Below are positions 1 through 64,000 of a stretch of 64,000 bases of DNA, piece by piece. The stretch comes from Pararhizobium gei. Its GTDB lineage: Bacteria; Pseudomonadota; Alphaproteobacteria; Rhizobiales; Rhizobiaceae. The stretch lies in NCBI RefSeq assembly GCF_029223885.1, contig NZ_CP119409.1, positions 1,018,001-1,082,000 of the forward strand, read 5' to 3'. A program made the translations under genes and the position numbers. The number at the start of each line of letters is the position of its first letter. Positions within the stretch are counted from its first letter, which is position 1. The notes below the pieces were generated by a model, which worked only from the letters and a program-made list of their open reading frames with translations, ran no database searches and was not told where the DNA came from.

Positions 1-1930
1 CAGCGTCGATCAGGCGCGCTCGGCGCAACTGATCCGGGAGCTCGACGCTCTCGCCAAGGGCGAGGCCCCGCCACAGGCGGCGGCGGTTGTCGCGGCACCC
101 AAGCCCGTTGCCGCGGCAACGCCGGCACCCGTTGCCAATGATCAGGGTTTCATGCCCGTTGCCTTTTCCTTCGATGATTTCGGCGGAGAGGACGAGCCCT
201 TGATGGAAATCCCGGTTTACGAGATTACCTTCAAGCCGAAGTCCGAGCTCTACAGCAAGGGCAACGAAGCGGCCCTGCTCCTGAGGGACCTGTCGCGCCT
301 TGGCGAAATGAGCATCCATTGCAACATGGATGATCTGCCGCCGCTCGACCAGATGGATCCCGAGACCGCATATTTCTCCTGGAAGGTCTCTATCAAGACG
401 GACAAGGGCGAAGATGCCATCCGGTCCGTCTTCGAGTTTGCCGAATGGGACTGCGAGCTCGACATCAGCAGTGTCGACTCCGGCGAAGACAGCGGACCGG
501 CTGGGGACGAATTGCCTATGCAGCCGGTGCCGTTCGATCTCTCGGCGCTTGATGACGAACTGGAAGTGCCCCTCGGCGTGGTCGAGGAAGAGGAACAGAT
601 CGCTGCCGCAGAGACCGCATCCAATGTTGTCCAGCTGAGCGCCGCCACGGCGCGCGGCGCCGATAAAGGTGCGGCAGCGGCTGTCGCGGCGGCGCAGAAC
701 AATGCCCAGCAGGCCGCTTCCGCGGCGGCGCAGACGATCCGTGTCGATCTCGATCGTGTCGATCGCCTGATCAACCTGGTCGGCGAACTCGTCATCAACC
801 AGGCGATGTTGTCGCAGAGCGTGATAGAAAACGATTCGAACGGCGTGTCGTCGATCAACATGGGCCTGGAAGAACTCCAGCAGCTGACGCGGGAGATCCA
901 GGACTCGGTCATGGCGATCCGCGCGCAGCCGGTCAAACCCGTGTTCCAGCGCATGGCCCGCACCGTCCGTGAAATTGCCGATATCACCGGCAAGTCGGTA
1001 CGCCTCGTCACCGAGGGGGAAAATACCGAAGTTGACAAGACCGTCATCGATAAGCTCGCAGAGCCCTTGACGCACATGATCCGCAACGCCGTCGATCACG
1101 GCCTGGAAATGCCGGAAAAGCGCCTTGCTGCCGGCAAGAGCGCGGAAGGCACGGTCAAGCTGACCGCCAAGCACCGTTCGGGTCGCATCGTCATCGAACT
1201 GTCCGACGACGGCGCGGGGATCAATCGTGAGAAGGTGCGTCAAAAGGCGATCGACAATGACCTGATCGCTGCAGATGCCAATCTTTCGGACGAGGAAATC
1301 GATAACCTGATCTTCCATGCAGGCTTCTCGACTGCCGACAAGGTCTCCGACCTCTCCGGCCGCGGTGTTGGCATGGACGTCGTTAAGCGCTCCATCCAGG
1401 CGCTCGGCGGACGCATCAACATTTCCTCGAGACCTGGCCACGGCTCGGTCTTCACCATGAGCCTGCCGCTGACGCTCGCGGTTCTCGACGGCATGGTCGT
1501 CACCGTCGCCGGCCAGACACTGGTCGTGCCCTTGACGGCCATCGTCGAAACGCTCCAGCCGGATGCAGCTGCCGTCCATTCATTCGGCGCGACACAGCGC
1601 CTGATCTCGATCCGCAACTCCTTCTGCCCGCTGGTCGATGTCGGGCGCATCCTGAACTTCCGGGCGACGCAAGCCAATCCGGTCGAAGGCGTAGCGCTTC
1701 TTGTGGAATCGGAAGGCGGCGGACAACGCGCCTTGATGGTCGATGCCATCCAGGGTCAGCGGCAGGTCGTCATCAAGAGCCTGGAGGCCAACTATACCCA
1801 TGTGCCGGGAATTGCCGCTGCGACCATCCTTGGCGACGGCCGCGTTGCCCTCATCCTTGACGTCGACGCCGTGGTTTCGGCATCACGCGGCAACCCGCTC
1901 CATCTCGAATCCCTCGCTGCTGCCGGTTAG
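1..1930 (+). CDS. cheA: Chemotaxis histidine kinase CheA (5' end outside window)
   Basis: The frame is open from the first bases of the window, so the start and the phosphotransfer (P1) domain lie upstream. What is visible is an Ala/Pro-rich linker, an acidic segment that may be P2, the P3 dimerisation helices (LDRVDRLINLVGELVINQA), and the P4 ATPase with an N box (HMIRNAVDHGLE), a G1 box (DDGAGIN) and an F/G2 region (HAGFSTADKVSDLSGRGVGMDVV). A CheW-like P5 domain ends the protein. CheA autophosphorylates in response to receptors and passes phosphate to CheY and CheB. It is followed after 5 bases by cheW, as in the rhizobial che operon. The identification is firm; only the N terminus is missing. 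Confidence 0.96.
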   Translation, partial: SVDQARSAQLIRELDALAKGEAPPQAAAVVAAPKPVAAATPAPVANDQGFMPVAFSFDDFGGEDEPLMEIPVYEITFKPKSELYSKGNEAALLLRDLSRLGEMSIHCNMDDLPPLDQMDPETAYFSWKVSIKTDKGEDAIRSVFEFAEWDCELDISSVDSGEDSGPAGDELPMQPVPFDLSALDDELEVPLGVVEEEEQIAAAETASNVVQLSAATARGADKGAAAAVAAAQNNAQQAASAAAQTIRVDLDRVDRLINLVGELVINQAMLSQSVIENDSNGVSSINMGLEELQQLTREIQDSVMAIRAQPVKPVFQRMARTVREIADITGKSVRLVTEGENTEVDKTVIDKLAEPLTHMIRNAVDHGLEMPEKRLAAGKSAEGTVKLTAKHRSGRIVIELSDDGAGINREKVRQKAIDNDLIAADANLSDEEIDNLIFHAGFSTADKVSDLSGRGVGMDVVKRSIQALGGRINISSRPGHGSVFTMSLPLTLAVLDGMVVTVAGQTLVVPLTAIVETLQPDAAAVHSFGATQRLISIRNSFCPLVDVGRILNFRATQANPVEGVALLVESEGGGQRALMVDAIQGQRQVVIKSLEANYTHVPGIAAATILGDGRVALILDVDAVVSASRGNPLHLESLAAAG

Positions 1931-1935
1931 ACACA

Positions 1936-2403
1936 ATGACGGTTCTCGCAAAAAATCTGACGAACAAGGCGCGCGAGCTCATCGCGTTCCGTATTCAGGA
2001 TCAGGAATTCTGCGTCAACGTCATGTCCGTCCGTGAAATTCGCGGCTGGACGCCGGCGATGCCCATGCCACACTCGCCATCCTACATGCTTGGGGTGATC
2101 AATCTGAGAGGCGCTGTTTTGTCGATTGTCGATCTGTCGGCGCGGCTCGGCATGAAACCGGCCGAGCCGACAGTGCGTCATGTTATCATAGTCACGCAAG
2201 TCAAGAGCAGGATCGTCGGCCTTCTGGTCGAATCGGTTTCCGACATCCTGACCATCAGCGACGAGGATATTCAGCCGACCCCGGACATGTCCTCGGAGTT
2301 CGAGCGCACCTTTGCGCGCGGCGTCCTGGCGATCGACGGGCGGATGATCTGCCTGATGGACCTCGAAGCCGTGTTTCCTCATACCGAAAGTGAAGCAGCA
2401 TGA
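1936..2403 (+). CDS. cheW: Chemotaxis coupling protein CheW
   Basis: A 155-residue protein made of a single CheW domain. It opens with a beta-strand core (LIAFRIQDQEFCVNVMSVREIRGW) and continues with the family signature around MLGVINLRGAVLSIVDLSARLGM. It links methyl-accepting chemoreceptors to CheA in the membrane-associated array. It lies 5 bases after cheA and overlaps cheR by four bases (ATGA), so it is very probably translated from the polycistronic che mRNA. Length and motifs are normal for the family. Confidence 0.96.
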   Translation: MTVLAKNLTNKARELIAFRIQDQEFCVNVMSVREIRGWTPAMPMPHSPSYMLGVINLRGAVLSIVDLSARLGMKPAEPTVRHVIIVTQVKSRIVGLLVESVSDILTISDEDIQPTPDMSSEFERTFARGVLAIDGRMICLMDLEAVFPHTESEAA

Positions 2404-3302
2404 GCATGTCCGCCGCCTTTGACAGCAGACTGCCCCCGGACGAATGTCTGGCAACCGGCGAATATCCGCTGACGCGGCGTGATCTCGCGGAAATCGCCGC
2501 GATGATCTATGCCGATGCCGGCATATTCCTGAACGAATCCAAGGCGTCGCTCGTCTACTCGCGTCTTTCCAAACACATCCGCAATCTTGGATTGAAGGGG
2601 TTTCGCGACTATTGCCAGTTGGTGTCGTCTCCTTCAGGAGCCGCCGAACGCCGCGACATGCTTTCGCATCTGACGACGAATTTCACCCGTTTCTTCCGCG
2701 AAAATCACCATTTCGAGCACCTGAAATCGGATGTTCTGCCTGAGCTTCTCAGCCGTGCCAGGAATGGCGGCCGTGTGCGCATCTGGTCGGCCGCGTGTTC
2801 CGACGGCCAGGAACCGTACTCCATCGCATTGACGGTTCTGTCGATGATGCCCAACGTCGCCGACTATGATTTCCGCATTCTCGCCACGGATATCGACCCG
2901 AAGATCTTGGCTCTGGCGCGCGCCGGCGCCTATGATGCCACCGCTCTGGAGACAGTCAGTCCGGCCATGCGCAAGCAGTGGTTTTCCGAAACCAGCGTCA
3001 GCGGCCGCCAGAAGTGGCTGGTGGACGACCGCGTCAAGCGGCTGATCACCTTCAACGAACTTAATCTGATGTCTCAGTGGCCTTTCAAGGGCCAGTTCGA
3101 CGTGATTTTCTGCCGCAACGTGGTGATCTATTTCGATGAGCCGACCCAGGTGAAAATTTGGTCGCGCTTTGCCGGAATGCTCACCCCCAAAGGTCATCTT
3201 TACATCGGCCATTCGGAGCGCGTGTCCGGCGACGCAAAGTCGGTCTTCGACAATATTGGCGTGACCACTTATCGCTACACAGGCAAAGGAGCGCGCTCAT
3301 GA
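2400..3302 (+). CDS. cheR: Chemoreceptor methyltransferase CheR
   Basis: This 300-residue cytoplasmic enzyme transfers methyl groups from S-adenosylmethionine to receptor glutamates during adaptation. An N-terminal helical domain (about residues 20-90) contains NLTTNF-like [11 protein letters not shown]. It is followed by a Rossmann methyltransferase fold with the SAM-binding segment [16 protein letters not shown] and the typical [14 protein letters not shown]. The start overlaps the cheW stop in ATGA, and the stop overlaps the cheB start in the same way. This pattern of four-base overlaps fits translational coupling. Confidence 0.96.
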
Positions 3303-4354
3303 GTGCGGCACGCGTTCTTGTCGTTGATGACAGCGCCACCATGCGGGGCCTAATCACGGCCATTTTGAACAGCGATCCTGACGTTCAGGTGGTCGGTCAG
3401 GCCGCCGATGCCCTGCAGGCACGACAGGCGATTAAGGATCTGGACCCCGACGTGATAACGCTCGACATCGAGATGCCGAATATGAACGGCCTCGACTTTC
3501 TCGAGAAGATCATGCGGCTGCGGCCGATGCCGGTGATCATGGTTTCGACGCTGACCCACAAGGGTGCGGAGGCAACCATCGCGGCGCTGGAGATCGGCGC
3601 GTTCGACTGTGTGGGCAAACCCATGCCCGGCGATGCCAGGCCCTTCAGCGACCTCGCGGAGAAGGTGAAGGCTGCTGCGCGCTCGCAACGCAAATACATC
3701 ATCACCGGAAACAAATCCGCTGCACCGAGCCCTGCGAATATCAATGCAGCCTCCGACTACAGGGCCAGCCGGAAGATTGTCGCCATCGGCTCCTCCACAG
3801 GTGGAGTCGAGGCACTGATCGCCGTGCTGCAGAAATTCCCGGCCAATTGCCCGCCAACCGTTATCACGCAGCACATGCCGCATACGTTCACCAAGAGCTT
3901 TGCAGAGCGGCTGCACCGGATCTGCGTGCCGACGGTAGAGGAGGCAACCGATGGCGCCAAGCTCGAGGTCGGCAAAATCTACCTGGCACCCGGCGGCGAC
4001 CGCCACCTTCAGGTGGTCAATCCCTCGTCCCCCTCTTGCAGGCTCTTGGATCGCGAGCCGGTCAACGGCCATCGTCCTTCGGTCGATGTGCTGTTCGATT
4101 CCGTTGCCGAAGTCGCCGGCCGCAACGCGGTGGGTGTCATCTTGACCGGCATGGGCCGCGACGGAGCATCTGGTCTCTTGAAGATGCGCAAGGCAGGCGC
4201 CCGCACATTCGGTCAGAATGAAAAAACCTGTGTCGTCTATGGAATGCCGAGGGTTGCCTATGAATTGGGCGCCGTCGAAACGCAACTGCCCCTCAGCTCA
4301 ATCGGGGAAGAAATCCTGAAGAGTACCGCCTCCCGAAGAGAAGGAAATGAATAA
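3299..4354 (+). CDS. cheB: Receptor methylesterase/deamidase CheB
   Basis: The start at 3299 was chosen because it overlaps the cheR stop by four bases and begins directly at the receiver domain ([17 protein letters not shown]); a longer upstream reading would run through cheR. The protein has 351 residues. The receiver phospho-acceptor is Asp56 in [10 protein letters not shown]. The C-terminal esterase carries the expected triad: Ser166 (GSSTGG), His192 (QHMP) and Asp288 (GRDGA). It removes methyl groups from receptors when phosphorylated by CheA, opposing CheR. The stop codon shares one base with the cheY2 start. Confidence 0.97.
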
Positions 4355-4743
4355 TGTCGCTCGCTGAAAAAATTAAAGTATTGATCGTCGATGATCAGGT
4401 TACAAGCCGTCTGTTGCTGGGCGATGCCCTGCAGCAGCTTGGTTTCAAGCAGATCACCGTTGCCGGCGACGGCGAGCAGGGCGCCAAGATTATGGCCCAG
4501 CAGCCGCACCATCTGGTCATCTCGGATTTCAACATGCCGAAAATGGACGGTCTCGGTCTTCTTGCCGCCGTGCGCAACAATCCGGCCACGAAAAAAGCGG
4601 CGTTCATCATGCTGACGGCTCAGGGCGATCGCGCTTTGGTCACCAAGGCGGCGGCACTCGGAGCCAACAATGTCCTGGCCAAGCCGTTTACCATCGAAAA
4701 GATGAAGGCTGCGATTGAAGCCGTATTCGGGGCATTGAAATGA
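4354..4743 (+). CDS. cheY2: Response regulator CheY (second CheY of the operon, motor-binding type)
   Basis: A single-domain receiver of 129 residues. The acidic pocket Asp13-Asp14 (LIVDDQ), phospho-acceptor Asp58 ([11 protein letters not shown]), Thr88 (IMLTAQ) and Lys110 (LAKPF) are all in place. By position after cheB it corresponds to CheY2 of S. meliloti, the regulator that slows the motor; CheY1, the phosphate sink, would be upstream of cheA outside the window. The start overlaps the cheB stop (TAATG) and the stop overlaps the cheD start (ATGA). Confidence 0.93.
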
Positions 4744-5297
4744 TCAAGGATACTGCGGCCAAACGTGTGCATGTCATTCAGGGTGAATGGAAGGTGGTCA
4801 ACGATCCGGATACTCTGCTGTCGACCATTCTCGGTTCCTGCGTGGCGGCCTGCATGCGTGATCCGGTCGCAGGCGTCGGCGGGATGAACCATTTCCTGCT
4901 GCCCGGTTCCGCGGAAGCGTTGTCGTCGGGCGGTGGCGATGCCACACGATATGGTGTTCATCTGATGGAATTGCTGATTAACGGGCTTCTGAAAAGCGGC
5001 GCTCGCCGCGACAGGCTGGAAGCGAAGATCTTCGGCGGCGCCAAAACGATTGCCCGTTTCTCGAATGTGGGCGAGCAGAATGCGATGTTCGCGAAACGCT
5101 TCCTACTCGATGAGGGCATCAAGATCGTGGGCGAAAGCACAGGCGGCGATCACGGCCGCAAACTCGAATATTGGCCGGTTTCCGGCCGCGCCAGGCAATA
5201 TGCACTGACGGGTGTCGAAGCACAGAAGGCCGTCGCTCAGGAACAGCGGCCGCGCCCTGCGCCCAAACCGGTTCAGGATGCGATCGAATTCTTCTGA
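4740..5297 (+). CDS. cheD: Chemoreceptor glutamine deamidase CheD
   Basis: A 185-residue CheD-family protein that deamidates receptor glutamines to glutamates so that CheR can methylate them. The catalytic Cys34 ([13 protein letters not shown]) and His51 (GGMNHFLLP) are spaced 17 residues apart, as in characterised CheD proteins. The N-terminal tail and the C-terminal 30 residues ([19 protein letters not shown]) are less conserved. It overlaps cheY2 by four bases. The next gene, cheT, begins after a gap of about 105 bases. Confidence 0.94.
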
Positions 5298-5402
5298 TGT
5301 CCGGGGAGCCTGCCTGCTTTGTGGCAAGGCCGCTTGGGACGGAATAGGCATGCGCCGCTCCTTGAATGATGGCGGTAATGTAGTGAAGCGTGAGGGCATG
5401 GA

Positions 5403-5795
5403 ATGCTGAATGAACTGAAAAGCCATATGCCGCACATCGACGAGGCGCTCCCGGATGTGATGATGCGTATCGTCTCGGAACTTTATGATGTTGCCTATCT
5501 CATTGAGCGCATCGAGCCTATGCTCAGCGATATCCATGTGGAAGCCGTTCTCGAATCGGCGGATCGGATCAAGGTTCTGCAGGGCATTGATCTTGCCGTT
5601 CAGAAGACCCGGGGTCTTGCCGAGTTCATCGACACTGTGACCGCCGCTATTCCCCAGCATTGGCTGGTGGACGTCACCACCGCGCTCAATCTCGTCAAAC
5701 TCGCCGATATGCAGAAATCCCTGGGCAATGGCATGCTCAGACATGGCCACTCCCAGCCCCTGACCGATTCCTCCGGAGATTTCGAAGCTTTTTAG
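5403..5795 (+). CDS. cheT: CheT-like chemotaxis protein, possible CheZ-type phosphatase
   Basis: A small, mostly helical protein of 130 residues in the position of S. meliloti cheT, the last gene of the che operon. Helices around residues 20-80 include Asp63-Leu-Ala-Val-Gln67 in the context LQGIDLAVQ. The Asp-x3-Gln spacing matches the catalytic pair of CheZ phosphatases, which dephosphorylate CheY. CheT of S. meliloti has been proposed to act in signal termination and adaptation. Function here is inferred from position and this motif. GAGGG lies just before the ATG. A strong hairpin follows 32 bases after the stop. Confidence 0.8.
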   Translation: MLNELKSHMPHIDEALPDVMMRIVSELYDVAYLIERIEPMLSDIHVEAVLESADRIKVLQGIDLAVQKTRGLAEFIDTVTAAIPQHWLVDVTTALNLVKLADMQKSLGNGMLRHGHSQPLTDSSGDFEAF

Positions 5796-5826
5796 CGCCC
5801 GATTTTTGTTTCAGCTCGTTCGCTCT

Positions 5827-5880
5827 CCTGAAATGCAGCCGCCGCCCGCCGCCATCGCCGGGCGGCGGCTGCATTTCAGG
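5827..5880. terminator. Perfect 22-bp GC-rich hairpin at end of che operon
   Basis: The arms 5827-5848 and 5859-5880 are exact reverse complements of 22 bases and leave a 10-base loop. The element lies 32 bases after the cheT stop. No run of T follows on either strand, so it is not a textbook intrinsic terminator. It may act as a Rho-assisted stop, an mRNA 3'-end stabiliser, or a copy of an intergenic palindromic repeat. Confidence 0.6.
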
Positions 5881-5947
5881 GGAGCGGTTTGTGCGCCAAG
5901 AGACGGTATTTTGCACCGCAGTGCGAAAAGGCGCTCCAAGACAAGTT

Positions 5948-5967
5948 CGCACAAGTTTCATTTTCTA
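5948..5967 (+). promoter_or_regulatory. Candidate flagellar (class II type) promoter box of fliF
   Basis: CGCACAAG at 5948-5955, nine bases, then CTA at 5965-5967. The same arrangement with the same spacing occurs before motA, flgB, the motB operon, flgE and flhA. It stands about 140 bases before the fliF start. The role as a promoter or activator site is inferred from this recurrence. Confidence 0.6.
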
Positions 5968-6106
5968 ATGTGCTATTCGGGACAAATGGATTTCCGTAAT
6001 TTTTCGGCGCATTCATTTGAAAACCCGAATGTTTGGATCTGCGCATGTTTTTTCTTCCAGGCGATGTTGCCTGACTGAGACATGGGCCACTGGGTGCGGA
6101 AACAGA

Positions 6107-7795
6107 ATGACTCTGTTGGATCAACTTTCGACGGTAACGAAAAACCTCGCAAATCTTGGGCAGGGCAGGATTGTTGCGCTGGTCGCAGCCGGTATCGTAG
6201 CAGTCGGCATCGTCCTTGCGGCCGGCCTCTATCTTAACAAACCCTCCTTCGAGACGCTCTATGTCGGACTTGAGACGACCGATCTCAACCAGGTCAGCGT
6301 AGCGTTGGCTGAAGCCAATATCGATTTCGAGGTGGGTGCCGATGGAACGAGCATCCAGGTTCCCGCTGGCATGACCGGAAAAGCGCGGCTTTACCTTGCA
6401 GAGCGGGGTCTGCCCAACAGCGCCAATGCGGGTTACGAGCTTTTCGACAATGTCGGCTCCCTGGGCCTGACCTCCTTCATGCAGGAAGTAACCCGGGTCC
6501 GGGCCCTCGAAGGCGAAATCGCCCGCACTATTCAGCAAATTTCCGGCATTGCGGCCGCGCGCGTCCACATCGTGATGGCCGACCGCGGCAGCTTCCGCAA
6601 AACCGAACAGAAGCCGACAGCGTCTGTGATGATCCGTGCCAACGCCAATGTCGGCCGTAGTGCCGCGAGCTCCATCCGCAATCTCGTCGCGTCTTCGGTA
6701 CCGGGACTCGGCATCGACGACGTCACCATCCTCGACTCGGCCGGCCAACTGCTGGCATCCGGCGATGACCCTTCAAACAGTGCCATGAACCAGTCCCTCG
6801 GCATCGTCCAGAACGTCCAGAAGGAAATCGAAAGCAATATCGACAAGGCGCTTGCACCGTTCCTCGGCATGGACAATTTCCGGGCAAGCGTCACGGCGCA
6901 ACTGAATACAGACACCCAACAGATTCAGGAGACCGTTTTCGATCCCGAATCCCGTGTGGAACGCTCGACGAGGGTGACCAAGGAAGAGCAGAAGTCGAGC
7001 CAGCAGCAGCCCGACAATGCGGCGTCCGTCCAGCAGAACGTGCCGCAAGCCGCTCCCCAGGGGGGAACGAGCGGTCCCCAATCGAGCGACGAAACGGACA
7101 AGAAGGAAGAGCAGACGAACTACGAGATCAACTCGAAGACCGTCGCCACCGTCAAGAACAGTTTCACTGTCGAAAAAATCTCCGTGGCCGTCGTGGTCAA
7201 CCGCGGTCGTGTCGCCGCAATGGTGGGCGAAGGTGCCGACCAGGCGAAGATCGATACCTATATCCAGGAGATGCAGAAGATCGTCGCCTCTGCCGTCGGC
7301 CTCGATCCGGCACGGGGCGATGTCATCACCCTGACCGCCATGGATTTCGTCAACACCCAGCTCCTCGACGAGCCGGTATCCGGACCGGGCATCATGGAAA
7401 TCCTGACACGCAACCTTGGCGGCATCGTTAATGCGCTTGCCTTCGTCGCCGTCGCCGTCGTGGTGGTCTGGATGGGAATGCGGCCCCTGGCGCGCTCCAT
7501 GGGATACGGCACCGGCGGCGCTGCCTTGGCTGAAAACGAAGCGGTCGGACTGGAACTTCCCGATTTCTCGCCGGCTGCCACCGGCGGCGCGGGCGGCGCG
7601 CTCATGGAAGGCTTTGGCTCCGACTTCGGCTTCGACAGCACCGACGACCTTCTCAGTCTCGGCAACGACAGCGAAGGCGGCTTCAATCGCCGGGTCAAGG
7701 AGGGGCCGGAGCGCAGACTGGGACGGATGGTCGAAATCAGCGAGGAGCGCGCTGCCAAGATCCTGCGGAAATGGGTCGCGGAAAAAGCGGCCTGA
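6107..7795 (+). CDS. fliF: Flagellar MS-ring protein FliF
   Basis: This 562-residue protein forms the membrane ring on which the flagellum and export gate are built. The start at 6107 (MTLLDQLSTV) puts the first membrane segment at about residues 22-44. An earlier in-frame start at 6017 would add 30 residues of unlike composition. Ring-building motifs follow (ETLYVGLE, GYELFDNVGSLGLTSFMQEVTRVRALEGEIARTI). A Gln/Ser-rich insert, a second membrane segment (NALAFVAVAVVVVWMGM) and a C-terminal FliG-binding tail end the protein. It is preceded by its own promoter box and followed by an intrinsic terminator. Confidence 0.95.
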   Translation: MTLLDQLSTVTKNLANLGQGRIVALVAAGIVAVGIVLAAGLYLNKPSFETLYVGLETTDLNQVSVALAEANIDFEVGADGTSIQVPAGMTGKARLYLAERGLPNSANAGYELFDNVGSLGLTSFMQEVTRVRALEGEIARTIQQISGIAAARVHIVMADRGSFRKTEQKPTASVMIRANANVGRSAASSIRNLVASSVPGLGIDDVTILDSAGQLLASGDDPSNSAMNQSLGIVQNVQKEIESNIDKALAPFLGMDNFRASVTAQLNTDTQQIQETVFDPESRVERSTRVTKEEQKSSQQQPDNAASVQQNVPQAAPQGGTSGPQSSDETDKKEEQTNYEINSKTVATVKNSFTVEKISVAVVVNRGRVAAMVGEGADQAKIDTYIQEMQKIVASAVGLDPARGDVITLTAMDFVNTQLLDEPVSGPGIMEILTRNLGGIVNALAFVAVAVVVVWMGMRPLARSMGYGTGGAALAENEAVGLELPDFSPAATGGAGGALMEGFGSDFGFDSTDDLLSLGNDSEGGFNRRVKEGPERRLGRMVEISEERAAKILRKWVAEKAA

Positions 7796-7815
7796 TCTCG
7801 AAGGAAAACACTCTG

Positions 7816-7843
7816 AAGCCCGCTCACACCAGCGGGCTTTTCC
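7816..7843 (+). terminator. Intrinsic terminator after fliF
   Basis: A 9-bp stem AAGCCCGCT (7816-7824) and AGCGGGCTT (7831-7839) with a six-base loop is followed by a short T-rich stretch. It lies 20 bases after the fliF stop and separates fliF from visN. Confidence 0.85.
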
Positions 7844-8680
7844 GCTTTCTTGCCGCAGAATTATTTTTCGAGACGGTGTCCGGCGCCTGCGGCAATCGCT
7901 GCAAGCCCCACCTGTGACGCTGCCCATCGAGGCTTTGCGTCCGATATCAGACGGATTTGGCAGACATGCACCGACAATGTCGTCGTATTGTTGTTAACCT
8001 TTTGACGAGTGCAAGAATCGGTTGCCAGCGGCCGACGTAACGCTGAATCTCCGGCTTCATTATATTAAAGGATCGTTAATTTTTCTCGGGTAGCGACCGC
8101 GGTTCCACCTCGCGTTGCCATCCGCACCTTATGTATTGATTCTCGTCGTCGGCGAATTAAACTAGTTAATTTTGAATATCAATCAGGAATATTTGATGAA
8201 GTCTTTCACTGCATACCATTGGAAGCGGAAACTAGACATGGGAAGATATGGTGCAAATCCGCAACAGCATATGGAAACTCATAAAAATTGAAAGATGGCG
8301 AAGTAGAACAAACCGAGAATATGGAGCCAGACTTTGTCTCGTTTGTCATGGAAAATTCGGCCGAAAAACTGCATGTTCGGCCAGGAACGCAGGATTTAAT
8401 ATACAATTATACTGTCTTTTCAGGCAGATAAAAACAAACGCCGTTTTTTTCCAAAGCCGTTCTCGACGCGTAGGACGGTTTGTAGCGAATCGATTCACGG
8501 AACCATGCAAAAGTAAATCCCGACAAGGAAGCAGTAGTTTTTCACTGGGCTCACTGTACATTTTAGATAGTGATTCGTGTCCTGATTCACGTTGATCGAG
8601 GGTGGCGGTGTCCTCGTGCTGGCGGCGGTGGCGATAAACGCTTCATTGGGATGGACGGATCCGTCACGGGGACGAATATC
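7844..8680. other. Long non-coding upstream region of visN
   Basis: More than 800 bases contain no gene that I can support. The short frames present lack family features and good start sites. From about 8050 to 8570 the composition is clearly more AT-rich than the surrounding genes, with stretches such as TTTAATATACAATTATACTG near 8395-8415 that could hold promoters. As visNR sits at the top of the flagellar hierarchy, this is where upstream regulators would act. Confidence 0.5.
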
Positions 8681-9421
8681 ATGGATTTTCGACAGGCAGA
8701 AATATCGCCGAGGCCGGGACCGGTCATTTCGGTGCGCAATGTCACGCGTGAGGTTTCCAACGAACAACTGGTCCGCAGGCTCGGAGAATTTTCCGAGCGT
8801 GGCAATTTCGGCAAGGGACTGGCGGCGCTGACCGACTATGTCGGAGCGTCCTACTATCTTCTGGCGCGCTACGACCTGTCTCAGGACGACGGCCTCGATT
8901 TCGTCGTTTGCTCCGACTGGCCCTTTGATGTGGTCCGGCGGCTTGGCAAGGTCATGGCGCAACTCCATTCCAAAACCAACGAGATGCAAAAATGCCTCTC
9001 GGTGATGCAGCCGATTTTCATGAGCCTGCCCGATGACGTGGATCTCCACCGTGGCATCAGCCGCGAATACTGCGTCATAACCTTCAATGTCGGCCGCGCC
9101 AGACTGGCGCTCATGCTCCTGTTCCCGCAGGACGTCATACTCTCGCAGGAAAGCCTTCGCGATGTCGGCCTTCTTGCAGGTTATTTTGCGAGCCTCACCC
9201 AGGATCGCGTCACCCGCAAAGATCGCGAATTTGAACTGACGGAGCGCGAACTGGAGTGTCTCTTCTGGATCGCGGAAGGCAAAACCAGCGATGAAATCGC
9301 CGTCATCCTCGGCATATCCCGCAATACGATCAACAACTACATCACCAGCGTGATGCGAAAGACGGCGACCAAAACCCGTTCCGAAGCCATCGCCTACGCC
9401 GTTCGCAACAATCTCGTCTAG
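8681..9421 (+). CDS. visN: LuxR-type flagellar master regulator VisN
   Basis: Read from ATG 8681 (MDFRQAEISPRPG), which has GGGGA about eight bases upstream, the protein has 246 residues, close to known VisN. Longer starts at 8651 or 8570 are possible but less convincing. An N-terminal ligand-binding-like domain (LAALTDYVGASYYLLARYDL) is followed by a C-terminal LuxR helix-turn-helix (LTERELECLFWIAEGKTSDEIAVILGIS, then NTINNY). In S. meliloti VisN acts with VisR as a heteromeric global activator of the whole motility regulon, partly by switching on rem. visR follows 10 bases later. Confidence 0.9.
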   Translation: MDFRQAEISPRPGPVISVRNVTREVSNEQLVRRLGEFSERGNFGKGLAALTDYVGASYYLLARYDLSQDDGLDFVVCSDWPFDVVRRLGKVMAQLHSKTNEMQKCLSVMQPIFMSLPDDVDLHRGISREYCVITFNVGRARLALMLLFPQDVILSQESLRDVGLLAGYFASLTQDRVTRKDREFELTERELECLFWIAEGKTSDEIAVILGISRNTINNYITSVMRKTATKTRSEAIAYAVRNNLV

Positions 9422-9431
9422 GAGCACGGCC

Positions 9432-10175
9432 ATGAATTTTCTCCCGAATTCCCGTGCAGCTGACGATGGCAAGGCCGGCCGGTTGCAGGCCAAGGCATCG
9501 CGCGCGGCGACGCTTGTCACGCGTCTGCAGGCGATGCAGAGACAGATCGGTGCGAAACATTTTGCTGTCCTGCGCATGAGCGGAAACGGATTGCCTGCAA
9601 CCCGCAAGCTGTCCTGCGCTGTTCACAACTGGGGCCTGAGCGCCGAGGCTGCCATGGAGGAGCTGATCGTCGCTTATGGCGAAGTCATGGTTCAGCATCT
9701 CGACACTTCACTTCTGCCTCTCGTCTGGAACGGCAAGGGCGATAACCAGACGGCGGATGTTGCCGATTTCACGCGGTTCACACGGCGCTTGGACGTGCGT
9801 CAGCTTGCCTCCTGCGGAATAGCCTTTCCGGTCCGGCTCGGCGCGCAGGGCAATGGCTACGCTGTCTTTCTCGGTGCCTCGTTCGATCTGGACAGTGCTG
9901 TCATTATCGATCTCCATGGCCGCAGTTGCCAGATCATGACCGACCTGCTGGCTGCCGACGAGCGGCGCCTGCTGCCGGCGGAATCCCTCAGCGACCGTGA
10001 AATCGGTTGTCTCCAGATGGCCGGCGATGGCTATATCAGCGAGGAAATCGCCGAAAAAATGGGTCTGTCGGTTCATACGGTCAACGCATATCTCGGCGCA
10101 GCCACGACGAAGCTGGATTCCGTCAACAGAATCCAGGCAATCGCCAAGGCAATTCGGCTCGGTTATATCAATTGA
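9432..10175 (+). CDS. visR: LuxR-type flagellar master regulator VisR
   Basis: A 247-residue partner of VisN. It has the same plan: an N-terminal sensor-like domain of about 180 residues and a C-terminal LuxR-type helix-turn-helix (LSDREIGCLQMAGDGYISEEIAEKMGLS, then HTVNAYLGAATTKL). In VisR the recognition region is less canonical than in VisN. It is cotranscribed with visN and converges with a small minus-strand gene 32 bases after its stop. Assignment rests on the paired LuxR arrangement between fliF and flhB, as in S. meliloti. Confidence 0.89.
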   Translation: MNFLPNSRAADDGKAGRLQAKASRAATLVTRLQAMQRQIGAKHFAVLRMSGNGLPATRKLSCAVHNWGLSAEAAMEELIVAYGEVMVQHLDTSLLPLVWNGKGDNQTADVADFTRFTRRLDVRQLASCGIAFPVRLGAQGNGYAVFLGASFDLDSAVIIDLHGRSCQIMTDLLAADERRLLPAESLSDREIGCLQMAGDGYISEEIAEKMGLSVHTVNAYLGAATTKLDSVNRIQAIAKAIRLGYIN

Positions 10176-10207
10176 GAGAAGGACTGGCCGTCATGGCCGA
10201 TGCCTGT

Positions 10208-10648
10208 TCAGCGGGCAAGCGCTGTCGGATAGGACTTTACGAATTTGGCGGCATCTAGGCTGGATGCCAGAAATGCGGTGTTCTTGTCGGGATCGGCTGA
10301 TGGAGTTTTGAACGTGATATGGTTGATTTCGAGACCGGCCATGTCTTTGCCGAGCGCAAGCTTGGCGTAAACAGTGACGCCATCCGGTTTCAATTCGAGA
10401 TCCAGAGAAATTTCCGGCTCGGTGCCCCAATCGAGCGAGTAGTTGCCGCCGAGCCCGAATTTGACCGTACCGGGAAGAAAATAGAGTTCTGCTGCGGACG
10501 AGACGAGGTCCGCAAGGTTACCATGCGATTCGAAACGAAGCATGGCAATGTAGTCAGCCGCATCGATCAGCCGCAGTTCCGTCGCGACGGGACGGATGGC
10601 ATCGGCGACAATTTTCTCGCGCTGTTCTGAATATTCGTTTTTCTTCAT
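10208..10648 (-). CDS. Conserved hypothetical protein of the flagellar cluster
   Basis: A 146-residue soluble protein with no signal peptide or membrane segment. The N-terminal half is helical (EQREKIVADAIRPVATELRLIDAADYIAMLRFE) and the C-terminal half is strand-rich (FGLGGNYSLDWGTEPEISLDLELKPDGVTVYAKLALG). It is the last gene of the minus-strand motA-to-flhB group and starts five bases after the flhB stop. A gene occupies the same place in the S. meliloti cluster. I do not recognise a function; the position suggests a role in motility. Confidence 0.75.
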   Translation of the reverse strand: MKKNEYSEQREKIVADAIRPVATELRLIDAADYIAMLRFESHGNLADLVSSAAELYFLPGTVKFGLGGNYSLDWGTEPEISLDLELKPDGVTVYAKLALGKDMAGLEINHITFKTPSADPDKNTAFLASSLDAAKFVKSYPTALAR

Positions 10649-10653
10649 GTGAG

Positions 10654-11730
10654 TTACGTCACCCGTTTTGGCTGCGTGGCATAAATCCGGTGAATCAGTT
10701 CGGCGACAGCCTTATAAAACACCGGCGGAATCACAGTATCGACCGAGACTTGCGCAAACATTGAGCGTGCGAGCGGCGGGTCTTCGAAAACGGGTATGCC
10801 ATTTTCTTCCGCGATCTCGCGAATCTTGAGCGCCACGAGGTCCTGCCCCTTGGCAACCACCACCGGCGCGTCGCCTTCCTCGCGCACATAGCGAAGCGCC
10901 ACCGCATAGTGGGTCGGATTGGCGATGACCAGAGTGGCTCGGGGAACCGACGTGATCATCCGCCTGCGGGCGCGGTCGCGGGCGATCGAGCGCAGCCGCG
11001 CCTTGATGATCGGATCACCTTGCGACTGCTTCATCTCCTCCTTGACCTCCTGCTTGGTCATCCGCAGTTCGGAGTGCCAGTGATGCCGCGTCCAGAAGAA
11101 ATCCACTACGGCAATAACGCAGGTTGCGATCAGAATGACGATCATGATTTGGTTGAGATCACCCGACATGGTGGTCAGGATGGTCGCCGGGTCGGAAAAC
11201 ATCGCTTCGAGCGATGCGTAATAGTCGTTCCACAGCACCAGCACGATGATGACCGAGACGATGAGGATCTTGAACAGCGACTTTGCAAATTCCACCATGC
11301 CCTGAATGCCGTAAATCCGCATGAAACCGGAGACGGGCGAGATCCGGTTCATCTTCGGCGCGATCCGGTCGAGCACCGGCGTCGGCAGATTTTGCAGGAC
11401 CGACGAGCCCAGGCCGAAGACGATGAGCAAGGCGAAGAACGGTATCAACAGCGCGCTCGCCTGCCAGAAGAGATGGGAGACCAGCGCCACGACATCGGTG
11501 GCATTGTCGAGACGCCAGGCCTCGGGCTGCTCGAAAATGTCCTTGAGCGATTCCGCCAATGTTGCGAAACCCTGAGGCAGGAAAAATATGATGAAGATGT
11601 AGATGGCGAGAACCGAGGCGAACATGGTCACTTCGCGCGAGAAGGGTGTATTGCCCTTCTCGATCGCGTCGCTCATTTTCTTCTCGGACGGCGCTTCTGT
11701 CTTACTGTCTTTGTCCTGATCGTCCGACAT
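10654..11730 (-). CDS. flhB: Flagellar type III export switch protein FlhB
   Basis: The start at 11730 ([18 protein letters not shown]) has GGAGG about ten bases upstream and gives 358 residues. The protein has a charged N terminus, four membrane segments (about residues 34-55, 88-110, 150-168, 190-212) and a cytoplasmic domain with the autocleavage motif Asn271-Pro-Thr-His274. FlhB forms part of the export gate and switches substrate from rod/hook to filament proteins, in concert with FliK. A strong terminator separates it from fliG upstream on the same strand. Confidence 0.95.
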
Positions 11731-11855
11731 CGGATGAAGACCTCCAAAACCCAAAACGACACTTGCCGCGCATCCGTTGTGGTCCGTGACCGGACGTCAG
11801 ACAAGAGAGATTCGCCAGGAAATGCGGCACTTCACAGAAAGTCGTGGATCAACGT

Positions 11856-11890
11856 GAAAAACCCTCGAACCGTTGGCTCGAGGGTTTTTC
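11856..11890. terminator. Bidirectional intrinsic terminator between fliG and flhB
   Basis: A perfect 13-bp stem (11856-11868 with 11878-11890) and a nine-base loop has five A on one side and five T on the other, so it fits a terminator on both strands. In the minus direction it lies between the fliG stop and the flhB start, where a partial stop would lower flhB expression relative to fliG. Confidence 0.85.
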
Positions 11891-11932
11891 AAACTAGCTT
11901 CGAATGGGACCCGTTTGGCGGTCCGGAATCCG

Positions 11933-12964
11933 CTAAGCCGCAACGGCTTCCTTTTCCTTCAGTTCGATCTGGCCGCTGGCAGCCAGCCGGATGGCCTCCT
12001 GGGTGATCGAACGGCGGGCAATGGCGATATCGCGCGGATTGATCCCGGCGTCGCCGGCGGCGAGATCCGATTCGATCATGCGGCGTTGGCGGGCGCCGAT
12101 GGAGGCGAGAACCGCTTCGCGCAGTTGCATGCTCGATCCGCGCAAAGCCATGGTGATGATGTCGCCCGAGACGTCGTTGAACAGCTGCACGCGGCTGCGC
12201 TGCGGCATGACCAGCACGTCGTCGAACAGGAAGATTTTCGGCCGGACTTTCTTGACCGTGTCGGTGTTGATCGCCTCCAGCGAAGCCAGGAGCGTATCGA
12301 CCTGGGTTTTCTCGAGTTCATTCATGACCTCGGCGATCTTGATCGATCCGGTGGAATTGCGGTCCGCATCCAGTTCGCGGGTCATTTCCATGACGCGGGT
12401 TTCGATGATCTGCGCCGCCTTCGGGCTGACATTCTTCATGTTGACGGCGCGGTTGATGATATCGGCGCGACCGCTTTCGGGAAGCTGGAGCAGGACCTTG
12501 GCGCCGAAGGTCGAAGGCATCATCGACAGCACATAGGCGATGGTCTGGGGATGTTCCTTGCCCAGATGCTGAGCGACGGCGACCGGATCGGAATCCTGCA
12601 GGCGGTCCCATATATTGGTTTCATAGGCAGCGAAGGTGGCGCGGCGGCCGAGCAGACCATCGACTTCGTCAGGCGTCAGTCCTTCTTCGAGAATGCCCTC
12701 GATCGCCTTGGCATTGTCCATGAGCCCGGCGCCCTCCGTGAACAGATCCTCGAATTCGTTGACCAGGACCTCCAGCTCGTGAGGCGGGATCGAACGGAGC
12801 GATTGCGCCGAGGCGATGATCCCCTGCAATTCGCTCTGGGTGAAGAATTTCAGCAGCTTTCCCGCGACGGGCTTGCCCATGGCGAGAAGCACCGCAGCGG
12901 CCTTGTCCATCTGGCTGAGCGGAGTGGTCGGAGCCGAAGCTGCAAAATTGTCGAAATCCATCAT
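11933..12964 (-). CDS. fliG: Flagellar rotor/switch protein FliG
   Basis: A 343-residue protein of the C ring, bound to FliF and contacting MotA. Three FliG domains are visible: the N-terminal part (MDKAAAVLLAMGKPVAGKLLKFF), the middle domain (LGKEHPQTIAYVLSMMPSTFGAKVLLQLPE, including the EHPQT motif) and the C-terminal torque domain (NDVSGDIITMALRGSSMQLREAVLASIG). Two adjacent ATGs (12964, 12961) are possible; GAGGA upstream suits either. It is the fourth gene of the minus-strand motA-fliM-fliN-fliG operon. Confidence 0.96.
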   Translation of the reverse strand: MMDFDNFAASAPTTPLSQMDKAAAVLLAMGKPVAGKLLKFFTQSELQGIIASAQSLRSIPPHELEVLVNEFEDLFTEGAGLMDNAKAIEGILEEGLTPDEVDGLLGRRATFAAYETNIWDRLQDSDPVAVAQHLGKEHPQTIAYVLSMMPSTFGAKVLLQLPESGRADIINRAVNMKNVSPKAAQIIETRVMEMTRELDADRNSTGSIKIAEVMNELEKTQVDTLLASLEAINTDTVKKVRPKIFLFDDVLVMPQRSRVQLFNDVSGDIITMALRGSSMQLREAVLASIGARQRRMIESDLAAGDAGINPRDIAIARRSITQEAIRLAASGQIELKEKEAVAA

Positions 12965-12993
12965 GGATTGATCCTCATACCCGTCACCGGGCC

Positions 12994-13605
12994 TTAACTT
13001 TTACCGGAGCCTTTAATCTCGATGAGCTTCACGCCGAAGCGCGTCTCGTCGCCTTCAAGCACGGTGATTTCGCCGCGGCCTATGACACGGCCGTTGACGA
13101 CGATCTCAACCGGCTCGCCGATCCTGCGATCGAGTGCAATGGTTGCGCCCTCGGTCAGGTTCATGAGCCCAGACACCTGCATCCGGCTGCTTCCCAGAAC
13201 GATCTGCACATCGATCGGGATATCCATGATCAGATCGAGATTGGAGGTCATGCTGCTGCCCGGCTCGCTCGATGCAGCTTCGTCAAAGGACGAACCGCCG
13301 CCAAAGCTGTCATGGCCGGAACCTGCGGGCGAGGCTGAGAGATCGGCATCGCCGAAGCTCGTTCCGCCGAAATCGCCGCCGAAGCCGTCGAGATCCGCGG
13401 CGCCCGTGTCGGAGATGCTGCCGAAGTCGGATAGATCGCTCATTGGCGAGGTCGCAGCAAAATCCATGCCGAAGCCGGCGTCTGGAACAGAGCCGGTCGC
13501 GTCGCTTTGCAGGACGCCGCGCAGATCGTCGATGGCCTGGTCGAGCTCGGCATCACCGGCATTCAGGATCGTCTTGTCGTCAAGGAGTGCTTTTTTCGGT
13601 GCCAT
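12994..13605 (-). CDS. fliN: Flagellar switch protein FliN
   Basis: Read from 13605 ([12 protein letters not shown]) it has 203 residues; an ATG at 13641 would add 12. The C-terminal 80 residues form the SpoA/FliN domain ([43 protein letters not shown]). The preceding 100 or so residues are a low-complexity Gly/Ser/Asp/Phe-rich linker, which makes it longer than enterobacterial FliN but is typical of rhizobia. It builds the lower C ring with FliM and binds export components. Confidence 0.93.
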
Positions 13606-13663
13606 GTGCGAACTATTCCAGTTGAAACTTGCCCCAACCATGCTTGCGAGCCAGGGACGGTTT

Positions 13664-14611
13664 TTAACTCATCAGATGATGGAGAATGTCGCTCTCCGAA
13701 CCATGTGTGTCCTTGATCCGAACGGTGTATTTTGCACCGGACCGGCCGAGCTCGCATATGTAGAGATCACGGCCGTTGGCGTTGATCTCGACGCGCACGT
13801 CCTTGCCATCCAGAAAGGGAATGACATCACCCGGTTGCAGGCGGCTGATCGTGTCGAGCGTCAGGCTCTGCAGCTTGACCCGCGCTTCGAGATTGACGGT
13901 CGAGCGGCGCACCTGCTGCTCCAGCTGTTCGTTCCATTCCGATTTGCCCTTGCGGGCCTGACCGACGCCCTTCGGGAAAACCACCTTGGTCTTCAACAGG
14001 GCTTGCTGGGGTACGATGATCGAAAACGTCGAGAGCACCGGGCCGACGCCCATGGTCACATTGATGCATGCGGCAAAGACATCGTCGATATCCGGGTCTG
14101 CCGCGGGCCGTTCCGTTGCGTTGTGGGGCCGCTCCAGCGTCGCCTCGAAGCCGCCGGCAGCGTTGACAGCGGACTTCAGGACATCGGCGATCTTTTCGAC
14201 CACCATGGTGGCCACATCCATTTCTATCTTGGACAGGGCCCGTGGTTTTGGCTCCTCGACCCCGGTGATTGGCGCGCCGAGCAGAAGCTCCATCAAGGTT
14301 ATAATCACGGGGCTGTCGCAGCTGATGATGAAATGCGAGCACCAGTTGCGCAGCGAGACATCGCAGAGGGCGACGCCGCTTCCCAGCCTGTCGATCAATT
14401 CGGACTTGAGGCCGGTATCGAAACCCGCATAGCCGATCTCGATGTCGAAACCGGTCTCGTTCTGGAAAATATCCGGAAGGAACTCCGAAAGGACCTGCCC
14501 CAGATCGGCGCAAATCCTACCGATGGTTTTGGTGTCGCCAAGCGTGCCGGTCATCCGGGCAAGCAGTTTGCGGTCGAAATTATACACGTTGGTCTTGCTA
14601 GCCGAGGTCAT
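13664..14611 (-). CDS. fliM: Flagellar switch protein FliM
   Basis: A 315-residue C-ring protein that receives CheY-P. The central CheC-like domain spans about residues 30-230 and the C-terminal SpoA domain contains [45 protein letters not shown] sequence. It starts only three bases after the motA stop on the minus strand and is followed by fliN. The classic N-terminal CheY-binding peptide of enterobacteria is not obvious, as is usual for rhizobial FliM. Confidence 0.93.
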
Positions 14612-14614
14612 GGA

Positions 14615-15493
14615 TCAGGCCGCCTTGCTTTCGCCGCCGCCGCCGGGATTCATCATCTCCTGCTCGACGGCGTCGATCGAAGGCCGTTCGTATGCGGAAA
14701 TCGTCTTGCGGCCATATTCGAGAGCAACCTGCGGGACGGAGCCGTTCATGTAGGCGATAAGTGTCTGTTTGACGATGATGTAGAGACGGTTCTGCTTGTC
14801 CCGCACAGCCTTGATGTTGGCGATGACCGGGCTGGCGATGCAGTAGGAGAGGAAGATGCCGAGCATGGTGCCCACCAGTGCCGCGGCAATTTTTCCGCCC
14901 AGGACTTCCGGCGACTCCGAGATGGCGCCCATCGCCTTGATGACGCCGAGGACGGCGGCGACGATGCCGATGGCCGGAAAGGCGTCGCTCATTGTGGTCA
15001 GCGCGTGATAGGCCTTCATCTTGTCATGGGTGATGGTGTTGATTTCCTCATCCATCAGCGCCTCGATCTCGTGGCTGCGGGCATTGCCTATGATGATCAG
15101 CCTGACATAATCGCAGATGAAGGCCGTCAGTTCCTTGTTCTTCAGCACTGTCGGTGCCGACTGGAAGATTGTGGATTCGTCGGGATTGTCGATATGGCTT
15201 TCGATCTCGTTGCGTGACTTGGTGCGCAGATCCCGCATCAGGCTGTAGAGGACCCCGAGCGTATCGAGATAGTTGCGCTCCTTCGGCACCTTGTGCATGA
15301 AGGCCTCGCCCAGCGCCTTGCCGGTATCCTTGAGAACCTTCATCGAATTGGCCATGACATAGCCGCCAATCCCCGCGCCGCCAATGATGACGAGCTCGAA
15401 GGGCTGGTTCAGCACCTCCATATGGCCGCCCATGGCGATGAAGCCGCCAAGGATACAGCCGATCGTCAAGACGAGCCCGATGATGATGTTCAT
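14615..15493 (-). CDS. motA: Flagellar stator ion-channel protein MotA
   Basis: A 292-residue membrane protein that starts with the membrane segment [24 protein letters not shown] second segment follows ([18 protein letters not shown]), then a large cytoplasmic loop and two further segments near residues 170-220 ([39 protein letters not shown]). With MotB it forms the proton-driven stator that pushes FliG. It is the first gene of the minus-strand operon and has a candidate promoter box about 40 bases upstream. Confidence 0.95.
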
Positions 15494-15533
15494 TTCGATA
15501 CCTGCCGCAAAGGTGGATTTTCAGCCTTACCGA

Positions 15534-15553
15534 TAGGGGCCCAGCCTTGCGTG
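15534..15553 (-). promoter_or_regulatory. Candidate flagellar promoter box of motA
   Basis: Read on the minus strand: CACGCAAG (15553-15546), nine bases, then CTA (15536-15534). It is identical in layout to the boxes upstream of fliF, flgB, flgE and flhA. It lies about 40 bases before the motA start and faces away from a second, weaker box on the plus strand. Confidence 0.6.
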
Positions 15554-15597
15554 AGGCTGGCTGTATGCCTTTCCAGGAAGGCTGCGGCAAACAGGTT

Positions 15598-15617
15598 CGC
15601 GCAAGCAAACTCGGGCA
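15598..15617 (+). promoter_or_regulatory. Weaker candidate flagellar promoter box before DUF1217 gene
   Basis: GGTTCGCGCAAG ends at 15605 and matches the first half of the shared box. Nine bases later the sequence is GCA rather than CTA, so the second half is imperfect. It stands 55 bases before the GTG start at 15672 and lies back-to-back with the motA box. Confidence 0.42.
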
Positions 15618-15671
15618 GCTTCTTCGCATCGGGGGCGCTGTGCGTCCTGTCTCAAGGATCGGGGAAACGTC

Positions 15672-16451
15672 GTGACGACGACCTATACCAGCTACCAGAC
15701 GATAGCCGGCAATCTCACCACATCGCTGGAAAGAGTGTCGAAGCAGCCGGATGTCGCCCGCGAAACCGAATACTACCTCGCCCATATCGGCGATGTGAAA
15801 AGCATCGACGACTTCTTTGCCGACACCAGGCTTTATAATTACGCGATCAAGGCCCACGGCCTCGAAGATATGGGCTATGCCAAGGCGTTCATGCGCAAGG
15901 TGCTGACGGAGGGCATCGACAGCGACGATGCCTTCGCCAAGCAGCTTTCCGACAGCCGCTATTCCGATCTCGTGGAATCGCTGAATTTCGCCCGCACCGG
16001 TTCGGCCGCCACTTCATTCGAGAAAGCCCAGAAGGGCGTTGCCGACAAATATGCGCGCCAGACCCTCGAGCAGAAGGCGGGGGAGGAAAATTCGGGCGTT
16101 CGTCTGGCGCTTTATTTCGAACGGATGGCGCCAGGCGTCACCAATGCCTACGGTCTTCTGGCCGACGAGGCGCTGGCGCAGGTCACCCGCACCCTGCTTC
16201 AGCTGCCCGACGAGTTCGCGGCATCCGACATCGACAAGCAGGCCGCGGCGATCGAAGAGGCGATAGATCTCGCCGATCTGAAGAGCCCGGTCAAGCTTTC
16301 GAAATTGCTGGAGCGGTTCACGGCGCTCTGGGAAATCAACAATTCATCCGACAATTACGATCCGCTCGCCGTTTTCGGCTCGTCCAGCGGCTATGGAATT
16401 TCCTCCGATCTGCTCCTGTCCATCAACACCTTGAAACTTGGGGGGCGCTGA
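15672..16451 (+). CDS. DUF1217 family flagellar-cluster protein
   Basis: A 259-residue protein that starts at GTG 15672 with GGGGA eight bases upstream. It is helical, with repeated short blocks (SIDDFFADTRLYNYAIKAHGLEDMGYAKAFMRKVLTEG; DSDDAFAKQLSDSRYSDLVESLNFA) of the DUF1217 family. These proteins are found in alphaproteobacterial flagellar loci, and their role is not established. There is no signal peptide or membrane segment. Two bases separate its stop from flgF, so the two are surely cotranscribed, which hints at a function in proximal rod assembly or export. Confidence 0.85.
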   Translation: MTTTYTSYQTIAGNLTTSLERVSKQPDVARETEYYLAHIGDVKSIDDFFADTRLYNYAIKAHGLEDMGYAKAFMRKVLTEGIDSDDAFAKQLSDSRYSDLVESLNFARTGSAATSFEKAQKGVADKYARQTLEQKAGEENSGVRLALYFERMAPGVTNAYGLLADEALAQVTRTLLQLPDEFAASDIDKQAAAIEEAIDLADLKSPVKLSKLLERFTALWEINNSSDNYDPLAVFGSSSGYGISSDLLLSINTLKLGGR

Positions 16452-16453
16452 AA

Positions 16454-17179
16454 ATGCAAACCGGTCTCTACGTCGCCGTCTCCTCCCAGATGGCGCTCGA
16501 AAAACGCATGAACACGCTGGCCGACAATGTCGCCAATTCAAGCACCGTCGGTTTTCGCGCAACGGAAGTGAAGTTCAACCAGCTGATCGGCGACACCCGT
16601 CCGACGAAGGTGTCCTTCGTCTCCGAGGGGCAGGAATTCATCAGCACCACCAATGGCGGCCTGAAGCAGACAGGCAATGCACTGGATTTTGCCATCAAGG
16701 GCGAAGCGTGGTTCCAGATCGAGACGCCAGCCGGTCCCGCCTTGACACGAGATGGACGGTTTACGCTGACCGAGGCGGGCGATCTCGTGACGTTGCGCGG
16801 CTATCCGGTGCTGGACGCTGGCGGCGCGCCGATCCAGCTCAACAACCAGGCGGGCGACATCAAGGTCGGTGCCGATGGCGCCATCCAACAGAACGGCGCG
16901 CAGATTGCAGCCCTTGGACTGTATGAGGGCAGCTTCGCAAACGGCTTCTCCCGCTACGACAACAGCGCGGTGATACCCAGTGGCGATCCGGAGCCGGTCG
17001 TCGATCGTTTCGAAGTGGGCGTGATGCAGGGCTACGTCGAGGAGTCCAACGTCAATCCCGTTCAGGAAATGTCGCAGCTGATCATGGTGTCGCGCGCCTT
17101 CGAAAACATCACATCCCTGATGCGCGACAGCGAAGGAACGATGGACGAAGCCATCAAGACGCTTGGCGGCAGCAAGTAA
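16454..17179 (+). CDS. flgF: Flagellar proximal rod protein FlgF
   Basis: A 241-residue rod protein. It opens with the axial-protein signature (YVAVSSQMALEKRMNTLADNVANSSTVGFRATEVKF) and ends with the matching C-terminal helix (VNPVQEMSQLIMVSRAFENITSLMRDSEGTMDEAIKTLGG). These ends form the coiled-coil core shared by rod, hook and junction proteins. It is shorter than FlgG and stands apart from the flgBC-fliE-flgG group, as in S. meliloti. It is exported through the flagellar type III apparatus. Confidence 0.93.
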   Translation: MQTGLYVAVSSQMALEKRMNTLADNVANSSTVGFRATEVKFNQLIGDTRPTKVSFVSEGQEFISTTNGGLKQTGNALDFAIKGEAWFQIETPAGPALTRDGRFTLTEAGDLVTLRGYPVLDAGGAPIQLNNQAGDIKVGADGAIQQNGAQIAALGLYEGSFANGFSRYDNSAVIPSGDPEPVVDRFEVGVMQGYVEESNVNPVQEMSQLIMVSRAFENITSLMRDSEGTMDEAIKTLGGSK

Positions 17180-17240
17180 CCCTGTCGGCCCCAGACGGCG
17201 GCCGACTTCGCCAGGAAGCCGGGCCAAGCAAGAGAACCGA

Positions 17241-18635
17241 ATGCAGAACGAACCACTTCAGATCCACAATTCCTCGTCCTCGCTTGCGGCGCTCGCCGGG
17301 CTTGCCGATCGCTACTCCAACCCGGAGTTTTCCATCGCGCCCGGCGGTCATGTCCAGTCGATATCGGCCGGTTACTATACGGTCAGCGGCCTGTCCCGGC
17401 ACGTGCGGCTCGGCGATTTCGTGGCCCACAAGAGTTCGACCGGCATTCATCTCGGCGAAGTCGTCAAGATCGAACAGGAGACGGTCGTCGTGTGCCCGAT
17501 CGAGCCGGGAGATCCCATAGGCATCCACGACACGGTCATCCGCAAGGGTGCGTTTCGGATCGCACCCAGCGAATCCTGGTGTGGCCGCACCATCAATTCG
17601 CTGGGCGAGCCGATCGATGGGCGAGGCCCGCTGCTGCATGGCGATGTCCGCCGCTCCATTTCCAATACTGCGCCGCCATCGATGACCCGCAAGCGGGTCG
17701 AGCACGGCTTCCGCACCGGCGTTCGCGCCATCGACATCTTCTCGCCGCTTTGCCTTGGCCAGCGCCTCGGCGTCTTTGCAGGCTCAGGCGTCGGCAAATC
17801 GACGCTTCTGTCCATGCTCGCCCGGGCCGATGCCTTCGACAAGGTCGTCATCGCTCTGGTCGGCGAACGCGGCCGTGAAGTGCGCGAATTCATCGAGGAC
17901 ACGCTGGGCGACAATCTGTCCAAGTCGGTCGCCGTGGTGGCCACCAGCGACGAAAGCCCGATGCTGCGCAAGATGGCACCGCTGACGGCCGTAACGATCG
18001 CCGAGCACTACCGTGACCAGGGCGACAATGTCCTTCTGATCGTCGATAGCGTCACCCGCTTCGCCCATGCCATCCGCGAAGTTGCGACCGCCTCTGGTGA
18101 GCCGCCGATCGCGCGCGGCTATCCTGCTTCCGTCTTTACTGAACTGCCACGCCTGCTTGAGCGCGCCGGTCCGGGAGCCGAAGGGGCGGGAACCATCACG
18201 GCCATCATTTCCATCCTTGTCGATGGCGACAACCACAACGATCCGATTGCCGATTCGACGCGCGGTATCCTCGACGGCCATATCGTCATGGACCGCAGCC
18301 TGGCGGAGGAGGGGCGTTATCCGCCGGTCAATCCGCTGGCATCCGTCTCGCGTCTTGCCCGCAAAGCCTGGACGCCGGACCAGGAAAAACTGGTGTCGCG
18401 GCTGAAGTCGCTGATTCATCGCTTCGAGGAAACCCGCGATCTGCGCCTGATCGGCGGCTACAGGGCCGGCAGCGATGCCGATCTCGACATGGCGATCAAG
18501 CAGGTGCCGGTGATTTACGAAGTCCTGAAGCAGACACCCGGTGAACGGCCGGCGATCGACGCCTTCACCGATCTTGCAAACGCCCTGAAGGCGGCTGCGA
18601 CCGGCGGCGGCCAGACACAGACGAGAAGGGGTTGA
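17241..18635 (+). CDS. fliI: Flagellar export ATPase FliI
   Basis: A 464-residue ATPase read from ATG 17241 (MQNEPLQIHN). The Walker A motif AGSGVGKST is at about residues 180-188, followed by the GERGREVREF motif and the Walker B strand LLIVDSVTRFAHA. The N-terminal part has an F1-beta-like barrel with YTVSGLSRHVRLGDFV. It energises export of axial proteins with FliH and FliJ. Neither partner is annotated next to it; candidates for both are found elsewhere in the window. The stop overlaps the first possible start of the next gene. Confidence 0.96.
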   Translation: MQNEPLQIHNSSSSLAALAGLADRYSNPEFSIAPGGHVQSISAGYYTVSGLSRHVRLGDFVAHKSSTGIHLGEVVKIEQETVVVCPIEPGDPIGIHDTVIRKGAFRIAPSESWCGRTINSLGEPIDGRGPLLHGDVRRSISNTAPPSMTRKRVEHGFRTGVRAIDIFSPLCLGQRLGVFAGSGVGKSTLLSMLARADAFDKVVIALVGERGREVREFIEDTLGDNLSKSVAVVATSDESPMLRKMAPLTAVTIAEHYRDQGDNVLLIVDSVTRFAHAIREVATASGEPPIARGYPASVFTELPRLLERAGPGAEGAGTITAIISILVDGDNHNDPIADSTRGILDGHIVMDRSLAEEGRYPPVNPLASVSRLARKAWTPDQEKLVSRLKSLIHRFEETRDLRLIGGYRAGSDADLDMAIKQVPVIYEVLKQTPGERPAIDAFTDLANALKAAATGGGQTQTRRG

Positions 18636-18637
18636 AC

Positions 18638-19180
18638 GTGACCGACTACGATGCCGACGAAATCGTTGCTCAGCCCAAACGGACCGCACGGACACCGGCG
18701 ATCGATCGCGCGCTGGGGGCGGCAGGGATCGGGCTCGCCGTGCTTGCGACCTTCTTCCCCTGGTATGCCTTCATGAACCAGGACAAGTTCTCGCTCCCTT
18801 CTCTGTGGGAGGACAGCGTGCGCGACGCGCCGGCCAAGCCGGGTGAGGGTGGTCAAGCTTCTCCGGTCGCCATGACGGAGCGGGATGCCGCAACGCAGGC
18901 CGCATTAGATCAACTGACGACCGCGACCGTACCGCAGGGCGAAAGCCGGAAGGTTGAGGGCGATCCCCGGGACAGTCTCGATCAACCGTTTCCATCCGCC
19001 ACAGGCTTCAAGCTCGTTCATGTCGCCAATGGCCGCGCCCTGATCGAAGACAGCAGTGGCATGTATATCGTCAGGATCGGCGGGATCCTTCCGGACAACA
19101 GCCGGCTCTCCACCTTGGAACAGCGCGACGGGCGCTGGGTGATGATCACCTCCAAGGGAGAAATCCGCCAGTCCGAGTGA
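18638..19180 (+). CDS. Membrane-anchored protein of unknown function between fliI and flgB
   Basis: The GTG at 18638 is preceded by AGAAGGGG at a good distance and gives 180 residues; a TTG at 18632 is the alternative. There is one membrane segment (AIDRALGAAGIGLAVLATFFPWYAFM, about residues 23-48), a Pro/Gly/Gln-rich middle, and a compact C-terminal domain of about 60 residues (LVHVANGRALIEDSSGMYIVRIGGILPDNSRL). The last part resembles the small beta domain of PilP-type proteins that act near outer-membrane rings. The orientation is probably N-in with a periplasmic domain. Function is not known. Confidence 0.72.
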   Translation: MTDYDADEIVAQPKRTARTPAIDRALGAAGIGLAVLATFFPWYAFMNQDKFSLPSLWEDSVRDAPAKPGEGGQASPVAMTERDAATQAALDQLTTATVPQGESRKVEGDPRDSLDQPFPSATGFKLVHVANGRALIEDSSGMYIVRIGGILPDNSRLSTLEQRDGRWVMITSKGEIRQSE

Positions 19181-19365
19181 TTGAGCGGTCGCAAGCGTTC
19201 GGCAGGCTTGTTGATCGCGTGTGCTGAATGGCGTCCATCCGCTCCAAATGCGCTGGCCCCAGTCTCCGCCATTCCCGTTTCTTCTTTTATCCGATGGACA
19301 GGCGGCAGAACGCCTGATCCTGCCGTTTTCTGCGGCCTTTGCTGCAACTGCGGACAATTCAGTCC

Positions 19366-19385
19366 CACGCAAGATTGCCGGCCTA
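19366..19385 (+). promoter_or_regulatory. Candidate flagellar promoter box of the flgB operon
   Basis: CACGCAAG at 19366-19373, nine bases, then CTA at 19383-19385. It stands 28 bases before the flgB start, which implies a short leader. It sits in the 233-base gap between the unknown membrane protein and flgB, in which I see no gene. Confidence 0.6.
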
Positions 19386-19413
19386 GTGTCTCCATCAACA
19401 AGCATGGAGTCGC

Positions 19414-19797
19414 ATGATGCAACCTATACAGCTTTTCGATCTCGCGTCGCGGCAGGCGCAATGGCTGGCAGTGCGCCAGAACGTCGTCGCGGGCAACATA
19501 GCCAATGCCAATACGCCGCATTATGCCGGCAAGGACGTCAAGCCTTTCGACAGCGTCCTCAAGGAAACCGGCTTCCAGATGGCCGCGACCAAGGCCGGGC
19601 ATTTCACCGACGGAATGGCAGCGGCCCAGGTGACCGAAACCAGCCTTCTCAACAATGGCGAAGTCAAGCAGTCCGGAAACAGCGTCGAGCTGGAAAAAGA
19701 ACTGATGAAAACCGGTGCGATCAAGCGCGATTATGAGCTGAACACCGGCCTCGTCAAAGCCTTTCACCGGATGATGCTCATGACGGTGAGGAAATAA
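19414..19797 (+). CDS. flgB: Flagellar rod protein FlgB
   Basis: A 127-residue proximal rod protein with the axial N terminus ([39 protein letters not shown]) and a C-terminal helix ([21 protein letters not shown]). ATGs at 19414 and 19417 are both possible, and GGAG at 19406 suits the second better. It is the first gene of a tight run flgB-flgC-fliE-flgG-flgA-flgI-motE-flgH-fliL-fliP. The length is normal. Confidence 0.94.
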
Positions 19798-19802
19798 TCC
19801 GC

Positions 19803-20222
19803 ATGGATCCTCTCCTGTCAGCTCTCAAGGTTTCCGCCTCCGGTCTCGAAGCGGAATCGACCCGCCTCCGCATCGTCTCGGAAAACATCGCCAACGCCCG
19901 CTCCACCGGCGATGCGCCGGGCACCGATCCCTATCGCCGCAAGACGGTAAGCTTCGCAGCCGAGATCGATCGCGTCAGCGGCGCCTCGACAGTCGAAGTC
20001 CAGCGTCTCGGAACGGACGATTCCGAATTCACCATCGAATTCGACCCCGGCAATCCGGCGGCCGATGACAAGGGCATGGTCAAGATACCGAACGTCAACG
20101 TGCTCATGGAAATGGCCGACATGCGGGAAGCCAACCGTTCCTATGAAGCCAATCTCCAGACAACGAAACAGGCACGTGATCTGATTTCGGCAACAATCGA
20201 CCTCCTGAGGGCTTCGCAATAA
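19803..20222 (+). CDS. flgC: Flagellar rod protein FlgC
   Basis: A 139-residue rod subunit. The N terminus carries the axial motif ([29 protein letters not shown]) and the C terminus the matching [23 protein letters not shown] helix. It lies five bases after flgB. Its TAA stop shares a base with the fliE ATG. Confidence 0.95.
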
Positions 20223-20557
20223 TGATCAATGCCATCGAAACCATCAGCTCGGCGATTTCCACCGTCAAGGATGTCTCATCGACCTCGAACACGTCTTCGG
20301 CGCAGGCCATTCTGGGTGGAGCAGCCGGAGCGGCGCCGACCCAGAGCTTCGCCGACGTCATGAGCAGCATGGCCTCCGAAATGAACAACAGCCTGAGGGC
20401 ATCGGAAGCGGCATCGATACAGGGCATTCGCGGTCAGGCCAATACCCGCGAAGTCGTGGATGCCGTGATGCAAGCCGAACAGTCGCTGCAGACCGCAATC
20501 GCCATTCGCGACAAGGTCGTCAGCGCCTATCTCGAAATCGCACGTATGCCCATCTAA
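20222..20557 (+). CDS. fliE: MS-ring/rod adaptor protein FliE
   Basis: A 111-residue helical protein with the FliE C-terminal signature ([38 protein letters not shown]). The N-terminal 50 residues are Ser/Thr/Ala-rich. FliE is the first exported component and joins the MS ring to the rod. The start overlaps the flgC stop as TAATG. Confidence 0.94.
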
Positions 20558-20569
20558 GGAACAATCAGA

Positions 20570-21358
20570 ATGAAGGCTCTTTCGATTGCCGCCACCGGGA
20601 TGAATGCCCAGCAGCTGAACCTGGAAGTGATCGCCAACAATATCGCGAACATCAACACCACCGGCTACAAGCGGGCGCGCGCGGAATTTTCCGACCTTCT
20701 CTATCAGACGGAGCGGGCCGCGGGCGTTCCCAATCGTGCCAATCAGGCGGTCGTGCCAGAAGGCGCCAGCATCGGTCTCGGCGTCCAGACGTCGGCCGTG
20801 CGCAATCTGCATCTGCAGGGCAGCCTGGTCTCGACCGGCAACGATCTCGACATGGCCCTGGTCGGCCGCGGCTGGTTCCAGATCGAGACGCCGGATGGCG
20901 AGACCGCCTATACAAGGGCCGGCGCCTTCAACACCAATGCCGACGGCCAGCTAGTGACGATCGACGGTTACACCGTCGCTCCGGCGATCACCGTTCCACC
21001 GAACGCCAGCGAGATCACCGTCAGTTCCTCGGGCCAGGTGACGGTCCGCATCGGCAACGATACGATACCGCAGGAAATCGGTCAGCTAACGCTCGCCAAT
21101 TTCGTCAATGAAGCGGGCCTGGAGCCGCAGGGCGATAATCTCTTCAAGCAGACGCCGGCTTCAGGCGAGCCGGTGATCGGTACGCCGGCCGATCCTGGCT
21201 ATGCCCAGATCAAGCAGAAATATCTCGAAGCGTCGAACGTTGATCCGGTCAAGGAAATCACCGACCTGATCTCCGCCCAGCGTGCCTATGAAATGAATTC
21301 GAAGATCATCCAGGCCGCCGACGAGATGGCCGCGACGGTCAGCAAGAACATGAGATAA
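20570..21358 (+). CDS. flgG: Flagellar distal rod protein FlgG
   Basis: A 262-residue distal rod protein of standard length. The N terminus is [40 protein letters not shown] and the C terminus [30 protein letters not shown], both diagnostic. AAGGA lies about ten bases before the ATG. It completes the set of rod genes (flgB, flgC, flgF, flgG, fliE) in the window. Confidence 0.97.
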
Positions 21359-21375
21359 CAGAGGGAATGGCAAAC

Positions 21376-21897
21376 ATGAGGTTTCGCCGAGCAGCTCATG
21401 CATCGACCATGAATGTCGCGTCAGGCGACCGGAAACGCCGCTCGCTGGCGCTTCTGGTAGCCTTGTCGCTTTGCGCCAGCATCTTGCCGGCCGGACAGGC
21501 GTTTGCCGAAAACCCCATGGCAGTCATTCCGACGCAGACCATCTATCCCGGCGAAATCGTCGATATCAAGCGACTTGAAGAGGTCGAGGTGACGAACCCG
21601 GCGCTAACCGGTGACTACGCGACATCGACGAAGCAGGTCGTCGGCAAGGTGACCAGCCGGACCCTGCTTGCAGGTCGCGTCATTCTGGTTTCGGCCCTGC
21701 GCGAACCTTACACGGTGGAACGCGGCAAGGCCGTGCGGATCGTTTTCACGAACGGACCCCTGACGATTACGGCCGGCGGCGCACCTTTGGAGAACGCGGC
21801 GGTTGGCGACCTCATCCGGGTTCGCAACACCGATTCCGGCATTATCGTCTCCGGCACGGTTATGGACGACGGCACAATTCACGTGGTGGCAAAATGA
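21376..21897 (+). CDS. flgA: P-ring assembly chaperone FlgA
   Basis: A periplasmic chaperone for FlgI. An N-terminal signal sequence with a basic region and hydrophobic core (RKRRSLALLVALSLCASILPAGQAFA) precedes an SAF-type domain with KQVVGKVTSRTLLAGRVILVSALREP and the C-terminal RVRNTDSGIIVSGTVMDDGTIHVV. GAGGG at 21361-21365 is well placed for ATG 21376 and too close for ATG 21367, so the later start is preferred (173 residues). The stop overlaps flgI by four bases. Confidence 0.92.
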   Translation: MRFRRAAHASTMNVASGDRKRRSLALLVALSLCASILPAGQAFAENPMAVIPTQTIYPGEIVDIKRLEEVEVTNPALTGDYATSTKQVVGKVTSRTLLAGRVILVSALREPYTVERGKAVRIVFTNGPLTITAGGAPLENAAVGDLIRVRNTDSGIIVSGTVMDDGTIHVVAK

Positions 21898-23009
21898 TCT
21901 CCCGTTTCTGCAAATTCTGCCTGTCCTTTGTGGCGGCTCTGGTCATGGCGATCACGCCGCTGGCGGCCGCCTCGCGCATCAAGGATGTTGCGTCGCTCCA
22001 GTCCGGACGCGAAAACCAGCTGATCGGATATGGCCTGGTCGTCGGCCTGCAGGGATCGGGCGACAGCCTGCGTTCCTCGCCGTTCACCGCGCAATCGCTG
22101 CGCGCTATGCTGCAGAACCTCGGCATCTCCACGCAGGACGACGAATCGCGCTCCAAGAACATCGCAGCGGTTCTGGTCACGGCCAATCTGCCGCCTTTCG
22201 CCAGCGCCGGCAGCCGTATCGACGTGACGATCGGCTCGCTCGGCGATGCGACCTCGCTTCGCGGCGGCACGCTGGTCATGACCTCGCTCTCCGGCGCCGA
22301 CGGGCAGATCTATGCGGTTGCTCAAGGCTCGGTCGTCGTGACCGGCTTCAACGCGCAGGGCGATGCCGCTTCCCTGTCCCAGGGGATCACCACATCCGGC
22401 CGCGTTCCGAACGGCGCCATCATCGAACGCGAATTGCCGGCAAAGTTCAGGGACGCGTTCAACCTTGTTCTCCAGCTGAGAAACCCTGACTTTTCAACCG
22501 CGGTCGGCATGGCAGCCGCCATCAACCGTTATGGCAAGGCCGAGTTCGGTGGCAACATCGCCCAGGCTCAGGATTCCCAGACCGTCATCATCGACAAGCC
22601 GAAGATGGCGGACCTGTCGCGCCTCATGGCCGATATCGAAAACCTCGTCATCGAAACTGATGTGCCTGCCCGCGTGGTCATCAACGAGCGCACGGGCACG
22701 ATCGTAATCGGCCAGGACGTCCGGATCAATCAGGTCGCGGTGAGCTATGGCACGCTGACGGTTCAGGTCAGCGAAACACCGACCGTCGTCCAGCCGGAAC
22801 CTTTCTCGCGCGGCGAAACCGCGATCGAGCCGAATACCACCATCGATGCCGCACAGGACGGCGGCGCCGTGGCGATCCTCAACGGTTCCAACCTGCGCTC
22901 GCTGGTCGCCGGACTGAACAGCATCGGCGTCAAGCCGGACGGAATTATTTCCATTCTTCAGGGCATCAAGACAGCCGGCGCCCTTCAGGCGGAGCTCGTA
23001 TTGCAATGA
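21894..23009 (+). CDS. flgI: Flagellar P-ring protein FlgI
   Basis: A 371-residue secreted protein that forms the ring around the rod in the peptidoglycan layer. It has a signal peptide (about residues 1-24, ending LAAA), then SRIKDVASLQSGRENQLIGYGLVVGLQGSGDSLR, the strongly conserved FlgI opening. RVVINERTGTIVIGQDVRI and the C-terminal LRSLVAGLNSIGVKPDGIISILQGIKTAGALQAELV are also typical. It overlaps both flgA and motE by four bases. Confidence 0.97.
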   Translation: MISRFCKFCLSFVAALVMAITPLAAASRIKDVASLQSGRENQLIGYGLVVGLQGSGDSLRSSPFTAQSLRAMLQNLGISTQDDESRSKNIAAVLVTANLPPFASAGSRIDVTIGSLGDATSLRGGTLVMTSLSGADGQIYAVAQGSVVVTGFNAQGDAASLSQGITTSGRVPNGAIIERELPAKFRDAFNLVLQLRNPDFSTAVGMAAAINRYGKAEFGGNIAQAQDSQTVIIDKPKMADLSRLMADIENLVIETDVPARVVINERTGTIVIGQDVRINQVAVSYGTLTVQVSETPTVVQPEPFSRGETAIEPNTTIDAAQDGGAVAILNGSNLRSLVAGLNSIGVKPDGIISILQGIKTAGALQAELVLQ

Positions 23010-23551
23010 ACGCATCCCATTCTACAGTTCGTCGGCCGAAGCTTTGCCGCCGCCTGATCCTTCTGGCGGCCGGCTGCGCGATGCTCGCCATGCCGAGCGC
23101 CTTCGCTCAGGAGGTCGCAGCACCCGCGACAGCCGCCGCCGCCAATGGCGACGAGATCCAGCAGTTCTGCACCAATATCGCCGACGCCGCGCGCGACCAG
23201 CGCTACCTCCTGCAGAAAAAGGATCTGGAGAGCCTCCAGGCCGAGGTCGATGCCCGCATCGTCAAGCTGGAGGTGCGCCGCGCCGAATATGAGGACTGGC
23301 TGAAGCGACGCAACGATTTCCTGAAACAGGCCGAACTCGGTCTCGTCGATATCTACAAAACGATGAAGGCCGATGCCGCCGCTGGCCAGCTCGAGCTGGT
23401 CAATCCTCTGATCGCCGCCGCCATCGTGATGAAACTTCCGGCACGTCAATCGAGCCTCATCCTATCCGAGATGAGCAGCGAAAAGGCCGCCGTCCTCACC
23501 AACATCATTTCCAGCGCCAGCGATTCAACAACCTCGAAGGAACCGTCATGA
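23006..23551 (+). CDS. motE: MotC chaperone MotE
   Basis: A 181-residue secreted protein with a signal peptide ending at about AFAQE. It continues with FCTNIADAARDQRYLLQKKDLESLQAEVDARIVKLEVRRAEYEDWLKRRNDF, a long coiled-coil helix, and a MgtE_N-like C-terminal domain (LINPLIAAAIVMKLPARQSSLILSEM-type). In S. meliloti MotE is the periplasmic chaperone that stabilises MotC. The single Cys near residue 55 of the exported form is compatible with the disulfide-linked dimer described there. Position between flgI and flgH matches. Confidence 0.9.
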   Translation: MNASHSTVRRPKLCRRLILLAAGCAMLAMPSAFAQEVAAPATAAAANGDEIQQFCTNIADAARDQRYLLQKKDLESLQAEVDARIVKLEVRRAEYEDWLKRRNDFLKQAELGLVDIYKTMKADAAAGQLELVNPLIAAAIVMKLPARQSSLILSEMSSEKAAVLTNIISSASDSTTSKEPS

Positions 23552-24258
23552 AATATGCAATTCCGGTCCTTCTCTCGGTAAGCCTTCTGGCCGGCTGCCA
23601 GAATAATCCCCTCAGCGAGGTCGGCAGGGCGCCGTCCATGAGCCCGATCGGCAGCGGCCTGCAATATGCACAGACGCCGCAGATGGCGATGTATCCGAAG
23701 GAGCCGCGCCAGGTTGCCAACGGGTTTTCGCTCTGGAGCGACAATCAGGCGGCGCTCTTCAAGGACGCGCGTGCGCTGAAGGTCGGCGATATCCTGACGG
23801 TCAATATCCGTATTGACGACAAGGCTTCGTTCGACAACAAGACCGACCGCAGCCGCACCAATGACAGCGGCTTCAACATCGGGGCAAACGGAAACTCGCA
23901 GACCGCCGATTTCGGCTGGAAGGGCGGGCTGGATTACGGCTCGAACACCAAGTCCAAGGGAGAAGGCACCACCGAACGCTCCGAAAAGCTCGTGCTTCTG
24001 GTTGCCGCCGTCGTCACCGGCGTGCTCGAGAACGGCAATTTGCTGATCAGCGGCTCGCAGGAAGTCCGCGTCAACCATGAAATCCGCATTCTGAATGTCG
24101 CCGGCATCGTCCGTCCCTACGACGTCGATGCTCGCAACACCATTTCCTATGACAAGATCGCCGAAGCGCGCATCTCCTACGGGGGCCGTGGCCGCCTGAG
24201 CGAGGTGCAGCAGCCGCCGTGGGGCCAGCAGGTTGTCGATATCGTTTCGCCGCTTTAG
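23548..24258 (+). CDS. flgH: Flagellar L-ring lipoprotein FlgH
   Basis: A 236-residue outer-membrane ring protein with a lipoprotein signal: MKYAIPVLLSVSLLAGC, the lipidated Cys being residue 17. Typical FlgH sequence follows (SLWSDNQAALFKDARALKVGDILTVNIRIDDKASFDN; LENGNLLISGSQEVRVNHEIRILNVAGIVRPYDV). The start overlaps motE by four bases. The last residues (GRGRLSEVQQPPWGQQVVDIVSPL) are also conserved. Confidence 0.96.
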   Translation: MKYAIPVLLSVSLLAGCQNNPLSEVGRAPSMSPIGSGLQYAQTPQMAMYPKEPRQVANGFSLWSDNQAALFKDARALKVGDILTVNIRIDDKASFDNKTDRSRTNDSGFNIGANGNSQTADFGWKGGLDYGSNTKSKGEGTTERSEKLVLLVAAVVTGVLENGNLLISGSQEVRVNHEIRILNVAGIVRPYDVDARNTISYDKIAEARISYGGRGRLSEVQQPPWGQQVVDIVSPL

Positions 24259-24303
24259 GGAACTGCGGCCGGTGCGCCGGCACAACTTCAGTTGGATTTG
24301 ATC

Positions 24304-24852
24304 ATGGAAGCTCTCGATTCGGCTCCGTCCGCGCCGAAAAAATCGTCTAAGATCGCGATGATCGCCGCGGTTGTCGTCTTGACGCTTCTGGCAGGCGGCG
24401 GCGGATGGGTCGTCGGCGGCCTGGTCGCGCCGCAGCCGCTCACCGCCGAAGAGGCGAAGATGGTGGAGGAGGCAAAGGCCGCTGTCGCCAGCAAGCAAGC
24501 GAAGCAGGGTGAAGCGGAGGGTGAAGGAGCCAAGAAGGACGAGGGTCTGCCCAGGATCGCGACGGAAGCCAATGGCGTCGTCCAGCTCGAGGCGATTACC
24601 ACCAATCTCGCCTATCCCAGCGAAAACTGGATCAGGCTCGAAGTGGCGCTGCTGTTCAAGGGCGCGCCTGACGTGACGATGGCCGAGCAAATCCACCAGG
24701 ATATCGCCGCCTATCTGAAAACCGTGTCGCTGCAGCAGATCCAAGGGCCACGCGGCTTCCAGTATCTGAAGGATGATATCGCCGAGCGGGTTGACCTTCG
24801 TTCGGAAGGGCGCGTAACCAATGTGATCTTCAGGACTTTTGTCATTCAGTGA
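24304..24852 (+). CDS. fliL: Stator-associated basal body protein FliL
   Basis: A 182-residue protein with one N-terminal membrane segment (IAMIAAVVVLTLLAGGGGWVVGGLV, about residues 17-41), a charged Lys/Glu linker and a periplasmic FliL domain ending in YLKDDIAERVDLRSEGRVTNVIFRTFVIQ. ATG 24304 was chosen over an in-frame TTG at 24292. FliL supports stator function and motor torque. It lies between flgH and fliP. A second FliL-like protein occurs at 47449-48018. Confidence 0.93.
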   Translation: MEALDSAPSAPKKSSKIAMIAAVVVLTLLAGGGGWVVGGLVAPQPLTAEEAKMVEEAKAAVASKQAKQGEAEGEGAKKDEGLPRIATEANGVVQLEAITTNLAYPSENWIRLEVALLFKGAPDVTMAEQIHQDIAAYLKTVSLQQIQGPRGFQYLKDDIAERVDLRSEGRVTNVIFRTFVIQ

Positions 24853-24859
24853 TTCGCCC

Positions 24860-25612
24860 ATGATCCGGACTATCGTATTCATAGCCGCCATGCTGGCGAT
24901 GTCGGGTATTGCCGGCGCGCAGGGCTTGCCTGCTGACATTCTGAATTCGCCTGCTCTCAGCGCGCCTGTTGAAGGTTCCGTCGCCTCCTGGATTATCCGC
25001 ACCTTCGGCCTGCTGACCGTCCTGTCGGTCGCGCCCGGCATCCTGATCATGGTGACCAGCTTCCCGCGCTTCGTCATCGCCTTTGCGATCCTGCGTTCCG
25101 GCATGGGTCTGGCGACGACGCCATCCAACATGATCATGGTCAGCCTTGCGCTGTTCATGACATTTTACGTCATGGCCCCGACCTTCGATCGCGCTTGGCA
25201 GGACGGCATCAACCCGTTGCTGCAAAACCAGATCAATGAAACCGAGGCCATGACGCGGATTTCCGAACCCTTCCGGGAGTTCATGCTGGCCAATACGCGT
25301 GATAAGGATTTGCAGCTCTTTATCGATATTGCCCGCGAAAAGGGACAGACCGTCGTCACCGGCGATCGGGTCGATCTGCGCGCGGTGGTTCCCGCCTTCA
25401 TGATCTCGGAAATCCGGCGTGGTTTCGAGATCGGCTTCCTGATCATGCTGCCCTTCCTCGTCATCGATCTCGTCGTTGCCACGATCACCATGGCCATGGG
25501 TATGATGATGCTGCCGCCGACCTCGATCTCCCTGCCGTTCAAAATCCTGTTCTTCGTGCTGATCGACGGGTGGAACCTTCTTGTCGGCAGCCTGGTGCGG
25601 TCTTTCACATGA
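24860..25612 (+). CDS. fliP: Flagellar export gate protein FliP
   Basis: ATG 24860 gives 250 residues with a cleavable signal peptide (MIRTIVFIAAMLAMSGIAGAQG), as in other FliP proteins. Four membrane segments and the family motif TSFPRFVIAFAILRSGMGLATTPSNMIMVSLALFMTFYVM are present. The C-terminal half has FEIGFLIMLPFLVIDLVVATITMAMGMMMLPPTSISLPFKILFFVLIDGW. With FliQ, FliR and FlhB it builds the export channel. No fliO was found nearby. Confidence 0.96.
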   Translation: MIRTIVFIAAMLAMSGIAGAQGLPADILNSPALSAPVEGSVASWIIRTFGLLTVLSVAPGILIMVTSFPRFVIAFAILRSGMGLATTPSNMIMVSLALFMTFYVMAPTFDRAWQDGINPLLQNQINETEAMTRISEPFREFMLANTRDKDLQLFIDIAREKGQTVVTGDRVDLRAVVPAFMISEIRRGFEIGFLIMLPFLVIDLVVATITMAMGMMMLPPTSISLPFKILFFVLIDGWNLLVGSLVRSFT

Positions 25613-25882
25613 TCGTCGGCGTGGTTAACGAACGGTCAATCCTGCGCATCCATATTTGCCTGATCTAAAATATTAAAGCATTGATTTTGTTTGTTATTGC
25701 GCGCGTGAGCACAGTTCTTTGCGGCTTTCCATTATATTAGATACTTATTATGTAAGCATCACATTTAAACAAATCGCAATGTTTCTCTGCGACATTACCC
25801 TCACATGACGGATTTGGACCGCCTCACAAAAAGCGGACGAGTGGCATGATGCCGAGCCGTCATCACCGGTAAGTTTTTTAGT
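25613..25882. other. Upstream region of the first flagellin gene
   Basis: About 270 bases without a gene. The segment 25660-25800 is AT-rich (for example TCTAAAATATTAAAGCATTG and TTATATTAGATACTTATTAT) in contrast to its neighbours and probably holds the flaA promoter. The CRCRCAAG-N9-CTA box seen upstream of the structural operons is absent here. Confidence 0.5.
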
Positions 25883-25920
25883 CCGGTATGTCCCACTTTG
25901 TATCTCGTATTTAAGGGACA
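25883..25920 (+). promoter_or_regulatory. Leader element able to mask the flaA ribosome-binding site
   Basis: The block CCGGTATGTCCC (25883-25894) contains TGTCCC, the exact complement of GGGACA (25915-25920), which is the Shine-Dalgarno sequence six bases before the ATG. GG of the block can also pair with CC at 25922-25923. The same block, with matching complementarity, occurs in the other two flagellin leaders. Confidence 0.55.
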
Positions 25921-25926
25921 ACCTAC

Positions 25927-26901
25927 ATGACAAGCATCCTGACGAACTCTTCTGCAATGGCAGCACTCTCGACGCTGCGCTCCATCAGCTCCGACATGGA
26001 AACGACCCAGGGTCGCATTTCCTCGGGTCTGCGCGTTGGTAACGCGTCCGACAACGCTGCCTACTGGTCGATCGCCACGACCATGAAGTCGGACAACAAG
26101 GCACTCTCCACCGTTCAGGACGCTCTCGGTCTCGGCGCTGCCAAGACGGATACGGCCTATACCGGTCTGAACGCAGCCATCGACGTCGTTTCCGAAATCA
26201 AGGCCAAGCTGGTTGCTGCCCGTGAACCGGGCGTCGACAAGCTGAAGATCAACAAGGAAATCACCGAACTGAAGAACCAGCTGGTTTCGACGGCGACTTC
26301 GGCTTCCTTCTCCGGTGAAAACTGGCTCTACAACGATAGCGCAACTGCCATCGGCACCAAGGAAATGGTTGGCTCGTTCACCCGTTCCGCCACAGGTACT
26401 GTTGCTGTCGGCGTTGTTGCCTTCGATGCTTCGACCTCCGTGCTCATCGACACCAAGACATCTGCCAATGGCCAGCTGACCAAGGCTGTCGCGATTGCAC
26501 AGCCGAACGGTGCAACGGCTGCCACGACGGCAAACGCCACCTACCACCTGATCCTGTCTGCAGGCGGCACGGCGCCGACTGGCTCGACCCTCATCGCCCT
26601 GACAGCGACGAGCGCCGACGACGACATCGAAGGCATGATCAGTGCCGTCGACAAGATGTTGACCAGCCTGACGGACTCCGCTGCAACGCTGGGCGCCACC
26701 AACAAGCGCATCTCGATGCAGGACGACTTCATGGCCGACCTGATGGACGTGATCGACAAGGGCGTCGGCCGCCTCGTCGATGCCGACATGAACGAAGAAT
26801 CGACACGCCTCAAGGCCCTGCAGACACAGCAGCAGCTCGGTATCCAGGCGCTCTCGATTGCCAACTCGGACTCGCAGAACATCCTGTCGCTCTTCCGTTA
26901 A
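25927..26901 (+). CDS. flaA: Flagellin (first of three, FlaA position)
   Basis: A 324-residue rhizobial flagellin. The D0/D1 N-terminal part (MTSILTNSSAMAALSTLRSISSDMETTQGRISSG) and the C-terminal part (MNEESTRLKALQTQQQLGIQALSIANSDSQNILSLFR) form the filament core; the central variable region (about residues 140-230) is short, as in rhizobia. It is exported by the flagellar system and is the first of three tandem flagellin genes. In S. meliloti FlaA is the principal subunit of the complex filament. It has its own terminator. Shine-Dalgarno is GGGA. Confidence 0.94.
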   Translation: MTSILTNSSAMAALSTLRSISSDMETTQGRISSGLRVGNASDNAAYWSIATTMKSDNKALSTVQDALGLGAAKTDTAYTGLNAAIDVVSEIKAKLVAAREPGVDKLKINKEITELKNQLVSTATSASFSGENWLYNDSATAIGTKEMVGSFTRSATGTVAVGVVAFDASTSVLIDTKTSANGQLTKAVAIAQPNGATAATTANATYHLILSAGGTAPTGSTLIALTATSADDDIEGMISAVDKMLTSLTDSAATLGATNKRISMQDDFMADLMDVIDKGVGRLVDADMNEESTRLKALQTQQQLGIQALSIANSDSQNILSLFR

Positions 26902-26948
26902 GCCGGAAGCGCTGCCAACCGTTAAGGCTGGCCTGGTACGCCCAAAAG

Positions 26949-26979
26949 AAGCCGCATCCTGCAGAGGATGCGGCTTTTT
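26949..26979 (+). terminator. Intrinsic terminator after first flagellin gene
   Basis: Stem GCCGCATCCT (26951-26960) and AGGATGCGGC (26965-26974), extendable by two A-T pairs, with a four-base loop and five T. It lies about 50 bases after the stop, so the flagellins are separately transcribed. Confidence 0.93.
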
Positions 26980-27119
26980 CATTGCCCTATGAAAAAGTTT
27001 CTCCCTTTAGGTTTTCCTTAACCAAGATAGTGTTTTCTATGCCTATCGAAACAGCGGGTTAACCAAGAAATTTAACGCGTTAGCAGGCATGAAGCTGGCT
27101 GCTGTTTCCCGGTAACGAC

Positions 27120-27159
27120 CGGAATGTCCCTTCCATTTTCATCTGTTCAAAAGGGGCAG
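27120..27159 (+). promoter_or_regulatory. Leader element able to mask the second flagellin ribosome-binding site
   Basis: The block CCGGAATGTCCC (27120-27131) continues with TT. TGTCCCTT can form eight pairs, one of them G-U, with AAGGGGCA (27152-27159), which contains the Shine-Dalgarno sequence seven bases before the ATG at 27167. Confidence 0.55.
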
Positions 27160-27166
27160 TTTTACT

Positions 27167-28141
27167 ATGACGAGCATTCTCACCAATTCGGCTGCAATGG
27201 CCGCTCTGTCCACGCTGCGTTCGATCAATGACGGCATGGAAACGACCCAGGGTCGCGTGTCCTCCGGCCTGCGCGTCGAAACGGCTGCGGACAATGCTGC
27301 CTACTGGTCGATCGCAACGACAATGAAGTCGGACAACAAGGCGCTCTCCACCGTTCAGGACGCTCTCGGCCTTGGCGCTGCCAAGACGGATACCGCCTAT
27401 ACAGGTCTCGACAATGCCCTCGACGTCATTTCCGAAATCAAGGCCAAGCTCGTTGCTGCCCGCGAACCGGGCGTCGACAAGCTGAAGATCAACAAGGAAA
27501 TCACCGAACTCAAGAACCAGCTGGTTTCGACGTCACAGTCGGCGTCCTTCTCAGGCGAAAACTGGCTCTACAACGAGAGCGCCACCGCCATCGGCACCAA
27601 GGAAATGGTTGGCTCGTTCACCCGTTCGGCCGCCGGCACGGTCTCTGTCGGCATCGTGAGCTTCGATGCTTCAACGTCGGTTCTGATCGACACGAAAAAT
27701 GCGTCGCTCGGTCAACTGACCAAGGCTGTCGCGATTGCACAGCCGAACGGTGCAACGGCTGCCACCACGGCAAACGCCACCTACCACCTGATCTTGGCTG
27801 CAGGCGGCACGGCGCCGACTGGCTCGACCCTCATCGTTCTGACGGCGACGACCACCGACGACGAAATCGAAGGCATGATCAGTGCCGTCGACAAGATGTT
27901 CGGCAGCCTGACGGATGCTGCGGCCACCCTCGGTGCGACGAACCTGCGCATTTCCATGCAGGACGACTTCATGGCCGATCTGATGGACGTGATCGACAAG
28001 GGCGTCGGCCGCCTCGTCGATGCCGACATGAACGAAGAATCGACACGCCTCAAGGCGCTGCAGACACAGCAGCAGCTCGGTATCCAGGCGCTCTCGATCG
28101 CCAACTCCAACTCGGAAAACATCCTGTCGCTCTTCCGTTAA
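27167..28141 (+). CDS. flaB: Flagellin (second of three)
   Basis: A 324-residue flagellin with the same length and plan as the first. The terminal regions are nearly identical; differences are concentrated at about residues 20-40, 80-100, 115-125, 150-185 and 235-270. The DNA of the two genes shares long identical tracts, for example in the region coding for AVAIAQPNGATAATTANATYHLI. It has its own leader and its own terminator. By order it corresponds to FlaB of S. meliloti, but with only three genes the lettering is uncertain. Confidence 0.92.
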   Translation: MTSILTNSAAMAALSTLRSINDGMETTQGRVSSGLRVETAADNAAYWSIATTMKSDNKALSTVQDALGLGAAKTDTAYTGLDNALDVISEIKAKLVAAREPGVDKLKINKEITELKNQLVSTSQSASFSGENWLYNESATAIGTKEMVGSFTRSAAGTVSVGIVSFDASTSVLIDTKNASLGQLTKAVAIAQPNGATAATTANATYHLILAAGGTAPTGSTLIVLTATTTDDEIEGMISAVDKMFGSLTDAAATLGATNLRISMQDDFMADLMDVIDKGVGRLVDADMNEESTRLKALQTQQQLGIQALSIANSNSENILSLFR

Positions 28142-28184
28142 GCCGGGCGCAGCCTGGCCGCCGGATCGGCAGCCTCCAATCAGG

Positions 28185-28216
28185 AAACCGCGTCCCGGAA
28201 GGGGCGCGGTTTTTTC
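28185..28216 (+). terminator. Intrinsic terminator after second flagellin gene
   Basis: Arms AAACCGCGTCCC (28185-28196) and GGGGCGCGGTTT (28201-28212) form a 12-bp stem with one G-T pair and a four-base loop, followed by further T residues. It is about 44 bases after the stop. Confidence 0.92.
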
Positions 28217-28414
28217 GTTGAGGCCGCGCCCTCGCGGACCTTAACGATCTGGCAATAGACATTTCTTTCTGTTCATTTTGATTACCCGCTTGTTAATCCG
28301 TTTAAGAACTTGTTAACCATGTCGCTGTTAAACATGTCTTAAGCGATAGGCTGTCCCAGGGCAAAACAGTTGGACAGTTTGCATGATGCTGGTCCCGTCG
28401 CTGCCGGTTTCGAT

Positions 28415-28447
28415 CCGGAATGTTCCGTTTTCTTTCAAACTGGGGCA
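28415..28447 (+). promoter_or_regulatory. Leader element able to mask the third flagellin ribosome-binding site
   Basis: The block CCGGAATGTTCC (28415-28426) contains TGTTCC, which can pair with GGGGCA (28442-28447) using two G-U pairs. GGGGCA is the Shine-Dalgarno sequence seven bases before ATG 28455. Pairing is weaker than in the other two leaders. GGAATGTTCC is also itself a short inverted repeat. Confidence 0.45.
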
Positions 28448-28454
28448 ATGACCA

Positions 28455-29423
28455 ATGACCAGCATCCTGACCAACGCGGCAGCAATGGCCGCTCTTCAAA
28501 CCTTGCGTGCAATCAACACAAACATGGAAGAAGTCCAGAGCCGCATTTCGTCCGGATATCGCGTCGAAACGGCTGCGGACAATGCAGCCTACTGGTCAAT
28601 TGCGACCACGATGCGCTCCGACAATGCCGCGCTCTCGACCGTGCAGGATGCGCTGGGCCTCGGTGCGGCAAAGATCGACACCTCCTATTCCGGCATGAGC
28701 GCGGCTATCGACGTGGTTTCCGAGATCAAGGCGAAACTGGTTGCTGCCCGCGAACCGGGCGTCGATAAGACCAAGATCAACAAGGAACTGACGGAACTTA
28801 AGAACCAGCTGGTTTCCACAGCGGAGTCCGCTTCCTTCTCCGGCGAAAACTGGCTTTACAACGACAGCGCGACCGCCGCCGGCGTCAAGTCGATCGTTGC
28901 TTCGTTCAATCGCTCGACCAATGGCACCGTCTCTGTTTCGACCCTCGACTACAACACGGCTGCCTCCATCCTGGTCGATACCAAGAATTCCTCGCTCGGC
29001 CAGCTGACAAAGGGGATCGGTATCGTTCAGCCGAACGGTGCGACAACGGCAAATGCGACCTACCACCTTGTCCTCGTGGCCGGCGGCACGGCACCCACGG
29101 GCTCGGTTCTGATTAACCTGACCGCCGCCACCACCGATGATGCGATGGAAGGCATGATCAGCGCCGTCGACAAGATCCTGAGCAACCTGACCGATGCCGC
29201 ATCGACTCTTGGTGCTATCACCAGCCGTATCGACATGCAGGAAAATTTCGTCGCCAACCTGATGGATGTGATCGACAAGGGCGTCGGCCGTCTGGTCGAT
29301 GCGGATATGAACGAGGAATCGACCCGCCTCAAGGCTCTCCAGACGCAACAGCAGCTCGGCGTTCAGGCACTGTCCATCGCCAATACCAATTCCGAAAATA
29401 TCCTCCGCCTGTTCCAGCAGTAA
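28455..29423 (+). CDS. Flagellin (third of three)
   Basis: A 322-residue flagellin, more divergent than the first two (start MTSILTNAAAMAALQTLRAINTNMEEVQSRISSG; end LSIANTNSENILRLFQQ). The core helices are conserved and the central variable region differs most (VKSIVASFNRSTNGTVSVSTLDYNTAASILVDTKN). In the S. meliloti order it would correspond to FlaD or FlaC. It has its own 313-base upstream region with repeated GTTAA-type AT-rich sequence near 28285-28340, and a group of hairpins follows it. Confidence 0.92.
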   Translation: MTSILTNAAAMAALQTLRAINTNMEEVQSRISSGYRVETAADNAAYWSIATTMRSDNAALSTVQDALGLGAAKIDTSYSGMSAAIDVVSEIKAKLVAAREPGVDKTKINKELTELKNQLVSTAESASFSGENWLYNDSATAAGVKSIVASFNRSTNGTVSVSTLDYNTAASILVDTKNSSLGQLTKGIGIVQPNGATTANATYHLVLVAGGTAPTGSVLINLTAATTDDAMEGMISAVDKILSNLTDAASTLGAITSRIDMQENFVANLMDVIDKGVGRLVDADMNEESTRLKALQTQQQLGVQALSIANTNSENILRLFQQ

Positions 29424-29470
29424 GAGGTGCAGACCGGATCGGCGGGCATCCATCCGGGTCATGAAGCCAA

Positions 29471-29575
29471 GGTTCCGATCATACTTAAATTCGGAACCCG
29501 CTCTTCCACCGTGCCGCCGGTCATCGGTGCGGTGGAAATGGTTGGACCGCGCTATTTGCCCGAGCGCGGTCCAAC
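29471..29575. repeat. Three consecutive inverted repeats after the flagellin genes
   Basis: First: GGTTCCGA (29471-29478) with TCGGAACC (29491-29498). Second: TTCCACCG (29504-29511) with CGGTGGAA (29530-29537). Third: a perfect 13-bp stem, 29541-29553 with 29563-29575, loop nine bases, followed by CACCGTTTT-like sequence. The third is the most likely flagellin terminator. Three in a row within 105 bases is unusual and could also be the folded part of a small RNA. Confidence 0.6.
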
Positions 29576-29598
29576 ACCGTTTTGACGACCTACACTTT

Positions 29599-29618
29599 CG
29601 CACAAGTTTGGCTGGATA
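29599..29618 (+). promoter_or_regulatory. Candidate flagellar promoter box of the motB operon
   Basis: CGCACAAG at 29599-29606, nine bases, then ATA at 29616-29618 (CTA in the other boxes). It starts 24 bases after the third hairpin and about 270 bases before ATG 29891, giving a long leader in which I see no separate gene. Confidence 0.55.
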
Positions 29619-29890
29619 GTCTCCGAACGCAGCCCCTTTTTCCGGCTGCCGCGCAATATGACTGTTGCGTTGCCAATGTATGCGGCGCCACCTGATGTTC
29701 GGATGGAGTGCCGGTACGGATCGAAAATGTCCGGGCGATTCGGGTTCCTGCCTGTCTCGTCCTGAAGGAGCATTCCGGAAGTGTCACAATCTGCTGTCAG
29801 AGGGCGTGGTTGCCAGATATCGACCAACATCGCGTCGCCGACCTGCGAAGCCGCGACGACCTGCGCAAACAGCGTAAGGGGAGCTGGGCA

Positions 29891-30547
29891 ATGAGCGCCT
29901 CGATCTCGCGATATCTCAAGGATTTCAGCGCACCGAAGATGAACCTTGCCATGACTCCGCCGCGCTACTTCCCCGATCTCGACGACGATCTCCCGGGTAG
30001 CCACGCGATTGAGATCAAGCCGCAGCCGGAACCCAGGATCGACATTGAAGCAGAACGGCGCGAAGCCTTTGCCGAGGGGCGGGCGCAAGCGCAAGCCGAA
30101 CAGCAGGCATTGCATGCGGCGGACACTGCCGCTTTGAACGAACGGCATGCGACGGAACTGGAAGCCCTGCGCAGGCGCTACGAAGATGAAGCCGCCGCGG
30201 CCATTTACGGGCGCTTCTCCGAAATCGGTTCCTATCTGGCGACGATGGTGTCCAACCATACGGCGCGCATGCTGGCGCCGGTCATGGATGAGATGCTGCG
30301 GGAAAAAGCGGTTGCGGACCTCGCTGTTCTGATCACCCAGTCTATCGGTGCCGGAGAGGGCTGCAAAATTACAGTCAAGGGACCATCGTCAATGTTCGAG
30401 GCGCTGAAGGCGCATCTTGGCGATGAAACCCTTGTCTTCCGCCATCAGGAGGCGGCCGATCCCGATCTCTCCGTCGAATTCGGCGACTCCATTCTTGTGA
30501 TGCGCATGGCCGCCTGGGCCGACAACGTCAGGAAGGTCCTCGCATGA
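29891..30547 (+). CDS. FliH-like flagellar export protein (candidate)
   Basis: A 218-residue protein read from ATG 29891, which has AGGGGAG eight bases upstream. The plan is that of FliH: a disordered N terminus, a central Ala/Glu/Arg/Gln-rich coiled coil (IEAERREAFAEGRAQAQAEQQALHAADTAALNERHATELEALRRRYEDE, about residues 52-100) and a globular C-terminal domain (KITVKGPSSMFEALKAHLGDETLVFRHQEAADPDLSVEFGDSILVMRM). FliH inhibits and docks the FliI ATPase. Sequence similarity is by pattern only. It overlaps motB by four bases, as does the unnamed gene before motB in S. meliloti. Confidence 0.62.
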   Translation: MSASISRYLKDFSAPKMNLAMTPPRYFPDLDDDLPGSHAIEIKPQPEPRIDIEAERREAFAEGRAQAQAEQQALHAADTAALNERHATELEALRRRYEDEAAAAIYGRFSEIGSYLATMVSNHTARMLAPVMDEMLREKAVADLAVLITQSIGAGEGCKITVKGPSSMFEALKAHLGDETLVFRHQEAADPDLSVEFGDSILVMRMAAWADNVRKVLA

Positions 30548-31677
30548 GCGAGAGCGAAGGCCATCATCATGGCAAAAACGAAATCATCATCATCAAGCGT
30601 CACAGCGGTGGCCATGAGGGACATCATGGTGGTGCGTGGAAAATCGCCTATGCCGACTTCATGACGGCAATGATGGCGTTCTTTCTGGTCATGTGGCTCA
30701 TCAATGCTGCCAATCCGCAGACCAAGGCTGCGCTGGCATCCTATTTCAACCCCGTCCAGCTGACCGATGCCAAGCCGTCCGAAAAGGGCGTCAAGCAGCC
30801 GGCCAAGGACGCTAAGGGCGAAGAGGACCAGATGAAATCCAAGACCGACGGCGCCGAGACAAAGACCGGCGGCTCGGCCAAGAACGGCGAAGACCTGACG
30901 GCAACCTCCGGTGAGGAAACGCAGTATTCGGATGCCGATTTTTTTGAAAATCCCTACTCGGTCCTGTCGGAGATCGTCAACGAAACCGGGCGAAACGCCA
31001 ATATCAGCGCCAAGGGCGAGGGCGGAGCATCGACTTCCGGTCCGGCCACCGGCGCAGATGGCGGCGAAGCCTATCGCGACCCATTCGATCCCGATTTCTG
31101 GACAAAGCAGGTCGAGCTGAAAAACGCAGCCCAGGGCGGCGATGCTCTGGAGGCTAAGGCCGGTCAGCCACAAGCCGATCCGGGCAAAAAGGATGAGGCG
31201 CAGGAAAAAGCGGCGGCGGAAGCGAAAACCCTGAAAGCCGAAATTGCCAAGGAAATCGGCGGTGCCGCCGGCAAGCTTGCCGAGGGCCTCGTCGTTACCC
31301 CGACGGAGGGTGGACTGCTGGTCACGATCAGCGAGCAGGCGGATACACCCATGTTCGGTCTCGGCTCGGCCGTTCCGGCGCGCGATATGGTGGTCGCCAT
31401 GGAAAAGCTTGGGAAAGTTCTGGGCCAGCGTCAGGGCGCAATCGCCATCCGCGGCCACACCGATGGCCGTCCTTTCAAGCGCGGCGCCTACGATAACTGG
31501 CGGTTGTCCTCCGACCGCGCCCAAAGCGCCTACTACATGCTGCTGCGCGGCGGCCTGCCCGAGGCACGCGTCAGCCAGATCAGCGGCTTTGCGGATAAGC
31601 GTCTCCAGGTTACGGGCGACCCCTTGGCGCCGGCAAACCGCCGTATCGAAATTCTGCTGCAGACAAACCAGGGTTGA
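30544..31677 (+). CDS. motB: Flagellar stator protein MotB
   Basis: A 377-residue inner-membrane protein. A His-rich cytoplasmic N terminus (HHHGKNEIIIIKRHSGGHEGHHGG) precedes the single membrane helix with the proton-carrying Asp38 (AYADFMTAMMAFFLVMWLINAA). A long Lys/Glu/Ala/Gly-rich periplasmic linker follows. The C-terminal OmpA-like peptidoglycan-binding domain contains AIRGHTDGRPFKRGAYDNWRLSSDRAQSAYYMLL. It pairs with MotA, encoded 15 kb away, and works with MotC. The linker is longer than in enterobacteria. Confidence 0.95.
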   Translation: MSESEGHHHGKNEIIIIKRHSGGHEGHHGGAWKIAYADFMTAMMAFFLVMWLINAANPQTKAALASYFNPVQLTDAKPSEKGVKQPAKDAKGEEDQMKSKTDGAETKTGGSAKNGEDLTATSGEETQYSDADFFENPYSVLSEIVNETGRNANISAKGEGGASTSGPATGADGGEAYRDPFDPDFWTKQVELKNAAQGGDALEAKAGQPQADPGKKDEAQEKAAAEAKTLKAEIAKEIGGAAGKLAEGLVVTPTEGGLLVTISEQADTPMFGLGSAVPARDMVVAMEKLGKVLGQRQGAIAIRGHTDGRPFKRGAYDNWRLSSDRAQSAYYMLLRGGLPEARVSQISGFADKRLQVTGDPLAPANRRIEILLQTNQG

Positions 31678-31680
31678 GCC

Positions 31681-32985
31681 ATGATGATGCTCATCCGCAA
31701 TCTTCTCCTTGGCGCTGCCATATTTCTGACCTTGCCGGCCATGGCCGTGCAGGCCTCGGAGCCGGACGTCTTGCCGCCATACAAGATGGTGCGGTCGCTG
31801 CAATACATTCAGGATACGATTATTCTGGGGGATCATTCGGCTGCCGAGATGCAAAGCTTTTTGCTCGGGGAGATCGACAAGAAACTCCGATCCGCGGAGC
31901 GCTTGGTTTTCGACGATCCGAGAAATGTGGATGCGGCATTCATCTATGCGATGAGCGGCGGAAATCCCGAGACGCTGTCCTATCTTGCAGACCGTGATAT
32001 TGAAGGAAATTTCGACAGCCGCATCGTTGACGCGCTCAGCCATTACCTCACCGGCAAGGGCGAGTTGATGGTCGAAAGCCTTCAGAAGGTAATTCCGGAG
32101 TACCGGACTGCGCGCATCGGTCCCTATCTCTATCTCGTGCTGGGCAACGGCATGGCGCAGCAGAACCCGAAGCAATCCTTGAAATACTATGATTCGGCGC
32201 GCTTGATGTCGCCGGGCAGCAATATCGAAGAGGCCGCACTACGACGCTCGGTGGCTCTCGCCACTCGGGCAGATATGCCGGACAAGGGATTTGCCTATTC
32301 CCTGTCCTATGCGCGGCGCTTTCTGACCTCCCCCTATGCAAGCCAGTTCGCTGATGTCTTCGTGGAATTGGCCGTTGCCAATTACAGCGCCGACACCGAA
32401 GGAAAAGTTCAGGAAATCCTGAGCTTCATGGACGGGCCGCGACAGCGCGAAGTCTATCTCCGGATCGCCCGGCGCGCCGCCATCGGCGGCATGCAGGAAC
32501 TGGCCTCGCTGGCGGCGAAGCGCGCGCAGTCCCTGTCGGATGGGGCAGACACTCGCGAAAACGCTTTGGCAAATCTATATTCCGGCCTTGTCGGCGTACC
32601 ATCGAGCGACATTATCGAGGCGGTGAACGGTATCCGGTCCATTCCGGAAGCCGACCTGTCGCCGCGCGATCGCGCCTTGCGGAACGCCGCCACGGCGATG
32701 GCCGAGGCTGTGCTGCGCGAACCCGCGGCAGATAGCCTGACGCAAGCGACGCCTCATAAAACCGATTTGCAAATTGAAAAGAGTACAGGCGCAGAAGAGA
32801 CGGGAAGCGGCGAAAGTCCATTTGCAGTATCGTCACCGGAACCGGTTCAGGACCTTGTCCAGCCGGCCGGCGATCTGCAGGCGGCATCGCCGCAAAAAAA
32901 CCCGCCAAATCCGGTTCTCGACGCGTTTTTGAGCACGGGTCGCTCCAAACTCGGCGAAATCGATGCCCTGCTGGGGAGGGAATGA
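31681..32985 (+). CDS. motC: Periplasmic motility protein MotC
   Basis: A 434-residue secreted protein with a signal peptide (about residues 1-25, ending AVQASE). It consists of helical, TPR-like repeats (YIYAMSGGNPETLSYLADRD; YLVLGNGMAQQNPKQSLKYYDSARLMSPGSNIEEAALRRSVALATRA) and a Pro/Glu/Ser-rich C terminus. MotC is specific to rhizobia, binds the periplasmic part of MotB and sets motor speed; MotE, at 23006, is its chaperone. It overlaps the next gene by four bases or abuts it. Confidence 0.92.
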   Translation: MMMLIRNLLLGAAIFLTLPAMAVQASEPDVLPPYKMVRSLQYIQDTIILGDHSAAEMQSFLLGEIDKKLRSAERLVFDDPRNVDAAFIYAMSGGNPETLSYLADRDIEGNFDSRIVDALSHYLTGKGELMVESLQKVIPEYRTARIGPYLYLVLGNGMAQQNPKQSLKYYDSARLMSPGSNIEEAALRRSVALATRADMPDKGFAYSLSYARRFLTSPYASQFADVFVELAVANYSADTEGKVQEILSFMDGPRQREVYLRIARRAAIGGMQELASLAAKRAQSLSDGADTRENALANLYSGLVGVPSSDIIEAVNGIRSIPEADLSPRDRALRNAATAMAEAVLREPAADSLTQATPHKTDLQIEKSTGAEETGSGESPFAVSSPEPVQDLVQPAGDLQAASPQKNPPNPVLDAFLSTGRSKLGEIDALLGRE

Positions 32986-32987
32986 GC

Positions 32988-35969
32988 ATGCGATCGGTTG
33001 ACGACAATCTAGCGGGTATAGTGCCCGGGCGGGCAGCGAAATCTGCCTCGAAATCTGGGCAGATCTCGCAGGACATGGACGCTGCAAAGCAGCGCGCCGG
33101 CTTTTCCAGCGCATTTGCCGACGCCGGCAGGAAGAACCAACCCGCAATCTCGATTGCCGCGAAGCCTCAGACGGAAGTCGCCGCCCGGCCGGCTGGACAT
33201 GTTCCTTCCTCATTGAGGACAAGCTTGGTCGCGATGCCTGTAAGGGCTCATGACGACGTGGCAGCTGACGCGGGACGGGGTATTGGCACTGCCAAGGAAA
33301 TGCCGGCGATCGGCCGCACACGCGAAGTCCCTGCGGTGCTGCGAGATGTCGACGTGCCGGCCGAAGGCTTGGCGAAAAAGCTGATTGCCGAGCGAGCCGG
33401 GAAAGACATGCCCGGCGAGGCGCGCGCCAAGGCTGAGCCGGCCATTCCCGGTGATTCCCAGGAAATGCCCTCCCTGCCCAGCGACACGGAGATCCCGGCC
33501 GAAGGGCTGGCGAAAAAGCTGATCGTCGAGAGAGCCGACATGCCCGGGGAGGCACGCGCAAAGGCTGCGCCAGTCATTTCCGGAAATCCGCAGGAAATGC
33601 CCGCCCTACGTAGCGAAACGGACGTCCCGGCTGAGGGCCTTGCCAAAAAACAACCTGCAGACCTGCCCAGGAACCTGCCTATGGCGGGACCCACGAGAGA
33701 ACCGTCTGCCTTCCGCATCTCGAAAGAAAATGCCTCGAAGGAGAATATTGTCCAGAGCCGGCCGAAACACATGCCGGCCGAGATTGTCGCGAAAACATTG
33801 CCGGTGGAGCGGCCGACGATTTTGCTCCCCACCGAGCGACAGGTAAAGATCTCGCCTTCCGAGGCGGTGGCGAAAATCGTACCTGCCGAGACGGCTGCAA
33901 AGGAGTTGCCGGCCTTCAGGCACACAAAGGAGGCCCCCGAGGCACTTTCGAAGAAGATGCCGTCCATCGCCGTTGCCCTGGACGCGCCTTCGTCTGGCCG
34001 ACTCAAGGAAACGCCCATCGAGGTGTTTGAAAAGAAGTCACCCCTGACCGCCGCCAAGGATTTGCCGGCCCTTGGCGTCGTCAAAGAAACGCCCGTTCTC
34101 AGCACTGCAAAGGCCTTGCCGTCTCAGGCTGCCACCAAGGACGTTGTTGTGTCTGCGCGCGAAAGCGGTGCCGACGCCAAAACCGTCCGTCTGGAGGCCC
34201 GTCCAAGCGATCCGCGTAGCGAGGCGCGGACAAAGGAGACATCCGCAGTCTCACCGGTCAAGGACGCACCGATAAAGGACGCACCATTAAAGGACGCAAC
34301 GACGAAAGTTGCGACACTGCTTGACGTGCCGGCAAAGATTGCGCCGCAAAGGGATGTCCCGATGGATTCGCGCGACACCCGAGCTGCGGAAAAAGCGAAA
34401 ATATCAGCAACACCAGTTCCGGCGGCACGGGAAACGGAGCCTTCTCACACACCAATTTTAAAGTCCGCGCAGCCGAGTCTTGCAAAGATTGAGCCTGAAA
34501 CGGCCATTCGGACGAAGGCCGAACCGGCCATGCCTGTGTCGAAGGCCGACCCGGTTCTGCCGGTATCAAAGGCTGTTGCAGCGCCTGACCGCGAGAGCGC
34601 AGCAGTCAGCGGTCGTCCGCCTGCCGAGGCCAGGAAACTGGATAGGTTGCCACAGGATACGATCTCTGAAAATCATCCAAAGATTGGCTCGCAGGTGGAA
34701 ACGCCGGCAGTTGTTGTCCCTGCTCCGGCCCAGAGGGCCATATCGGTGACGGGTCCGCAGGATTCTGACCAGACCGTCAAGCCGTCGCCGGTTGTCAGTT
34801 CGTCCCAGACCGATATACGCCCGCCGACACCGATCTTGCTTCCTAGCACGACGGGCGTTGACGCGCCCCCGGTTGAAGACACCATCGAGGGCAACGCCGC
34901 CGAAAAGGCAACGGCCTTGCTTGAAAGCCCGAAGGTGCCCCTCTCGCATCACGATGTTGAAACTCGTGATGCGAGCGCAGACGAACCCGGCGCGAAGTCC
35001 CCGGTCGATCCTGCGGACACCATGCCCGTGGACGTCAACCAACTGCTGCAAATGCTGGGTGTCGCTCCCGGTCATACAACTGCCGTACCTGCGGCGGCCT
35101 TGCACGACAGCTCCGAGTTTGCGGAGTTTCAGGCTCTGGCCGACCGGGCAGGCGAAATCAGGACCGTCTCCTTGGACACGGCTGATGCCAAACCTCCGGC
35201 GGCGATGCCTGATGACAGGAGCGCATCCCGCAGTGCTGCCGGGGCGTCCGATCAGGTGTTTCGTTTTGCCCGCGCGGATGGCAAAGGCCAGCCGGTATCG
35301 ATGAGCCTTGCGTCCGACGGTGACAAGACCGTTGCGAAATCGGACCTGCAGGCGTCCGCATCAATGCCTGCGAAAATGGAAACCGTGACGGTTCTGGAGG
35401 CGCGCCGCTACCTCGGTCTGGCGCCCGCCAGCAATGCCGCCGTGGTGACCAGCCAGATCAGCACCAGCCCGGAATGGGCGCCGGTTCTGAAGTCCGGCGC
35501 CGAGGCGCTGACGCCGACGGTCCCTGGGTCGGCCGGCAAGGCTCTCGATACGCTCAAGATCCAGATGAACCCCATCGACCTGGGTATGGTGACTGCCACG
35601 CTCAGGCTCAAGGACGATGAATTGCACGTTCAGCTCAGGGTCGAGACCGGGGAAGCCTTCAGGCAACTGAGCGACGATCAGGGCGAAATGGTCAAGGCCC
35701 TGCGGGCGCAAGGTTTTGCCGTCGATCAGGTCAGCGTCGTCTTTAATGCGCCGGACCGCTCCGGGGCAGACACGACAGCTCAACAGGCGCCATCCTACAC
35801 CGGGCAGGGGCGCGAAACCGCCGGCGAGGGAGCAGCAGCCCATGAGCGCGGCCAGCAAAATGACGGCAATAGCCAGCAACAGAGCCGTGGAAGGTGGGCG
35901 GGGAATGATGGTAAAAGCGACGCGTCTTCTGCTGCTGACGCTGGCGGGACTGGCGACGTCTATATGTAG
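32988..35969 (+). CDS. fliK: Giant FliK/MotD-type hook-length control protein
   Basis: ATG 32988 has GGAGG eight bases upstream; ATG 32982 overlaps motC but is only two bases from that site. The product is about 993 residues. Roughly the first 770 are low-complexity, rich in Pro/Ala/Lys/Glu/Ser, with degenerate repeats (PAEGLAKK three times) and no predicted globular fold. The C-terminal FliK domain (about residues 850-945) has LKIQMNPIDLGMVTATLRLKDDELHVQLRVETGEAFRQL. FliK measures hook length and triggers the FlhB switch. S. meliloti MotD/FliK, in the same place, is about half this size. Confidence 0.88.
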   Translation: MRSVDDNLAGIVPGRAAKSASKSGQISQDMDAAKQRAGFSSAFADAGRKNQPAISIAAKPQTEVAARPAGHVPSSLRTSLVAMPVRAHDDVAADAGRGIGTAKEMPAIGRTREVPAVLRDVDVPAEGLAKKLIAERAGKDMPGEARAKAEPAIPGDSQEMPSLPSDTEIPAEGLAKKLIVERADMPGEARAKAAPVISGNPQEMPALRSETDVPAEGLAKKQPADLPRNLPMAGPTREPSAFRISKENASKENIVQSRPKHMPAEIVAKTLPVERPTILLPTERQVKISPSEAVAKIVPAETAAKELPAFRHTKEAPEALSKKMPSIAVALDAPSSGRLKETPIEVFEKKSPLTAAKDLPALGVVKETPVLSTAKALPSQAATKDVVVSARESGADAKTVRLEARPSDPRSEARTKETSAVSPVKDAPIKDAPLKDATTKVATLLDVPAKIAPQRDVPMDSRDTRAAEKAKISATPVPAARETEPSHTPILKSAQPSLAKIEPETAIRTKAEPAMPVSKADPVLPVSKAVAAPDRESAAVSGRPPAEARKLDRLPQDTISENHPKIGSQVETPAVVVPAPAQRAISVTGPQDSDQTVKPSPVVSSSQTDIRPPTPILLPSTTGVDAPPVEDTIEGNAAEKATALLESPKVPLSHHDVETRDASADEPGAKSPVDPADTMPVDVNQLLQMLGVAPGHTTAVPAAALHDSSEFAEFQALADRAGEIRTVSLDTADAKPPAAMPDDRSASRSAAGASDQVFRFARADGKGQPVSMSLASDGDKTVAKSDLQASASMPAKMETVTVLEARRYLGLAPASNAAVVTSQISTSPEWAPVLKSGAEALTPTVPGSAGKALDTLKIQMNPIDLGMVTATLRLKDDELHVQLRVETGEAFRQLSDDQGEMVKALRAQGFAVDQVSVVFNAPDRSGADTTAQQAPSYTGQGRETAGEGAAAHERGQQNDGNSQQQSRGRWAGNDGKSDASSAADAGGTGDVYM
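33351..33653 (+). repeat. Tandem 45-residue coding repeats in fliK
   Basis: The octapeptide PAEGLAKK recurs three times (codons beginning at 33357, 33495 and 33630), spaced 46 and 45 residues apart. Between copies the sequence keeps the order LI-ER-DMPGEARAKA-P-I-G-QEMP-L-S-(D/E)-(V/I). A shorter KDAPIKDAPLKDA repeat occurs near 34260-34295. Such in-frame repeats could expand or contract by recombination. Confidence 0.75.
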
Positions 35970-36471
35970 TGCCAGCGCCAATGCGGGCATTTGCGAAGCG
36001 CAGATTACGGCGGCTGCAGAAAAGTACCAGATCCCGCCAGGTATCCTCTATTCGGTCGGCCTGACCGAGACAGGGCGCAAGGGATCGCTCCAACCCTATG
36101 CCATGAACATCGAGGGAAAAGCGTATTTTGCTGAGAGCCCTGCCGAGGTCCTGCAGCAATTTGCTGCGGCACGGGCACGCGGCGCGAAGCTTATCGATCT
36201 CGGTTGCATGCAGATCAACCACCACTTTCACGGGGAGAATTTCAGCTCACCAGACGAGATGCTGGACCCGAAAAAGAACGTCGAATATGCCGCCCGGTTC
36301 CTCGCCAGCCTCCATGCCAGACATGAAACCTGGACCATGGCGGTGGCGCGATATCATGCCGGCCCCAACAATAATCCCGCCCAGAAAAAATATGTCTGCC
36401 GCGTGATCGCCAACCTCGTCGCGACGGGGTATGGAAAATGGACTCCCAACGCGAGTCAGTTCTGCCGATAA
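35905..36471 (+). CDS. Secreted SLT-type lytic transglycosylase
   Basis: ATG 35905 (or 35908) follows a G-rich stretch and gives about 188 residues with a signal peptide (RLLLLTLAGLATSICSASANA). The catalytic domain has ILYSVGLTETGRKG with the probable catalytic Glu, IDLGCMQINHHFHG (GLMQI-like motif), NVEYAARFLASLHARHETWTMAVARYHAG and a C-terminal Cys pair that could form a disulfide. It cleaves peptidoglycan. Its 5' end overlaps the 3' end of fliK. Placed between fliK and rem, it is likely to open the wall for the rod, the job done in enterobacteria by the second domain of FlgJ. Confidence 0.88.
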   Translation: MMVKATRLLLLTLAGLATSICSASANAGICEAQITAAAEKYQIPPGILYSVGLTETGRKGSLQPYAMNIEGKAYFAESPAEVLQQFAAARARGAKLIDLGCMQINHHFHGENFSSPDEMLDPKKNVEYAARFLASLHARHETWTMAVARYHAGPNNNPAQKKYVCRVIANLVATGYGKWTPNASQFCR

Positions 36472-36753
36472 AACAATCTTAGGTTTAGATTATCGGAACC
36501 CCTTTCTCAGCCGGAGTGCTGCAATCGACATTGGCAGAAAAATGGCAACAGCGTGTTGGCAATGCATGCGTTAACTTTTCCACATATATTTTAGTGTCCC
36601 ATTTCGATGCATGCCACTAAATCTAGCTCAAATCGGTACATAATCCTTAATCTAGTATTAATTTCCGCCAGTGACTTCCCATAATTGTTCAAGATTCCCG
36701 CGATTCGTATCAATCGTCTTATCGAGGCACCATACTGATTCGGAGGCGGACGA
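36472..36753. other. Upstream region of rem
   Basis: About 280 bases without a gene, AT-rich compared with its surroundings. Three TGGCA words occur at 36532, 36543 and 36557, and related ATGCATG sequences occur near 36563 and 36608. These could be regulator sites. VisNR is known to activate rem in S. meliloti, so its target would be expected here. The CRCRCAAG-N9-CTA box is not present. Confidence 0.4.
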
Positions 36754-37425
36754 ATGATCGTTGTGGTTGATGAGCGTGAGCTTGTAAAAGACGGATATAC
36801 TTCACTGTTCGGGCGGGAGGGCGTGCCTTCCACAGGGTTCGATCCAAGCGAATTCGGTGACTGGGTCAGCACGGCGGCTGACTCGGATATCGACGCGGTG
36901 GAAGTCTTCCTGATCGGTCAGGGACAGCAGGCCATGAGCCTGCCCCGGGCAATAAGGGATAGGTCCCAGGCGCCGGTGATCGCCATCAGCGATTCTCCCT
37001 CGCTGGAAACGACGCTGGCCTTTTTCGACTGCGGCGTCGACGACGTCGTACGCAAGCCGGTTCATCCCCGTGAAATCCTCGCCCGTGCCGCGGCCATTCG
37101 CCGTCGTTTGAAGGCGCTGACGAACTATATCGATATCGGCCCGATCCGGGTGTTCTCGGACGGCCGCGATCCGGAAGTCCATGGCGCGGTTTTTGCCTTG
37201 CCGCGGCGCGAACGCCGCATCCTGGAATATCTGGTCTCCAACCGCGGACGCCGCGTGTCGAAGACGCAGATCTTCAACGCCATCTACGGCATTTTCGACG
37301 AAGACGTCGAAGAGAACGTCGTGGAAAGCCACATCAGCAAGCTGCGCAAGAAGCTGCGCAAGCGGCTCGGCTTCGATCCGATCGATTCCAAGCGTTTCCT
37401 TGGCTACTGCATCGACTGGAGCTGA
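36754..37425 (+). CDS. rem: OmpR-type exponential-phase motility activator Rem
   Basis: A 223-residue regulator with an N-terminal receiver-like domain and a C-terminal OmpR-type winged helix ([33 protein letters not shown], then [20 protein letters not shown]). The receiver keeps acidic residues at 6-7 (VVDERE) and Lys101 (RKPVHP), but at the usual phospho-acceptor place after strand 3 it reads VFLIGQG, with no Asp. It may therefore act without phosphorylation. In S. meliloti Rem is activated by VisNR, switches on structural and motor genes and confines motility to exponential growth. Confidence 0.92.
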
Positions 37426-37494
37426 AAACCGCTGCGATGCCGGCCGGGCCGCAGGGCCCGTGCCGCCTCTGAAGGTCGCCTCTCAAGACAGGTT

Positions 37495-37514
37495 CACGCA
37501 AGGCCCACCCCCTA
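37495..37514 (+). promoter_or_regulatory. Candidate flagellar promoter box of the flgE operon
   Basis: CACGCAAG at 37495-37502, nine bases, then CTA at 37512-37514, in the context CAAGACAGGTTCACGCAAG. It stands 32 bases before the flgE start in the gap after rem. fliF has a similar flank (CAAGACAAGTTCGCACAAG). Confidence 0.62.
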
Positions 37515-37546
37515 GGTTGCCATAACGACGAAAACGAGGATCGGAT

Positions 37547-38833
37547 ATGAGTCTTTACGGAATGATGAGAACCGGCGGTTCCGGCATGAACGCTCAGGCA
37601 AACCGCCTGGGCACGGTGGCCGAAAATATCGCCAATGCCAACACCACCGGCTACAAGCGGGCATCCACAGAGTTTTCGTCGATGATCCTGCCGACGACGA
37701 ACGGTTCGTACAACTCAGGCGGTGTCGAGACCAAGATCCGCTACAATATTTCCGGCGAAGGCGCCAAGACCTACACCACGTCCGGGTCCGATCTGGCGAT
37801 TGACGGCGGCGGCTTCTTCATCGTGGAAGGCGGCAGTGGCCAGGAATACCTGACACGCGCCGGCGCTTTCACCCAGGACGGTGCAGGCAATCTCGTTAAC
37901 GCGGCCGGCTACAGCCTGCTGGGCTATGAATATGGCGACGGTGCCGATCCGACAGTCGTGGTCAACGGTTTCGATGGTTTGGCCAAGGTCAACCTCTCGT
38001 CCGACGGCCTCGTGGCAAAAGGCTCGACCCAAGGCACGATGGGAGCCAATCTTCCGTCAGGTGCTGCCGTAGGCGATGCTTCGAAAACCTCGCTGATCGT
38101 CTATGACAGCCAGGGCAATACTCGCATTCTCGATTTCAACTACACGAAAACCGCTGCCAATACCTGGACGGTCGAAGTGCAGGACAGAACGACCTACACG
38201 CCCGGCACAGCCGCCAATCCCGGCGATCCCCTGGCGGTTCCGCCGATCCCGGCAACCCCGGCGGTTCCGGCGACCGGCATCCTCGGAACGAAAACGCTTG
38301 AATTCAATCCGGCTGGCGACCTTCTGACCACGCCCACCACCATCACCACGGCTGCCATGCCTGGTCTGGCCGGCACCGGCGCCGAGCTTGCCTCGCTGAC
38401 GATCGACCTCGGCAAGACCACGCAGCTCGGCTACAAGTTCAATCCGGACGGCGGATCCATCGATGGCAACGCGCCCAGCAAGGTAGCCGGCTTCCAGATC
38501 GACGATGATGGCATCGTCTACATCAAGTACGAAAACAACAAGCTCGAGCCGCGCTATCGTATCGCTCTTGCCAGCGTTCAGAGCCCTGACAATCTCGTGC
38601 CGCAATCCGGCAACGTTTATTCTCAAGGCGTCGAGTCCGGCGTGATCGTCACCGGCTTTGCAGGCTCCGGCGATTTCGGCGACGTAATCTCCGGCGCTCT
38701 CGAAAGCTCCAACGTCGATATTGCGGAAGAGCTGACCTCAATGATCGAATCGCAACGCAGCTATACGGCGAACTCGAAGGTCTTCCAGACCGGCGCCGAT
38801 CTGCTTGACGTTCTGGTCAACCTGAAGCGCTGA
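37547..38833 (+). CDS. flgE: Flagellar hook protein FlgE
   Basis: A 428-residue hook subunit. The N terminus has the axial motif ([38 protein letters not shown]) and the C terminus LESSNVDIAEELTSMIESQRSYTANSKVFQTGADLLDVLVNLKR. The central domains form the hook surface. A Pro/Ala-rich insert at about residues 219-244 (PGDPLAVPPIPATPAVPATG) interrupts the middle domain. It follows a candidate promoter box and heads flgE-flgK-flgL-flaF-flbT-flgD-fliQ. Confidence 0.96.
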   Translation: MSLYGMMRTGGSGMNAQANRLGTVAENIANANTTGYKRASTEFSSMILPTTNGSYNSGGVETKIRYNISGEGAKTYTTSGSDLAIDGGGFFIVEGGSGQEYLTRAGAFTQDGAGNLVNAAGYSLLGYEYGDGADPTVVVNGFDGLAKVNLSSDGLVAKGSTQGTMGANLPSGAAVGDASKTSLIVYDSQGNTRILDFNYTKTAANTWTVEVQDRTTYTPGTAANPGDPLAVPPIPATPAVPATGILGTKTLEFNPAGDLLTTPTTITTAAMPGLAGTGAELASLTIDLGKTTQLGYKFNPDGGSIDGNAPSKVAGFQIDDDGIVYIKYENNKLEPRYRIALASVQSPDNLVPQSGNVYSQGVESGVIVTGFAGSGDFGDVISGALESSNVDIAEELTSMIESQRSYTANSKVFQTGADLLDVLVNLKR

Positions 38834-38857
38834 TAACGAAAAGGAACGGATTGCGCC

Positions 38858-40354
38858 ATGTCGCTCGCTTCCGCAATCAACACGGCCCAGACGATCTTCT
38901 CCAACACCGCGGCGCAAACCAGCGTCGTGGCGAAGAATATCGCAAACTCAGGCAATGCGGACTATGTCCGCCGCCTGGCAATGATGGGCGTGGATTCGCA
39001 AGGATCGCACTACATAAAGATCCAGCGGGCGCAGAACGATGCACTCTTCAAGGAGAACATCGTCAGCATCTCTGGAGCAGCGGCACAATCCCGACTTCTC
39101 GACAGCCTTGAATCGATGAAATCGGTTTATGGCGGCAACGACTATCCGTCGTCGCCGTCGAAATACCTTGCATCCTTCCGCACGGCTCTGCAGACCTTCG
39201 CCGCAGCGCCGGGCAATATCACGGTGGCTTCGTCGGCCATCTCAGACGCAAAGGATCTGGCCAACTCCCTGAACACCGCTTCGGCGGCGATCCAGGAAGC
39301 GCGGGCGGACACCGACGACGAGATTTCCGAGCAGGTCGGCAAGCTGAACAGCTATCTGACGGAGTTTGCGACGGTCAACAATGCCATTGTCGGGGCTTTG
39401 GCTCTCGGCAAGGATGCCAGCGACGTTCTCGACCAGCGCGACGGGCTGCTGAAGAAGATGGCCGAAATCATCGGGATCTCCGCCGTGACGCGGCAGAACC
39501 TCGACACGGTGATCTACACCTCCGACGGCACGGTCCTGTTCGAGACGGTTCCGCGCATCGTGGAGTTCACGCGCATCGACACCTACGGCGCAACCGTCGA
39601 AAAGGGCAATGCGATCAAGGTCGATGGCGTCGCGCTCAAGGCCGGTTCTGGTGGGAACACGACTGCGGATGGCACCTTGTCGAGCCTGCTGCAGTTCCGT
39701 GACGATGTGGCGCCGACGATGCAGGCGCAACTGGATGAAATTGCACGCGGTCTGATCCGAATTTTCGCCGAGACCGACCCCGATCCCCTGACGCCGCCGG
39801 CACTTCCCGACGCGGTTGGCCTCTTCACCTGGGAAACGGATACCATTCCGGACGACAAGCTGATGCTTGGTCTGGCGGCGAGTATCAAGGTCAACCCGAA
39901 GGTCGATGCCAATCCCAAGCTGTTGCGGGATGGAGGCATTAATGGTGTAGGCTATATCGCCAACGTCGTTGTCCCCCCCGCGACCGACGCGCCGGCCGCC
40001 TTTACCAAGCTGCTCGATAAATACATCGTGCAGATGGACACTGCGATCAGTTTCGACACGGTGGGTACGCCCGCCGGCACCAGCACGAAGCTCAGCGGCA
40101 GCAACAGCATCATGAGCTTCGCCTCGTCGTCCATCGGCTGGCTCGAGCAGCTGCGCAAGGCGGCGACGACGTCCAATGACAACAAGGTTGCGATGCTGTC
40201 GAAGACGCAGCAGGCCCTGAGCAATGAAACCGGTGTCAGCCTGGATGAGGAACTGGCGTTGATGCTCGATCTTGAGCAGTCCTACAAGGCCTCCGCAAAA
40301 CTGCTCAGCACCGTCGATGAGATGCTGAGAACACTCCTGGATACGGTGAGATAA
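38858..40354 (+). CDS. flgK: Hook-filament junction protein FlgK
   Basis: A 498-residue junction protein. The N terminus (MSLASAINTAQTIFSNTAAQTSVVAKNIANSGNADYVRR) and C terminus (EELALMLDLEQSYKASAKLLSTVDEMLRTLLDTVR) carry the axial signatures. The middle contains LNSYLTEFATVNNAIV and DVLDQRDGLLKKMAEIIGISAVTRQNLDTVIYTSDGTVLFE, typical of FlgK. AAAGGAA lies about 15 bases upstream of the ATG. flgL follows after two bases. Confidence 0.95.
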   Translation: MSLASAINTAQTIFSNTAAQTSVVAKNIANSGNADYVRRLAMMGVDSQGSHYIKIQRAQNDALFKENIVSISGAAAQSRLLDSLESMKSVYGGNDYPSSPSKYLASFRTALQTFAAAPGNITVASSAISDAKDLANSLNTASAAIQEARADTDDEISEQVGKLNSYLTEFATVNNAIVGALALGKDASDVLDQRDGLLKKMAEIIGISAVTRQNLDTVIYTSDGTVLFETVPRIVEFTRIDTYGATVEKGNAIKVDGVALKAGSGGNTTADGTLSSLLQFRDDVAPTMQAQLDEIARGLIRIFAETDPDPLTPPALPDAVGLFTWETDTIPDDKLMLGLAASIKVNPKVDANPKLLRDGGINGVGYIANVVVPPATDAPAAFTKLLDKYIVQMDTAISFDTVGTPAGTSTKLSGSNSIMSFASSSIGWLEQLRKAATTSNDNKVAMLSKTQQALSNETGVSLDEELALMLDLEQSYKASAKLLSTVDEMLRTLLDTVR

Positions 40355-40356
40355 TC

Positions 40357-41403
40357 ATGAAGACGTCCTACGTTTCCAATCTGGCGGTTCAAAATGCCAT
40401 GCGCTCGACCATCGCGCTGGGGCAACTCGAGCTGATAAAGCTTCAACAGGAAGTGACGACGGGAAAATATGCCGACGCGGGTGCTGCACTCGGCGCTACG
40501 TCGTCGCGCTCGGTAAGTCTGAAGAACGAACTGGAGCGGCTGGCCAGCCTCAAGGAAACGAACGCGATCGTGAAGCAGCGTCTGTCTGCGTCCCAGTCGG
40601 CACTCGAGACGATGCGCAAGGCGGCCGAGCAGATAAACACGACGCTCATCGCCACGCTGGGAAATGACGACACGACGCGCCTTAATATCGCAAAGACCGA
40701 CATCAACGGCGCTCTCAGTTCATTCGTCGCCGCGGCGAACATCCAGTTTAACGGCGAATTTCTGATGTCCGGCATCAACACCGATATCAAGCCGTTGGCG
40801 GAATACAATGCAACGTCCTTGGCCAAGGCATCGTTCGTCACGGCCCGCGATGATTATATGGACGCGAACGGCATTGCGACCATGAAGGATTTCACGGTCG
40901 CGCAGATGAACGACTTCATCACCACCAAGATCGAGCCGATGTATACCGGTTCCCAGTGGGACACAGACTGGTCGCAGGCGTCCGACCAGAACATCATGAG
41001 CCGCATCAGCGCCAATGAGGTGGTGCAGAGCACGACGAATACCAACACCATGGGCGTGCGGAAATTCGCCCTGGCGGCTGTCTTGTCGATCGAGCTTCTC
41101 GGCGAGGATCTGTCCTCCGACGTTCGTACCGCCGTCAACATGGCATCGCAGAATTACGTGCAGCAGAGTTCTACGGGGATTATCGAAACCAGCAGCACGC
41201 TGGGCATTTCCGAGGCCCGCCTGAAAAAGGCGGATACGTCGATCGATGCGCAGAAGAAGCTGGTTCAGCTGCATATAACGGACATTGAGGGGGTCGATGT
41301 CTATGAGGCGTCGACGCGCATGAACGCGCTGCTGACGCAGATCGAGACGTCCTACACGCTGACGTCGCGGCTTCAGCAAATGAGTTTGATAAATTTCCTC
41401 TGA
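40357..41403 (+). CDS. flgL: Hook-filament junction protein FlgL
   Basis: A 348-residue flagellin-like junction protein. It starts MKTSYVSNLAVQNAMRSTIALGQLELIKLQQEVTTGKYADAGAALG and ends with a helix typical for the family (VYEASTRMNALLTQIETSYTLTSRLQQMSLINFL). It sits between FlgK and the first flagellins. It is directly downstream of flgK in the same operon. Length is in the usual range. Confidence 0.93.
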   Translation: MKTSYVSNLAVQNAMRSTIALGQLELIKLQQEVTTGKYADAGAALGATSSRSVSLKNELERLASLKETNAIVKQRLSASQSALETMRKAAEQINTTLIATLGNDDTTRLNIAKTDINGALSSFVAAANIQFNGEFLMSGINTDIKPLAEYNATSLAKASFVTARDDYMDANGIATMKDFTVAQMNDFITTKIEPMYTGSQWDTDWSQASDQNIMSRISANEVVQSTTNTNTMGVRKFALAAVLSIELLGEDLSSDVRTAVNMASQNYVQQSSTGIIETSSTLGISEARLKKADTSIDAQKKLVQLHITDIEGVDVYEASTRMNALLTQIETSYTLTSRLQQMSLINFL

Positions 41404-41440
41404 TGCGGTGAGGAGCAGGACAAACATGAAGGGTGTCTGA

Positions 41441-41788
41441 ATGTATCAGTTTTCATATGCCGAGATCATGGAGGACGGCATTGCCGACTCCAAGGATCGC
41501 GAGCGGCAAGTGCTCGATCGCTCGATTGCGCTGCTGGCAGCCGCAAAAAAGCAAAAGGGCTACTCGAGGGAGGCCATCGAGGCGATCTATTATACCCGCC
41601 GTGTCTGGATCCGTTTCATCGAGGATCTTCGCGCTTCGGACAATCAGTTGAACGACGAATTGCGCGCTAACCTTATCTCCATCGCCATCTGGATTCTGGG
41701 CGAGACGGAAAAGATTCGCAAACGCGAGTCCTCCAACTTCCAGGGCATCATAGATATCACAACCATCATCAGGGATGGACTCAAATGA
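41441..41788 (+). CDS. flaF: Flagellin regulator FlaF
   Basis: A 115-residue helical protein ([63 protein letters not shown]). FlaF is found in alphaproteobacteria and is needed for flagellin production, probably acting as a flagellin chaperone and translational regulator together with FlbT. It overlaps flbT by four bases. No helix-turn-helix or membrane segment is present. Confidence 0.93.
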
Positions 41789-42234
41789 AAAGCACATTGC
41801 GTATATCGCTCAAGTCGGGCGAACGGATTTTTGTCAACGGCGCTGTGCTTCGCGTCGATCGAAAGGTCGCCGTCGAGTTCCTGAACGATGTCACCTTCCT
41901 GCTCGAAAACCATGTCCTGCAGCCGGAAGACGCCACGACGCCGCTGAAACAGCTCTATTTCATCGGGCAGATGATCCTCATTAATCCTGAGGGTGCCGAA
42001 CAGTCGACGAACATGTTCCGCAAATCCGTGGTCATGCTTTTGACTTGCTTCAAGAACGAAGACATCATCAGCGAACTCAAGCGGATCGACGGCATGGTCG
42101 CGCAGGGGCGGGCTTTCGATGCCTTGAAGGCAATCCGCGGTCTTTACTCTACCGAGGACCGCATTCTCAACAATCAGGAAATCGCGCCGGCGATGGTCGA
42201 GCAGATTCGCAAGGAGATCGCACCATGGCGGTAA
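41785..42234 (+). CDS. flbT: Flagellin mRNA regulator FlbT
   Basis: A 149-residue protein with the FlbT opening [65 protein letters not shown]. In Caulobacter FlbT binds the 5' untranslated region of flagellin mRNA and promotes its decay. The flagellin leaders in this window carry a conserved block that could be its target. Its last ten bases overlap the start of flgD, an arrangement that favours translational coupling. Confidence 0.94.
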
Positions 42235-42638
42235 GCGGCGTTACATCGAACTCGTCCTATATTCCGTCCGCGACGGCAACCGAGTCAGGTACCGACAAGG
42301 CGTCGGCGGACCTGAACTATGACAGCTTCCTGAAGCTGCTGGTGGCTCAGATGAAGAACCAGGATCCAACGGAGCCGATGGATTCAACCCAGCAGATCGC
42401 GCAGCTTGCCACCTTCTCGCAGGTTGAGCAGACGATCAAGACCAACACAAATCTGGAAAGCCTGCTTCAGCGCACCTCGCTCAGCGAAGCCAATGCCGTC
42501 ATCGGCAAGACGGTGACCAGCGCCGACGGCAAGACGACTGGCGTGGTCAAGGAAGTGAAGCTATATTCCGATGGAATCATCGCGGTGCTCGATACCGGCA
42601 AGGAACTCGTGGTAGGCCCGGGCGTAACCATAAAGTGA
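42225..42638 (+). CDS. flgD: Hook assembly scaffold FlgD (short form)
   Basis: Read from ATG 42225, which has AAGGAG about nine bases upstream inside flbT. The 137-residue product contains the N-terminal FlgD region ([51 protein letters not shown]) and a short C-terminal segment ([38 protein letters not shown]). It lacks the larger C-terminal Tudor/FnIII domains of enterobacterial FlgD (about 230 residues). Short forms are usual in rhizobia. It caps the growing hook. Confidence 0.93.
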
Positions 42639-42644
42639 CAGCTA

Positions 42645-42911
42645 ATGAATGAGGCGGATGCCCTCGATATCGTGCAGGCGGCGATCTGGACAGTGGTCGT
42701 CGCTTCCGGGCCCGCCGTTCTCGCCGCCATGATCGTCGGCGTCGTCATCGCTTTTCTGCAGGCGCTGACCCAGGTGCAGGAAATGACCTTGACCTTCGTT
42801 CCGAAAATTCTCGCGGTCCTGATCACCGTCGCGCTTTCCGCTTCCTTCGTCGGATCGCAGATTTCCATCTTCACCGACGTCGTTTTCTCCCGCATTCAAT
42901 CCGGTTTCTGA
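42645..42911 (+). CDS. fliQ: Flagellar export gate protein FliQ
   Basis: An 88-residue protein with two membrane segments (AAIWTVVVASGPAVLAAMIVGVVIAFLQAL and VPKILAVLITVALSASFVGSQI) and the conserved TQVQEMTLTFVPK loop between them. It is the last gene of the flgE run, seven bases after flgD. A promoter box for flhA lies about 55 bases after its stop. Confidence 0.95.
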   Translation: MNEADALDIVQAAIWTVVVASGPAVLAAMIVGVVIAFLQALTQVQEMTLTFVPKILAVLITVALSASFVGSQISIFTDVVFSRIQSGF

Positions 42912-42966
42912 TCTCGTTTGCCGGGCGCGTTTCGTTTTCGCCGCTTGTCCGACATTCTGCCACCCT

Positions 42967-42986
42967 CGCGCAAGTTTGGCGCGCTA
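42967..42986 (+). promoter_or_regulatory. Candidate flagellar promoter box of the flhA operon
   Basis: CGCGCAAG at 42967-42974, nine bases, then CTA at 42984-42986, in the 142-base gap between fliQ and flhA. CAAGTTTGG is shared with the motB-operon box. It is 67 bases before the chosen flhA start. Confidence 0.6.
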
Positions 42987-43053
42987 AAGCTGTCGCCAGT
43001 ATGGGCAGCAGGTATGAATGCTGTCCGCCTCTCATGAAGAGACGGAATTTCCG

Positions 43054-45141
43054 ATGGCAACACCTCCCGCACTGGTCATCCCGAAGGTCGCCCCGAAAGG
43101 TCGCGATATCGGCTTTGCGCTCGGCATCGTAGCGATCCTGTCGATCCTGTTCCTGCCGATTCCGCCGTTTTTGATTGATATCGGGCTGGCTTTCTCCATC
43201 GCCTTCTCGGTTCTCATCCTGATGGTGTCGCTGTGGATCCAGAAGCCGCTCGATTTCTCCTCTTTCCCGGTCATCCTGCTGATCTCGACCATGACGCGGC
43301 TCGCGCTCAATATCGCGACCACGCGCGTCATCCTCTCCCACGGGCATGAGGGTCATGATGCGGCAGGCGGTGTCATTGCCGGCTTCGCCGAATTGGTCAT
43401 GGGCGGCGATTTCGTCATCGGCCTCATCGTCTTTCTCATCCTCATCACGGTGAACTTCATCGTCATCACCAAGGGCGCCACGCGTATTGCGGAAGTCGGC
43501 GCCCGCTTCACCCTGGATGCCATTCCCGGCAAGCAGATGTCGATCGACGCCGATCTGTCGGCAGGCATGATCGACGAGAAGGAAGCGCAGCGCCGCCGCC
43601 GCGAACTGGAGGAGGAAAGTTCCTTCTTCGGTTCGATGGACGGTGCCTCGAAATTCGTCCGCGGCGATGCCATTGCCGGCTTGCTGATTACAGCCATCAA
43701 CGTTTTCGGCGGCATCATCATCGGCTATGTCCGTCACGACATGTCGATCGGCGAAGCGGCCGACGTTTTCGTCAAGCTGTCGGTCGGCGACGGTCTGGTC
43801 TCGCAGATTCCGGCCTTGATCGTGTCGCTCGCCGCCGGCCTGCTCGTGTCGCGCGGCGGCACCTCGGGGTCGACGGACCAGGCGGTCGTCAACCAGCTCG
43901 GCGGCTACCCGCGGGCTCTGATGGTCTCCTCCGGTTTGCTTATGATGCTGGCCCTGATGCCGGGCCTGCCATTCCTGCCGTTCGCCGTCCTCGGCGGCGG
44001 CATGGGTTTTCTTGCCTGGGTGATCCCGCGCCAGATCGAAACGGCCAACAAGCTGAAGCGCGATCAGGACCAGCAGACCGCCCAGCTGAAGACCGACAGC
44101 GAGAAGGACTCGGTCAAGTCCGTGCTGAAAACCGCCGAGATCGAACTTCTGCTCGGCAAGCAGGTGTCCACCCGCCTTCTCGGCGCCCATCAGGAGCTGG
44201 CTTTCCGGGTCGGCAAGATGCGCCGCAAATTTGCCGGTCAGTACGGCCTTATCGTTCCCGAAATCAAGGTCTCGGACGACATCGGCATCCCCGACAAGGC
44301 CTATCACATCCGCGTCCACGGCACGACGATCGCGTCGAACACGGTGCGTGTCGGCGAGGTTCTGGTGGTCACCGGCGGCGGTCGCAGGCCGAGCGTTCCC
44401 GGCGACGACATCCGCGAACCAGCCTTCGGCATGCCGGCCGTCTCGATCCTCGAAACCTTTACCGAGGATCTGAAGCGGGAGGGCTTCCATCCGATCGACA
44501 ATGTGTCGGTGGTCCTTACCCATCTGTCGGAAGTCATCCGCAACAACCTGCCGCAGCTTTTGTCCTACAAGGACGTGAAGATCCTGATCGAGCGTCTCGA
44601 TCCGGAGTACCGCAAGCTGGCGGACGAGATTTGCACGTCGCATATGTCCTATTCGGGGCTGCAGGCCGTGCTGAAGCTGCTGCTGGCCGAGCGCGTCTCC
44701 ATCCGCAACCTGCACCTGATCCTTGAAGCCGTCGCCGAACTGGCGCCACATGTCAGAAAGACCGAGCAGATCGTCGAGCATGTGCGCGTGCGCATGTCGC
44801 AGCAGCTTTGCGGCGATCTCGCAGACAACGGCACGCTGCGCGTCCTGCGTCTCGGCAACAAATGGGACATGGTCTTCCACCAGGCCCTGAAACGCGATGC
44901 CAAGGGTGAGATTGTCGAATTCGACATCGATCCGCGTCATCTGGAAGAGTTCAGCGAACAGGCGACCAAGGTTATCCGCGAACATCTTGACCGGGGCATG
45001 CCCTTCGTACTGGTAAGTTCGCCCGAATCCCGTTCTTATGTGCGCATGATCATCGAGCGTCTCTTTGCTACATTGCCGGTTCTGTCCCATGTCGAGCTTG
45101 CCAAGGGTCTCGAGATAAAGATCATCGGCTCGATTTCATGA
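43054..45141 (+). CDS. flhA: Flagellar export gate protein FlhA
   Basis: ATG 43054 ([16 protein letters not shown]) gives 695 residues, the length of S. meliloti FlhA; an ATG at 43018 would add 12. Seven to eight membrane segments fill about residues 17-320, with the conserved FHIPEP-type region ([84 protein letters not shown]). The large C-terminal cytoplasmic domain docks chaperone-substrate complexes. It overlaps fliR by four bases. Confidence 0.97.
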
Positions 45142-45890
45142 TCACCGACCCGGAGGGTACGGTGCTGGCGCTGTTTGCGGCATTCTGCCGGATTGGCGCC
45201 TGCATCATGGTCATGCCGGGATTTTCGACGGCGCGCGTTTCAGTGCAGATCCGTCTCTTCGTCGCCGTCGCCATCTCCATGGCCGTCCTGCCGGTCATGT
45301 GGGACGACATCTATCCGCAGATCTCCGGCAAGGGACATACCTATATCTACATCATTGCCACCGAAACCGTCGTCGGCAGCGTCATCGGCCTGATTGCGCG
45401 CTACTACGTGCTTGGCCTGCAGTTCACCGGAACGGTGATCACCATGATGATCGGTTTCAACGCACCCCCGACCGCCGACGTTCTGGAGGATTCCGCGGAA
45501 AACCAGATGACCAACCTCATCAGCTTTGCCGGTCTGATGATCCTGTTCACGCTGGATTTCCATCATGTCATCCTGTCGAGCATCGTCGATTCCTACAAGG
45601 TCATGCCGCTCGGCGTCGGTTTCGATCCGCAGGGCGTTCTGATCACGCTCACCAACGCGCTCGAGACGACGTTCTACATCATGCTGCGTCTCGCGAGCCC
45701 GTTCGTCATCTACGGTCTGCTCTTCAATGTCGCCATCGGCATGGTCAACAAGCTGGCGCCACAGATACCGCTCTACTTCATCTCGCTGCCCTATCTGATC
45801 ATGGGTGGAATGTTCCTGCTCTATCTCGGGATCGCCGCGATGCTGCGCCTGTTTGCCGACGGTTTCGCGCCGGTCATGTTGGGAAATTAG
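45138..45890 (+). CDS. fliR: Flagellar export gate protein FliR
   Basis: A 250-residue membrane protein with about six hydrophobic segments. Family motifs include [42 protein letters not shown] and [32 protein letters not shown], and the end [27 protein letters not shown]. With FliP and FliQ it forms the core export channel. The start overlaps flhA in ATGA, and the next gene starts five bases after its stop. Confidence 0.96.
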
Positions 45891-45895
45891 CTGCC

Positions 45896-46309
45896 ATGAA
45901 AAGCCGCTCGGAAAAATTGAAACGTCTCGTTGCCGTCCAGCGCCACCTTGAACAGATGGCGGAAAGTGAACTGGCGGAAACCGCAAGGCAGCGGCGCCAG
46001 CTCGCGGACACGATCGATGTCGTGGCGGATGCGATGGGATCTGCAAGTCCGCTGCATGCGATGTTTTCGGGCCATTATGCCTCGCAGCTCGGCCGCCTCG
46101 CCCAGAAGGACCAGATGCTGCACGGCATCCAGCAGCTCCACGAAACCCGGGTCCTCAAGGAGCGGGCGAAGGGCGACAGGCTGCAGGAGAACATGCAGGA
46201 CGCGCGTGTTCTCGAAGATCGGGAAGAGGCCGACAACAGTATCTATGATCTGGTCGATCAGCATGTCCTCGGCCGCTCACCAGCTTCCGGTAAGGTTGGC
46301 CGGTCATAG
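45896..46309 (+). CDS. Small coiled-coil protein, candidate FliJ
   Basis: ATG 45896 gives 137 residues that are almost wholly helical and charged (MKSRSEKLKRLVAVQRHLEQMAESELAETARQRRQLADTIDVV; KDQMLHGIQQLHETRVLKERAKGDRLQENMQDARVLEDREEAD). Length, heptad-like pattern and the opening K-x-K-x2-L-x3-Q resemble FliJ, the coiled-coil stalk of the FliI ATPase. No other fliJ is visible in the window. The similarity is structural rather than a clear sequence match. It is cotranscribed with fliR. Confidence 0.6.
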   Translation: MKSRSEKLKRLVAVQRHLEQMAESELAETARQRRQLADTIDVVADAMGSASPLHAMFSGHYASQLGRLAQKDQMLHGIQQLHETRVLKERAKGDRLQENMQDARVLEDREEADNSIYDLVDQHVLGRSPASGKVGRS

Positions 46310-46426
46310 TGCGGCTTCGGAACTGGCCGCGAGCGGTCGCTTCCTTCGGTTGAATCATCGAACTCCGGAAATTCCCGTCCCTTTCGGCGGGCGCCGCGGA
46401 GTTGCCGCGAGCAAAAGGGCACGGTC

Positions 46427-46990
46427 ATGGCCATTTCTCCACCAAGCGACCTGGTACTGGATGTCGTGCGTGCCGCCGATCCGGCGGACGTGCAAGAAGC
46501 CCAGGCAAGGCTGAAAGCCAACCGGGCCGCCTTTCAGGCTTCCAGCCTTGCCGAAAACGGCAATGGCTTTGCCAACACGATTGCCGTTCTCAAGCAGGAC
46601 AGCCCGTCCAACAGTCTCGGCGACATCAACAATCGTGCCGAAGCCAAGAAGATTCCGGAGAGCTATCGCAAGTTCGAGGCGATGGTGCTGCAGAATTTCG
46701 TGAAGTCGATGCTGCCCACCGAAAGCGAAGAGGTTTACGGTAAGGGCATGTCCGGCGATATGTGGAAGAGCATGATGGCCGAGCAGGTCGGCAATGTCAT
46801 GGCTGAGGGCGACGGCGTGGGCATCGCCAACAGCATGGTCACGGATCGGATCGTGGGATCCGACGCGCCGGGTCGCGTCAACGCATCGCTGGACGGCAAC
46901 GACGGCAATGTCGCGCTGAGCATGGTGCAGGAATACCAGCGCAAGGCCGTTGCGACCTTCATGGATGTCGACAAGAGCCAGCAATCCTAA
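46427..46990 (+). CDS. flgJ: Rod-binding protein, FlgJ N-terminal type without muramidase
   Basis: A 187-residue protein. Residues about 80-145 match the FlgJ rod-binding domain: YRKFEAMVLQNFVKSMLPTESEEVYGKGMSGDMWKSMMAEQVGNVMAEGDGVGIANSM. The enterobacterial peptidoglycan-hydrolase domain is absent; a stand-alone transglycosylase at 35905 could supply it. The N-terminal 75 residues and the C-terminal 35 are not conserved in any way I recognise. It acts as the rod cap or scaffold in the periplasm. ATG 46427 begins 117 bases after the FliJ-like gene. Confidence 0.8.
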   Translation: MAISPPSDLVLDVVRAADPADVQEAQARLKANRAAFQASSLAENGNGFANTIAVLKQDSPSNSLGDINNRAEAKKIPESYRKFEAMVLQNFVKSMLPTESEEVYGKGMSGDMWKSMMAEQVGNVMAEGDGVGIANSMVTDRIVGSDAPGRVNASLDGNDGNVALSMVQEYQRKAVATFMDVDKSQQS

Positions 46991-47080
46991 GGCCGGTTCC
47001 GCCGCCTTGCGGACAGTCACTCAAATATTTTCGCGCTGTGCATCCGTTATCGTGATGCGGCGCCAATGGGAGCAACAAAG

Positions 47081-47449
47081 ATGGAAGCTGCTGCATCGAG
47101 CGACGTGCGTATCCAGAATGTCCTGGGCCGCCTCGAAATGATCCTCGACAACGAAAACAACCGGATCGGCGTCGATCCCAGCTTCGACCTAAAGGCATCG
47201 AATGCCCGCAAGAGCCGTTGCCTGTATGAATTGACGGTGTTGCATCGCGACGCAGTTCCGGAAGAACTCACGCCTGCCTTCGTCTCCCAGACGCGCCACA
47301 TCCAGTCCAAGCTGGTGGCGAATTCCGATAAGGTGAACGCTCATATGGAAGCGTGCCGTTCGGTGGTTGAAATTCTCCGGAACGCCGTGCAGGACGCCGA
47401 TGCCGACGGCATTTATTCCGAGCAGCAGTTCCGGTACGGCGATCTCTGA
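47081..47449 (+). CDS. FlgN-like export chaperone (candidate)
   Basis: ATG 47081 has GGGAG eight bases upstream (an ATG at 47066 is the alternative); the product has 122 residues. It is all helical. The order of features is that of FlgN, the chaperone of FlgK and FlgL: LGRLEMILDNENNRIGVDPSFDLKASNARKSRCLYELTVL at the N terminus and NSDKVNAHMEACRSVVEILRNAV, then a YSEQQFRYGDL tail that resembles the FlgN C-terminal Tyr-Gly motif. Evidence is pattern-based. It shares a base with the start of the next gene. Confidence 0.55.
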   Translation: MEAAASSDVRIQNVLGRLEMILDNENNRIGVDPSFDLKASNARKSRCLYELTVLHRDAVPEELTPAFVSQTRHIQSKLVANSDKVNAHMEACRSVVEILRNAVQDADADGIYSEQQFRYGDL

Positions 47450-48018
47450 TGCTCAAGCTTGTCGTCACCGGCGTCTGGGTCTGCGCGGTCGCGCTAGGCT
47501 CGGTCTATTTCTCGATCCAGCATGCGTCAGCGCCGGTGGAATCGGATGCCGATGCCGAGCGCCGGGCATTGCAGCAGTACGTGCCAGGAGAGCTGATCAC
47601 CGTGCCCGTCATCACGGATGGCGGTGTTCAGGGATATTTCCTGACGAAACTGTCCTTTGCTGTCGATAAACACAAGATCAAGCTGCTGGACGTGCCGCTC
47701 AAGGAGACGGTGACAAACGCTCTTTTCGAAATCCTGGTCGGTCAGAAACTGATCAATATCGCCGACAGCAAGAGCTTCGATCTCGCGCAATTCAAGACGG
47801 CCGTCAAGGATGGCCTGAACAAGGACATGCGCGGCGAGGTGATCTTCGAAGTGCTCGTCGAACAACTCGAATATCTGTCGAAGGACGATGTCGCTCGCCT
47901 TGGCAAAGGAGCGAACCAGCCGCAACAGACGCCGGTCGCCATTGTCGACAAGAACGGCGAGACGGCGCATGACGAAATGCCGGAAGCAGAACGGCGCGCC
48001 GCTGCGGCTGGGCACTGA
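47449..48018 (+). CDS. Membrane-anchored FliL-like protein
   Basis: A 189-residue protein with one N-terminal membrane segment or signal anchor (LKLVVTGVWVCAVALGSVYFSIQ). Its periplasmic domain (YFLTKLSFAVDKHKIKLLDVPLKETVTNALFEILVGQKLINIADSKSFDLAQFKTAVKDGLNKDMRGEVIFEVLVEQLEYL) has the strand-long helix-strand layout of FliL. A charged tail of about 40 residues follows. It is the last gene of the flagellar region, transcribed with the FlgN-like gene, and converges with a glycosyltransferase gene. A true FliL is at 24304, so this would be a paralogue. Confidence 0.6.
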   Translation: MLKLVVTGVWVCAVALGSVYFSIQHASAPVESDADAERRALQQYVPGELITVPVITDGGVQGYFLTKLSFAVDKHKIKLLDVPLKETVTNALFEILVGQKLINIADSKSFDLAQFKTAVKDGLNKDMRGEVIFEVLVEQLEYLSKDDVARLGKGANQPQQTPVAIVDKNGETAHDEMPEAERRAAAAGH

Positions 48019-48030
48019 CGGGTCTTCGCC

Positions 48031-49020
48031 TCAGTTCTTTTCGGGATTGCGATATTGCTCGTTGACGAGCCCGACCTCCATCATCAGACGGCCCCATGCG
48101 ACATAGAAGTGGTACAGGCCCGCTGACGCCAGCCGGGATGACCGCCACAACCAGATCCCCCGGATCGGCGAGGATGCAAGCAGCGCCAGAGATTTCGCGA
48201 CGGTTTTCAACCGGCCGGAAAAATGCGGTGCGGCCCGGTGTTCGAGCAGGGCCGAGATCGCGCCGTTGCGCAGGCTGCGTGCCCTGATCCAGGACGACTG
48301 CGTCCGCCGTGCCGGGATCGTTTCCGTCACCCAGGCATCGGCGGCCCAGGCGAAGGTAAAATTCCTCTCGCGGCAACGGCGATAGAAATCGCTGTCTCCG
48401 CCGCCGATGAAATTGAACAGCGGATCGAGAAAAGGCCGGGGCATCGCGTCAAGAACATGACGCGTGATGAGGACGTTTCCGGACGAATAAAGGATCGGGA
48501 CCAGGCCTGTCGTACCGTAATGAGGCAGGAAGACGGGATGACGCTTTCGATCGTTGCGCGCCCGGTCCTCGAAATCAGGCAATTGCGGCCCGCCGACGAG
48601 ATCGGCCTTTGTCGATGATTGTACCGAAACGAGACTGTCAAGCCAGTCGGGTGCTGCAATTTCATCATCGTCGATGACGGCGATGGCCGTTAGATTGGGA
48701 TAGTGGGCGAGTGCCATCGTCCAGCCGGCATTATAGGCGTGGCAATTTCCGCGCTGGTGAGCCACCACGACAAGCGCATTGACCGCATGGGCCGCAAAGA
48801 AGCTGCGAGCCGCGTGGGCGCCCTCCAGCCCGTCTGCATCATTTTCCATGACGACCACGGCAAAGGGGCAGCCCGGCTCCTGCGAAATAAGGGTTTTCAG
48901 GGTTTTGAGCAGGTGCTCTGGCCGGCGGAACGTCGGCAGCGTGACGACCAGCGAGACCGTGTCCGCACCGTCTTTCGCGGTCTGGTAAAACACGCTTATG
49001 TCCTGGCTGAGCGGGGTCAT
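48031..49020 (-). CDS. Family 2 glycosyltransferase
   Basis: A 329-residue GT-A enzyme. The N-terminal nucleotide-binding part is VSLVVTLPTFRRPEHLLKTLKTLISQEPGCPFAVVVMEND; the metal-binding Asp motif is AVIDDDEIA, and GNVLITRHVL with FNFIGGGDSDFYRRCRERNF supplies the acceptor side. It probably adds a sugar to a lipid-linked oligosaccharide at the inner face of the membrane. It faces the flagellar genes at its 3' end and is divergent from the glycosyltransferase gene at 49176, so it belongs to the polysaccharide cluster. Confidence 0.88.
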   Translation of the reverse strand: MTPLSQDISVFYQTAKDGADTVSLVVTLPTFRRPEHLLKTLKTLISQEPGCPFAVVVMENDADGLEGAHAARSFFAAHAVNALVVVAHQRGNCHAYNAGWTMALAHYPNLTAIAVIDDDEIAAPDWLDSLVSVQSSTKADLVGGPQLPDFEDRARNDRKRHPVFLPHYGTTGLVPILYSSGNVLITRHVLDAMPRPFLDPLFNFIGGGDSDFYRRCRERNFTFAWAADAWVTETIPARRTQSSWIRARSLRNGAISALLEHRAAPHFSGRLKTVAKSLALLASSPIRGIWLWRSSRLASAGLYHFYVAWGRLMMEVGLVNEQYRNPEKN

Positions 49021-49175
49021 CGGCGAACCTGTTGGAGGCGGAAATCAAAAGCACTAAAGCAAAACTTCCTAAACAGATGCTGAACTTCCGAATTGGCTTT
49101 TGAATGAATGGTTTAAGGGCCGGTTGATACCACCCTGATAGAGTGCGCGCAGGTCATCTCAAGCGCGTGTGACAA

Positions 49176-50441
49176 ATGCATCTGGTCTTCGTTTCCTCTT
49201 TGGTGCCGGTGGAGAACCCGCTATCGGGTTTCGATATCGCCAACCGCACGCTTCTCGACGGATTGCGGGCATTGGGGCATCGCGTCAGCGTCGTCGGCTA
49301 TCTTCAGCCGGGACAGAAGCCCGCGCCGGATTGCGAGATCCATCTTCTCGGCGAACTCGACGTTACCAATGCAAGGGCGGGGCTCCTGACGAAACTTCGC
49401 TGGCTGGCCAGGGCCTTGTCCGGCCGGACGACGCTTTCCTCCGCAAAAATGTTGAAGACGGGCAGCCGCGAGATCGAGCAACTGCTGGCCCGTCTTGCGC
49501 CTTTTGACGGGTTGATCCTCAATTCCGTACAATTGCCTGGCGCGTTCATCCCCGTTTTCGAAAAATACCCGTCGATTTACGTCGCGCACAATGTCGAGGC
49601 GAATTCGGCCGTTGAAAATGCGGCCGCAGCCTCCGGCCGTCTGGAGGCGTTTTTGTTCAGGCGCGAAGCGCGGCTTCTTGGCCGGATCGAGGCACGGTTG
49701 ACGCAGGCCGCTTCGACGGTCTGGACCTTCGCGGAGGCCGATCGCTTCGGTTTCGGGGCAGCCATCGGCCGGAAAGCAGCCGTTCTGCCGCTGGTCACCC
49801 GCTGGAACCAGCCGGTGGAGACAACGCCGCCCGGCTTTGCCCATGATCTAGCCCTGATCGGCACATGGAGCTGGAAGCCGAACCGGATCGGGCTGGACTG
49901 GTTTCTGTCCGACATCGTGCCGCAGTTGCCGCCGACCATGTCGATCGCAATCGCCGGGCAACTGCCCGATAAACCCGCCGTCGCCCATCCGGGCTTGCGC
50001 TTTTTCGGCAGGGTTCCGGACGCGCGCGCCTTCGTCGAAAGCGCTGCGGTCGTGCCCCTGATCAGCCGCGGCGGTACGGGCGTCCAGCTCAAGACGATAG
50101 AGACCTTCGAATACGGTCTCCCCTGCGTGGCAACCAGCGCGTCGCTGCGAGGTATTGCGGACATTCCTGCAAACTGCAGCACAGCCGACCATGCCGCGGA
50201 TTTTGCGCGCCATCTGACGGAAAAAGTTGCGCAGGTCCGAAATGGCAGTCTCGCAAGACTGCCGGGCACAGCGTTCCACACGGCTCAGAAATCGCGGCTT
50301 CTCGCGGCGCTGGAACAGGGGCTTGCCGAGTTCGGCGCGCCAGCCGCGATGCGCAGTCCAACCCAAAGCCGGATTGTCGCACAGACAACAAAACTGCCAT
50401 CCCTCGAATTTGCCTCAAATCGGCGAGGTCAATCCCTGTGA
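49176..50441 (+). CDS. GT-B type glycosyltransferase (GT4-like)
   Basis: A 421-residue protein. It starts as a Rossmann fold (MHLVFVSSLVPVENPLSGFDIANRTLLDGLRALGHRVSVVG), has YVAHNVEANSAVENA, and ends the catalytic part with GGTGVQLKTIETFEYGLPCVATSASLRGI, the nucleotide-sugar binding region of GT4 enzymes. Specificity cannot be read. The stop overlaps the GTG start of the next gene by four bases, so the two are coupled. Confidence 0.85.
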   Translation: MHLVFVSSLVPVENPLSGFDIANRTLLDGLRALGHRVSVVGYLQPGQKPAPDCEIHLLGELDVTNARAGLLTKLRWLARALSGRTTLSSAKMLKTGSREIEQLLARLAPFDGLILNSVQLPGAFIPVFEKYPSIYVAHNVEANSAVENAAAASGRLEAFLFRREARLLGRIEARLTQAASTVWTFAEADRFGFGAAIGRKAAVLPLVTRWNQPVETTPPGFAHDLALIGTWSWKPNRIGLDWFLSDIVPQLPPTMSIAIAGQLPDKPAVAHPGLRFFGRVPDARAFVESAAVVPLISRGGTGVQLKTIETFEYGLPCVATSASLRGIADIPANCSTADHAADFARHLTEKVAQVRNGSLARLPGTAFHTAQKSRLLAALEQGLAEFGAPAAMRSPTQSRIVAQTTKLPSLEFASNRRGQSL

Positions 50442-51244
50442 ACATCCAGACACCAGCCCCGATCGCGGCATCGCAGCGATTGATCTTCAATTTGCCCGTC
50501 TGTGATTTCGACTGGGCGGATGCTTTCGCCTTTGCCGAAAGAACCGTTTCCAGGGGCGTTGGACAGACCATCGTTTCTTTTCTCAATGCCAACAATGCCA
50601 ACCTGATGATGCGGGATCCGGAATATCGGGCAGTGCTGTCGCGGCATCTGGTTTTGCCGGATGGACATGGGGTCGACATTGCCTCCTGGCTGTTCCATGG
50701 CGATCGCTTTCCGGCCAATCTGAACGGCACCGATTTCGTGCCGGCGCTGATGACCTATCTCACGACGCCACGGCGGATCGCCATGATCGGCGCACGTCCG
50801 GATACGCTTTACCGAGCTGCGGAGAATTTCCGCGAGCACGCACCCTGGCACGAGTTCATCACGGTTGCCGACGGCTATCTCGACGACGCCCGGTCCCGGG
50901 AGGCCATGGCGCGGGTGCGTGCGTTTCAGCCGGATATTCTTCTGGTCGCGATGGGAAGCCCGAAACAGGAAAAATGGATCGACCGTTATGTCGGTCCCGG
51001 CCATGCGCGCCTCGTCATCAGCGTCGGCGCCCTCTTCGATTTCGTCGCCGGAGGCATACCGCGGGCCTCGCCGACCATTCGCCGGCTGCGGCTCGAATGG
51101 CTATACCGGCTGGTTCTGGAGCCGCGCCGCCTTTGGCGCCGTTACATTCTTGGAAATCCGCTGTTCATCTATCACGTTCTCCGTCATAAGTTTGGCAGAC
51201 GTGCACCAGCCGCACCGGTGCCAGTACAACGCCACCGGCCCTGA
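50438..51244 (+). CDS. WecG/TagA/CpsF family glycosyltransferase (GT26)
   Basis: A 268-residue GT26 enzyme that starts at GTG 50438. Conserved segments are VSFLNANNANLMMRDPEYRAVL, VLPDGHGVDIASWL (with the catalytic Asp), RIAMIGARPDTL, ILLVAMGSPKQEKWIDRY and LVISVGALFDFVAGGIPRASPTIRRLRLEWLYRLVLEPRRLWRRY. Family members attach ManNAc, ManNAcA or Glc to undecaprenyl-linked intermediates in surface polysaccharide synthesis. The N-terminal 20 residues are not conserved. Confidence 0.92.
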   Translation: MNIQTPAPIAASQRLIFNLPVCDFDWADAFAFAERTVSRGVGQTIVSFLNANNANLMMRDPEYRAVLSRHLVLPDGHGVDIASWLFHGDRFPANLNGTDFVPALMTYLTTPRRIAMIGARPDTLYRAAENFREHAPWHEFITVADGYLDDARSREAMARVRAFQPDILLVAMGSPKQEKWIDRYVGPGHARLVISVGALFDFVAGGIPRASPTIRRLRLEWLYRLVLEPRRLWRRYILGNPLFIYHVLRHKFGRRAPAAPVPVQRHRP

Positions 51245-51263
51245 TCTTTCGACGGATGCTTTG

Positions 51264-52142
51264 ATGCCCACAGCTATTGTCACGGCTTCCTATGCCAATG
51301 ACTTCGAGCGCTGCCGCCTCCTGTGTGAAAGCATGGACACGCGCCTCAAGGGCGACTGGCGTCATTATATTCTGGTCGCTCCCTTCGATGTCGCCCTTTT
51401 CAGGCAATTGGAAGGACCGCGCCGAACGGTGATCGATGAGCGCGATCTTCTGCCGCGATGGCTGCGCGCCATTCCTGACCCCCTGTCTGCGGGCCGCCGC
51501 AAACTCTGGATCAATCCCTATGGCATGCCGTTGCGTGGCTGGCATGTGCAGCAATTGCGCCGGCTGGCGCTTTGCCGCCACATCGAGGAAGCGACGATCC
51601 TTTCCGTCGATTCCGACGTCGTCCTGCTGCGCGATTTCGATCCCGCCAAACTCTGGCAGGGAGACCGGCTGACGCTTTACCGCAAGGACGGGGCGATCGG
51701 CACCCGGATGGCGTCGAATCATCTGGAATGGCTTGCCCATTCCGACCGGCTGCTGGGCCTTGGGCCCTACCGCCTTCCGGCCAACGATTACATCAACACG
51801 CTGATCGCCTGGCGCACGGACACCTGCCGCGCGCTGCTTTCCCATGTCGAAGCGCTCCATGGGCGAAACTGGGTTCGCTCCGTCATCCGCTCGCGCCAGT
51901 TTTCCGAATGCATGATCTATGGCCGCTTCGTCCACGAGGTGCTGATGGGTGAGGGGCACATCGCGTCGCCCGACGCGCTTTGTCATGTGCTCTGGTCGGA
52001 AGATAGCTATGCGCCCGGCGTGGATGGACTGAAACGGTTCATGGCGGATATGGCCCCGCATCAGATCGGTATCGGTATCCAGTCCTTCATCGGCCACGAT
52101 CTTCACCAGATCCGCGACATCATTCACCAGCGCGCCGCCTGA
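51264..52142 (+). CDS. Putative nucleotide-sugar transferase of the polysaccharide cluster
   Basis: ATG 51264 gives 292 residues. It opens MPTAIVTASYANDFERCRLLCESMDTRLKGDWRHYILVAPFD, like GT-A enzymes that begin with a sugar-nucleotide binding fold. It contains TILSVDSDVVLLRDFDPAKLW, where DSD is a likely metal-binding DxD. No signal peptide is seen. It resembles DUF6492-type proteins near polysaccharide genes. It starts 20 bases after the GT26 gene and converges with the flippase gene. The specific sugar is unknown. Confidence 0.72.
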   Translation: MPTAIVTASYANDFERCRLLCESMDTRLKGDWRHYILVAPFDVALFRQLEGPRRTVIDERDLLPRWLRAIPDPLSAGRRKLWINPYGMPLRGWHVQQLRRLALCRHIEEATILSVDSDVVLLRDFDPAKLWQGDRLTLYRKDGAIGTRMASNHLEWLAHSDRLLGLGPYRLPANDYINTLIAWRTDTCRALLSHVEALHGRNWVRSVIRSRQFSECMIYGRFVHEVLMGEGHIASPDALCHVLWSEDSYAPGVDGLKRFMADMAPHQIGIGIQSFIGHDLHQIRDIIHQRAA

Positions 52143-52143
52143 A

Positions 52144-53409
52144 TTATATGGACCGTGCGGGTTCGCCGCGAAGCGCCGTATAGGTCAGGGCGAAGGATGC
52201 GCAATAGAGCGCGAAGTAAACGCCGTTGAGCAAGGGCGCCCAGGCCGCGACATCAGTGCTGGCACCGAAGACGGCTGCCAGCAGCGCGACCTTGATGAGG
52301 CCGGCCGCGATCAGATTGACGATGCGGCGCACTGTCCGTCCGGTCGCATAGAGCAGTTCGGAATGATACTCGACCAGATTGCGGAATGACGGCACCAGGA
52401 GAACGACCGCAAGATAAGGCGCCGCCTCTGCGACATTGTTTCCAAGCCCACGCGGAAAGATGGCGAGATAAACCGCCATGGCCGCAATTGCGATGAGGGA
52501 CGCGGCAGAGATGGCTGCCTCGATGGTCAGCCGAGTGCGCCAGGATTTGATCGTGCCGGGCGCCCGCATGATCTTCTGGACCAGCAGCATGTTGAAGGAG
52601 CGCACCGGAAGCGCCGTGAGGTCGGCAAGCCGCATGATGATGGCATAGATACCCGAAACCTGCGGCCCGCCGATCGCCAGCACAGCGATCTTGTCGAATT
52701 CGGACTGGACGTAGAACAAGACTTCAGCGCCTGCGACAGAAACGGAATCGGCCCAGCGACGAAGATAGAGTTCCGGTTTCCAGCGCAGCCGGACTTTGGG
52801 AAAGAACCATACGGCGGCGATGAAGAGGGACAGCGCGTTGGCCGCAAGGTAGCACCAGGCCCAGGTTTCGAGCGTCGTTGACGGAGCAAACGAGAAGGCG
52901 AGGGCGGCAAGGGTGCGCATCGCGGTGCCGATCACCACGAGAAGGGCTGCGCGTCCGAAGCGCCCGAGCCCGTTCAGCACGATGACCACGACTTCCAGTC
53001 CCCGCCAGCACAGAATCTCCGCAGCCATGAGCGCAAGAAACACCGGGAGCGCAACATCATCGGCGAAAACGGCGTGATACACAGCCAGGCTGAGCGCCAC
53101 AAGGAGCGGCAGGGAGAGCAAGGCCCCGGCCAGAAAGCCGGCGCTATAGGTGCCGATCATAAGCGGCTTCACCGTCGCGACCCTATAGAGCGGCGACATG
53201 AAGCCGAAGGCGAGAACACGCGAAATCATGATCCCGGCCGCAGATGCCGTGGCGAACAGGCCGAATTCGGCGACCGACAGCCCGTTGGCAACGCAGACGA
53301 AATACACCAGCGATAGGACCAGCCGGCCAGCCGAGCCGCTGGTCATGGAAATATAGGCTGATATCACGCTGCGATGGCGTGCATATTGGGTCTTGATGAC
53401 GTTGATCAC
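52144..53409 (-). CDS. Wzx-type polysaccharide flippase
   Basis: A 421-residue, strongly hydrophobic protein with about ten to twelve membrane segments. It has the arrangement of oligosaccharide flippases: an N-terminal SGSAGRLVLSLVYFVCVANGLSVAEFGLFATASAAGIMI, a helix carrying VYFVCVANG, and the central LPVRSFNMLLVQKIMRAPGTIKSWRTRL loop. It would move lipid-linked repeat units to the periplasmic face. It is divergent from the chain-length gene at 53578 and convergent with the transferase gene at 51264. No Wzy polymerase is seen in the window. Confidence 0.83.
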   Translation of the reverse strand: MINVIKTQYARHRSVISAYISMTSGSAGRLVLSLVYFVCVANGLSVAEFGLFATASAAGIMISRVLAFGFMSPLYRVATVKPLMIGTYSAGFLAGALLSLPLLVALSLAVYHAVFADDVALPVFLALMAAEILCWRGLEVVVIVLNGLGRFGRAALLVVIGTAMRTLAALAFSFAPSTTLETWAWCYLAANALSLFIAAVWFFPKVRLRWKPELYLRRWADSVSVAGAEVLFYVQSEFDKIAVLAIGGPQVSGIYAIIMRLADLTALPVRSFNMLLVQKIMRAPGTIKSWRTRLTIEAAISAASLIAIAAMAVYLAIFPRGLGNNVAEAAPYLAVVLLVPSFRNLVEYHSELLYATGRTVRRIVNLIAAGLIKVALLAAVFGASTDVAAWAPLLNGVYFALYCASFALTYTALRGEPARSI

Positions 53410-53577
53410 GAGCGGGGTCCGGATGGTCTTCCCGCTTGTAACCGGTAAAGTTTAATGAGCGGTTTGCCTCGTCAATCCGGCCGGGCTTCCCCCTTTTATT
53501 AACGATTTGTTTTCCATAAAACGCCTATTCTCCGGCAGTTCGTCACTTTGCCCGCAGGCGGGCGCATACAGGCATCC

Positions 53578-55650
53578 ATGTTCGATCCGGAAGATAAGAA
53601 AAGGACTGTCGTTCGTCGTTCCTTGCTCGATGTTGCATCCGGCGAGACTGCGGCTTCGCGTCCGCGGCAGATCAGCCGCTCCGTGCCGGCGCGCGGGGCC
53701 GCCGCCCTTCTCGATCGGCTGGGCAAGCCCGTTTCCGAACCTCTTTTGTCGCAGTCAGCAACCACCGCCGCATTTGCCGAGGATAAAAGCGGGACCAAGC
53801 CAAAAAAAGGCCGACTTGCCCGTTTTTCCGGGTGGCTGCGTCGCGACACGGCAGCGATGACCTTCGATCACGGAATGGCAGAAAAGCGCACCGGCGGTTA
53901 CACGACCGGCTCTCCGGTCTACGAAGACGAACGCGACAGGCCACTGATCGATATAGCCACCATCCTCAGTTCCGTCTGGCAGATGCGAAAGGTCATTCTG
54001 TTTCTGACGGTCGTCGGTGCGGCGGGCGGGGTGTTGCTCGCGATGTCGACGCCCAGCATCTATATTTCCGAGAGCAAGCTCTATGTCGATCCACGCGAGG
54101 TCCGACTGACGGATTCCGATCTTTCCAAGGGGAACCTGGCAACCGAGGCCATCCTTGCGCTGCTCGACAGCCAGCTGGAAATTCTCCGCTCGCGAACGGT
54201 TCTGGAAAAGGTCGCCGTCGATCTCAATCTCGATCGTGATCCTGAATTCGGCACGGCGGACCAAAGCCGTCTTGCCGCGGCCCGGGACATCGTCTCCCCG
54301 CAGGAGGGTTCGGCCGCGCCGGCATCCGGTATCAGCCCGCGTACATTGGAAAAACTGAGCGAAGCGCTGACCGTCGGGCGCGACCCGAAAACCTTCATCG
54401 TCACCGTGGAGGTCAAGACCCACAACGCCCAGAAGTCGGCCCTGATTACCAACCGGATCGTCAGCACTTTCCTCAAGGAAGAGCAGGCTGCCCAATCCGG
54501 ATTTTTCCAGGAAACCACGGCAGCGCTGGACGACCGGCTGGCCGAACTGCGCAAAAATCTGGATGCCGCCGAAAATGCCGTCGAGACCTTCAAAGCCGAG
54601 CACGACATCGTCGGAGCGGGCGGTGAACTGATCTCGGACAAACAGCTTCTCCTCCTCAACGACCAGGTCGCCGCCGTCCGCAACCGGATCGCCGAGGCGC
54701 GAGCCAAGGCAGGCGTCGCGACGAACACCCGGTTGAACGACGTGCTGACGGGGTCATTTCCCGAAGAACTGAGTTCGATGACGCTGCAGGAACTGCGCAA
54801 GCAATATTCGGAGGCGCGCGCGCAATTGGGCGCGCTCGACACCAGCCTTGGACCCCGCCATCCGCAGAGAATGGCGGCATCGCAGGCGCTCGAGGTCGCG
54901 CGCGCCGAAATCGGCAACGAACTGCGTCGTATCGAGGCCGCGGCGCAGACCGAGTTGAAGCGCGCCGTGGATACGGAGAAGGACCTTGTCCAGCAACTGG
55001 CTATCCGCAAGGCCAATCAGGTGAATTTCTCCGGCAACTTCATTACGCTGCGCGAGCTTGAGCGCAAGGCAAATGCCACGCAGGCGATTTACGAGTCCTT
55101 CCTGAAGCGCGCGAGCGAAACCGGCGAGGAAGGAAAGTTGACGAACAGGAACATCCGCGTCATTTCCCGGGCAGAGCCACCGCTGCAGGCCAACGGCCCG
55201 TCGCGAAAGCTGATTGCAATCGGCGGCATGATGGCAGGTTTGATGGCGGGCATTGGGCTGGGTGTCATGCTCGGCGCCTATCGCAGCCTGATTCATCGCC
55301 TGCAACGCCCGGAGCGCCGTGATGAACCCCCCGTTGAAGACGTGCCGTCGGACGGCAGCGACCCCCATCCCGACGGCCCAGGACGCTCCCCGCGTCTGCC
55401 GGAACATGTTCCATCCATGGTTCGTCAGCCGCGCCGGGAACCGGCCGCGCATCATGCCTCCGCGACCGCTGCCGCACTCTCCGCATTGCAGGCGGGCAAA
55501 CGTGACGAGCCATCAGAGTTGCGTTCCTATCTTCGCGAAATGCAGGAAAAGGACCGTGAAACCGAAGGTTTCGAACAGGTGCAGGCCGAGATGCGCGCGC
55601 TCCGCTCCCGCGTTGAAGATTATGCAAGATTGCGCGCCGGCGGACGGTAG
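53578..55650 (+). CDS. Polysaccharide chain-length/export protein (Wzc/GumC type, no kinase domain)
   Basis: ATG 53578 (MFDPEDKKRTVVRRS) gives 690 residues. A cytoplasmic N terminus of about 135 residues is followed by a membrane segment (VILFLTVVGAAGGVLLAMSTPSIYISESKLYVDPREV), a long periplasmic coiled-coil region, and a second segment with the usual Pro-rich approach (VISRAEPPLQANGPSRKLIAIGGMMAGLMAGIGLGVMLGA). The C-terminal 130 residues are hydrophilic, with no Walker motifs and no Tyr cluster, so the BY-kinase part is missing. It acts in polysaccharide chain-length control and export. Confidence 0.88.
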   Translation: MFDPEDKKRTVVRRSLLDVASGETAASRPRQISRSVPARGAAALLDRLGKPVSEPLLSQSATTAAFAEDKSGTKPKKGRLARFSGWLRRDTAAMTFDHGMAEKRTGGYTTGSPVYEDERDRPLIDIATILSSVWQMRKVILFLTVVGAAGGVLLAMSTPSIYISESKLYVDPREVRLTDSDLSKGNLATEAILALLDSQLEILRSRTVLEKVAVDLNLDRDPEFGTADQSRLAAARDIVSPQEGSAAPASGISPRTLEKLSEALTVGRDPKTFIVTVEVKTHNAQKSALITNRIVSTFLKEEQAAQSGFFQETTAALDDRLAELRKNLDAAENAVETFKAEHDIVGAGGELISDKQLLLLNDQVAAVRNRIAEARAKAGVATNTRLNDVLTGSFPEELSSMTLQELRKQYSEARAQLGALDTSLGPRHPQRMAASQALEVARAEIGNELRRIEAAAQTELKRAVDTEKDLVQQLAIRKANQVNFSGNFITLRELERKANATQAIYESFLKRASETGEEGKLTNRNIRVISRAEPPLQANGPSRKLIAIGGMMAGLMAGIGLGVMLGAYRSLIHRLQRPERRDEPPVEDVPSDGSDPHPDGPGRSPRLPEHVPSMVRQPRREPAAHHASATAAALSALQAGKRDEPSELRSYLREMQEKDRETEGFEQVQAEMRALRSRVEDYARLRAGGR

Positions 55651-55848
55651 CCTTCCAGTTCGGCAATCCCCGGCTCTGTTGTCGGGATCCCCAGCCTCAC
55701 GGTACAAGCTGTCACTCCTGCCGGTTTTGTATTTGCTTTCTCCTGCCGGGCTTGAATTTGTCTGTTCTGGACAGCATAGGACGCATTGAGGCTATTGCGC
55801 CTGCGTGCCGCAATTAAAGTGAACGAAAACAGATATTGGGAGAACACC

Positions 55849-56748
55849 GTGACGACCGTGATTGATGGCAAGCAGATTGCCGCGTCGATTATCGAAACCG
55901 TGAAAGTCGCCTCAAGGGACCTCATGGAGCAAACGGGTGTCAGAACCGGTCTGGCGGTCGTCATCGTCGGGGACGATCCTGCAAGCCATGCCTATGTTTC
56001 CGCAAAGAGCCGGACAGCCAAGGAATGCGGCTTTAACTCCGTACAGCATACATTGCCCGAAAGCACGTCGCAGGCAGATCTTGCAGCTTTGGTGCAGAGC
56101 CTGAACGCGGACGACAGCCTGCACGGTATTCTGGTACAGCTTCCCTTGCCCAAACATCTCCAATCCGAGCCGATCATCCAGTCGATCCTGCCGGAAAAGG
56201 ATGTCGATGGGCTCAACATCGTCAATGCCGGAAAGGTCGCCACCGGCGATCTGGCAGGCGGACTGATTTCCTGCACCCCGGCCGGGGCGATGGTGTTCGT
56301 CAGGCGATTGCACGGCGAGGATCTGTCGGGGCTGAATGCCGTGGTGATCGGCCGCTCGAACCTCTTCGGCAAACCGATGGGCGCTCTTCTTTTGAATGCC
56401 AATGCGACGGTGACGATTGCCCATTCGCGGACAAAGGATCTGGCCGCGGTCTGCCGTGGCGCAGATATCCTTGTCGCCGCCGTCGGGCGGCCCGGCATGG
56501 TCAAGGCCGACTGGGTGAAGCCCGGTGCCACAGTGATTGATGTCGGCATCAACCGCGTGGCAGCCCCCGAAAAGGGGGAGGGTAAATTCCGTCTTGTCGG
56601 CGATGTCGCCTTCGAGGAATGCGCTGAAGTTGCCGGCGCCATCACACCGGTGCCGGGCGGAGTGGGGCCGATGACCATTGCCATGCTGATGGCCAATACC
56701 GTGATCGCCGCTCATCGTAAGGCCGGTCGTACGCCGCCGACGTTCTGA
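55849..56748 (+). CDS. folD: Methylenetetrahydrofolate dehydrogenase/cyclohydrolase FolD
   Basis: GTG 55849 has GGGAG seven bases upstream and gives the usual 299 residues, starting [14 protein letters not shown]. Diagnostic motifs are [23 protein letters not shown] (with the catalytic Lys), [62 protein letters not shown] and [18 protein letters not shown]. It interconverts one-carbon tetrahydrofolates. Unlike its neighbours it is a housekeeping gene; it separates the polysaccharide cluster from the alpha-glucoside regulon and converges with aglR. Confidence 0.97.
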
Positions 56749-56755
56749 ACGCGGC

Positions 56756-57787
56756 TTATCGCCTCGGGGCGGGGCCGGTAGAGGCCCTTACGATCAGTTC
56801 GGCCCGCCAGAGCTCCTGTTCGGGATAATCGCCCGTCTTGAGGATGTGGGAAATCAGCCGCGCCGCGATGCGCGAGCCTGCCGCCCTGAGCGAGGATCGC
56901 GTTGTTGTCAGCGGCACCATGAAGTTTTCCGGTTTCAGCATCGGCAGCACGTCGTCATGGGCGATGAGCGAGATATCCTTGCCAAGTTCAAGGCCCGCCC
57001 TGTTGATTGCCCGGACCGCTCCGAGCGCCATCACGGTGCTCGAGCAAAGCACGGCAGTCGGCGGTGCCGGATGGCCGAGAAAGCGCTGCATCGCGCTGTA
57101 TCCGTATTCATCCGTCATGATCGAGTGATGGGCGAGGTCGTTGTCGAAAACCAGCCCGTTTTCTTCCATTACCCGCTGCATTCCCCTGCGGCGTCGAAAC
57201 GCGAATGTCAGATTCTCCGGGCCGTTGATCAGTGCAATGCGCCTGTGGCCGAGCTGGATGAGAAACCGGGCCGCATCGTAGAAGGCGGCTGTGTTGTCGA
57301 TATCGAGAAAGGGATAGGTTGCCGGCTGATCGATGCTGCGGCCGTGCACGACGAAGGGGATGGGGAGCGATTTCAGCATGGAGATGCGCGGATCGCCGAC
57401 ACGGATATAGGCGAGGAAAAGCGCATCCACATTGCCGCTTGCCGCCAGTCGCTGGAATGTCGCCTCCTCGTCGTCTGGCGCGCTGGGATTGATGACGAAA
57501 TGAAAATCATGGCGGACGGCTTCCTCCCCCAGTCCGGCGAGGAACTCGCCGAAATGCACGTCGGAATCGATCCCCTGGGCGATTGGCATGACAAGGCCGA
57601 TCGATCCGGCGCGGCCCGTTGCCAGCCGTTGAGCTGCGCGGTTGGGCCTGTAGCCGGTGTCGCGCACCGCCCGCAACACCCGCTGACGGGTCTCGTGGTT
57701 GACTTCGGGATATCCGTTGAGGGCCCTGCTGACGGTCGTCTGCGAAAGACCGAGCATTTCGGCAAGCTTTTTGAGATTAACGTTCAT
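56756..57787 (-). CDS. aglR: LacI-family regulator of alpha-glucoside use, AglR
   Basis: ATG 57787 (MNVNLKKLAEMLGLSQ) has GGAGG upstream and starts directly at the LacI helix-turn-helix; the product has 343 residues. The DNA-binding part has KLAEMLGLSQTTVSRALNGYPEVNHETRQRVLRAV, and the periplasmic-binding-protein-like sensor follows (SIGLVMPIAQGIDSDVHFGEFLAGL; HRRIALINGP). It is divergent from aglE. Two identical operators, one in its own leader and one before aglE, suggest that it represses both genes until an alpha-glucoside such as sucrose, maltose or trehalose is present. Confidence 0.92.
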   Translation of the reverse strand: MNVNLKKLAEMLGLSQTTVSRALNGYPEVNHETRQRVLRAVRDTGYRPNRAAQRLATGRAGSIGLVMPIAQGIDSDVHFGEFLAGLGEEAVRHDFHFVINPSAPDDEEATFQRLAASGNVDALFLAYIRVGDPRISMLKSLPIPFVVHGRSIDQPATYPFLDIDNTAAFYDAARFLIQLGHRRIALINGPENLTFAFRRRRGMQRVMEENGLVFDNDLAHHSIMTDEYGYSAMQRFLGHPAPPTAVLCSSTVMALGAVRAINRAGLELGKDISLIAHDDVLPMLKPENFMVPLTTTRSSLRAAGSRIAARLISHILKTGDYPEQELWRAELIVRASTGPAPRR

Positions 57788-57803
57788 TCCGCAACGCTCC
57801 TCC

Positions 57804-57820
57804 CAAAGCGCTTTGAATTC
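57804..57820. promoter_or_regulatory. AglR operator 1 (aglR side)
   Basis: CAAAGCGCTTTGAATTC contains the palindrome CAAAGCGCTTTG (57804-57815), the typical core of LacI-family sites. The same 17 bases recur at 58005-58021. It lies 17 bases upstream of the aglR start, close enough to block transcription of aglR. Confidence 0.85.
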
Positions 57821-57965
57821 TGGACGGCTCGACGTCGCATTGGAGCCTGCGGTAAAGGTTTTGTAACATTGGTACAACTGAGCAGCCACAGGAAATCGTT
57901 CTGCCGCAGCGCAAAACTTGTGTTGCACTGCGGGCGGTTGAGGATTCGCGCGTGAGTGGAAAGCT

Positions 57966-58021
57966 CTTGACTCGACGCCGGGCGAAATGATTTGTTAGCA
58001 AACTCAAAGCGCTTTGAATTC
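57966..58021 (+). promoter_or_regulatory. aglE promoter and AglR operator 2
   Basis: CTTGAC at 57966-57971 matches the rhizobial -35 hexamer. A -10 region would fall near 57989-57996 (ATTTGT-like, weak). The operator TCAAAGCGCTTTGA (58004-58017) follows just downstream of the expected start point, a good position for repression. The GGGAGGAG ribosome-binding site of aglE comes about 50 bases later. Confidence 0.75.
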
Positions 58022-58079
58022 GAGCGTGTTGTCATGCGCCCGGCCTTGTCGCGCCGGGAATTTCTTGGGAGGAGATGAC

Positions 58080-59438
58080 GTGAAAAAGACGTTCCTGATG
58101 GGGGTAGCGGCGCTTGCGCTCGTTGCCGGTCCCGCAACTTCGGCTGAGCTGAAATTCAAGCCCGGGGAAGACGGGAAATTCAACTGGGCAAGCCTTGATG
58201 ATTTCAAGAAAGGTCACGACCTGAAAGGTCAGACGTTGACGATTTTCGGTCCATGGCGTGGCGAAGACCAGGTTCTGGTCGAATCGGTCCTCGATTATTT
58301 CCGCGATGCGACCGGCGCCGAAGTGAAGTATTCCTCATCCGAAAATTACGAACAGCAGATCGTCATCGATACGCAGGCAGGCAGCCCGCCGGATGTCGCC
58401 ATCCTGCCGCAGCCGGGCCTGATCGCCGATCTCGCGTCGAAAGGCTATCTGACGCCCCTGGGTGAAGAAACCCAGAAATGGCTTCTCGAAAATTACGCCG
58501 CCGGTCAGTCCTGGGTCGATCTCTCGACCTATGCAGGCAAGGACGGCGCGAAGGCGCTTTACGCCTTTCCCTACAAGATCGACGTGAAGTCGCTCGTCTG
58601 GTACGTGCCCGAAAACTTCGAGGATTCGGGCTATGACGTTCCGAAGACGATGGAGGACTTGAAGGCGCTGACCGAAAAGATCGTCGCCGACGGCGGGACG
58701 CCCTGGTGCATCGGTCTCGGTTCCGGCGGTGCGACAGGCTGGCCGGCGACGGACTGGGTCGAAGACATGATGCTGCGGACCCAGCCGGCCGATGTCTACG
58801 ACAAATGGGTAACCAACCAGATTCCGTTCACGGATGCGGCCGTCACCGGCGCGATCGATGAGTTCGGTTTCTTCGCCAAGACCGACAAATTCGTCGATGG
58901 CGGTGCTGCGGCTGTTGCCTCCAGCGATTTCCGCGACAGTCCGAAAGGTCTCTTCGCCTCGCCGCCGAAATGCTACCTGCACCACCAGGCATCCTTCATT
59001 CCATCCTTCTTCCCTGAAGGAACGGTTGTCGGCGAGGATGCGGATTTCTTCTACATGCCGCCCTATGCGAGCAAGCCTGACCTCGGCAATCCCGTCCTTG
59101 GCGCCGGCACGCTGGCTATGATCACCAAGGACACACCGGCATCGCGAGCCTTCATCGCGTTTCTGCAGACGCCGATCGCCCATGAAGTCTGGATGGCGCA
59201 GTCGAGCTTCCTGACGCCTTACAAGGGTGTCAACCAAGATACTTATGCCAATGGTCCGATGAAGAAGCAGGGCGAAATTCTCATCAATGCCACGACCTTC
59301 CGGTTCGACGGATCGGACCTGATGCCGGGCAAGATCGGCGCCGGTGCGTTCTGGACGGGCATGGTCGATTATGTCGGGGGCAAATCGGCCGCTGATGTTG
59401 CCACCGGTATTCAGACTGCCTGGGACTCGATCAAGTAA
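58080..59438 (+). CDS. aglE: Alpha-glucoside ABC transporter substrate-binding protein AglE
   Basis: GTG 58080 has GGGAGGAG about seven bases upstream; the product has 452 residues. The signal peptide is KKTFLMGVAALALVAGPATSAE. A family 1 solute-binding fold follows (LTIFGPWRGEDQVLVESVLDYFRDATGAEVKYSSSENYEQQIVIDTQAGSPPDVAILPQPGLIADLASKG). Gene order with aglF, aglG, aglA and aglK is that of the S. meliloti agl operon for sucrose, maltose and trehalose uptake. Confidence 0.94.
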   Translation: MKKTFLMGVAALALVAGPATSAELKFKPGEDGKFNWASLDDFKKGHDLKGQTLTIFGPWRGEDQVLVESVLDYFRDATGAEVKYSSSENYEQQIVIDTQAGSPPDVAILPQPGLIADLASKGYLTPLGEETQKWLLENYAAGQSWVDLSTYAGKDGAKALYAFPYKIDVKSLVWYVPENFEDSGYDVPKTMEDLKALTEKIVADGGTPWCIGLGSGGATGWPATDWVEDMMLRTQPADVYDKWVTNQIPFTDAAVTGAIDEFGFFAKTDKFVDGGAAAVASSDFRDSPKGLFASPPKCYLHHQASFIPSFFPEGTVVGEDADFFYMPPYASKPDLGNPVLGAGTLAMITKDTPASRAFIAFLQTPIAHEVWMAQSSFLTPYKGVNQDTYANGPMKKQGEILINATTFRFDGSDLMPGKIGAGAFWTGMVDYVGGKSAADVATGIQTAWDSIK

Positions 59439-59493
59439 GGATGCATGGCAAGTAAGGATGCCGGGCGGCCACCGCCCCTGTCCTCCGGGATAT

Positions 59494-59605
59494 CTCCCCT
59501 CACAGGGGGAGGTTGGCGGCGAGCTTTTTTGCGCTCGTGACAGTTGAGGACAGGCGGCGGAAAAGAACGATCTTCCCCTTGTGGGGGAGATGTCACGAAG
59601 TGACA
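59494..59605. repeat. Rhizobial intergenic palindromic repeat between aglE and aglF
   Basis: Within the 218-base gap are TCCCCT/AGGGGGA (59494-59509), a hairpin TCTTCCCC to GGGGGAGA (59571-59590) and TGTCACGAAGTGACA (59591-59605). This kind of paired CCCC/GGGG palindrome joined to TGTCAC-GAA-GTGACA is a familiar dispersed intergenic element of Rhizobiaceae. I see no gene here. It may affect stability of the polycistronic mRNA. Confidence 0.7.
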
Positions 59606-59656
59606 GGGAGGAGTAAAGCTCTCCTCCAATAATGACCCCTGGGGAGGGACGTTTCC

Positions 59657-60667
59657 ATGCAGCAGTTGCTTTTCGCTATCGTGACGATGGCAGCGGGCGT
59701 TCTCGCCTGCGCTGCCTATTTCTTCGGGACCAACTGGCTTCTGGACAGGATCTTTCCCTCCAAGGGCCGGTCGGGTCCTCTTGCATCGCGCAACCTGCGC
59801 ATCACCAACGCGGTCAGACCCTGGCTTTTTCTCGGCCCGGCCATGATCTCGCTCACTGTCTATCTGATTTATCCAGTGATTGAATCCGTCTGGCTCAGCC
59901 TGCACGACAAGTCCGGTCAGGCCTTTGTCGGCCTGCGGAATTTCCAGTGGATGTTCGGCGACGGCGAGTTTCGCCAATCCATCTACAACAATTTCCTCTG
60001 GCTGCTCGTTGTTCCCGCCGCCGCCACCTTCTTCGGGCTGATCATCGCGGCGCTGACCGACCGCATCTGGTGGGGTAATATCGCCAAGACGCTGATCTTC
60101 ATGCCCATGGCGATCTCCTTCGTCGGCGCTTCCGTCATCTGGAAGTTTATCTATGACTTCCGGCCCGAAGGCTCCGAGCAGATCGGTCTTTTGAACGCGC
60201 TGGTGGTCTATTTCGGCGGATCGCCCGAAGCCTGGGTGACCCTGCCGTTCTGGAACAATTTTTTCCTGATGGTGATCCTCATCTGGATCCAGACCGGGTT
60301 CGCGATGGTCATCCTGTCGGCTGCATTGCGCGGTATCCCCGAGGAGACGATCGAAGCCGCCGTCATCGACGGCGCCAACGGTCTTCAGATCTTTTTCAAG
60401 ATCATGATCCCGCAGATGTGGGGCACGATCGCCGTGGTCTGGACGACGATCACGATCCTGGTACTCAAGGTCTTCGATATCGTGCTCGCCATGACCAATG
60501 GCCAATGGCAGAGCCAGGTTCTCGCCAACCTGATGTTCGACTGGATGTTCCGTGGTGGCGGCGACTTCGGACGGGGCGCCGCAATCGCCGTCGTCATCAT
60601 GGTGCTGGTCGTTCCGATCATGATCTGGAACATCCGCAATGCTGCCAAGGAAATGGAGGGCCATTGA
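59657..60667 (+). CDS. aglF: Alpha-glucoside ABC transporter permease AglF
   Basis: A 336-residue inner-membrane permease. About eight hydrophobic segments are seen, including an N-terminal one (LLFAIVTMAAGVLACAAYFFGTNWLL) before the MalF-like core. The EAA loop that contacts the ATPase is EAAVIDGANGLQIFFKIMIP. It pairs with AglG. The start at 59657 follows GGGGAGGGA at 59640-59648. Confidence 0.94.
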   Translation: MQQLLFAIVTMAAGVLACAAYFFGTNWLLDRIFPSKGRSGPLASRNLRITNAVRPWLFLGPAMISLTVYLIYPVIESVWLSLHDKSGQAFVGLRNFQWMFGDGEFRQSIYNNFLWLLVVPAAATFFGLIIAALTDRIWWGNIAKTLIFMPMAISFVGASVIWKFIYDFRPEGSEQIGLLNALVVYFGGSPEAWVTLPFWNNFFLMVILIWIQTGFAMVILSAALRGIPEETIEAAVIDGANGLQIFFKIMIPQMWGTIAVVWTTITILVLKVFDIVLAMTNGQWQSQVLANLMFDWMFRGGGDFGRGAAIAVVIMVLVVPIMIWNIRNAAKEMEGH

Positions 60668-60668
60668 G

Positions 60669-61817
60669 ATGATTGCTTCCGCCCGCTCCCCGCTCATCTG
60701 GGTCGTCCATCTCTCCGTCGCGCTGCTTGTGCTTCTCTGGACGTTGCCGACCGCAGGTCTTCTGATTTCATCGCTGCGCGACAAGGACCAGTTGGCCGTC
60801 TCCGGCTGGTGGACGGCGCTTTCCACTTCGACGCAGACATTGGTCTTCAGGGCGCCAACAGCTGACAAACAGGTCGAGAAGAACGGCAAATTCGTCATCT
60901 CCGGCAATATGCTCGAAGGTCAGTCCGCCGGCCAGGTATCCGCTTTTGGCTTCAACAGCCGCGAGCCGGCGGCTTTCCAGCCCGGGCAGACGGCAGACCT
61001 GAACGGCGGCGAGAAGCTGACAGTTCAGGCCGATGGTTCGTTCGAGATCATTTCGGACAAGGCGATGGAGGGCACACGCGGCCAGCGCATCTTTTTCACG
61101 GCCGCCGTTCCGCCGCGCTTCACGTTCGACAACTACCGCGAGGTCATGCGCGCCGAAGGGATCGGTGCCTCCTTCATCAATTCGCTGACGGTTGCCATTC
61201 CGGCGACCATCATTCCGATCCTTGTCGCGGCTTTTGCGGCCTACGCGCTCGCCTGGATGAAGTTTCCGGGTCGTGCGATCCTGATCGCCGTCGTTGTCGG
61301 CCTCCTCGTCGTGCCGCTGCAGATGTCGCTCATTCCGTTGCTCAAGCTCTATAACGGGGTAGGCGCCTTCCTCGGCGTACCCGCCAAGACCTATGTCGGC
61401 ATCTGGCTTGCCCATATGGGCTTCGGTCTGCCGCTCGCCATCTATCTCCTGCGCAATTACATGGCAGGCCTCCCGCGCGAGATCATGGAATCGGCGCGGG
61501 TGGATGGCGCCAGCGATTTCGACATCTTCATCAAGATCATTCTGCCGCTGTCCTTCCCGGCGCTTGCCTCCTTCGCAATCTTCCAGTTTCTGTGGACCTG
61601 GAACGATCTTCTGGTCGCAATGGTCTTTCTGGGCGCTGGTAACAACGAACTGGTGCTGACGGGCCGTCTCGTCAATCTGCTCGGCTCGCGCGGCGGCAAC
61701 TGGGAAATTCTGACGGCCTCGGCCTTCATCACCATCATCGTCCCTCTGATCGTCTTCTTCAGCCTGCAGCGCTATCTGGTGCGCGGCCTGCTTGCCGGCT
61801 CGGTCAAGGGCGGCTGA
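60669..61817 (+). CDS. aglG: Alpha-glucoside ABC transporter permease AglG
   Basis: ATG 60669 has GGAGG about nine bases upstream, at the end of aglF, and lies two bases after its stop. The product has 382 residues. Between the first membrane segment and the MalG-like core lies a large extracytoplasmic domain (about residues 45-155), characteristic of AglG. The EAA loop is ESARVDGASDFDIFIKIILPLSFPAL. With AglF and an AglK dimer it forms the transporter. Confidence 0.94.
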   Translation: MIASARSPLIWVVHLSVALLVLLWTLPTAGLLISSLRDKDQLAVSGWWTALSTSTQTLVFRAPTADKQVEKNGKFVISGNMLEGQSAGQVSAFGFNSREPAAFQPGQTADLNGGEKLTVQADGSFEIISDKAMEGTRGQRIFFTAAVPPRFTFDNYREVMRAEGIGASFINSLTVAIPATIIPILVAAFAAYALAWMKFPGRAILIAVVVGLLVVPLQMSLIPLLKLYNGVGAFLGVPAKTYVGIWLAHMGFGLPLAIYLLRNYMAGLPREIMESARVDGASDFDIFIKIILPLSFPALASFAIFQFLWTWNDLLVAMVFLGAGNNELVLTGRLVNLLGSRGGNWEILTASAFITIIVPLIVFFSLQRYLVRGLLAGSVKGG

Positions 61818-61847
61818 TTTTCTTCACGCATAGGAATTTGAATATCT

Positions 61848-63512
61848 ATGACCAAGAGCATGACCCAGACGGGCAGTTCCGCCCTTGTGGCAGACCGGGA
61901 CTGGTGGCGCGGCGCGGTGATCTACCAGATCTATCCGCGTTCCTATCAGGATTCCAACGGTGACGGCATCGGCGACCTCAAGGGCATCACAGCGAGGCTG
62001 CCCTATGTCGCCTCTCTGGGCGTGGACGCAATCTGGATCTCGCCGTTCTTCACCTCGCCGATGAAGGATTTCGGCTATGACGTGTCGAACTACAAGGGCG
62101 TCGATCCCATTTTCGGTCTGCTTGTCGATTTTGACGACCTGATCGCTGAGGCCCATCGTCTTGGCATCCGCGTCATGATCGACCTCGTGTTGTCGCACAC
62201 GTCGGACCAGCATCCCTGGTTCGTGGAAAGCCGCTCAAGCCGTTTCAATCCCAAGGCCGACTGGTACGTCTGGTCGGACTCCAAGCCCGACGGAACGCCG
62301 CCGAACAACTGGCTGTCGATCTTCGGCGGTTCGGCATGGCAGTGGGATCCGACGCGCCTGCAATATTACATGCACAATTTCCTGACGTCGCAGCCCGATC
62401 TCAATCTGCACAATCCGGAGATTCAGGACGCGCTTCTTGCGGTCGAGCGCTTCTGGCTCGAACGCGGCGTCGACGGCTTCCGGCTGGACACGATCAACTT
62501 CTATTTTCACGATCTGGAACTGCGCGACAACCCGGCGCTTGCCCCGGAACGCCGCAATGCCAACACCGCGCCGGCGGTGAACCCCTATAACTACCAGGAA
62601 CATCTCTACGACAAGAACCGGCCGGAAAACCTCGCTTTCCTCAGGCGCTTCCGGGCCGTCATGGACGAGTTTCCGGCAATTGCGGCCGTTGGCGAGGTCG
62701 GGGACAGCCAGATCGGTCTTGAAATCGCCGGGCAATATACCTCCGGCAACGACAAGATGCATATGTGCTACGCCTTCGAATTCCTGGCGCCCGATCCGCT
62801 GACGCCGGCCGGCGTCGCCAAGGTGCTGCATGATTTCGCCCGCGCGGCACCCGAAGGCTGGGCCTGCTGGGCCTTTTCAAACCATGACGTGGTGCGCCAT
62901 GTCAGCCGCTGGGGCTTCGACATCGCCGACCATGAGGCGCACGCAAAGTTTCTGGCAAGCCTGCTCATGACGCTGCGGGGGTCCGTCTGCATCTATCAGG
63001 GCGAAGAACTCGGGCTGACGGAAGCCGATCTGGCCTATGAAGATCTGCAGGATCCCTATGGCATCCAGTTCTGGCCGGACTTTAAGGGCCGTGACGGCTG
63101 CCGCACGCCCATGGTTTGGGATGACAAGTCGGTCAATGGCGGCTTCAGCGACGGCAGGCCCTGGCTGCCCGTGTCGCCGGACCATCTCGGCCGCGCGGTT
63201 TCGGTGCAGGAACAGGACCAGCGTTCGGTGCTGACCCATTATCGGCGCTTCCTGAACTTCCGAAAGCAATATCCGGCTTTCGCCAAGGGCGAGATCGAGT
63301 TTCGGCCCTACGAGGCGCCGGTTCTGGGCTATGAGCGCATCTTCGGCAATGAGACGATCCTGTGCCTGTTCAACATGAGCGGCGCACCGGTCACTGTCGA
63401 GCGGCCGATCGAGAGGCTCGAAGTCCTGGAAGGGCACGGGTTTGATTCGCATCTGGGCGACGACAGGATTTTCTTGCCGGCCTGGGGCGGCTTTTTTGCC
63501 CGCGTTGAATGA
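61848..63512 (+). CDS. aglA: Cytoplasmic alpha-glucosidase AglA (GH13)
   Basis: A 554-residue GH13 enzyme without a signal peptide. It opens RDWWRGAVIYQIYPRSYQDSNGDGIGDLKGI. The catalytic residues are Asp214 (GFRLDTINF, nucleophile), Glu283 (AAVGEVGD, acid/base) and Asp347 (FSNHDVVRH). It hydrolyses imported alpha-glucosides such as sucrose, maltose or trehalose to monosaccharides. ATG 61848 is followed by a second in-frame ATG at 61860. It lies 30 bases after aglG, and a short palindrome separates it from aglK. Confidence 0.95.
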   Translation: MTKSMTQTGSSALVADRDWWRGAVIYQIYPRSYQDSNGDGIGDLKGITARLPYVASLGVDAIWISPFFTSPMKDFGYDVSNYKGVDPIFGLLVDFDDLIAEAHRLGIRVMIDLVLSHTSDQHPWFVESRSSRFNPKADWYVWSDSKPDGTPPNNWLSIFGGSAWQWDPTRLQYYMHNFLTSQPDLNLHNPEIQDALLAVERFWLERGVDGFRLDTINFYFHDLELRDNPALAPERRNANTAPAVNPYNYQEHLYDKNRPENLAFLRRFRAVMDEFPAIAAVGEVGDSQIGLEIAGQYTSGNDKMHMCYAFEFLAPDPLTPAGVAKVLHDFARAAPEGWACWAFSNHDVVRHVSRWGFDIADHEAHAKFLASLLMTLRGSVCIYQGEELGLTEADLAYEDLQDPYGIQFWPDFKGRDGCRTPMVWDDKSVNGGFSDGRPWLPVSPDHLGRAVSVQEQDQRSVLTHYRRFLNFRKQYPAFAKGEIEFRPYEAPVLGYERIFGNETILCLFNMSGAPVTVERPIERLEVLEGHGFDSHLGDDRIFLPAWGGFFARVE

Positions 63513-63517
63513 TTGGA

Positions 63518-63535
63518 TGAGCCCGCGCGGGCTCA
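63518..63535. repeat. 18-bp perfect palindrome between aglA and aglK
   Basis: TGAGCCCGCGCGGGCTCA can fold as a seven-bp stem with a GCGC loop. It lies five bases after the aglA stop and 29 bases before the aglK start. There is no T run, so full termination is unlikely; mRNA processing or protection is possible. Confidence 0.6.
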
Positions 63536-63564
63536 CGGAATGAGAAAATGAAGGGGAGGGCGAC

Positions 63565-64000
63565 ATGACAGGTCTGCAGCTAAAGAATATCCGCAAGTCC
63601 TATGGCGCGGTCGATGTCATCCACGGCATCGACCTGGAGATCAAGCAGGGCGAATTCGTGGTTTTCGTCGGTCCTTCAGGCTGCGGCAAGTCCACGCTGC
63701 TGCGCATGATCGCCGGGCTTGAGGAGATTTCCGGGGGCGAAATGTTCATCGAGGATCGCCTCGTCAACGATGTGCCGCCGTCGCAGCGCGGCATTGCCAT
63801 GGTCTTCCAGTCCTACGCGCTCTATCCGCACATGACCGTCTACGACAACATGGCCTTCGGCATGCGCATCGCCAAGGAATCCAAGGAGGAGATCGACCGC
63901 CGCGTCCGCTCCGCCGCCGACATCCTGCAACTCACCCAATATCTCGACCGGTTGCCCAAGGCACTGTCCGGCGGCCAGCGCCAGCGCGTCGCCATCGGCC
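63565..64000 (+). CDS. aglK: Alpha-glucoside ABC transporter ATPase AglK (3' end outside window)
   Basis: ATG 63565 follows GGGGAGGG and opens a frame that is still open at the window end (145 codons seen of an expected 360 or so). Visible motifs are Walker [11 protein letters not shown] loop [21 protein letters not shown] and the ABC signature LSGGQRQR. It is a MalK/UgpC-type ATPase; the C-terminal regulatory domain is not in the window. It energises AglEFG. Confidence 0.95.

Follow-up and report, generated by a model that had tools for sequence, protein, structure and literature searches.

A structured leader on three flagellin mRNAs of Pararhizobium gei, probably a translational switch

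Introduction

Riboswitches and translational-operator leaders that sequester the Shine-Dalgarno sequence (SD) place a sensor domain upstream of the stem that covers it, and folded 5' regions are common on long-lived mRNAs. In Bacillus, flagellin mRNA is under the control of CsrA and FliW, and the CsrA target motif consists of a GGA in a hairpin loop together with a GGA at the SD. CsrA/FliW control of flagellin mRNA is also described for Campylobacter in the available part of PMC4894983. Flagellin 5' UTRs of Caulobacter and Brucella are the proposed target of another regulator, FlbT (PMC3930126, PMC7591256, PMC4347634, in the parts available), the Caulobacter case going back to Anderson and Gober (2000) as cited in the available text of PMC3930126 and PMC4347634. 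As far as the available text goes, these reports disagree, with repression and mRNA decay in Caulobacter and activation in Brucella (PMC3930126, PMC4347634), and according to a 2015 review it is not settled how FlbT acts on flagellin mRNA (PMC4347634, part of the text). A conserved RNA of Rhizobiales whose name likewise points to flagellar genes is the flg-Rhizobiales RNA motif, RF01736 (Weinberg 2010; part of PMC2864571).

Here we describe a folded 5' leader of about 115-130 nt common to all three flagellin mRNAs encoded in a 64 kb stretch of the Pararhizobium gei genome (the window). With the Caulobacter system it shares the flagellin mRNA leader, an alphaproteobacterial host with FlbT and FlaF and, as proposed below, post-transcriptional control; it differs in that the leader RNA has no convincing match in 29 class-level loci outside the order. 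Its layout is that of SD-sequestering riboswitches and translational operators, but without a match to an Rfam 15 family. With CsrA/FliW systems it would have post-transcriptional flagellin control through a leader in common.

Results

Architecture of the three leaders

Comparative analysis demonstrates a common predicted fold of five helices, named Pa, P-1, P0, P1 and P2, in all three window leaders. Pa closes a three-way junction that encloses hairpin P-1 and the mini-hairpin P0 (GGC-AUGAN-GCC). P1 pairs CCGG with CCGG, its 3' arm being the first half of a conserved block, and in P2 the second half of this block, UGUCCC or a variant that covaries with its partner, pairs with the SD a few bases 5' of the AUG. 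All coordinates below are on the + strand of the window. The flaA leader (25796..25927, covariance-model match of 44.0 bits) ends on the A of the ATG of flaA (25927..26901, ATG at 25927). It comprises the Pa arms ATGACGG (25805..25811) and CCGTCAT (25857..25863), P-1 with AUUUG/CGAGU and CCGC/GCGG as folded (25812..25842), P0 as GGC-AUGAU-GCC (25843..25853), the P1 5' arm ACCGG (25865..25869) and the block (25883..25894), which is divided into the P1 3' arm CCGGT (25883..25887) and the anti-SD arm of P2, TGTCCC (25889..25894); the SD arm GGGACA follows at 25915..25920.

The flaB leader (27042..27165, 30.9 bits) precedes flaB (27167..28141, ATG at 27167), with Pa arms GAAACAGC (27048..27055) and GCTGTTTC (27101..27108), P-1 as GTTAAC/GTTAGC (27058..27084) and P0 as GGCATGAAGCT (27086..27096). 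Its P1 arms CCGG lie at 27109..27112 and 27119..27122, the latter opening the block (27119..27130), and P2 joins the anti-SD TGTCCCTT (27125..27132) to the SD AAGGGGCA (27151..27158). The flaC leader (28334..28454) scored 92.8 bits, its sequence being part of the model training set, and precedes flaC (28455..29423, ATG at 28455). Here the Pa arms AGCGAT (28342..28347) and GTCGCT (28397..28402) form five Watson-Crick pairs and one G-U, P-1 is CTGTCC/GGACAG (28351..28377) with CAGGGCAAA in its loop at 28357-28365, and P0 is GCATGATGC (28381..28389). The P1 arms CCGG are found at 28404..28407 and 28415..28418, the block at 28415..28426, the anti-SD TGTTCC at 28421..28426 and the SD GGGGCA at 28442..28447. 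The Pa words are thus unrelated between the paralogues, yet complementary within each leader.

An earlier sequence-only reading had proposed that each block is complementary to its SD, and with the arms located the pairings are as it claimed. The distances needed slight revision: from the end of the block to the ATG they are 32 (flaA), 36 (flaB) and 28 (flaC) bases, where 28-35 had been given, and from SD to ATG 6, 8 and 7 bases, where six or seven had been given. The same reading held that the leaders otherwise differ, which is wrong, since all three share the fold and, upstream, the sequence GCATGAnGC-N-CCGGT (three matches in the window against 0.02 expected). Its picture of an RNA hairpin that hides the SD stands but is incomplete, because the first half of the block pairs with the upstream CCGG and not with the SD, and because P1 and P2 are preceded by a covarying three-way junction. 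The sequence CCGGNATGTYCC occurs ten times in the genome, three of them within the flagellin leaders, which is above chance. A fourth, divergent flagellin of this genome, encoded outside the window, has no block.

Comparison with described RNAs

No Rfam 15 family matched the 64 kb window at gathering score, and at E up to 1 the region 25400-29800 gave only two sub-threshold matches, both outside the leaders. RF01736, a model of 141 positions, was considered as the identity of the leader, with at least 55 bits as the mark, and rejected: it had no match in the same genome at E up to 10, nor in 20 loci carrying the leader at E up to 1. In another genome (G060) the RF01736 match is at C1:6507829, a long way from the motif flagellins at C1:2756299. 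A CsrA target was likewise rejected, as the SD of flaB and flaC is GGGGCA, without GGA. The resemblance to CsrA-type control seems closer for other flagellin types of the order.

Distribution

We built a covariance model (R1) with the flaC leader but without those of flaA and flaB in its training set. Up to E = 10, its matches in the window were the three flagellin leaders and nothing else. Base pairs raised the scores (flaA, 44.0 vs 35.4 bits; flaB, 30.9 vs 22.0; leader L214, 49.3 vs 25.4), but the window leaders were also found, at similar E-values, by a model of sequence alone built on the same alignment, so detection by itself is no proof of the fold. R1 matched flagellin leaders in other families across the order, and a flagellin ORF followed 70 of the 73 matches; most of these order-level loci had been chosen with the block-SD pattern, which constrains P2 and one half of P1 and leaves Pa, P-1 and P0 free. 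The 29 flagellin-domain loci outside the order, at class level, gave no convincing R1 match (best E 0.39).

The pattern block-N8..36-AGGGRCA accounted for 61 among the matches listed, in 43 of 297 genomes of the order, and its reversed control for none. Sixty-five of 66 pattern matches stand before a flagellin ORF (60 loci), the one miss lying at a contig end. A strict class-wide promoter-plus-block pattern recovered only G000 and G060 among 385 genomes and is too strict to describe distribution. Relatives were sampled as the best 80 of 586, giving 78 loci. In two genomes belonging to one genus, the start of the block and the junction are kept, but P2 has changed and lacks the SD complement; such relatives, in which the block is kept and complementarity lost, had been named beforehand as evidence against the pairing, and they occur locally, in that one genus.

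Covariation and folding of the whole leader

In a MAFFT alignment of 39 leaders, covariation over the helices was 0.253, against 0.181 +/- 0.009 in shuffled alignments (0 of 500 as high) and at most 0.122 when the structure was slid. Double changes were seen in 8/8 pairs of Pa, 6/7 of P-1, 1/3 of P0, 2/5 of P1 and 1/6 of P2, the remaining P2 pairs varying on one side. The 73 model-fitted matches, whose alignment leans to the structure, gave 0.431 vs 0.163 +/- 0.007 (slid, at most 0.092), and 25 of 29 pairs with double changes, subject to the same lean. Covariation is strong in Pa and P-1; P1, P2 and P0 vary less, yet have clear double changes in other families.

Exchanging partners between leaders gave z -11.5 for Pa (control 0.8) and z -6.8 for P1 (control 0.1). 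The P1 and P0 tests covered 206 leaders, including 43 that the block-SD pattern had supplied; the Pa test, the folding by parts and the check for a flagellin ORF covered the 175 leaders that reach far enough upstream and have a CATGA anchor, of which 40 came from pattern sampling. The third pair of P0 was Watson-Crick in 122 of 198 leaders, against 82 expected and 97 in the largest of 2000 permutations. The AUGAN loop of P0 is nearly invariant (199/206 leaders; three of the other seven have ATTA and one ATCA), with its last base free (T 94, A 54, C 34, G 17). Apart from the AUGA of P0 and one loop in one lineage, there are essentially no nearly invariant unpaired bases. An SD-like GGGCAAA occurs within the first 60 nt of 23 of the 39 aligned leaders, in the P-1 loop, where it is only a candidate for an alternative pairing partner.

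Folding, which had been suggested as a check, gave a mixed answer: the unconstrained flaA leader forms all five helices, but single-leader energies are weak, with minimum-energy z-scores of -0.88, -0.09 and +1.16 for the truncated and -1.58, -1.72 and +0.35 for the full window leaders. The model fold appears once the upstream junction is included in the folded sequence, with z-scores still modest, and for flaC it lies 0.7 kcal/mol above the minimum. Against shuffles, folding is strongest in P-1 and P2; the P0-P1 stretch alone had a mean z of -0.12. Among 135 protein-sampled leaders, 127 passed an energy cut for Pa, 132 for P1, 124 for P2 and 113 for all three. RNAalifold, run on 169 short leaders in a MAFFT alignment with many gaps, returned no structure.

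Pairing of the SD in P2

The P2 tests of duplex energy and pair counts used protein-sampled leaders only. One of 245 leaders was dropped for want of an anchor, and six of 169 representatives were left out as having no block (L237, L238, L239, L245, L299 and L304). In the 163 remaining representatives, the block/SD duplex was more stable than with partners exchanged between leaders (energy z -4.6; 0 of 2000 permutations) and had more Watson-Crick pairs (z 3.6; 0 of 2000). Double changes are found in other families, for example TGTCTTTC/GAAAGACG and TGTTTCG/CGAAACA, and the loop varies from 10 to 28 nt. The covariation proposed as a check on the block/SD pairing is supported by the exchange test and by the double changes, less so by other measures. 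Two counts were null: changed P2 arm positions were unpaired about as often as under partner exchange (32 vs 28.8; 163 representatives), and with G-U allowed the pair count among 60 non-consensus blocks was not significant (273 of 1000 permutations as high).

The probability that the SD is paired averaged 0.765, against 0.677 with the upstream part shuffled, in 147 of the 163 representatives, those with a coding sequence in the same locus; at 23 other ORF starts of the window the mean was 0.606. For each window leader alone, occlusion did not reach significance, being equalled or exceeded in 14%, 15% and 20% of shuffles. A covarying stem that pairs with the SD, the mark of an SD-sequestering translational regulator, is present, with the caveats that come from the unfitted alignment and the G-U count.

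FlbT and FlaF

The genome encodes FlbT in the same flagellar cluster as the leaders (41785..42234, +; PF07378 at 41785-42231, E 2.7e-40), next to flaF (41441..41788, +; PF07309; FlaF at 41441-41785). All 43 genomes with the exact block and SD motif have FlbT. In what was searched, the leader precedes flagellin genes, and the genomes concerned have FlbT as well. Within five mixed genera, the motif accompanies two copies of flbT in 17 of 18 genomes and a single copy in none of 12, and nine of all 28 two-copy genomes are without the exact motif. Such co-occurrence would be expected of any gene of the same flagellar system. A search of the PDB by sequence returned no relatives of FlbT.

Discussion

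Since the last stem, P2, covers the ribosome-binding site, the leader is probably an on/off control of flagellar filament production, and a translational switch is the best reading of it. As a whole, we find it probable from the sequence comparisons that the structured leader acts as such a switch with FlbT, a plausible effector and the candidate trans-acting partner, as its most likely reader. With P2 closed, the 30S subunit would be excluded and flagellin not made. The junction would serve as a platform for recognition and shift P2 to the closed or the open state; its most likely reader is FlbT, possibly together with flagellin, and export aided by FlaF could bring relief, as described for Caulobacter. 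The filament protein would then be made only once the hook-basal body can export it.

Something other than FlbT might read the junction, be it a small ligand as in a riboswitch, an RNA-binding protein or a small RNA, with the junction as sensor and P2 as expression platform. The conserved junction followed by an SD-covering stem would suit such a reader, as would the near-invariance of the AUGAN loop (199/206 leaders), the GGGCAAA of the P-1 loop (23/39 aligned leaders) and the two genomes of one genus that keep the junction while P2 has changed. We nevertheless consider it unlikely, as no riboswitch or other Rfam family matched, invariant unpaired bases beyond P0 appear too few for most metabolite aptamers, and this bacterial class already has in FlbT a known regulator specific to flagellin. 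The frequency of folded 5' regions on long-lived mRNAs, together with the strong folding of P-1 and P2 against shuffles, is what an element setting mRNA lifetime or a fixed translation rate would predict; pure stability would not need P2 to cover the SD and to change with it in distant families, which makes a leader that does not switch quite improbable.

There is also little room for the view that block and SD are DNA elements, an operator or promoter, with complementarity arising incidentally from CC-rich and GG-rich motifs. Although the near-palindrome GCATGAnGC stands 13-15 nt from CGG in 130 of 131 measured cases and flaC has a CtrA-like TTAA-N7-TTAA at 28328-28342, this view is very improbable given the varying spacing (10-28 nt in the P2 loop, 4-16 nt from CGG to block), the covariation of Pa and P1 with clean controls, and the free last base of AUGAN, which is at odds with DNA symmetry. 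A promoter reading in particular, with GCATGAnGC-N13..15-CCGGT as -35/-10, was dropped because P1 and Pa proved to be covarying helices. That P2 melts with temperature is suggested by the G-U pairs of some SD stems, but an RNA thermometer would leave the junction without a role and no Rfam thermometer family matched; we regard it as extremely improbable.

Going beyond a switch probably read by FlbT, we tentatively propose that the leaders represent an undescribed class, belonging to the flagellin genes of the lateral-type flagellar system across Hyphomicrobiales, in which the three-way junction with its small AUGAN hairpin would be the receptor of FlbT (or FlbT-flagellin) that closes the SD stem and couples translation to export; we hold this possible, if somewhat doubtful. 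If true, the leader would supply the RNA partner that the FlbT system has so far lacked. The FlbT question becomes directly testable with a defined RNA of about 120 nt whose helices are named and for which nature offers compensatory variants as well as losses. The leader further provides a marker, in sequence and structure, of one flagellar system in a large group of bacteria associated with plants and animals. It is also a candidate RNA family without a match in Rfam 15, for which we found no earlier description in the open-access literature searched.

The extent of the transcripts was inferred from the RNA helices because we found no published transcription start: the available parts of the open-access literature, including PMC3616915, PMC10469942, PMC2936354, PMC12826043 and PMC3460909, give no transcription-start coordinates for these genes. 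CtrA motifs are given for flaA, flaC and flaD of S. meliloti in the available text of PMC3616915. In the window, the CtrA-like sequence of flaC stands directly before the RNA.

Flagellin leaders of the window

The three flagellin genes flaA, flaB and flaC start at 25927, 27167 and 28455 on the plus strand. Each carries the block (CCGGTATGTCCC, CCGGAATGTCCC or CCGGAATGTTCC) upstream of its ATG, with the second half complementary to the G-rich Shine-Dalgarno sequence (SD), as the sequence-only reading had claimed; the spacings given there were correct within one base, and Pfam agrees with its FlbT (41785-42231). FlaF (41441-41785, Pfam), FlgE and FlgK are encoded in the same cluster, together with a response-regulator-like protein (36754-37422) with a DNA-binding C-terminus and a sub-threshold receiver domain, and a further protein matching flagellin N- and C-terminal domains (40357-41400), which by its position we take to be FlgL.

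Leaders were collected through similarity of the encoded proteins, without use of the motif, from the best 80 of 586 relatives and from further genomes in the genus and the order (Hyphomicrobiales/Rhizobiales). Of the 210 leaders whose upstream sequence reached 75 nt, 129 agreed with the block at all 11 fixed positions and 41 more had a single mismatch.

Pairing of the block in stems P1 and P2

The CCGG of the block pairs with a CCGG further upstream, forming stem P1. Arms other than CCGG change jointly: GCCTT/AAGGC (leader locus L303), ACGG/CCGT (L016, L019), TGTCGG/CCGACA (L244), GCCGA/TCGGC (genome G089) and TGCCGGG/CCTGGCA (L058). Exchange of P1 partners between leaders gave z -6.8 over 206 leaders (0/2000) and z -5.9 over the 16 leaders without CCGG in the block (0/2000), with 0.1 for a control region further upstream. 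Since the anti-SD half pairs with the SD as stem P2, the block bases are accounted for: CCGGn serves as the P1 arm, UGUCCC as the P2 arm, and the A between them as a linker.

Partner exchange also weakened the block/SD duplex (z -6.7, 244 leaders, 0/5000; z -4.6, 163 representatives, 0/2000). Because kinship of the leaders inflates such statistics, individual double-change cases carry weight, namely TGTCTTTC with GAAAGACG in family f18 (L257, L301, L302, L314), TGTTTCG with CGAAACA in L303, and ACTCA with TGAGT in L298. In these cases both bases of a pair have changed, from C-G to U-A, and G-U tolerance does not account for them. On the other side, own and exchanged partners could not be told apart in 60 unusual blocks by a plain count of P2 pairs that included G-U, and of the changed anti-SD arm positions 37 formed Watson-Crick pairs (27.9 expected by exchange), 32 formed G-U pairs and 32 were unpaired (28.8 expected). 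The paired probability of the SD was 0.765 versus 0.677 with the upstream part shuffled (147 leaders), and the mean folding z of the P2 region was -1.24; for each of the three window leaders taken alone, SD pairing was not significant against shuffles. In flaB, a nearer CTGTTC arm is also able to cover the SD.

A three-way junction and the five-helix model

The leader RNA has five helices, with the SD lying within P2. Pa, the long-range helix that closes the junction, was found through covariation by RNAalifold on a plain MAFFT alignment (A1) of 39 leaders hand-picked as flaC-type, one of which (L049) is doubtful. It stands at the same place in all three window paralogues: ATGACGG/CCGTCAT (7 bp), GAAACAGC/GCTGTTTC (8 bp) and AGCGAT/GTCGCT (6 bp, one G-U). 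Perfect helices at about this geometry occurred at 1.5% (at least 7 bp) and 0.35% (at least 8 bp) of random window places, and exchange of Pa partners gave z -11.5 over 175 leaders (0/1000; control 0.8). Enclosed by Pa are hairpin P-1, whose arms vary freely with complementarity kept (CTGTCC/GGACAG, CGCCTCG/CGAGGCG, GCTGGCCG/CGGCCAGC), and mini-hairpin P0 (GGC-AUGAN-GCC, with GAC/GUC in place of GGC/GCC in five leaders). P0 stops at three pairs, the fourth position being paired more rarely than by chance. Mean folding z was -1.10 for the P-1 region, -0.17 for the region further upstream and only -0.12 for the P0-P1 stretch alone.

Over 29 pairs of A1, the covariation score was 0.253 versus 0.181 +/- 0.009 when shuffled (0/500) and at most 0.122 with slid partners; 88 versus 39 cells were changed on both sides. 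Double changes were present in 8/8 pairs of Pa, 6/7 of P-1, 1/3 of P0, 2/5 of P1 and 1/6 of P2, where changes in A1 were mostly C-G to U-G. The model-fitted alignment (A2), which favours the structure, scored 0.431 versus 0.163. Unconstrained folding yielded the five-helix model itself for the flaA leader (z -1.58) and for L214, from another family (z -4.78); for flaC the model lay near the energy minimum, not at it (z +0.35).

Some non-Rhizobiaceae leaders (L165, L167, L138) have as P-1 a long inverted repeat, for example TTGAGCAT/ATGCTCAA or TTGGACC/GGTCCAA, directly 5' of AAAGGCATGA or AGGCATGA. Upstream of flaC, the last base of a CtrA-like TTAA-N7-TTAA (28328-28342) is the first base of the Pa 5' arm, and TTGTTAACCAT (28310-28320), conserved in flaC types, is similar to TTTGTTAACCAT, which PMC3616915 reports as a promoter motif of S. 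meliloti without an assignment.

Distribution of the element

Within what was searched, the element is restricted to flagellin genes. The exact pattern (block, 8-36 nt, AGGGRCA) gave 61 matches in 43 of 297 order genomes and 21 of 123 genera; the reversed pattern, used as control, had no match in the 297 genomes. A flagellin ORF lay downstream of 65 of 66 pattern matches in the 60 loci covering those places, the exception being at a contig end. A covariance model derived from A1, with the window flaC leader in its training set and the flaA and flaB leaders out, found only three places in the 64 kb, all flagellin leaders (E 4.9e-22, 9.6e-10, 1.9e-6). Across 87 order- and class-level loci, 73 places passed its cut-off of E 1, and a flagellin ORF followed 70 of them; of the other three, one match was cut by the locus end and two were non-significant. 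Under the same limit, 63 Rhizobiaceae loci gave 138 matches, a count of model matches alone. Sixty further loci, which comprised the fourth flagellin, further flagellin types, places matching the pattern by chance, and loci of FlbT and RF01736, yielded five matches when E was allowed up to 10; the best of them (E 0.011) was at L128, itself fetched by a motif piece. Outside the order, at 29 loci with a Flagellin_N match, no block was seen in the leaders and the model found nothing convincing (best E 0.39).

A model without base pairs had lower bit scores than the paired one. Its E-values were worse in several other families (2.2e-6 versus 2.1e-10 at L214, 3.0e-7 versus 3.7e-11 at L179), similar for the window leaders, and better for one L185 leader. 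As they are comparable or better in some leaders, detection by itself is no proof of the fold.

The five-helix RNA matched no Rfam 15 family and was not met in the open-access literature searched. Identity with the flg-Rhizobiales RNA (RF01736) was rejected, the two differing in covariance-model searches.

FlbT and control of translation

FlbT was present in 210 of the 297 order genomes and in 43/43 with the exact motif. By flbT copy number, the motif occurred in 19/28 genomes with two copies, 24/182 with one and 0/87 with none; within five mixed genera (g73, g100, g111, g37, g93) it was found in 17/18 two-copy and 0/12 one-copy genomes. In four genomes (G060, G168, G261, G278), one of the flbT copies is 12-13 kb away from the motif flagellins; that copy has a profile match of 372 nt, the other of 366 nt. 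According to PMC6406911, a lateral flagellar system that has flbT and flaF genes of its own is the sole system of Rhizobiaceae and occurs as a second one in certain Bradyrhizobium and a small number of other genera; the element fits this system. The putative link between the RNA and FlbT is one by company only.

Leaders that hide the SD are of an already known kind, and FlbT action on flagellin UTRs is already known in Caulobacter. There, according to PMC7591256 and PMC9812332, FlbT and a flagellin paralogue repress flagellin translation until export removes the paralogue, and FlaF is an export chaperone; for Brucella, PMC4347634 describes a proposed activating role of FlbT. Either sign could work on P2. 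A closed P2 would block initiation, and the junction would be read by a factor, probably FlbT. Translational control through P2, with FlbT as likely reader, is the account we favour with moderate confidence; another reader is held to be unlikely. SD-like GGGCAAA occurs in the first 60 nt of 23/39 A1 leaders, and the P-1 loop of the flaC type often copies the SD; this copy could compete for the anti-SD arm.

The flaC P-1 loop (28357-28365) contains CAGGGCAAA, present in 22/39 A1 leaders and a copy of the SD word in some of the same mRNAs.

Exceptions and other flagellin leaders

Leaders that keep the block and lose complementarity, named beforehand as evidence against a hairpin, were found locally: the genomes G094 and G130, both from a single genus, keep Pa, P-1, P0 and P1 but have TGTCAAAA in place of the anti-SD arm. 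Where tested, the junction can therefore survive loss of this SD stem, which is what one would expect if the junction serves recognition and P2 gives the output. The exact pattern search found no motif in other genomes of that genus. The element is absent or blurred in a few leaders (L130, L305, L075, L076, L082).

No such leader was found for a fourth, divergent flagellin in the same genome and same-genus relatives; TCCGTT/AGCGGA adjoining its start might fold into a small separate hairpin. At L004 and L327-L334 the fourth flagellin has a conserved leader of another kind, in which TCCGTT/AGCGGA lies by the start in most copies. This flagellin is a candidate counterpart of the Caulobacter co-repressor FljJ.

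Several flagellins of the order that belong to the MSDITLSAGVRQNLL type (L307-L324) have another kind of leader; its hairpin (for example GCTCAGGAAGAGC) and SD (for example CCAGGAAGGA) resemble CsrA-type GGA sites. In the flagellin region of genome G013, stop codons lie inside several flagellin-like matches, pointing to either degenerate flagellin copies or errors in the assembly.
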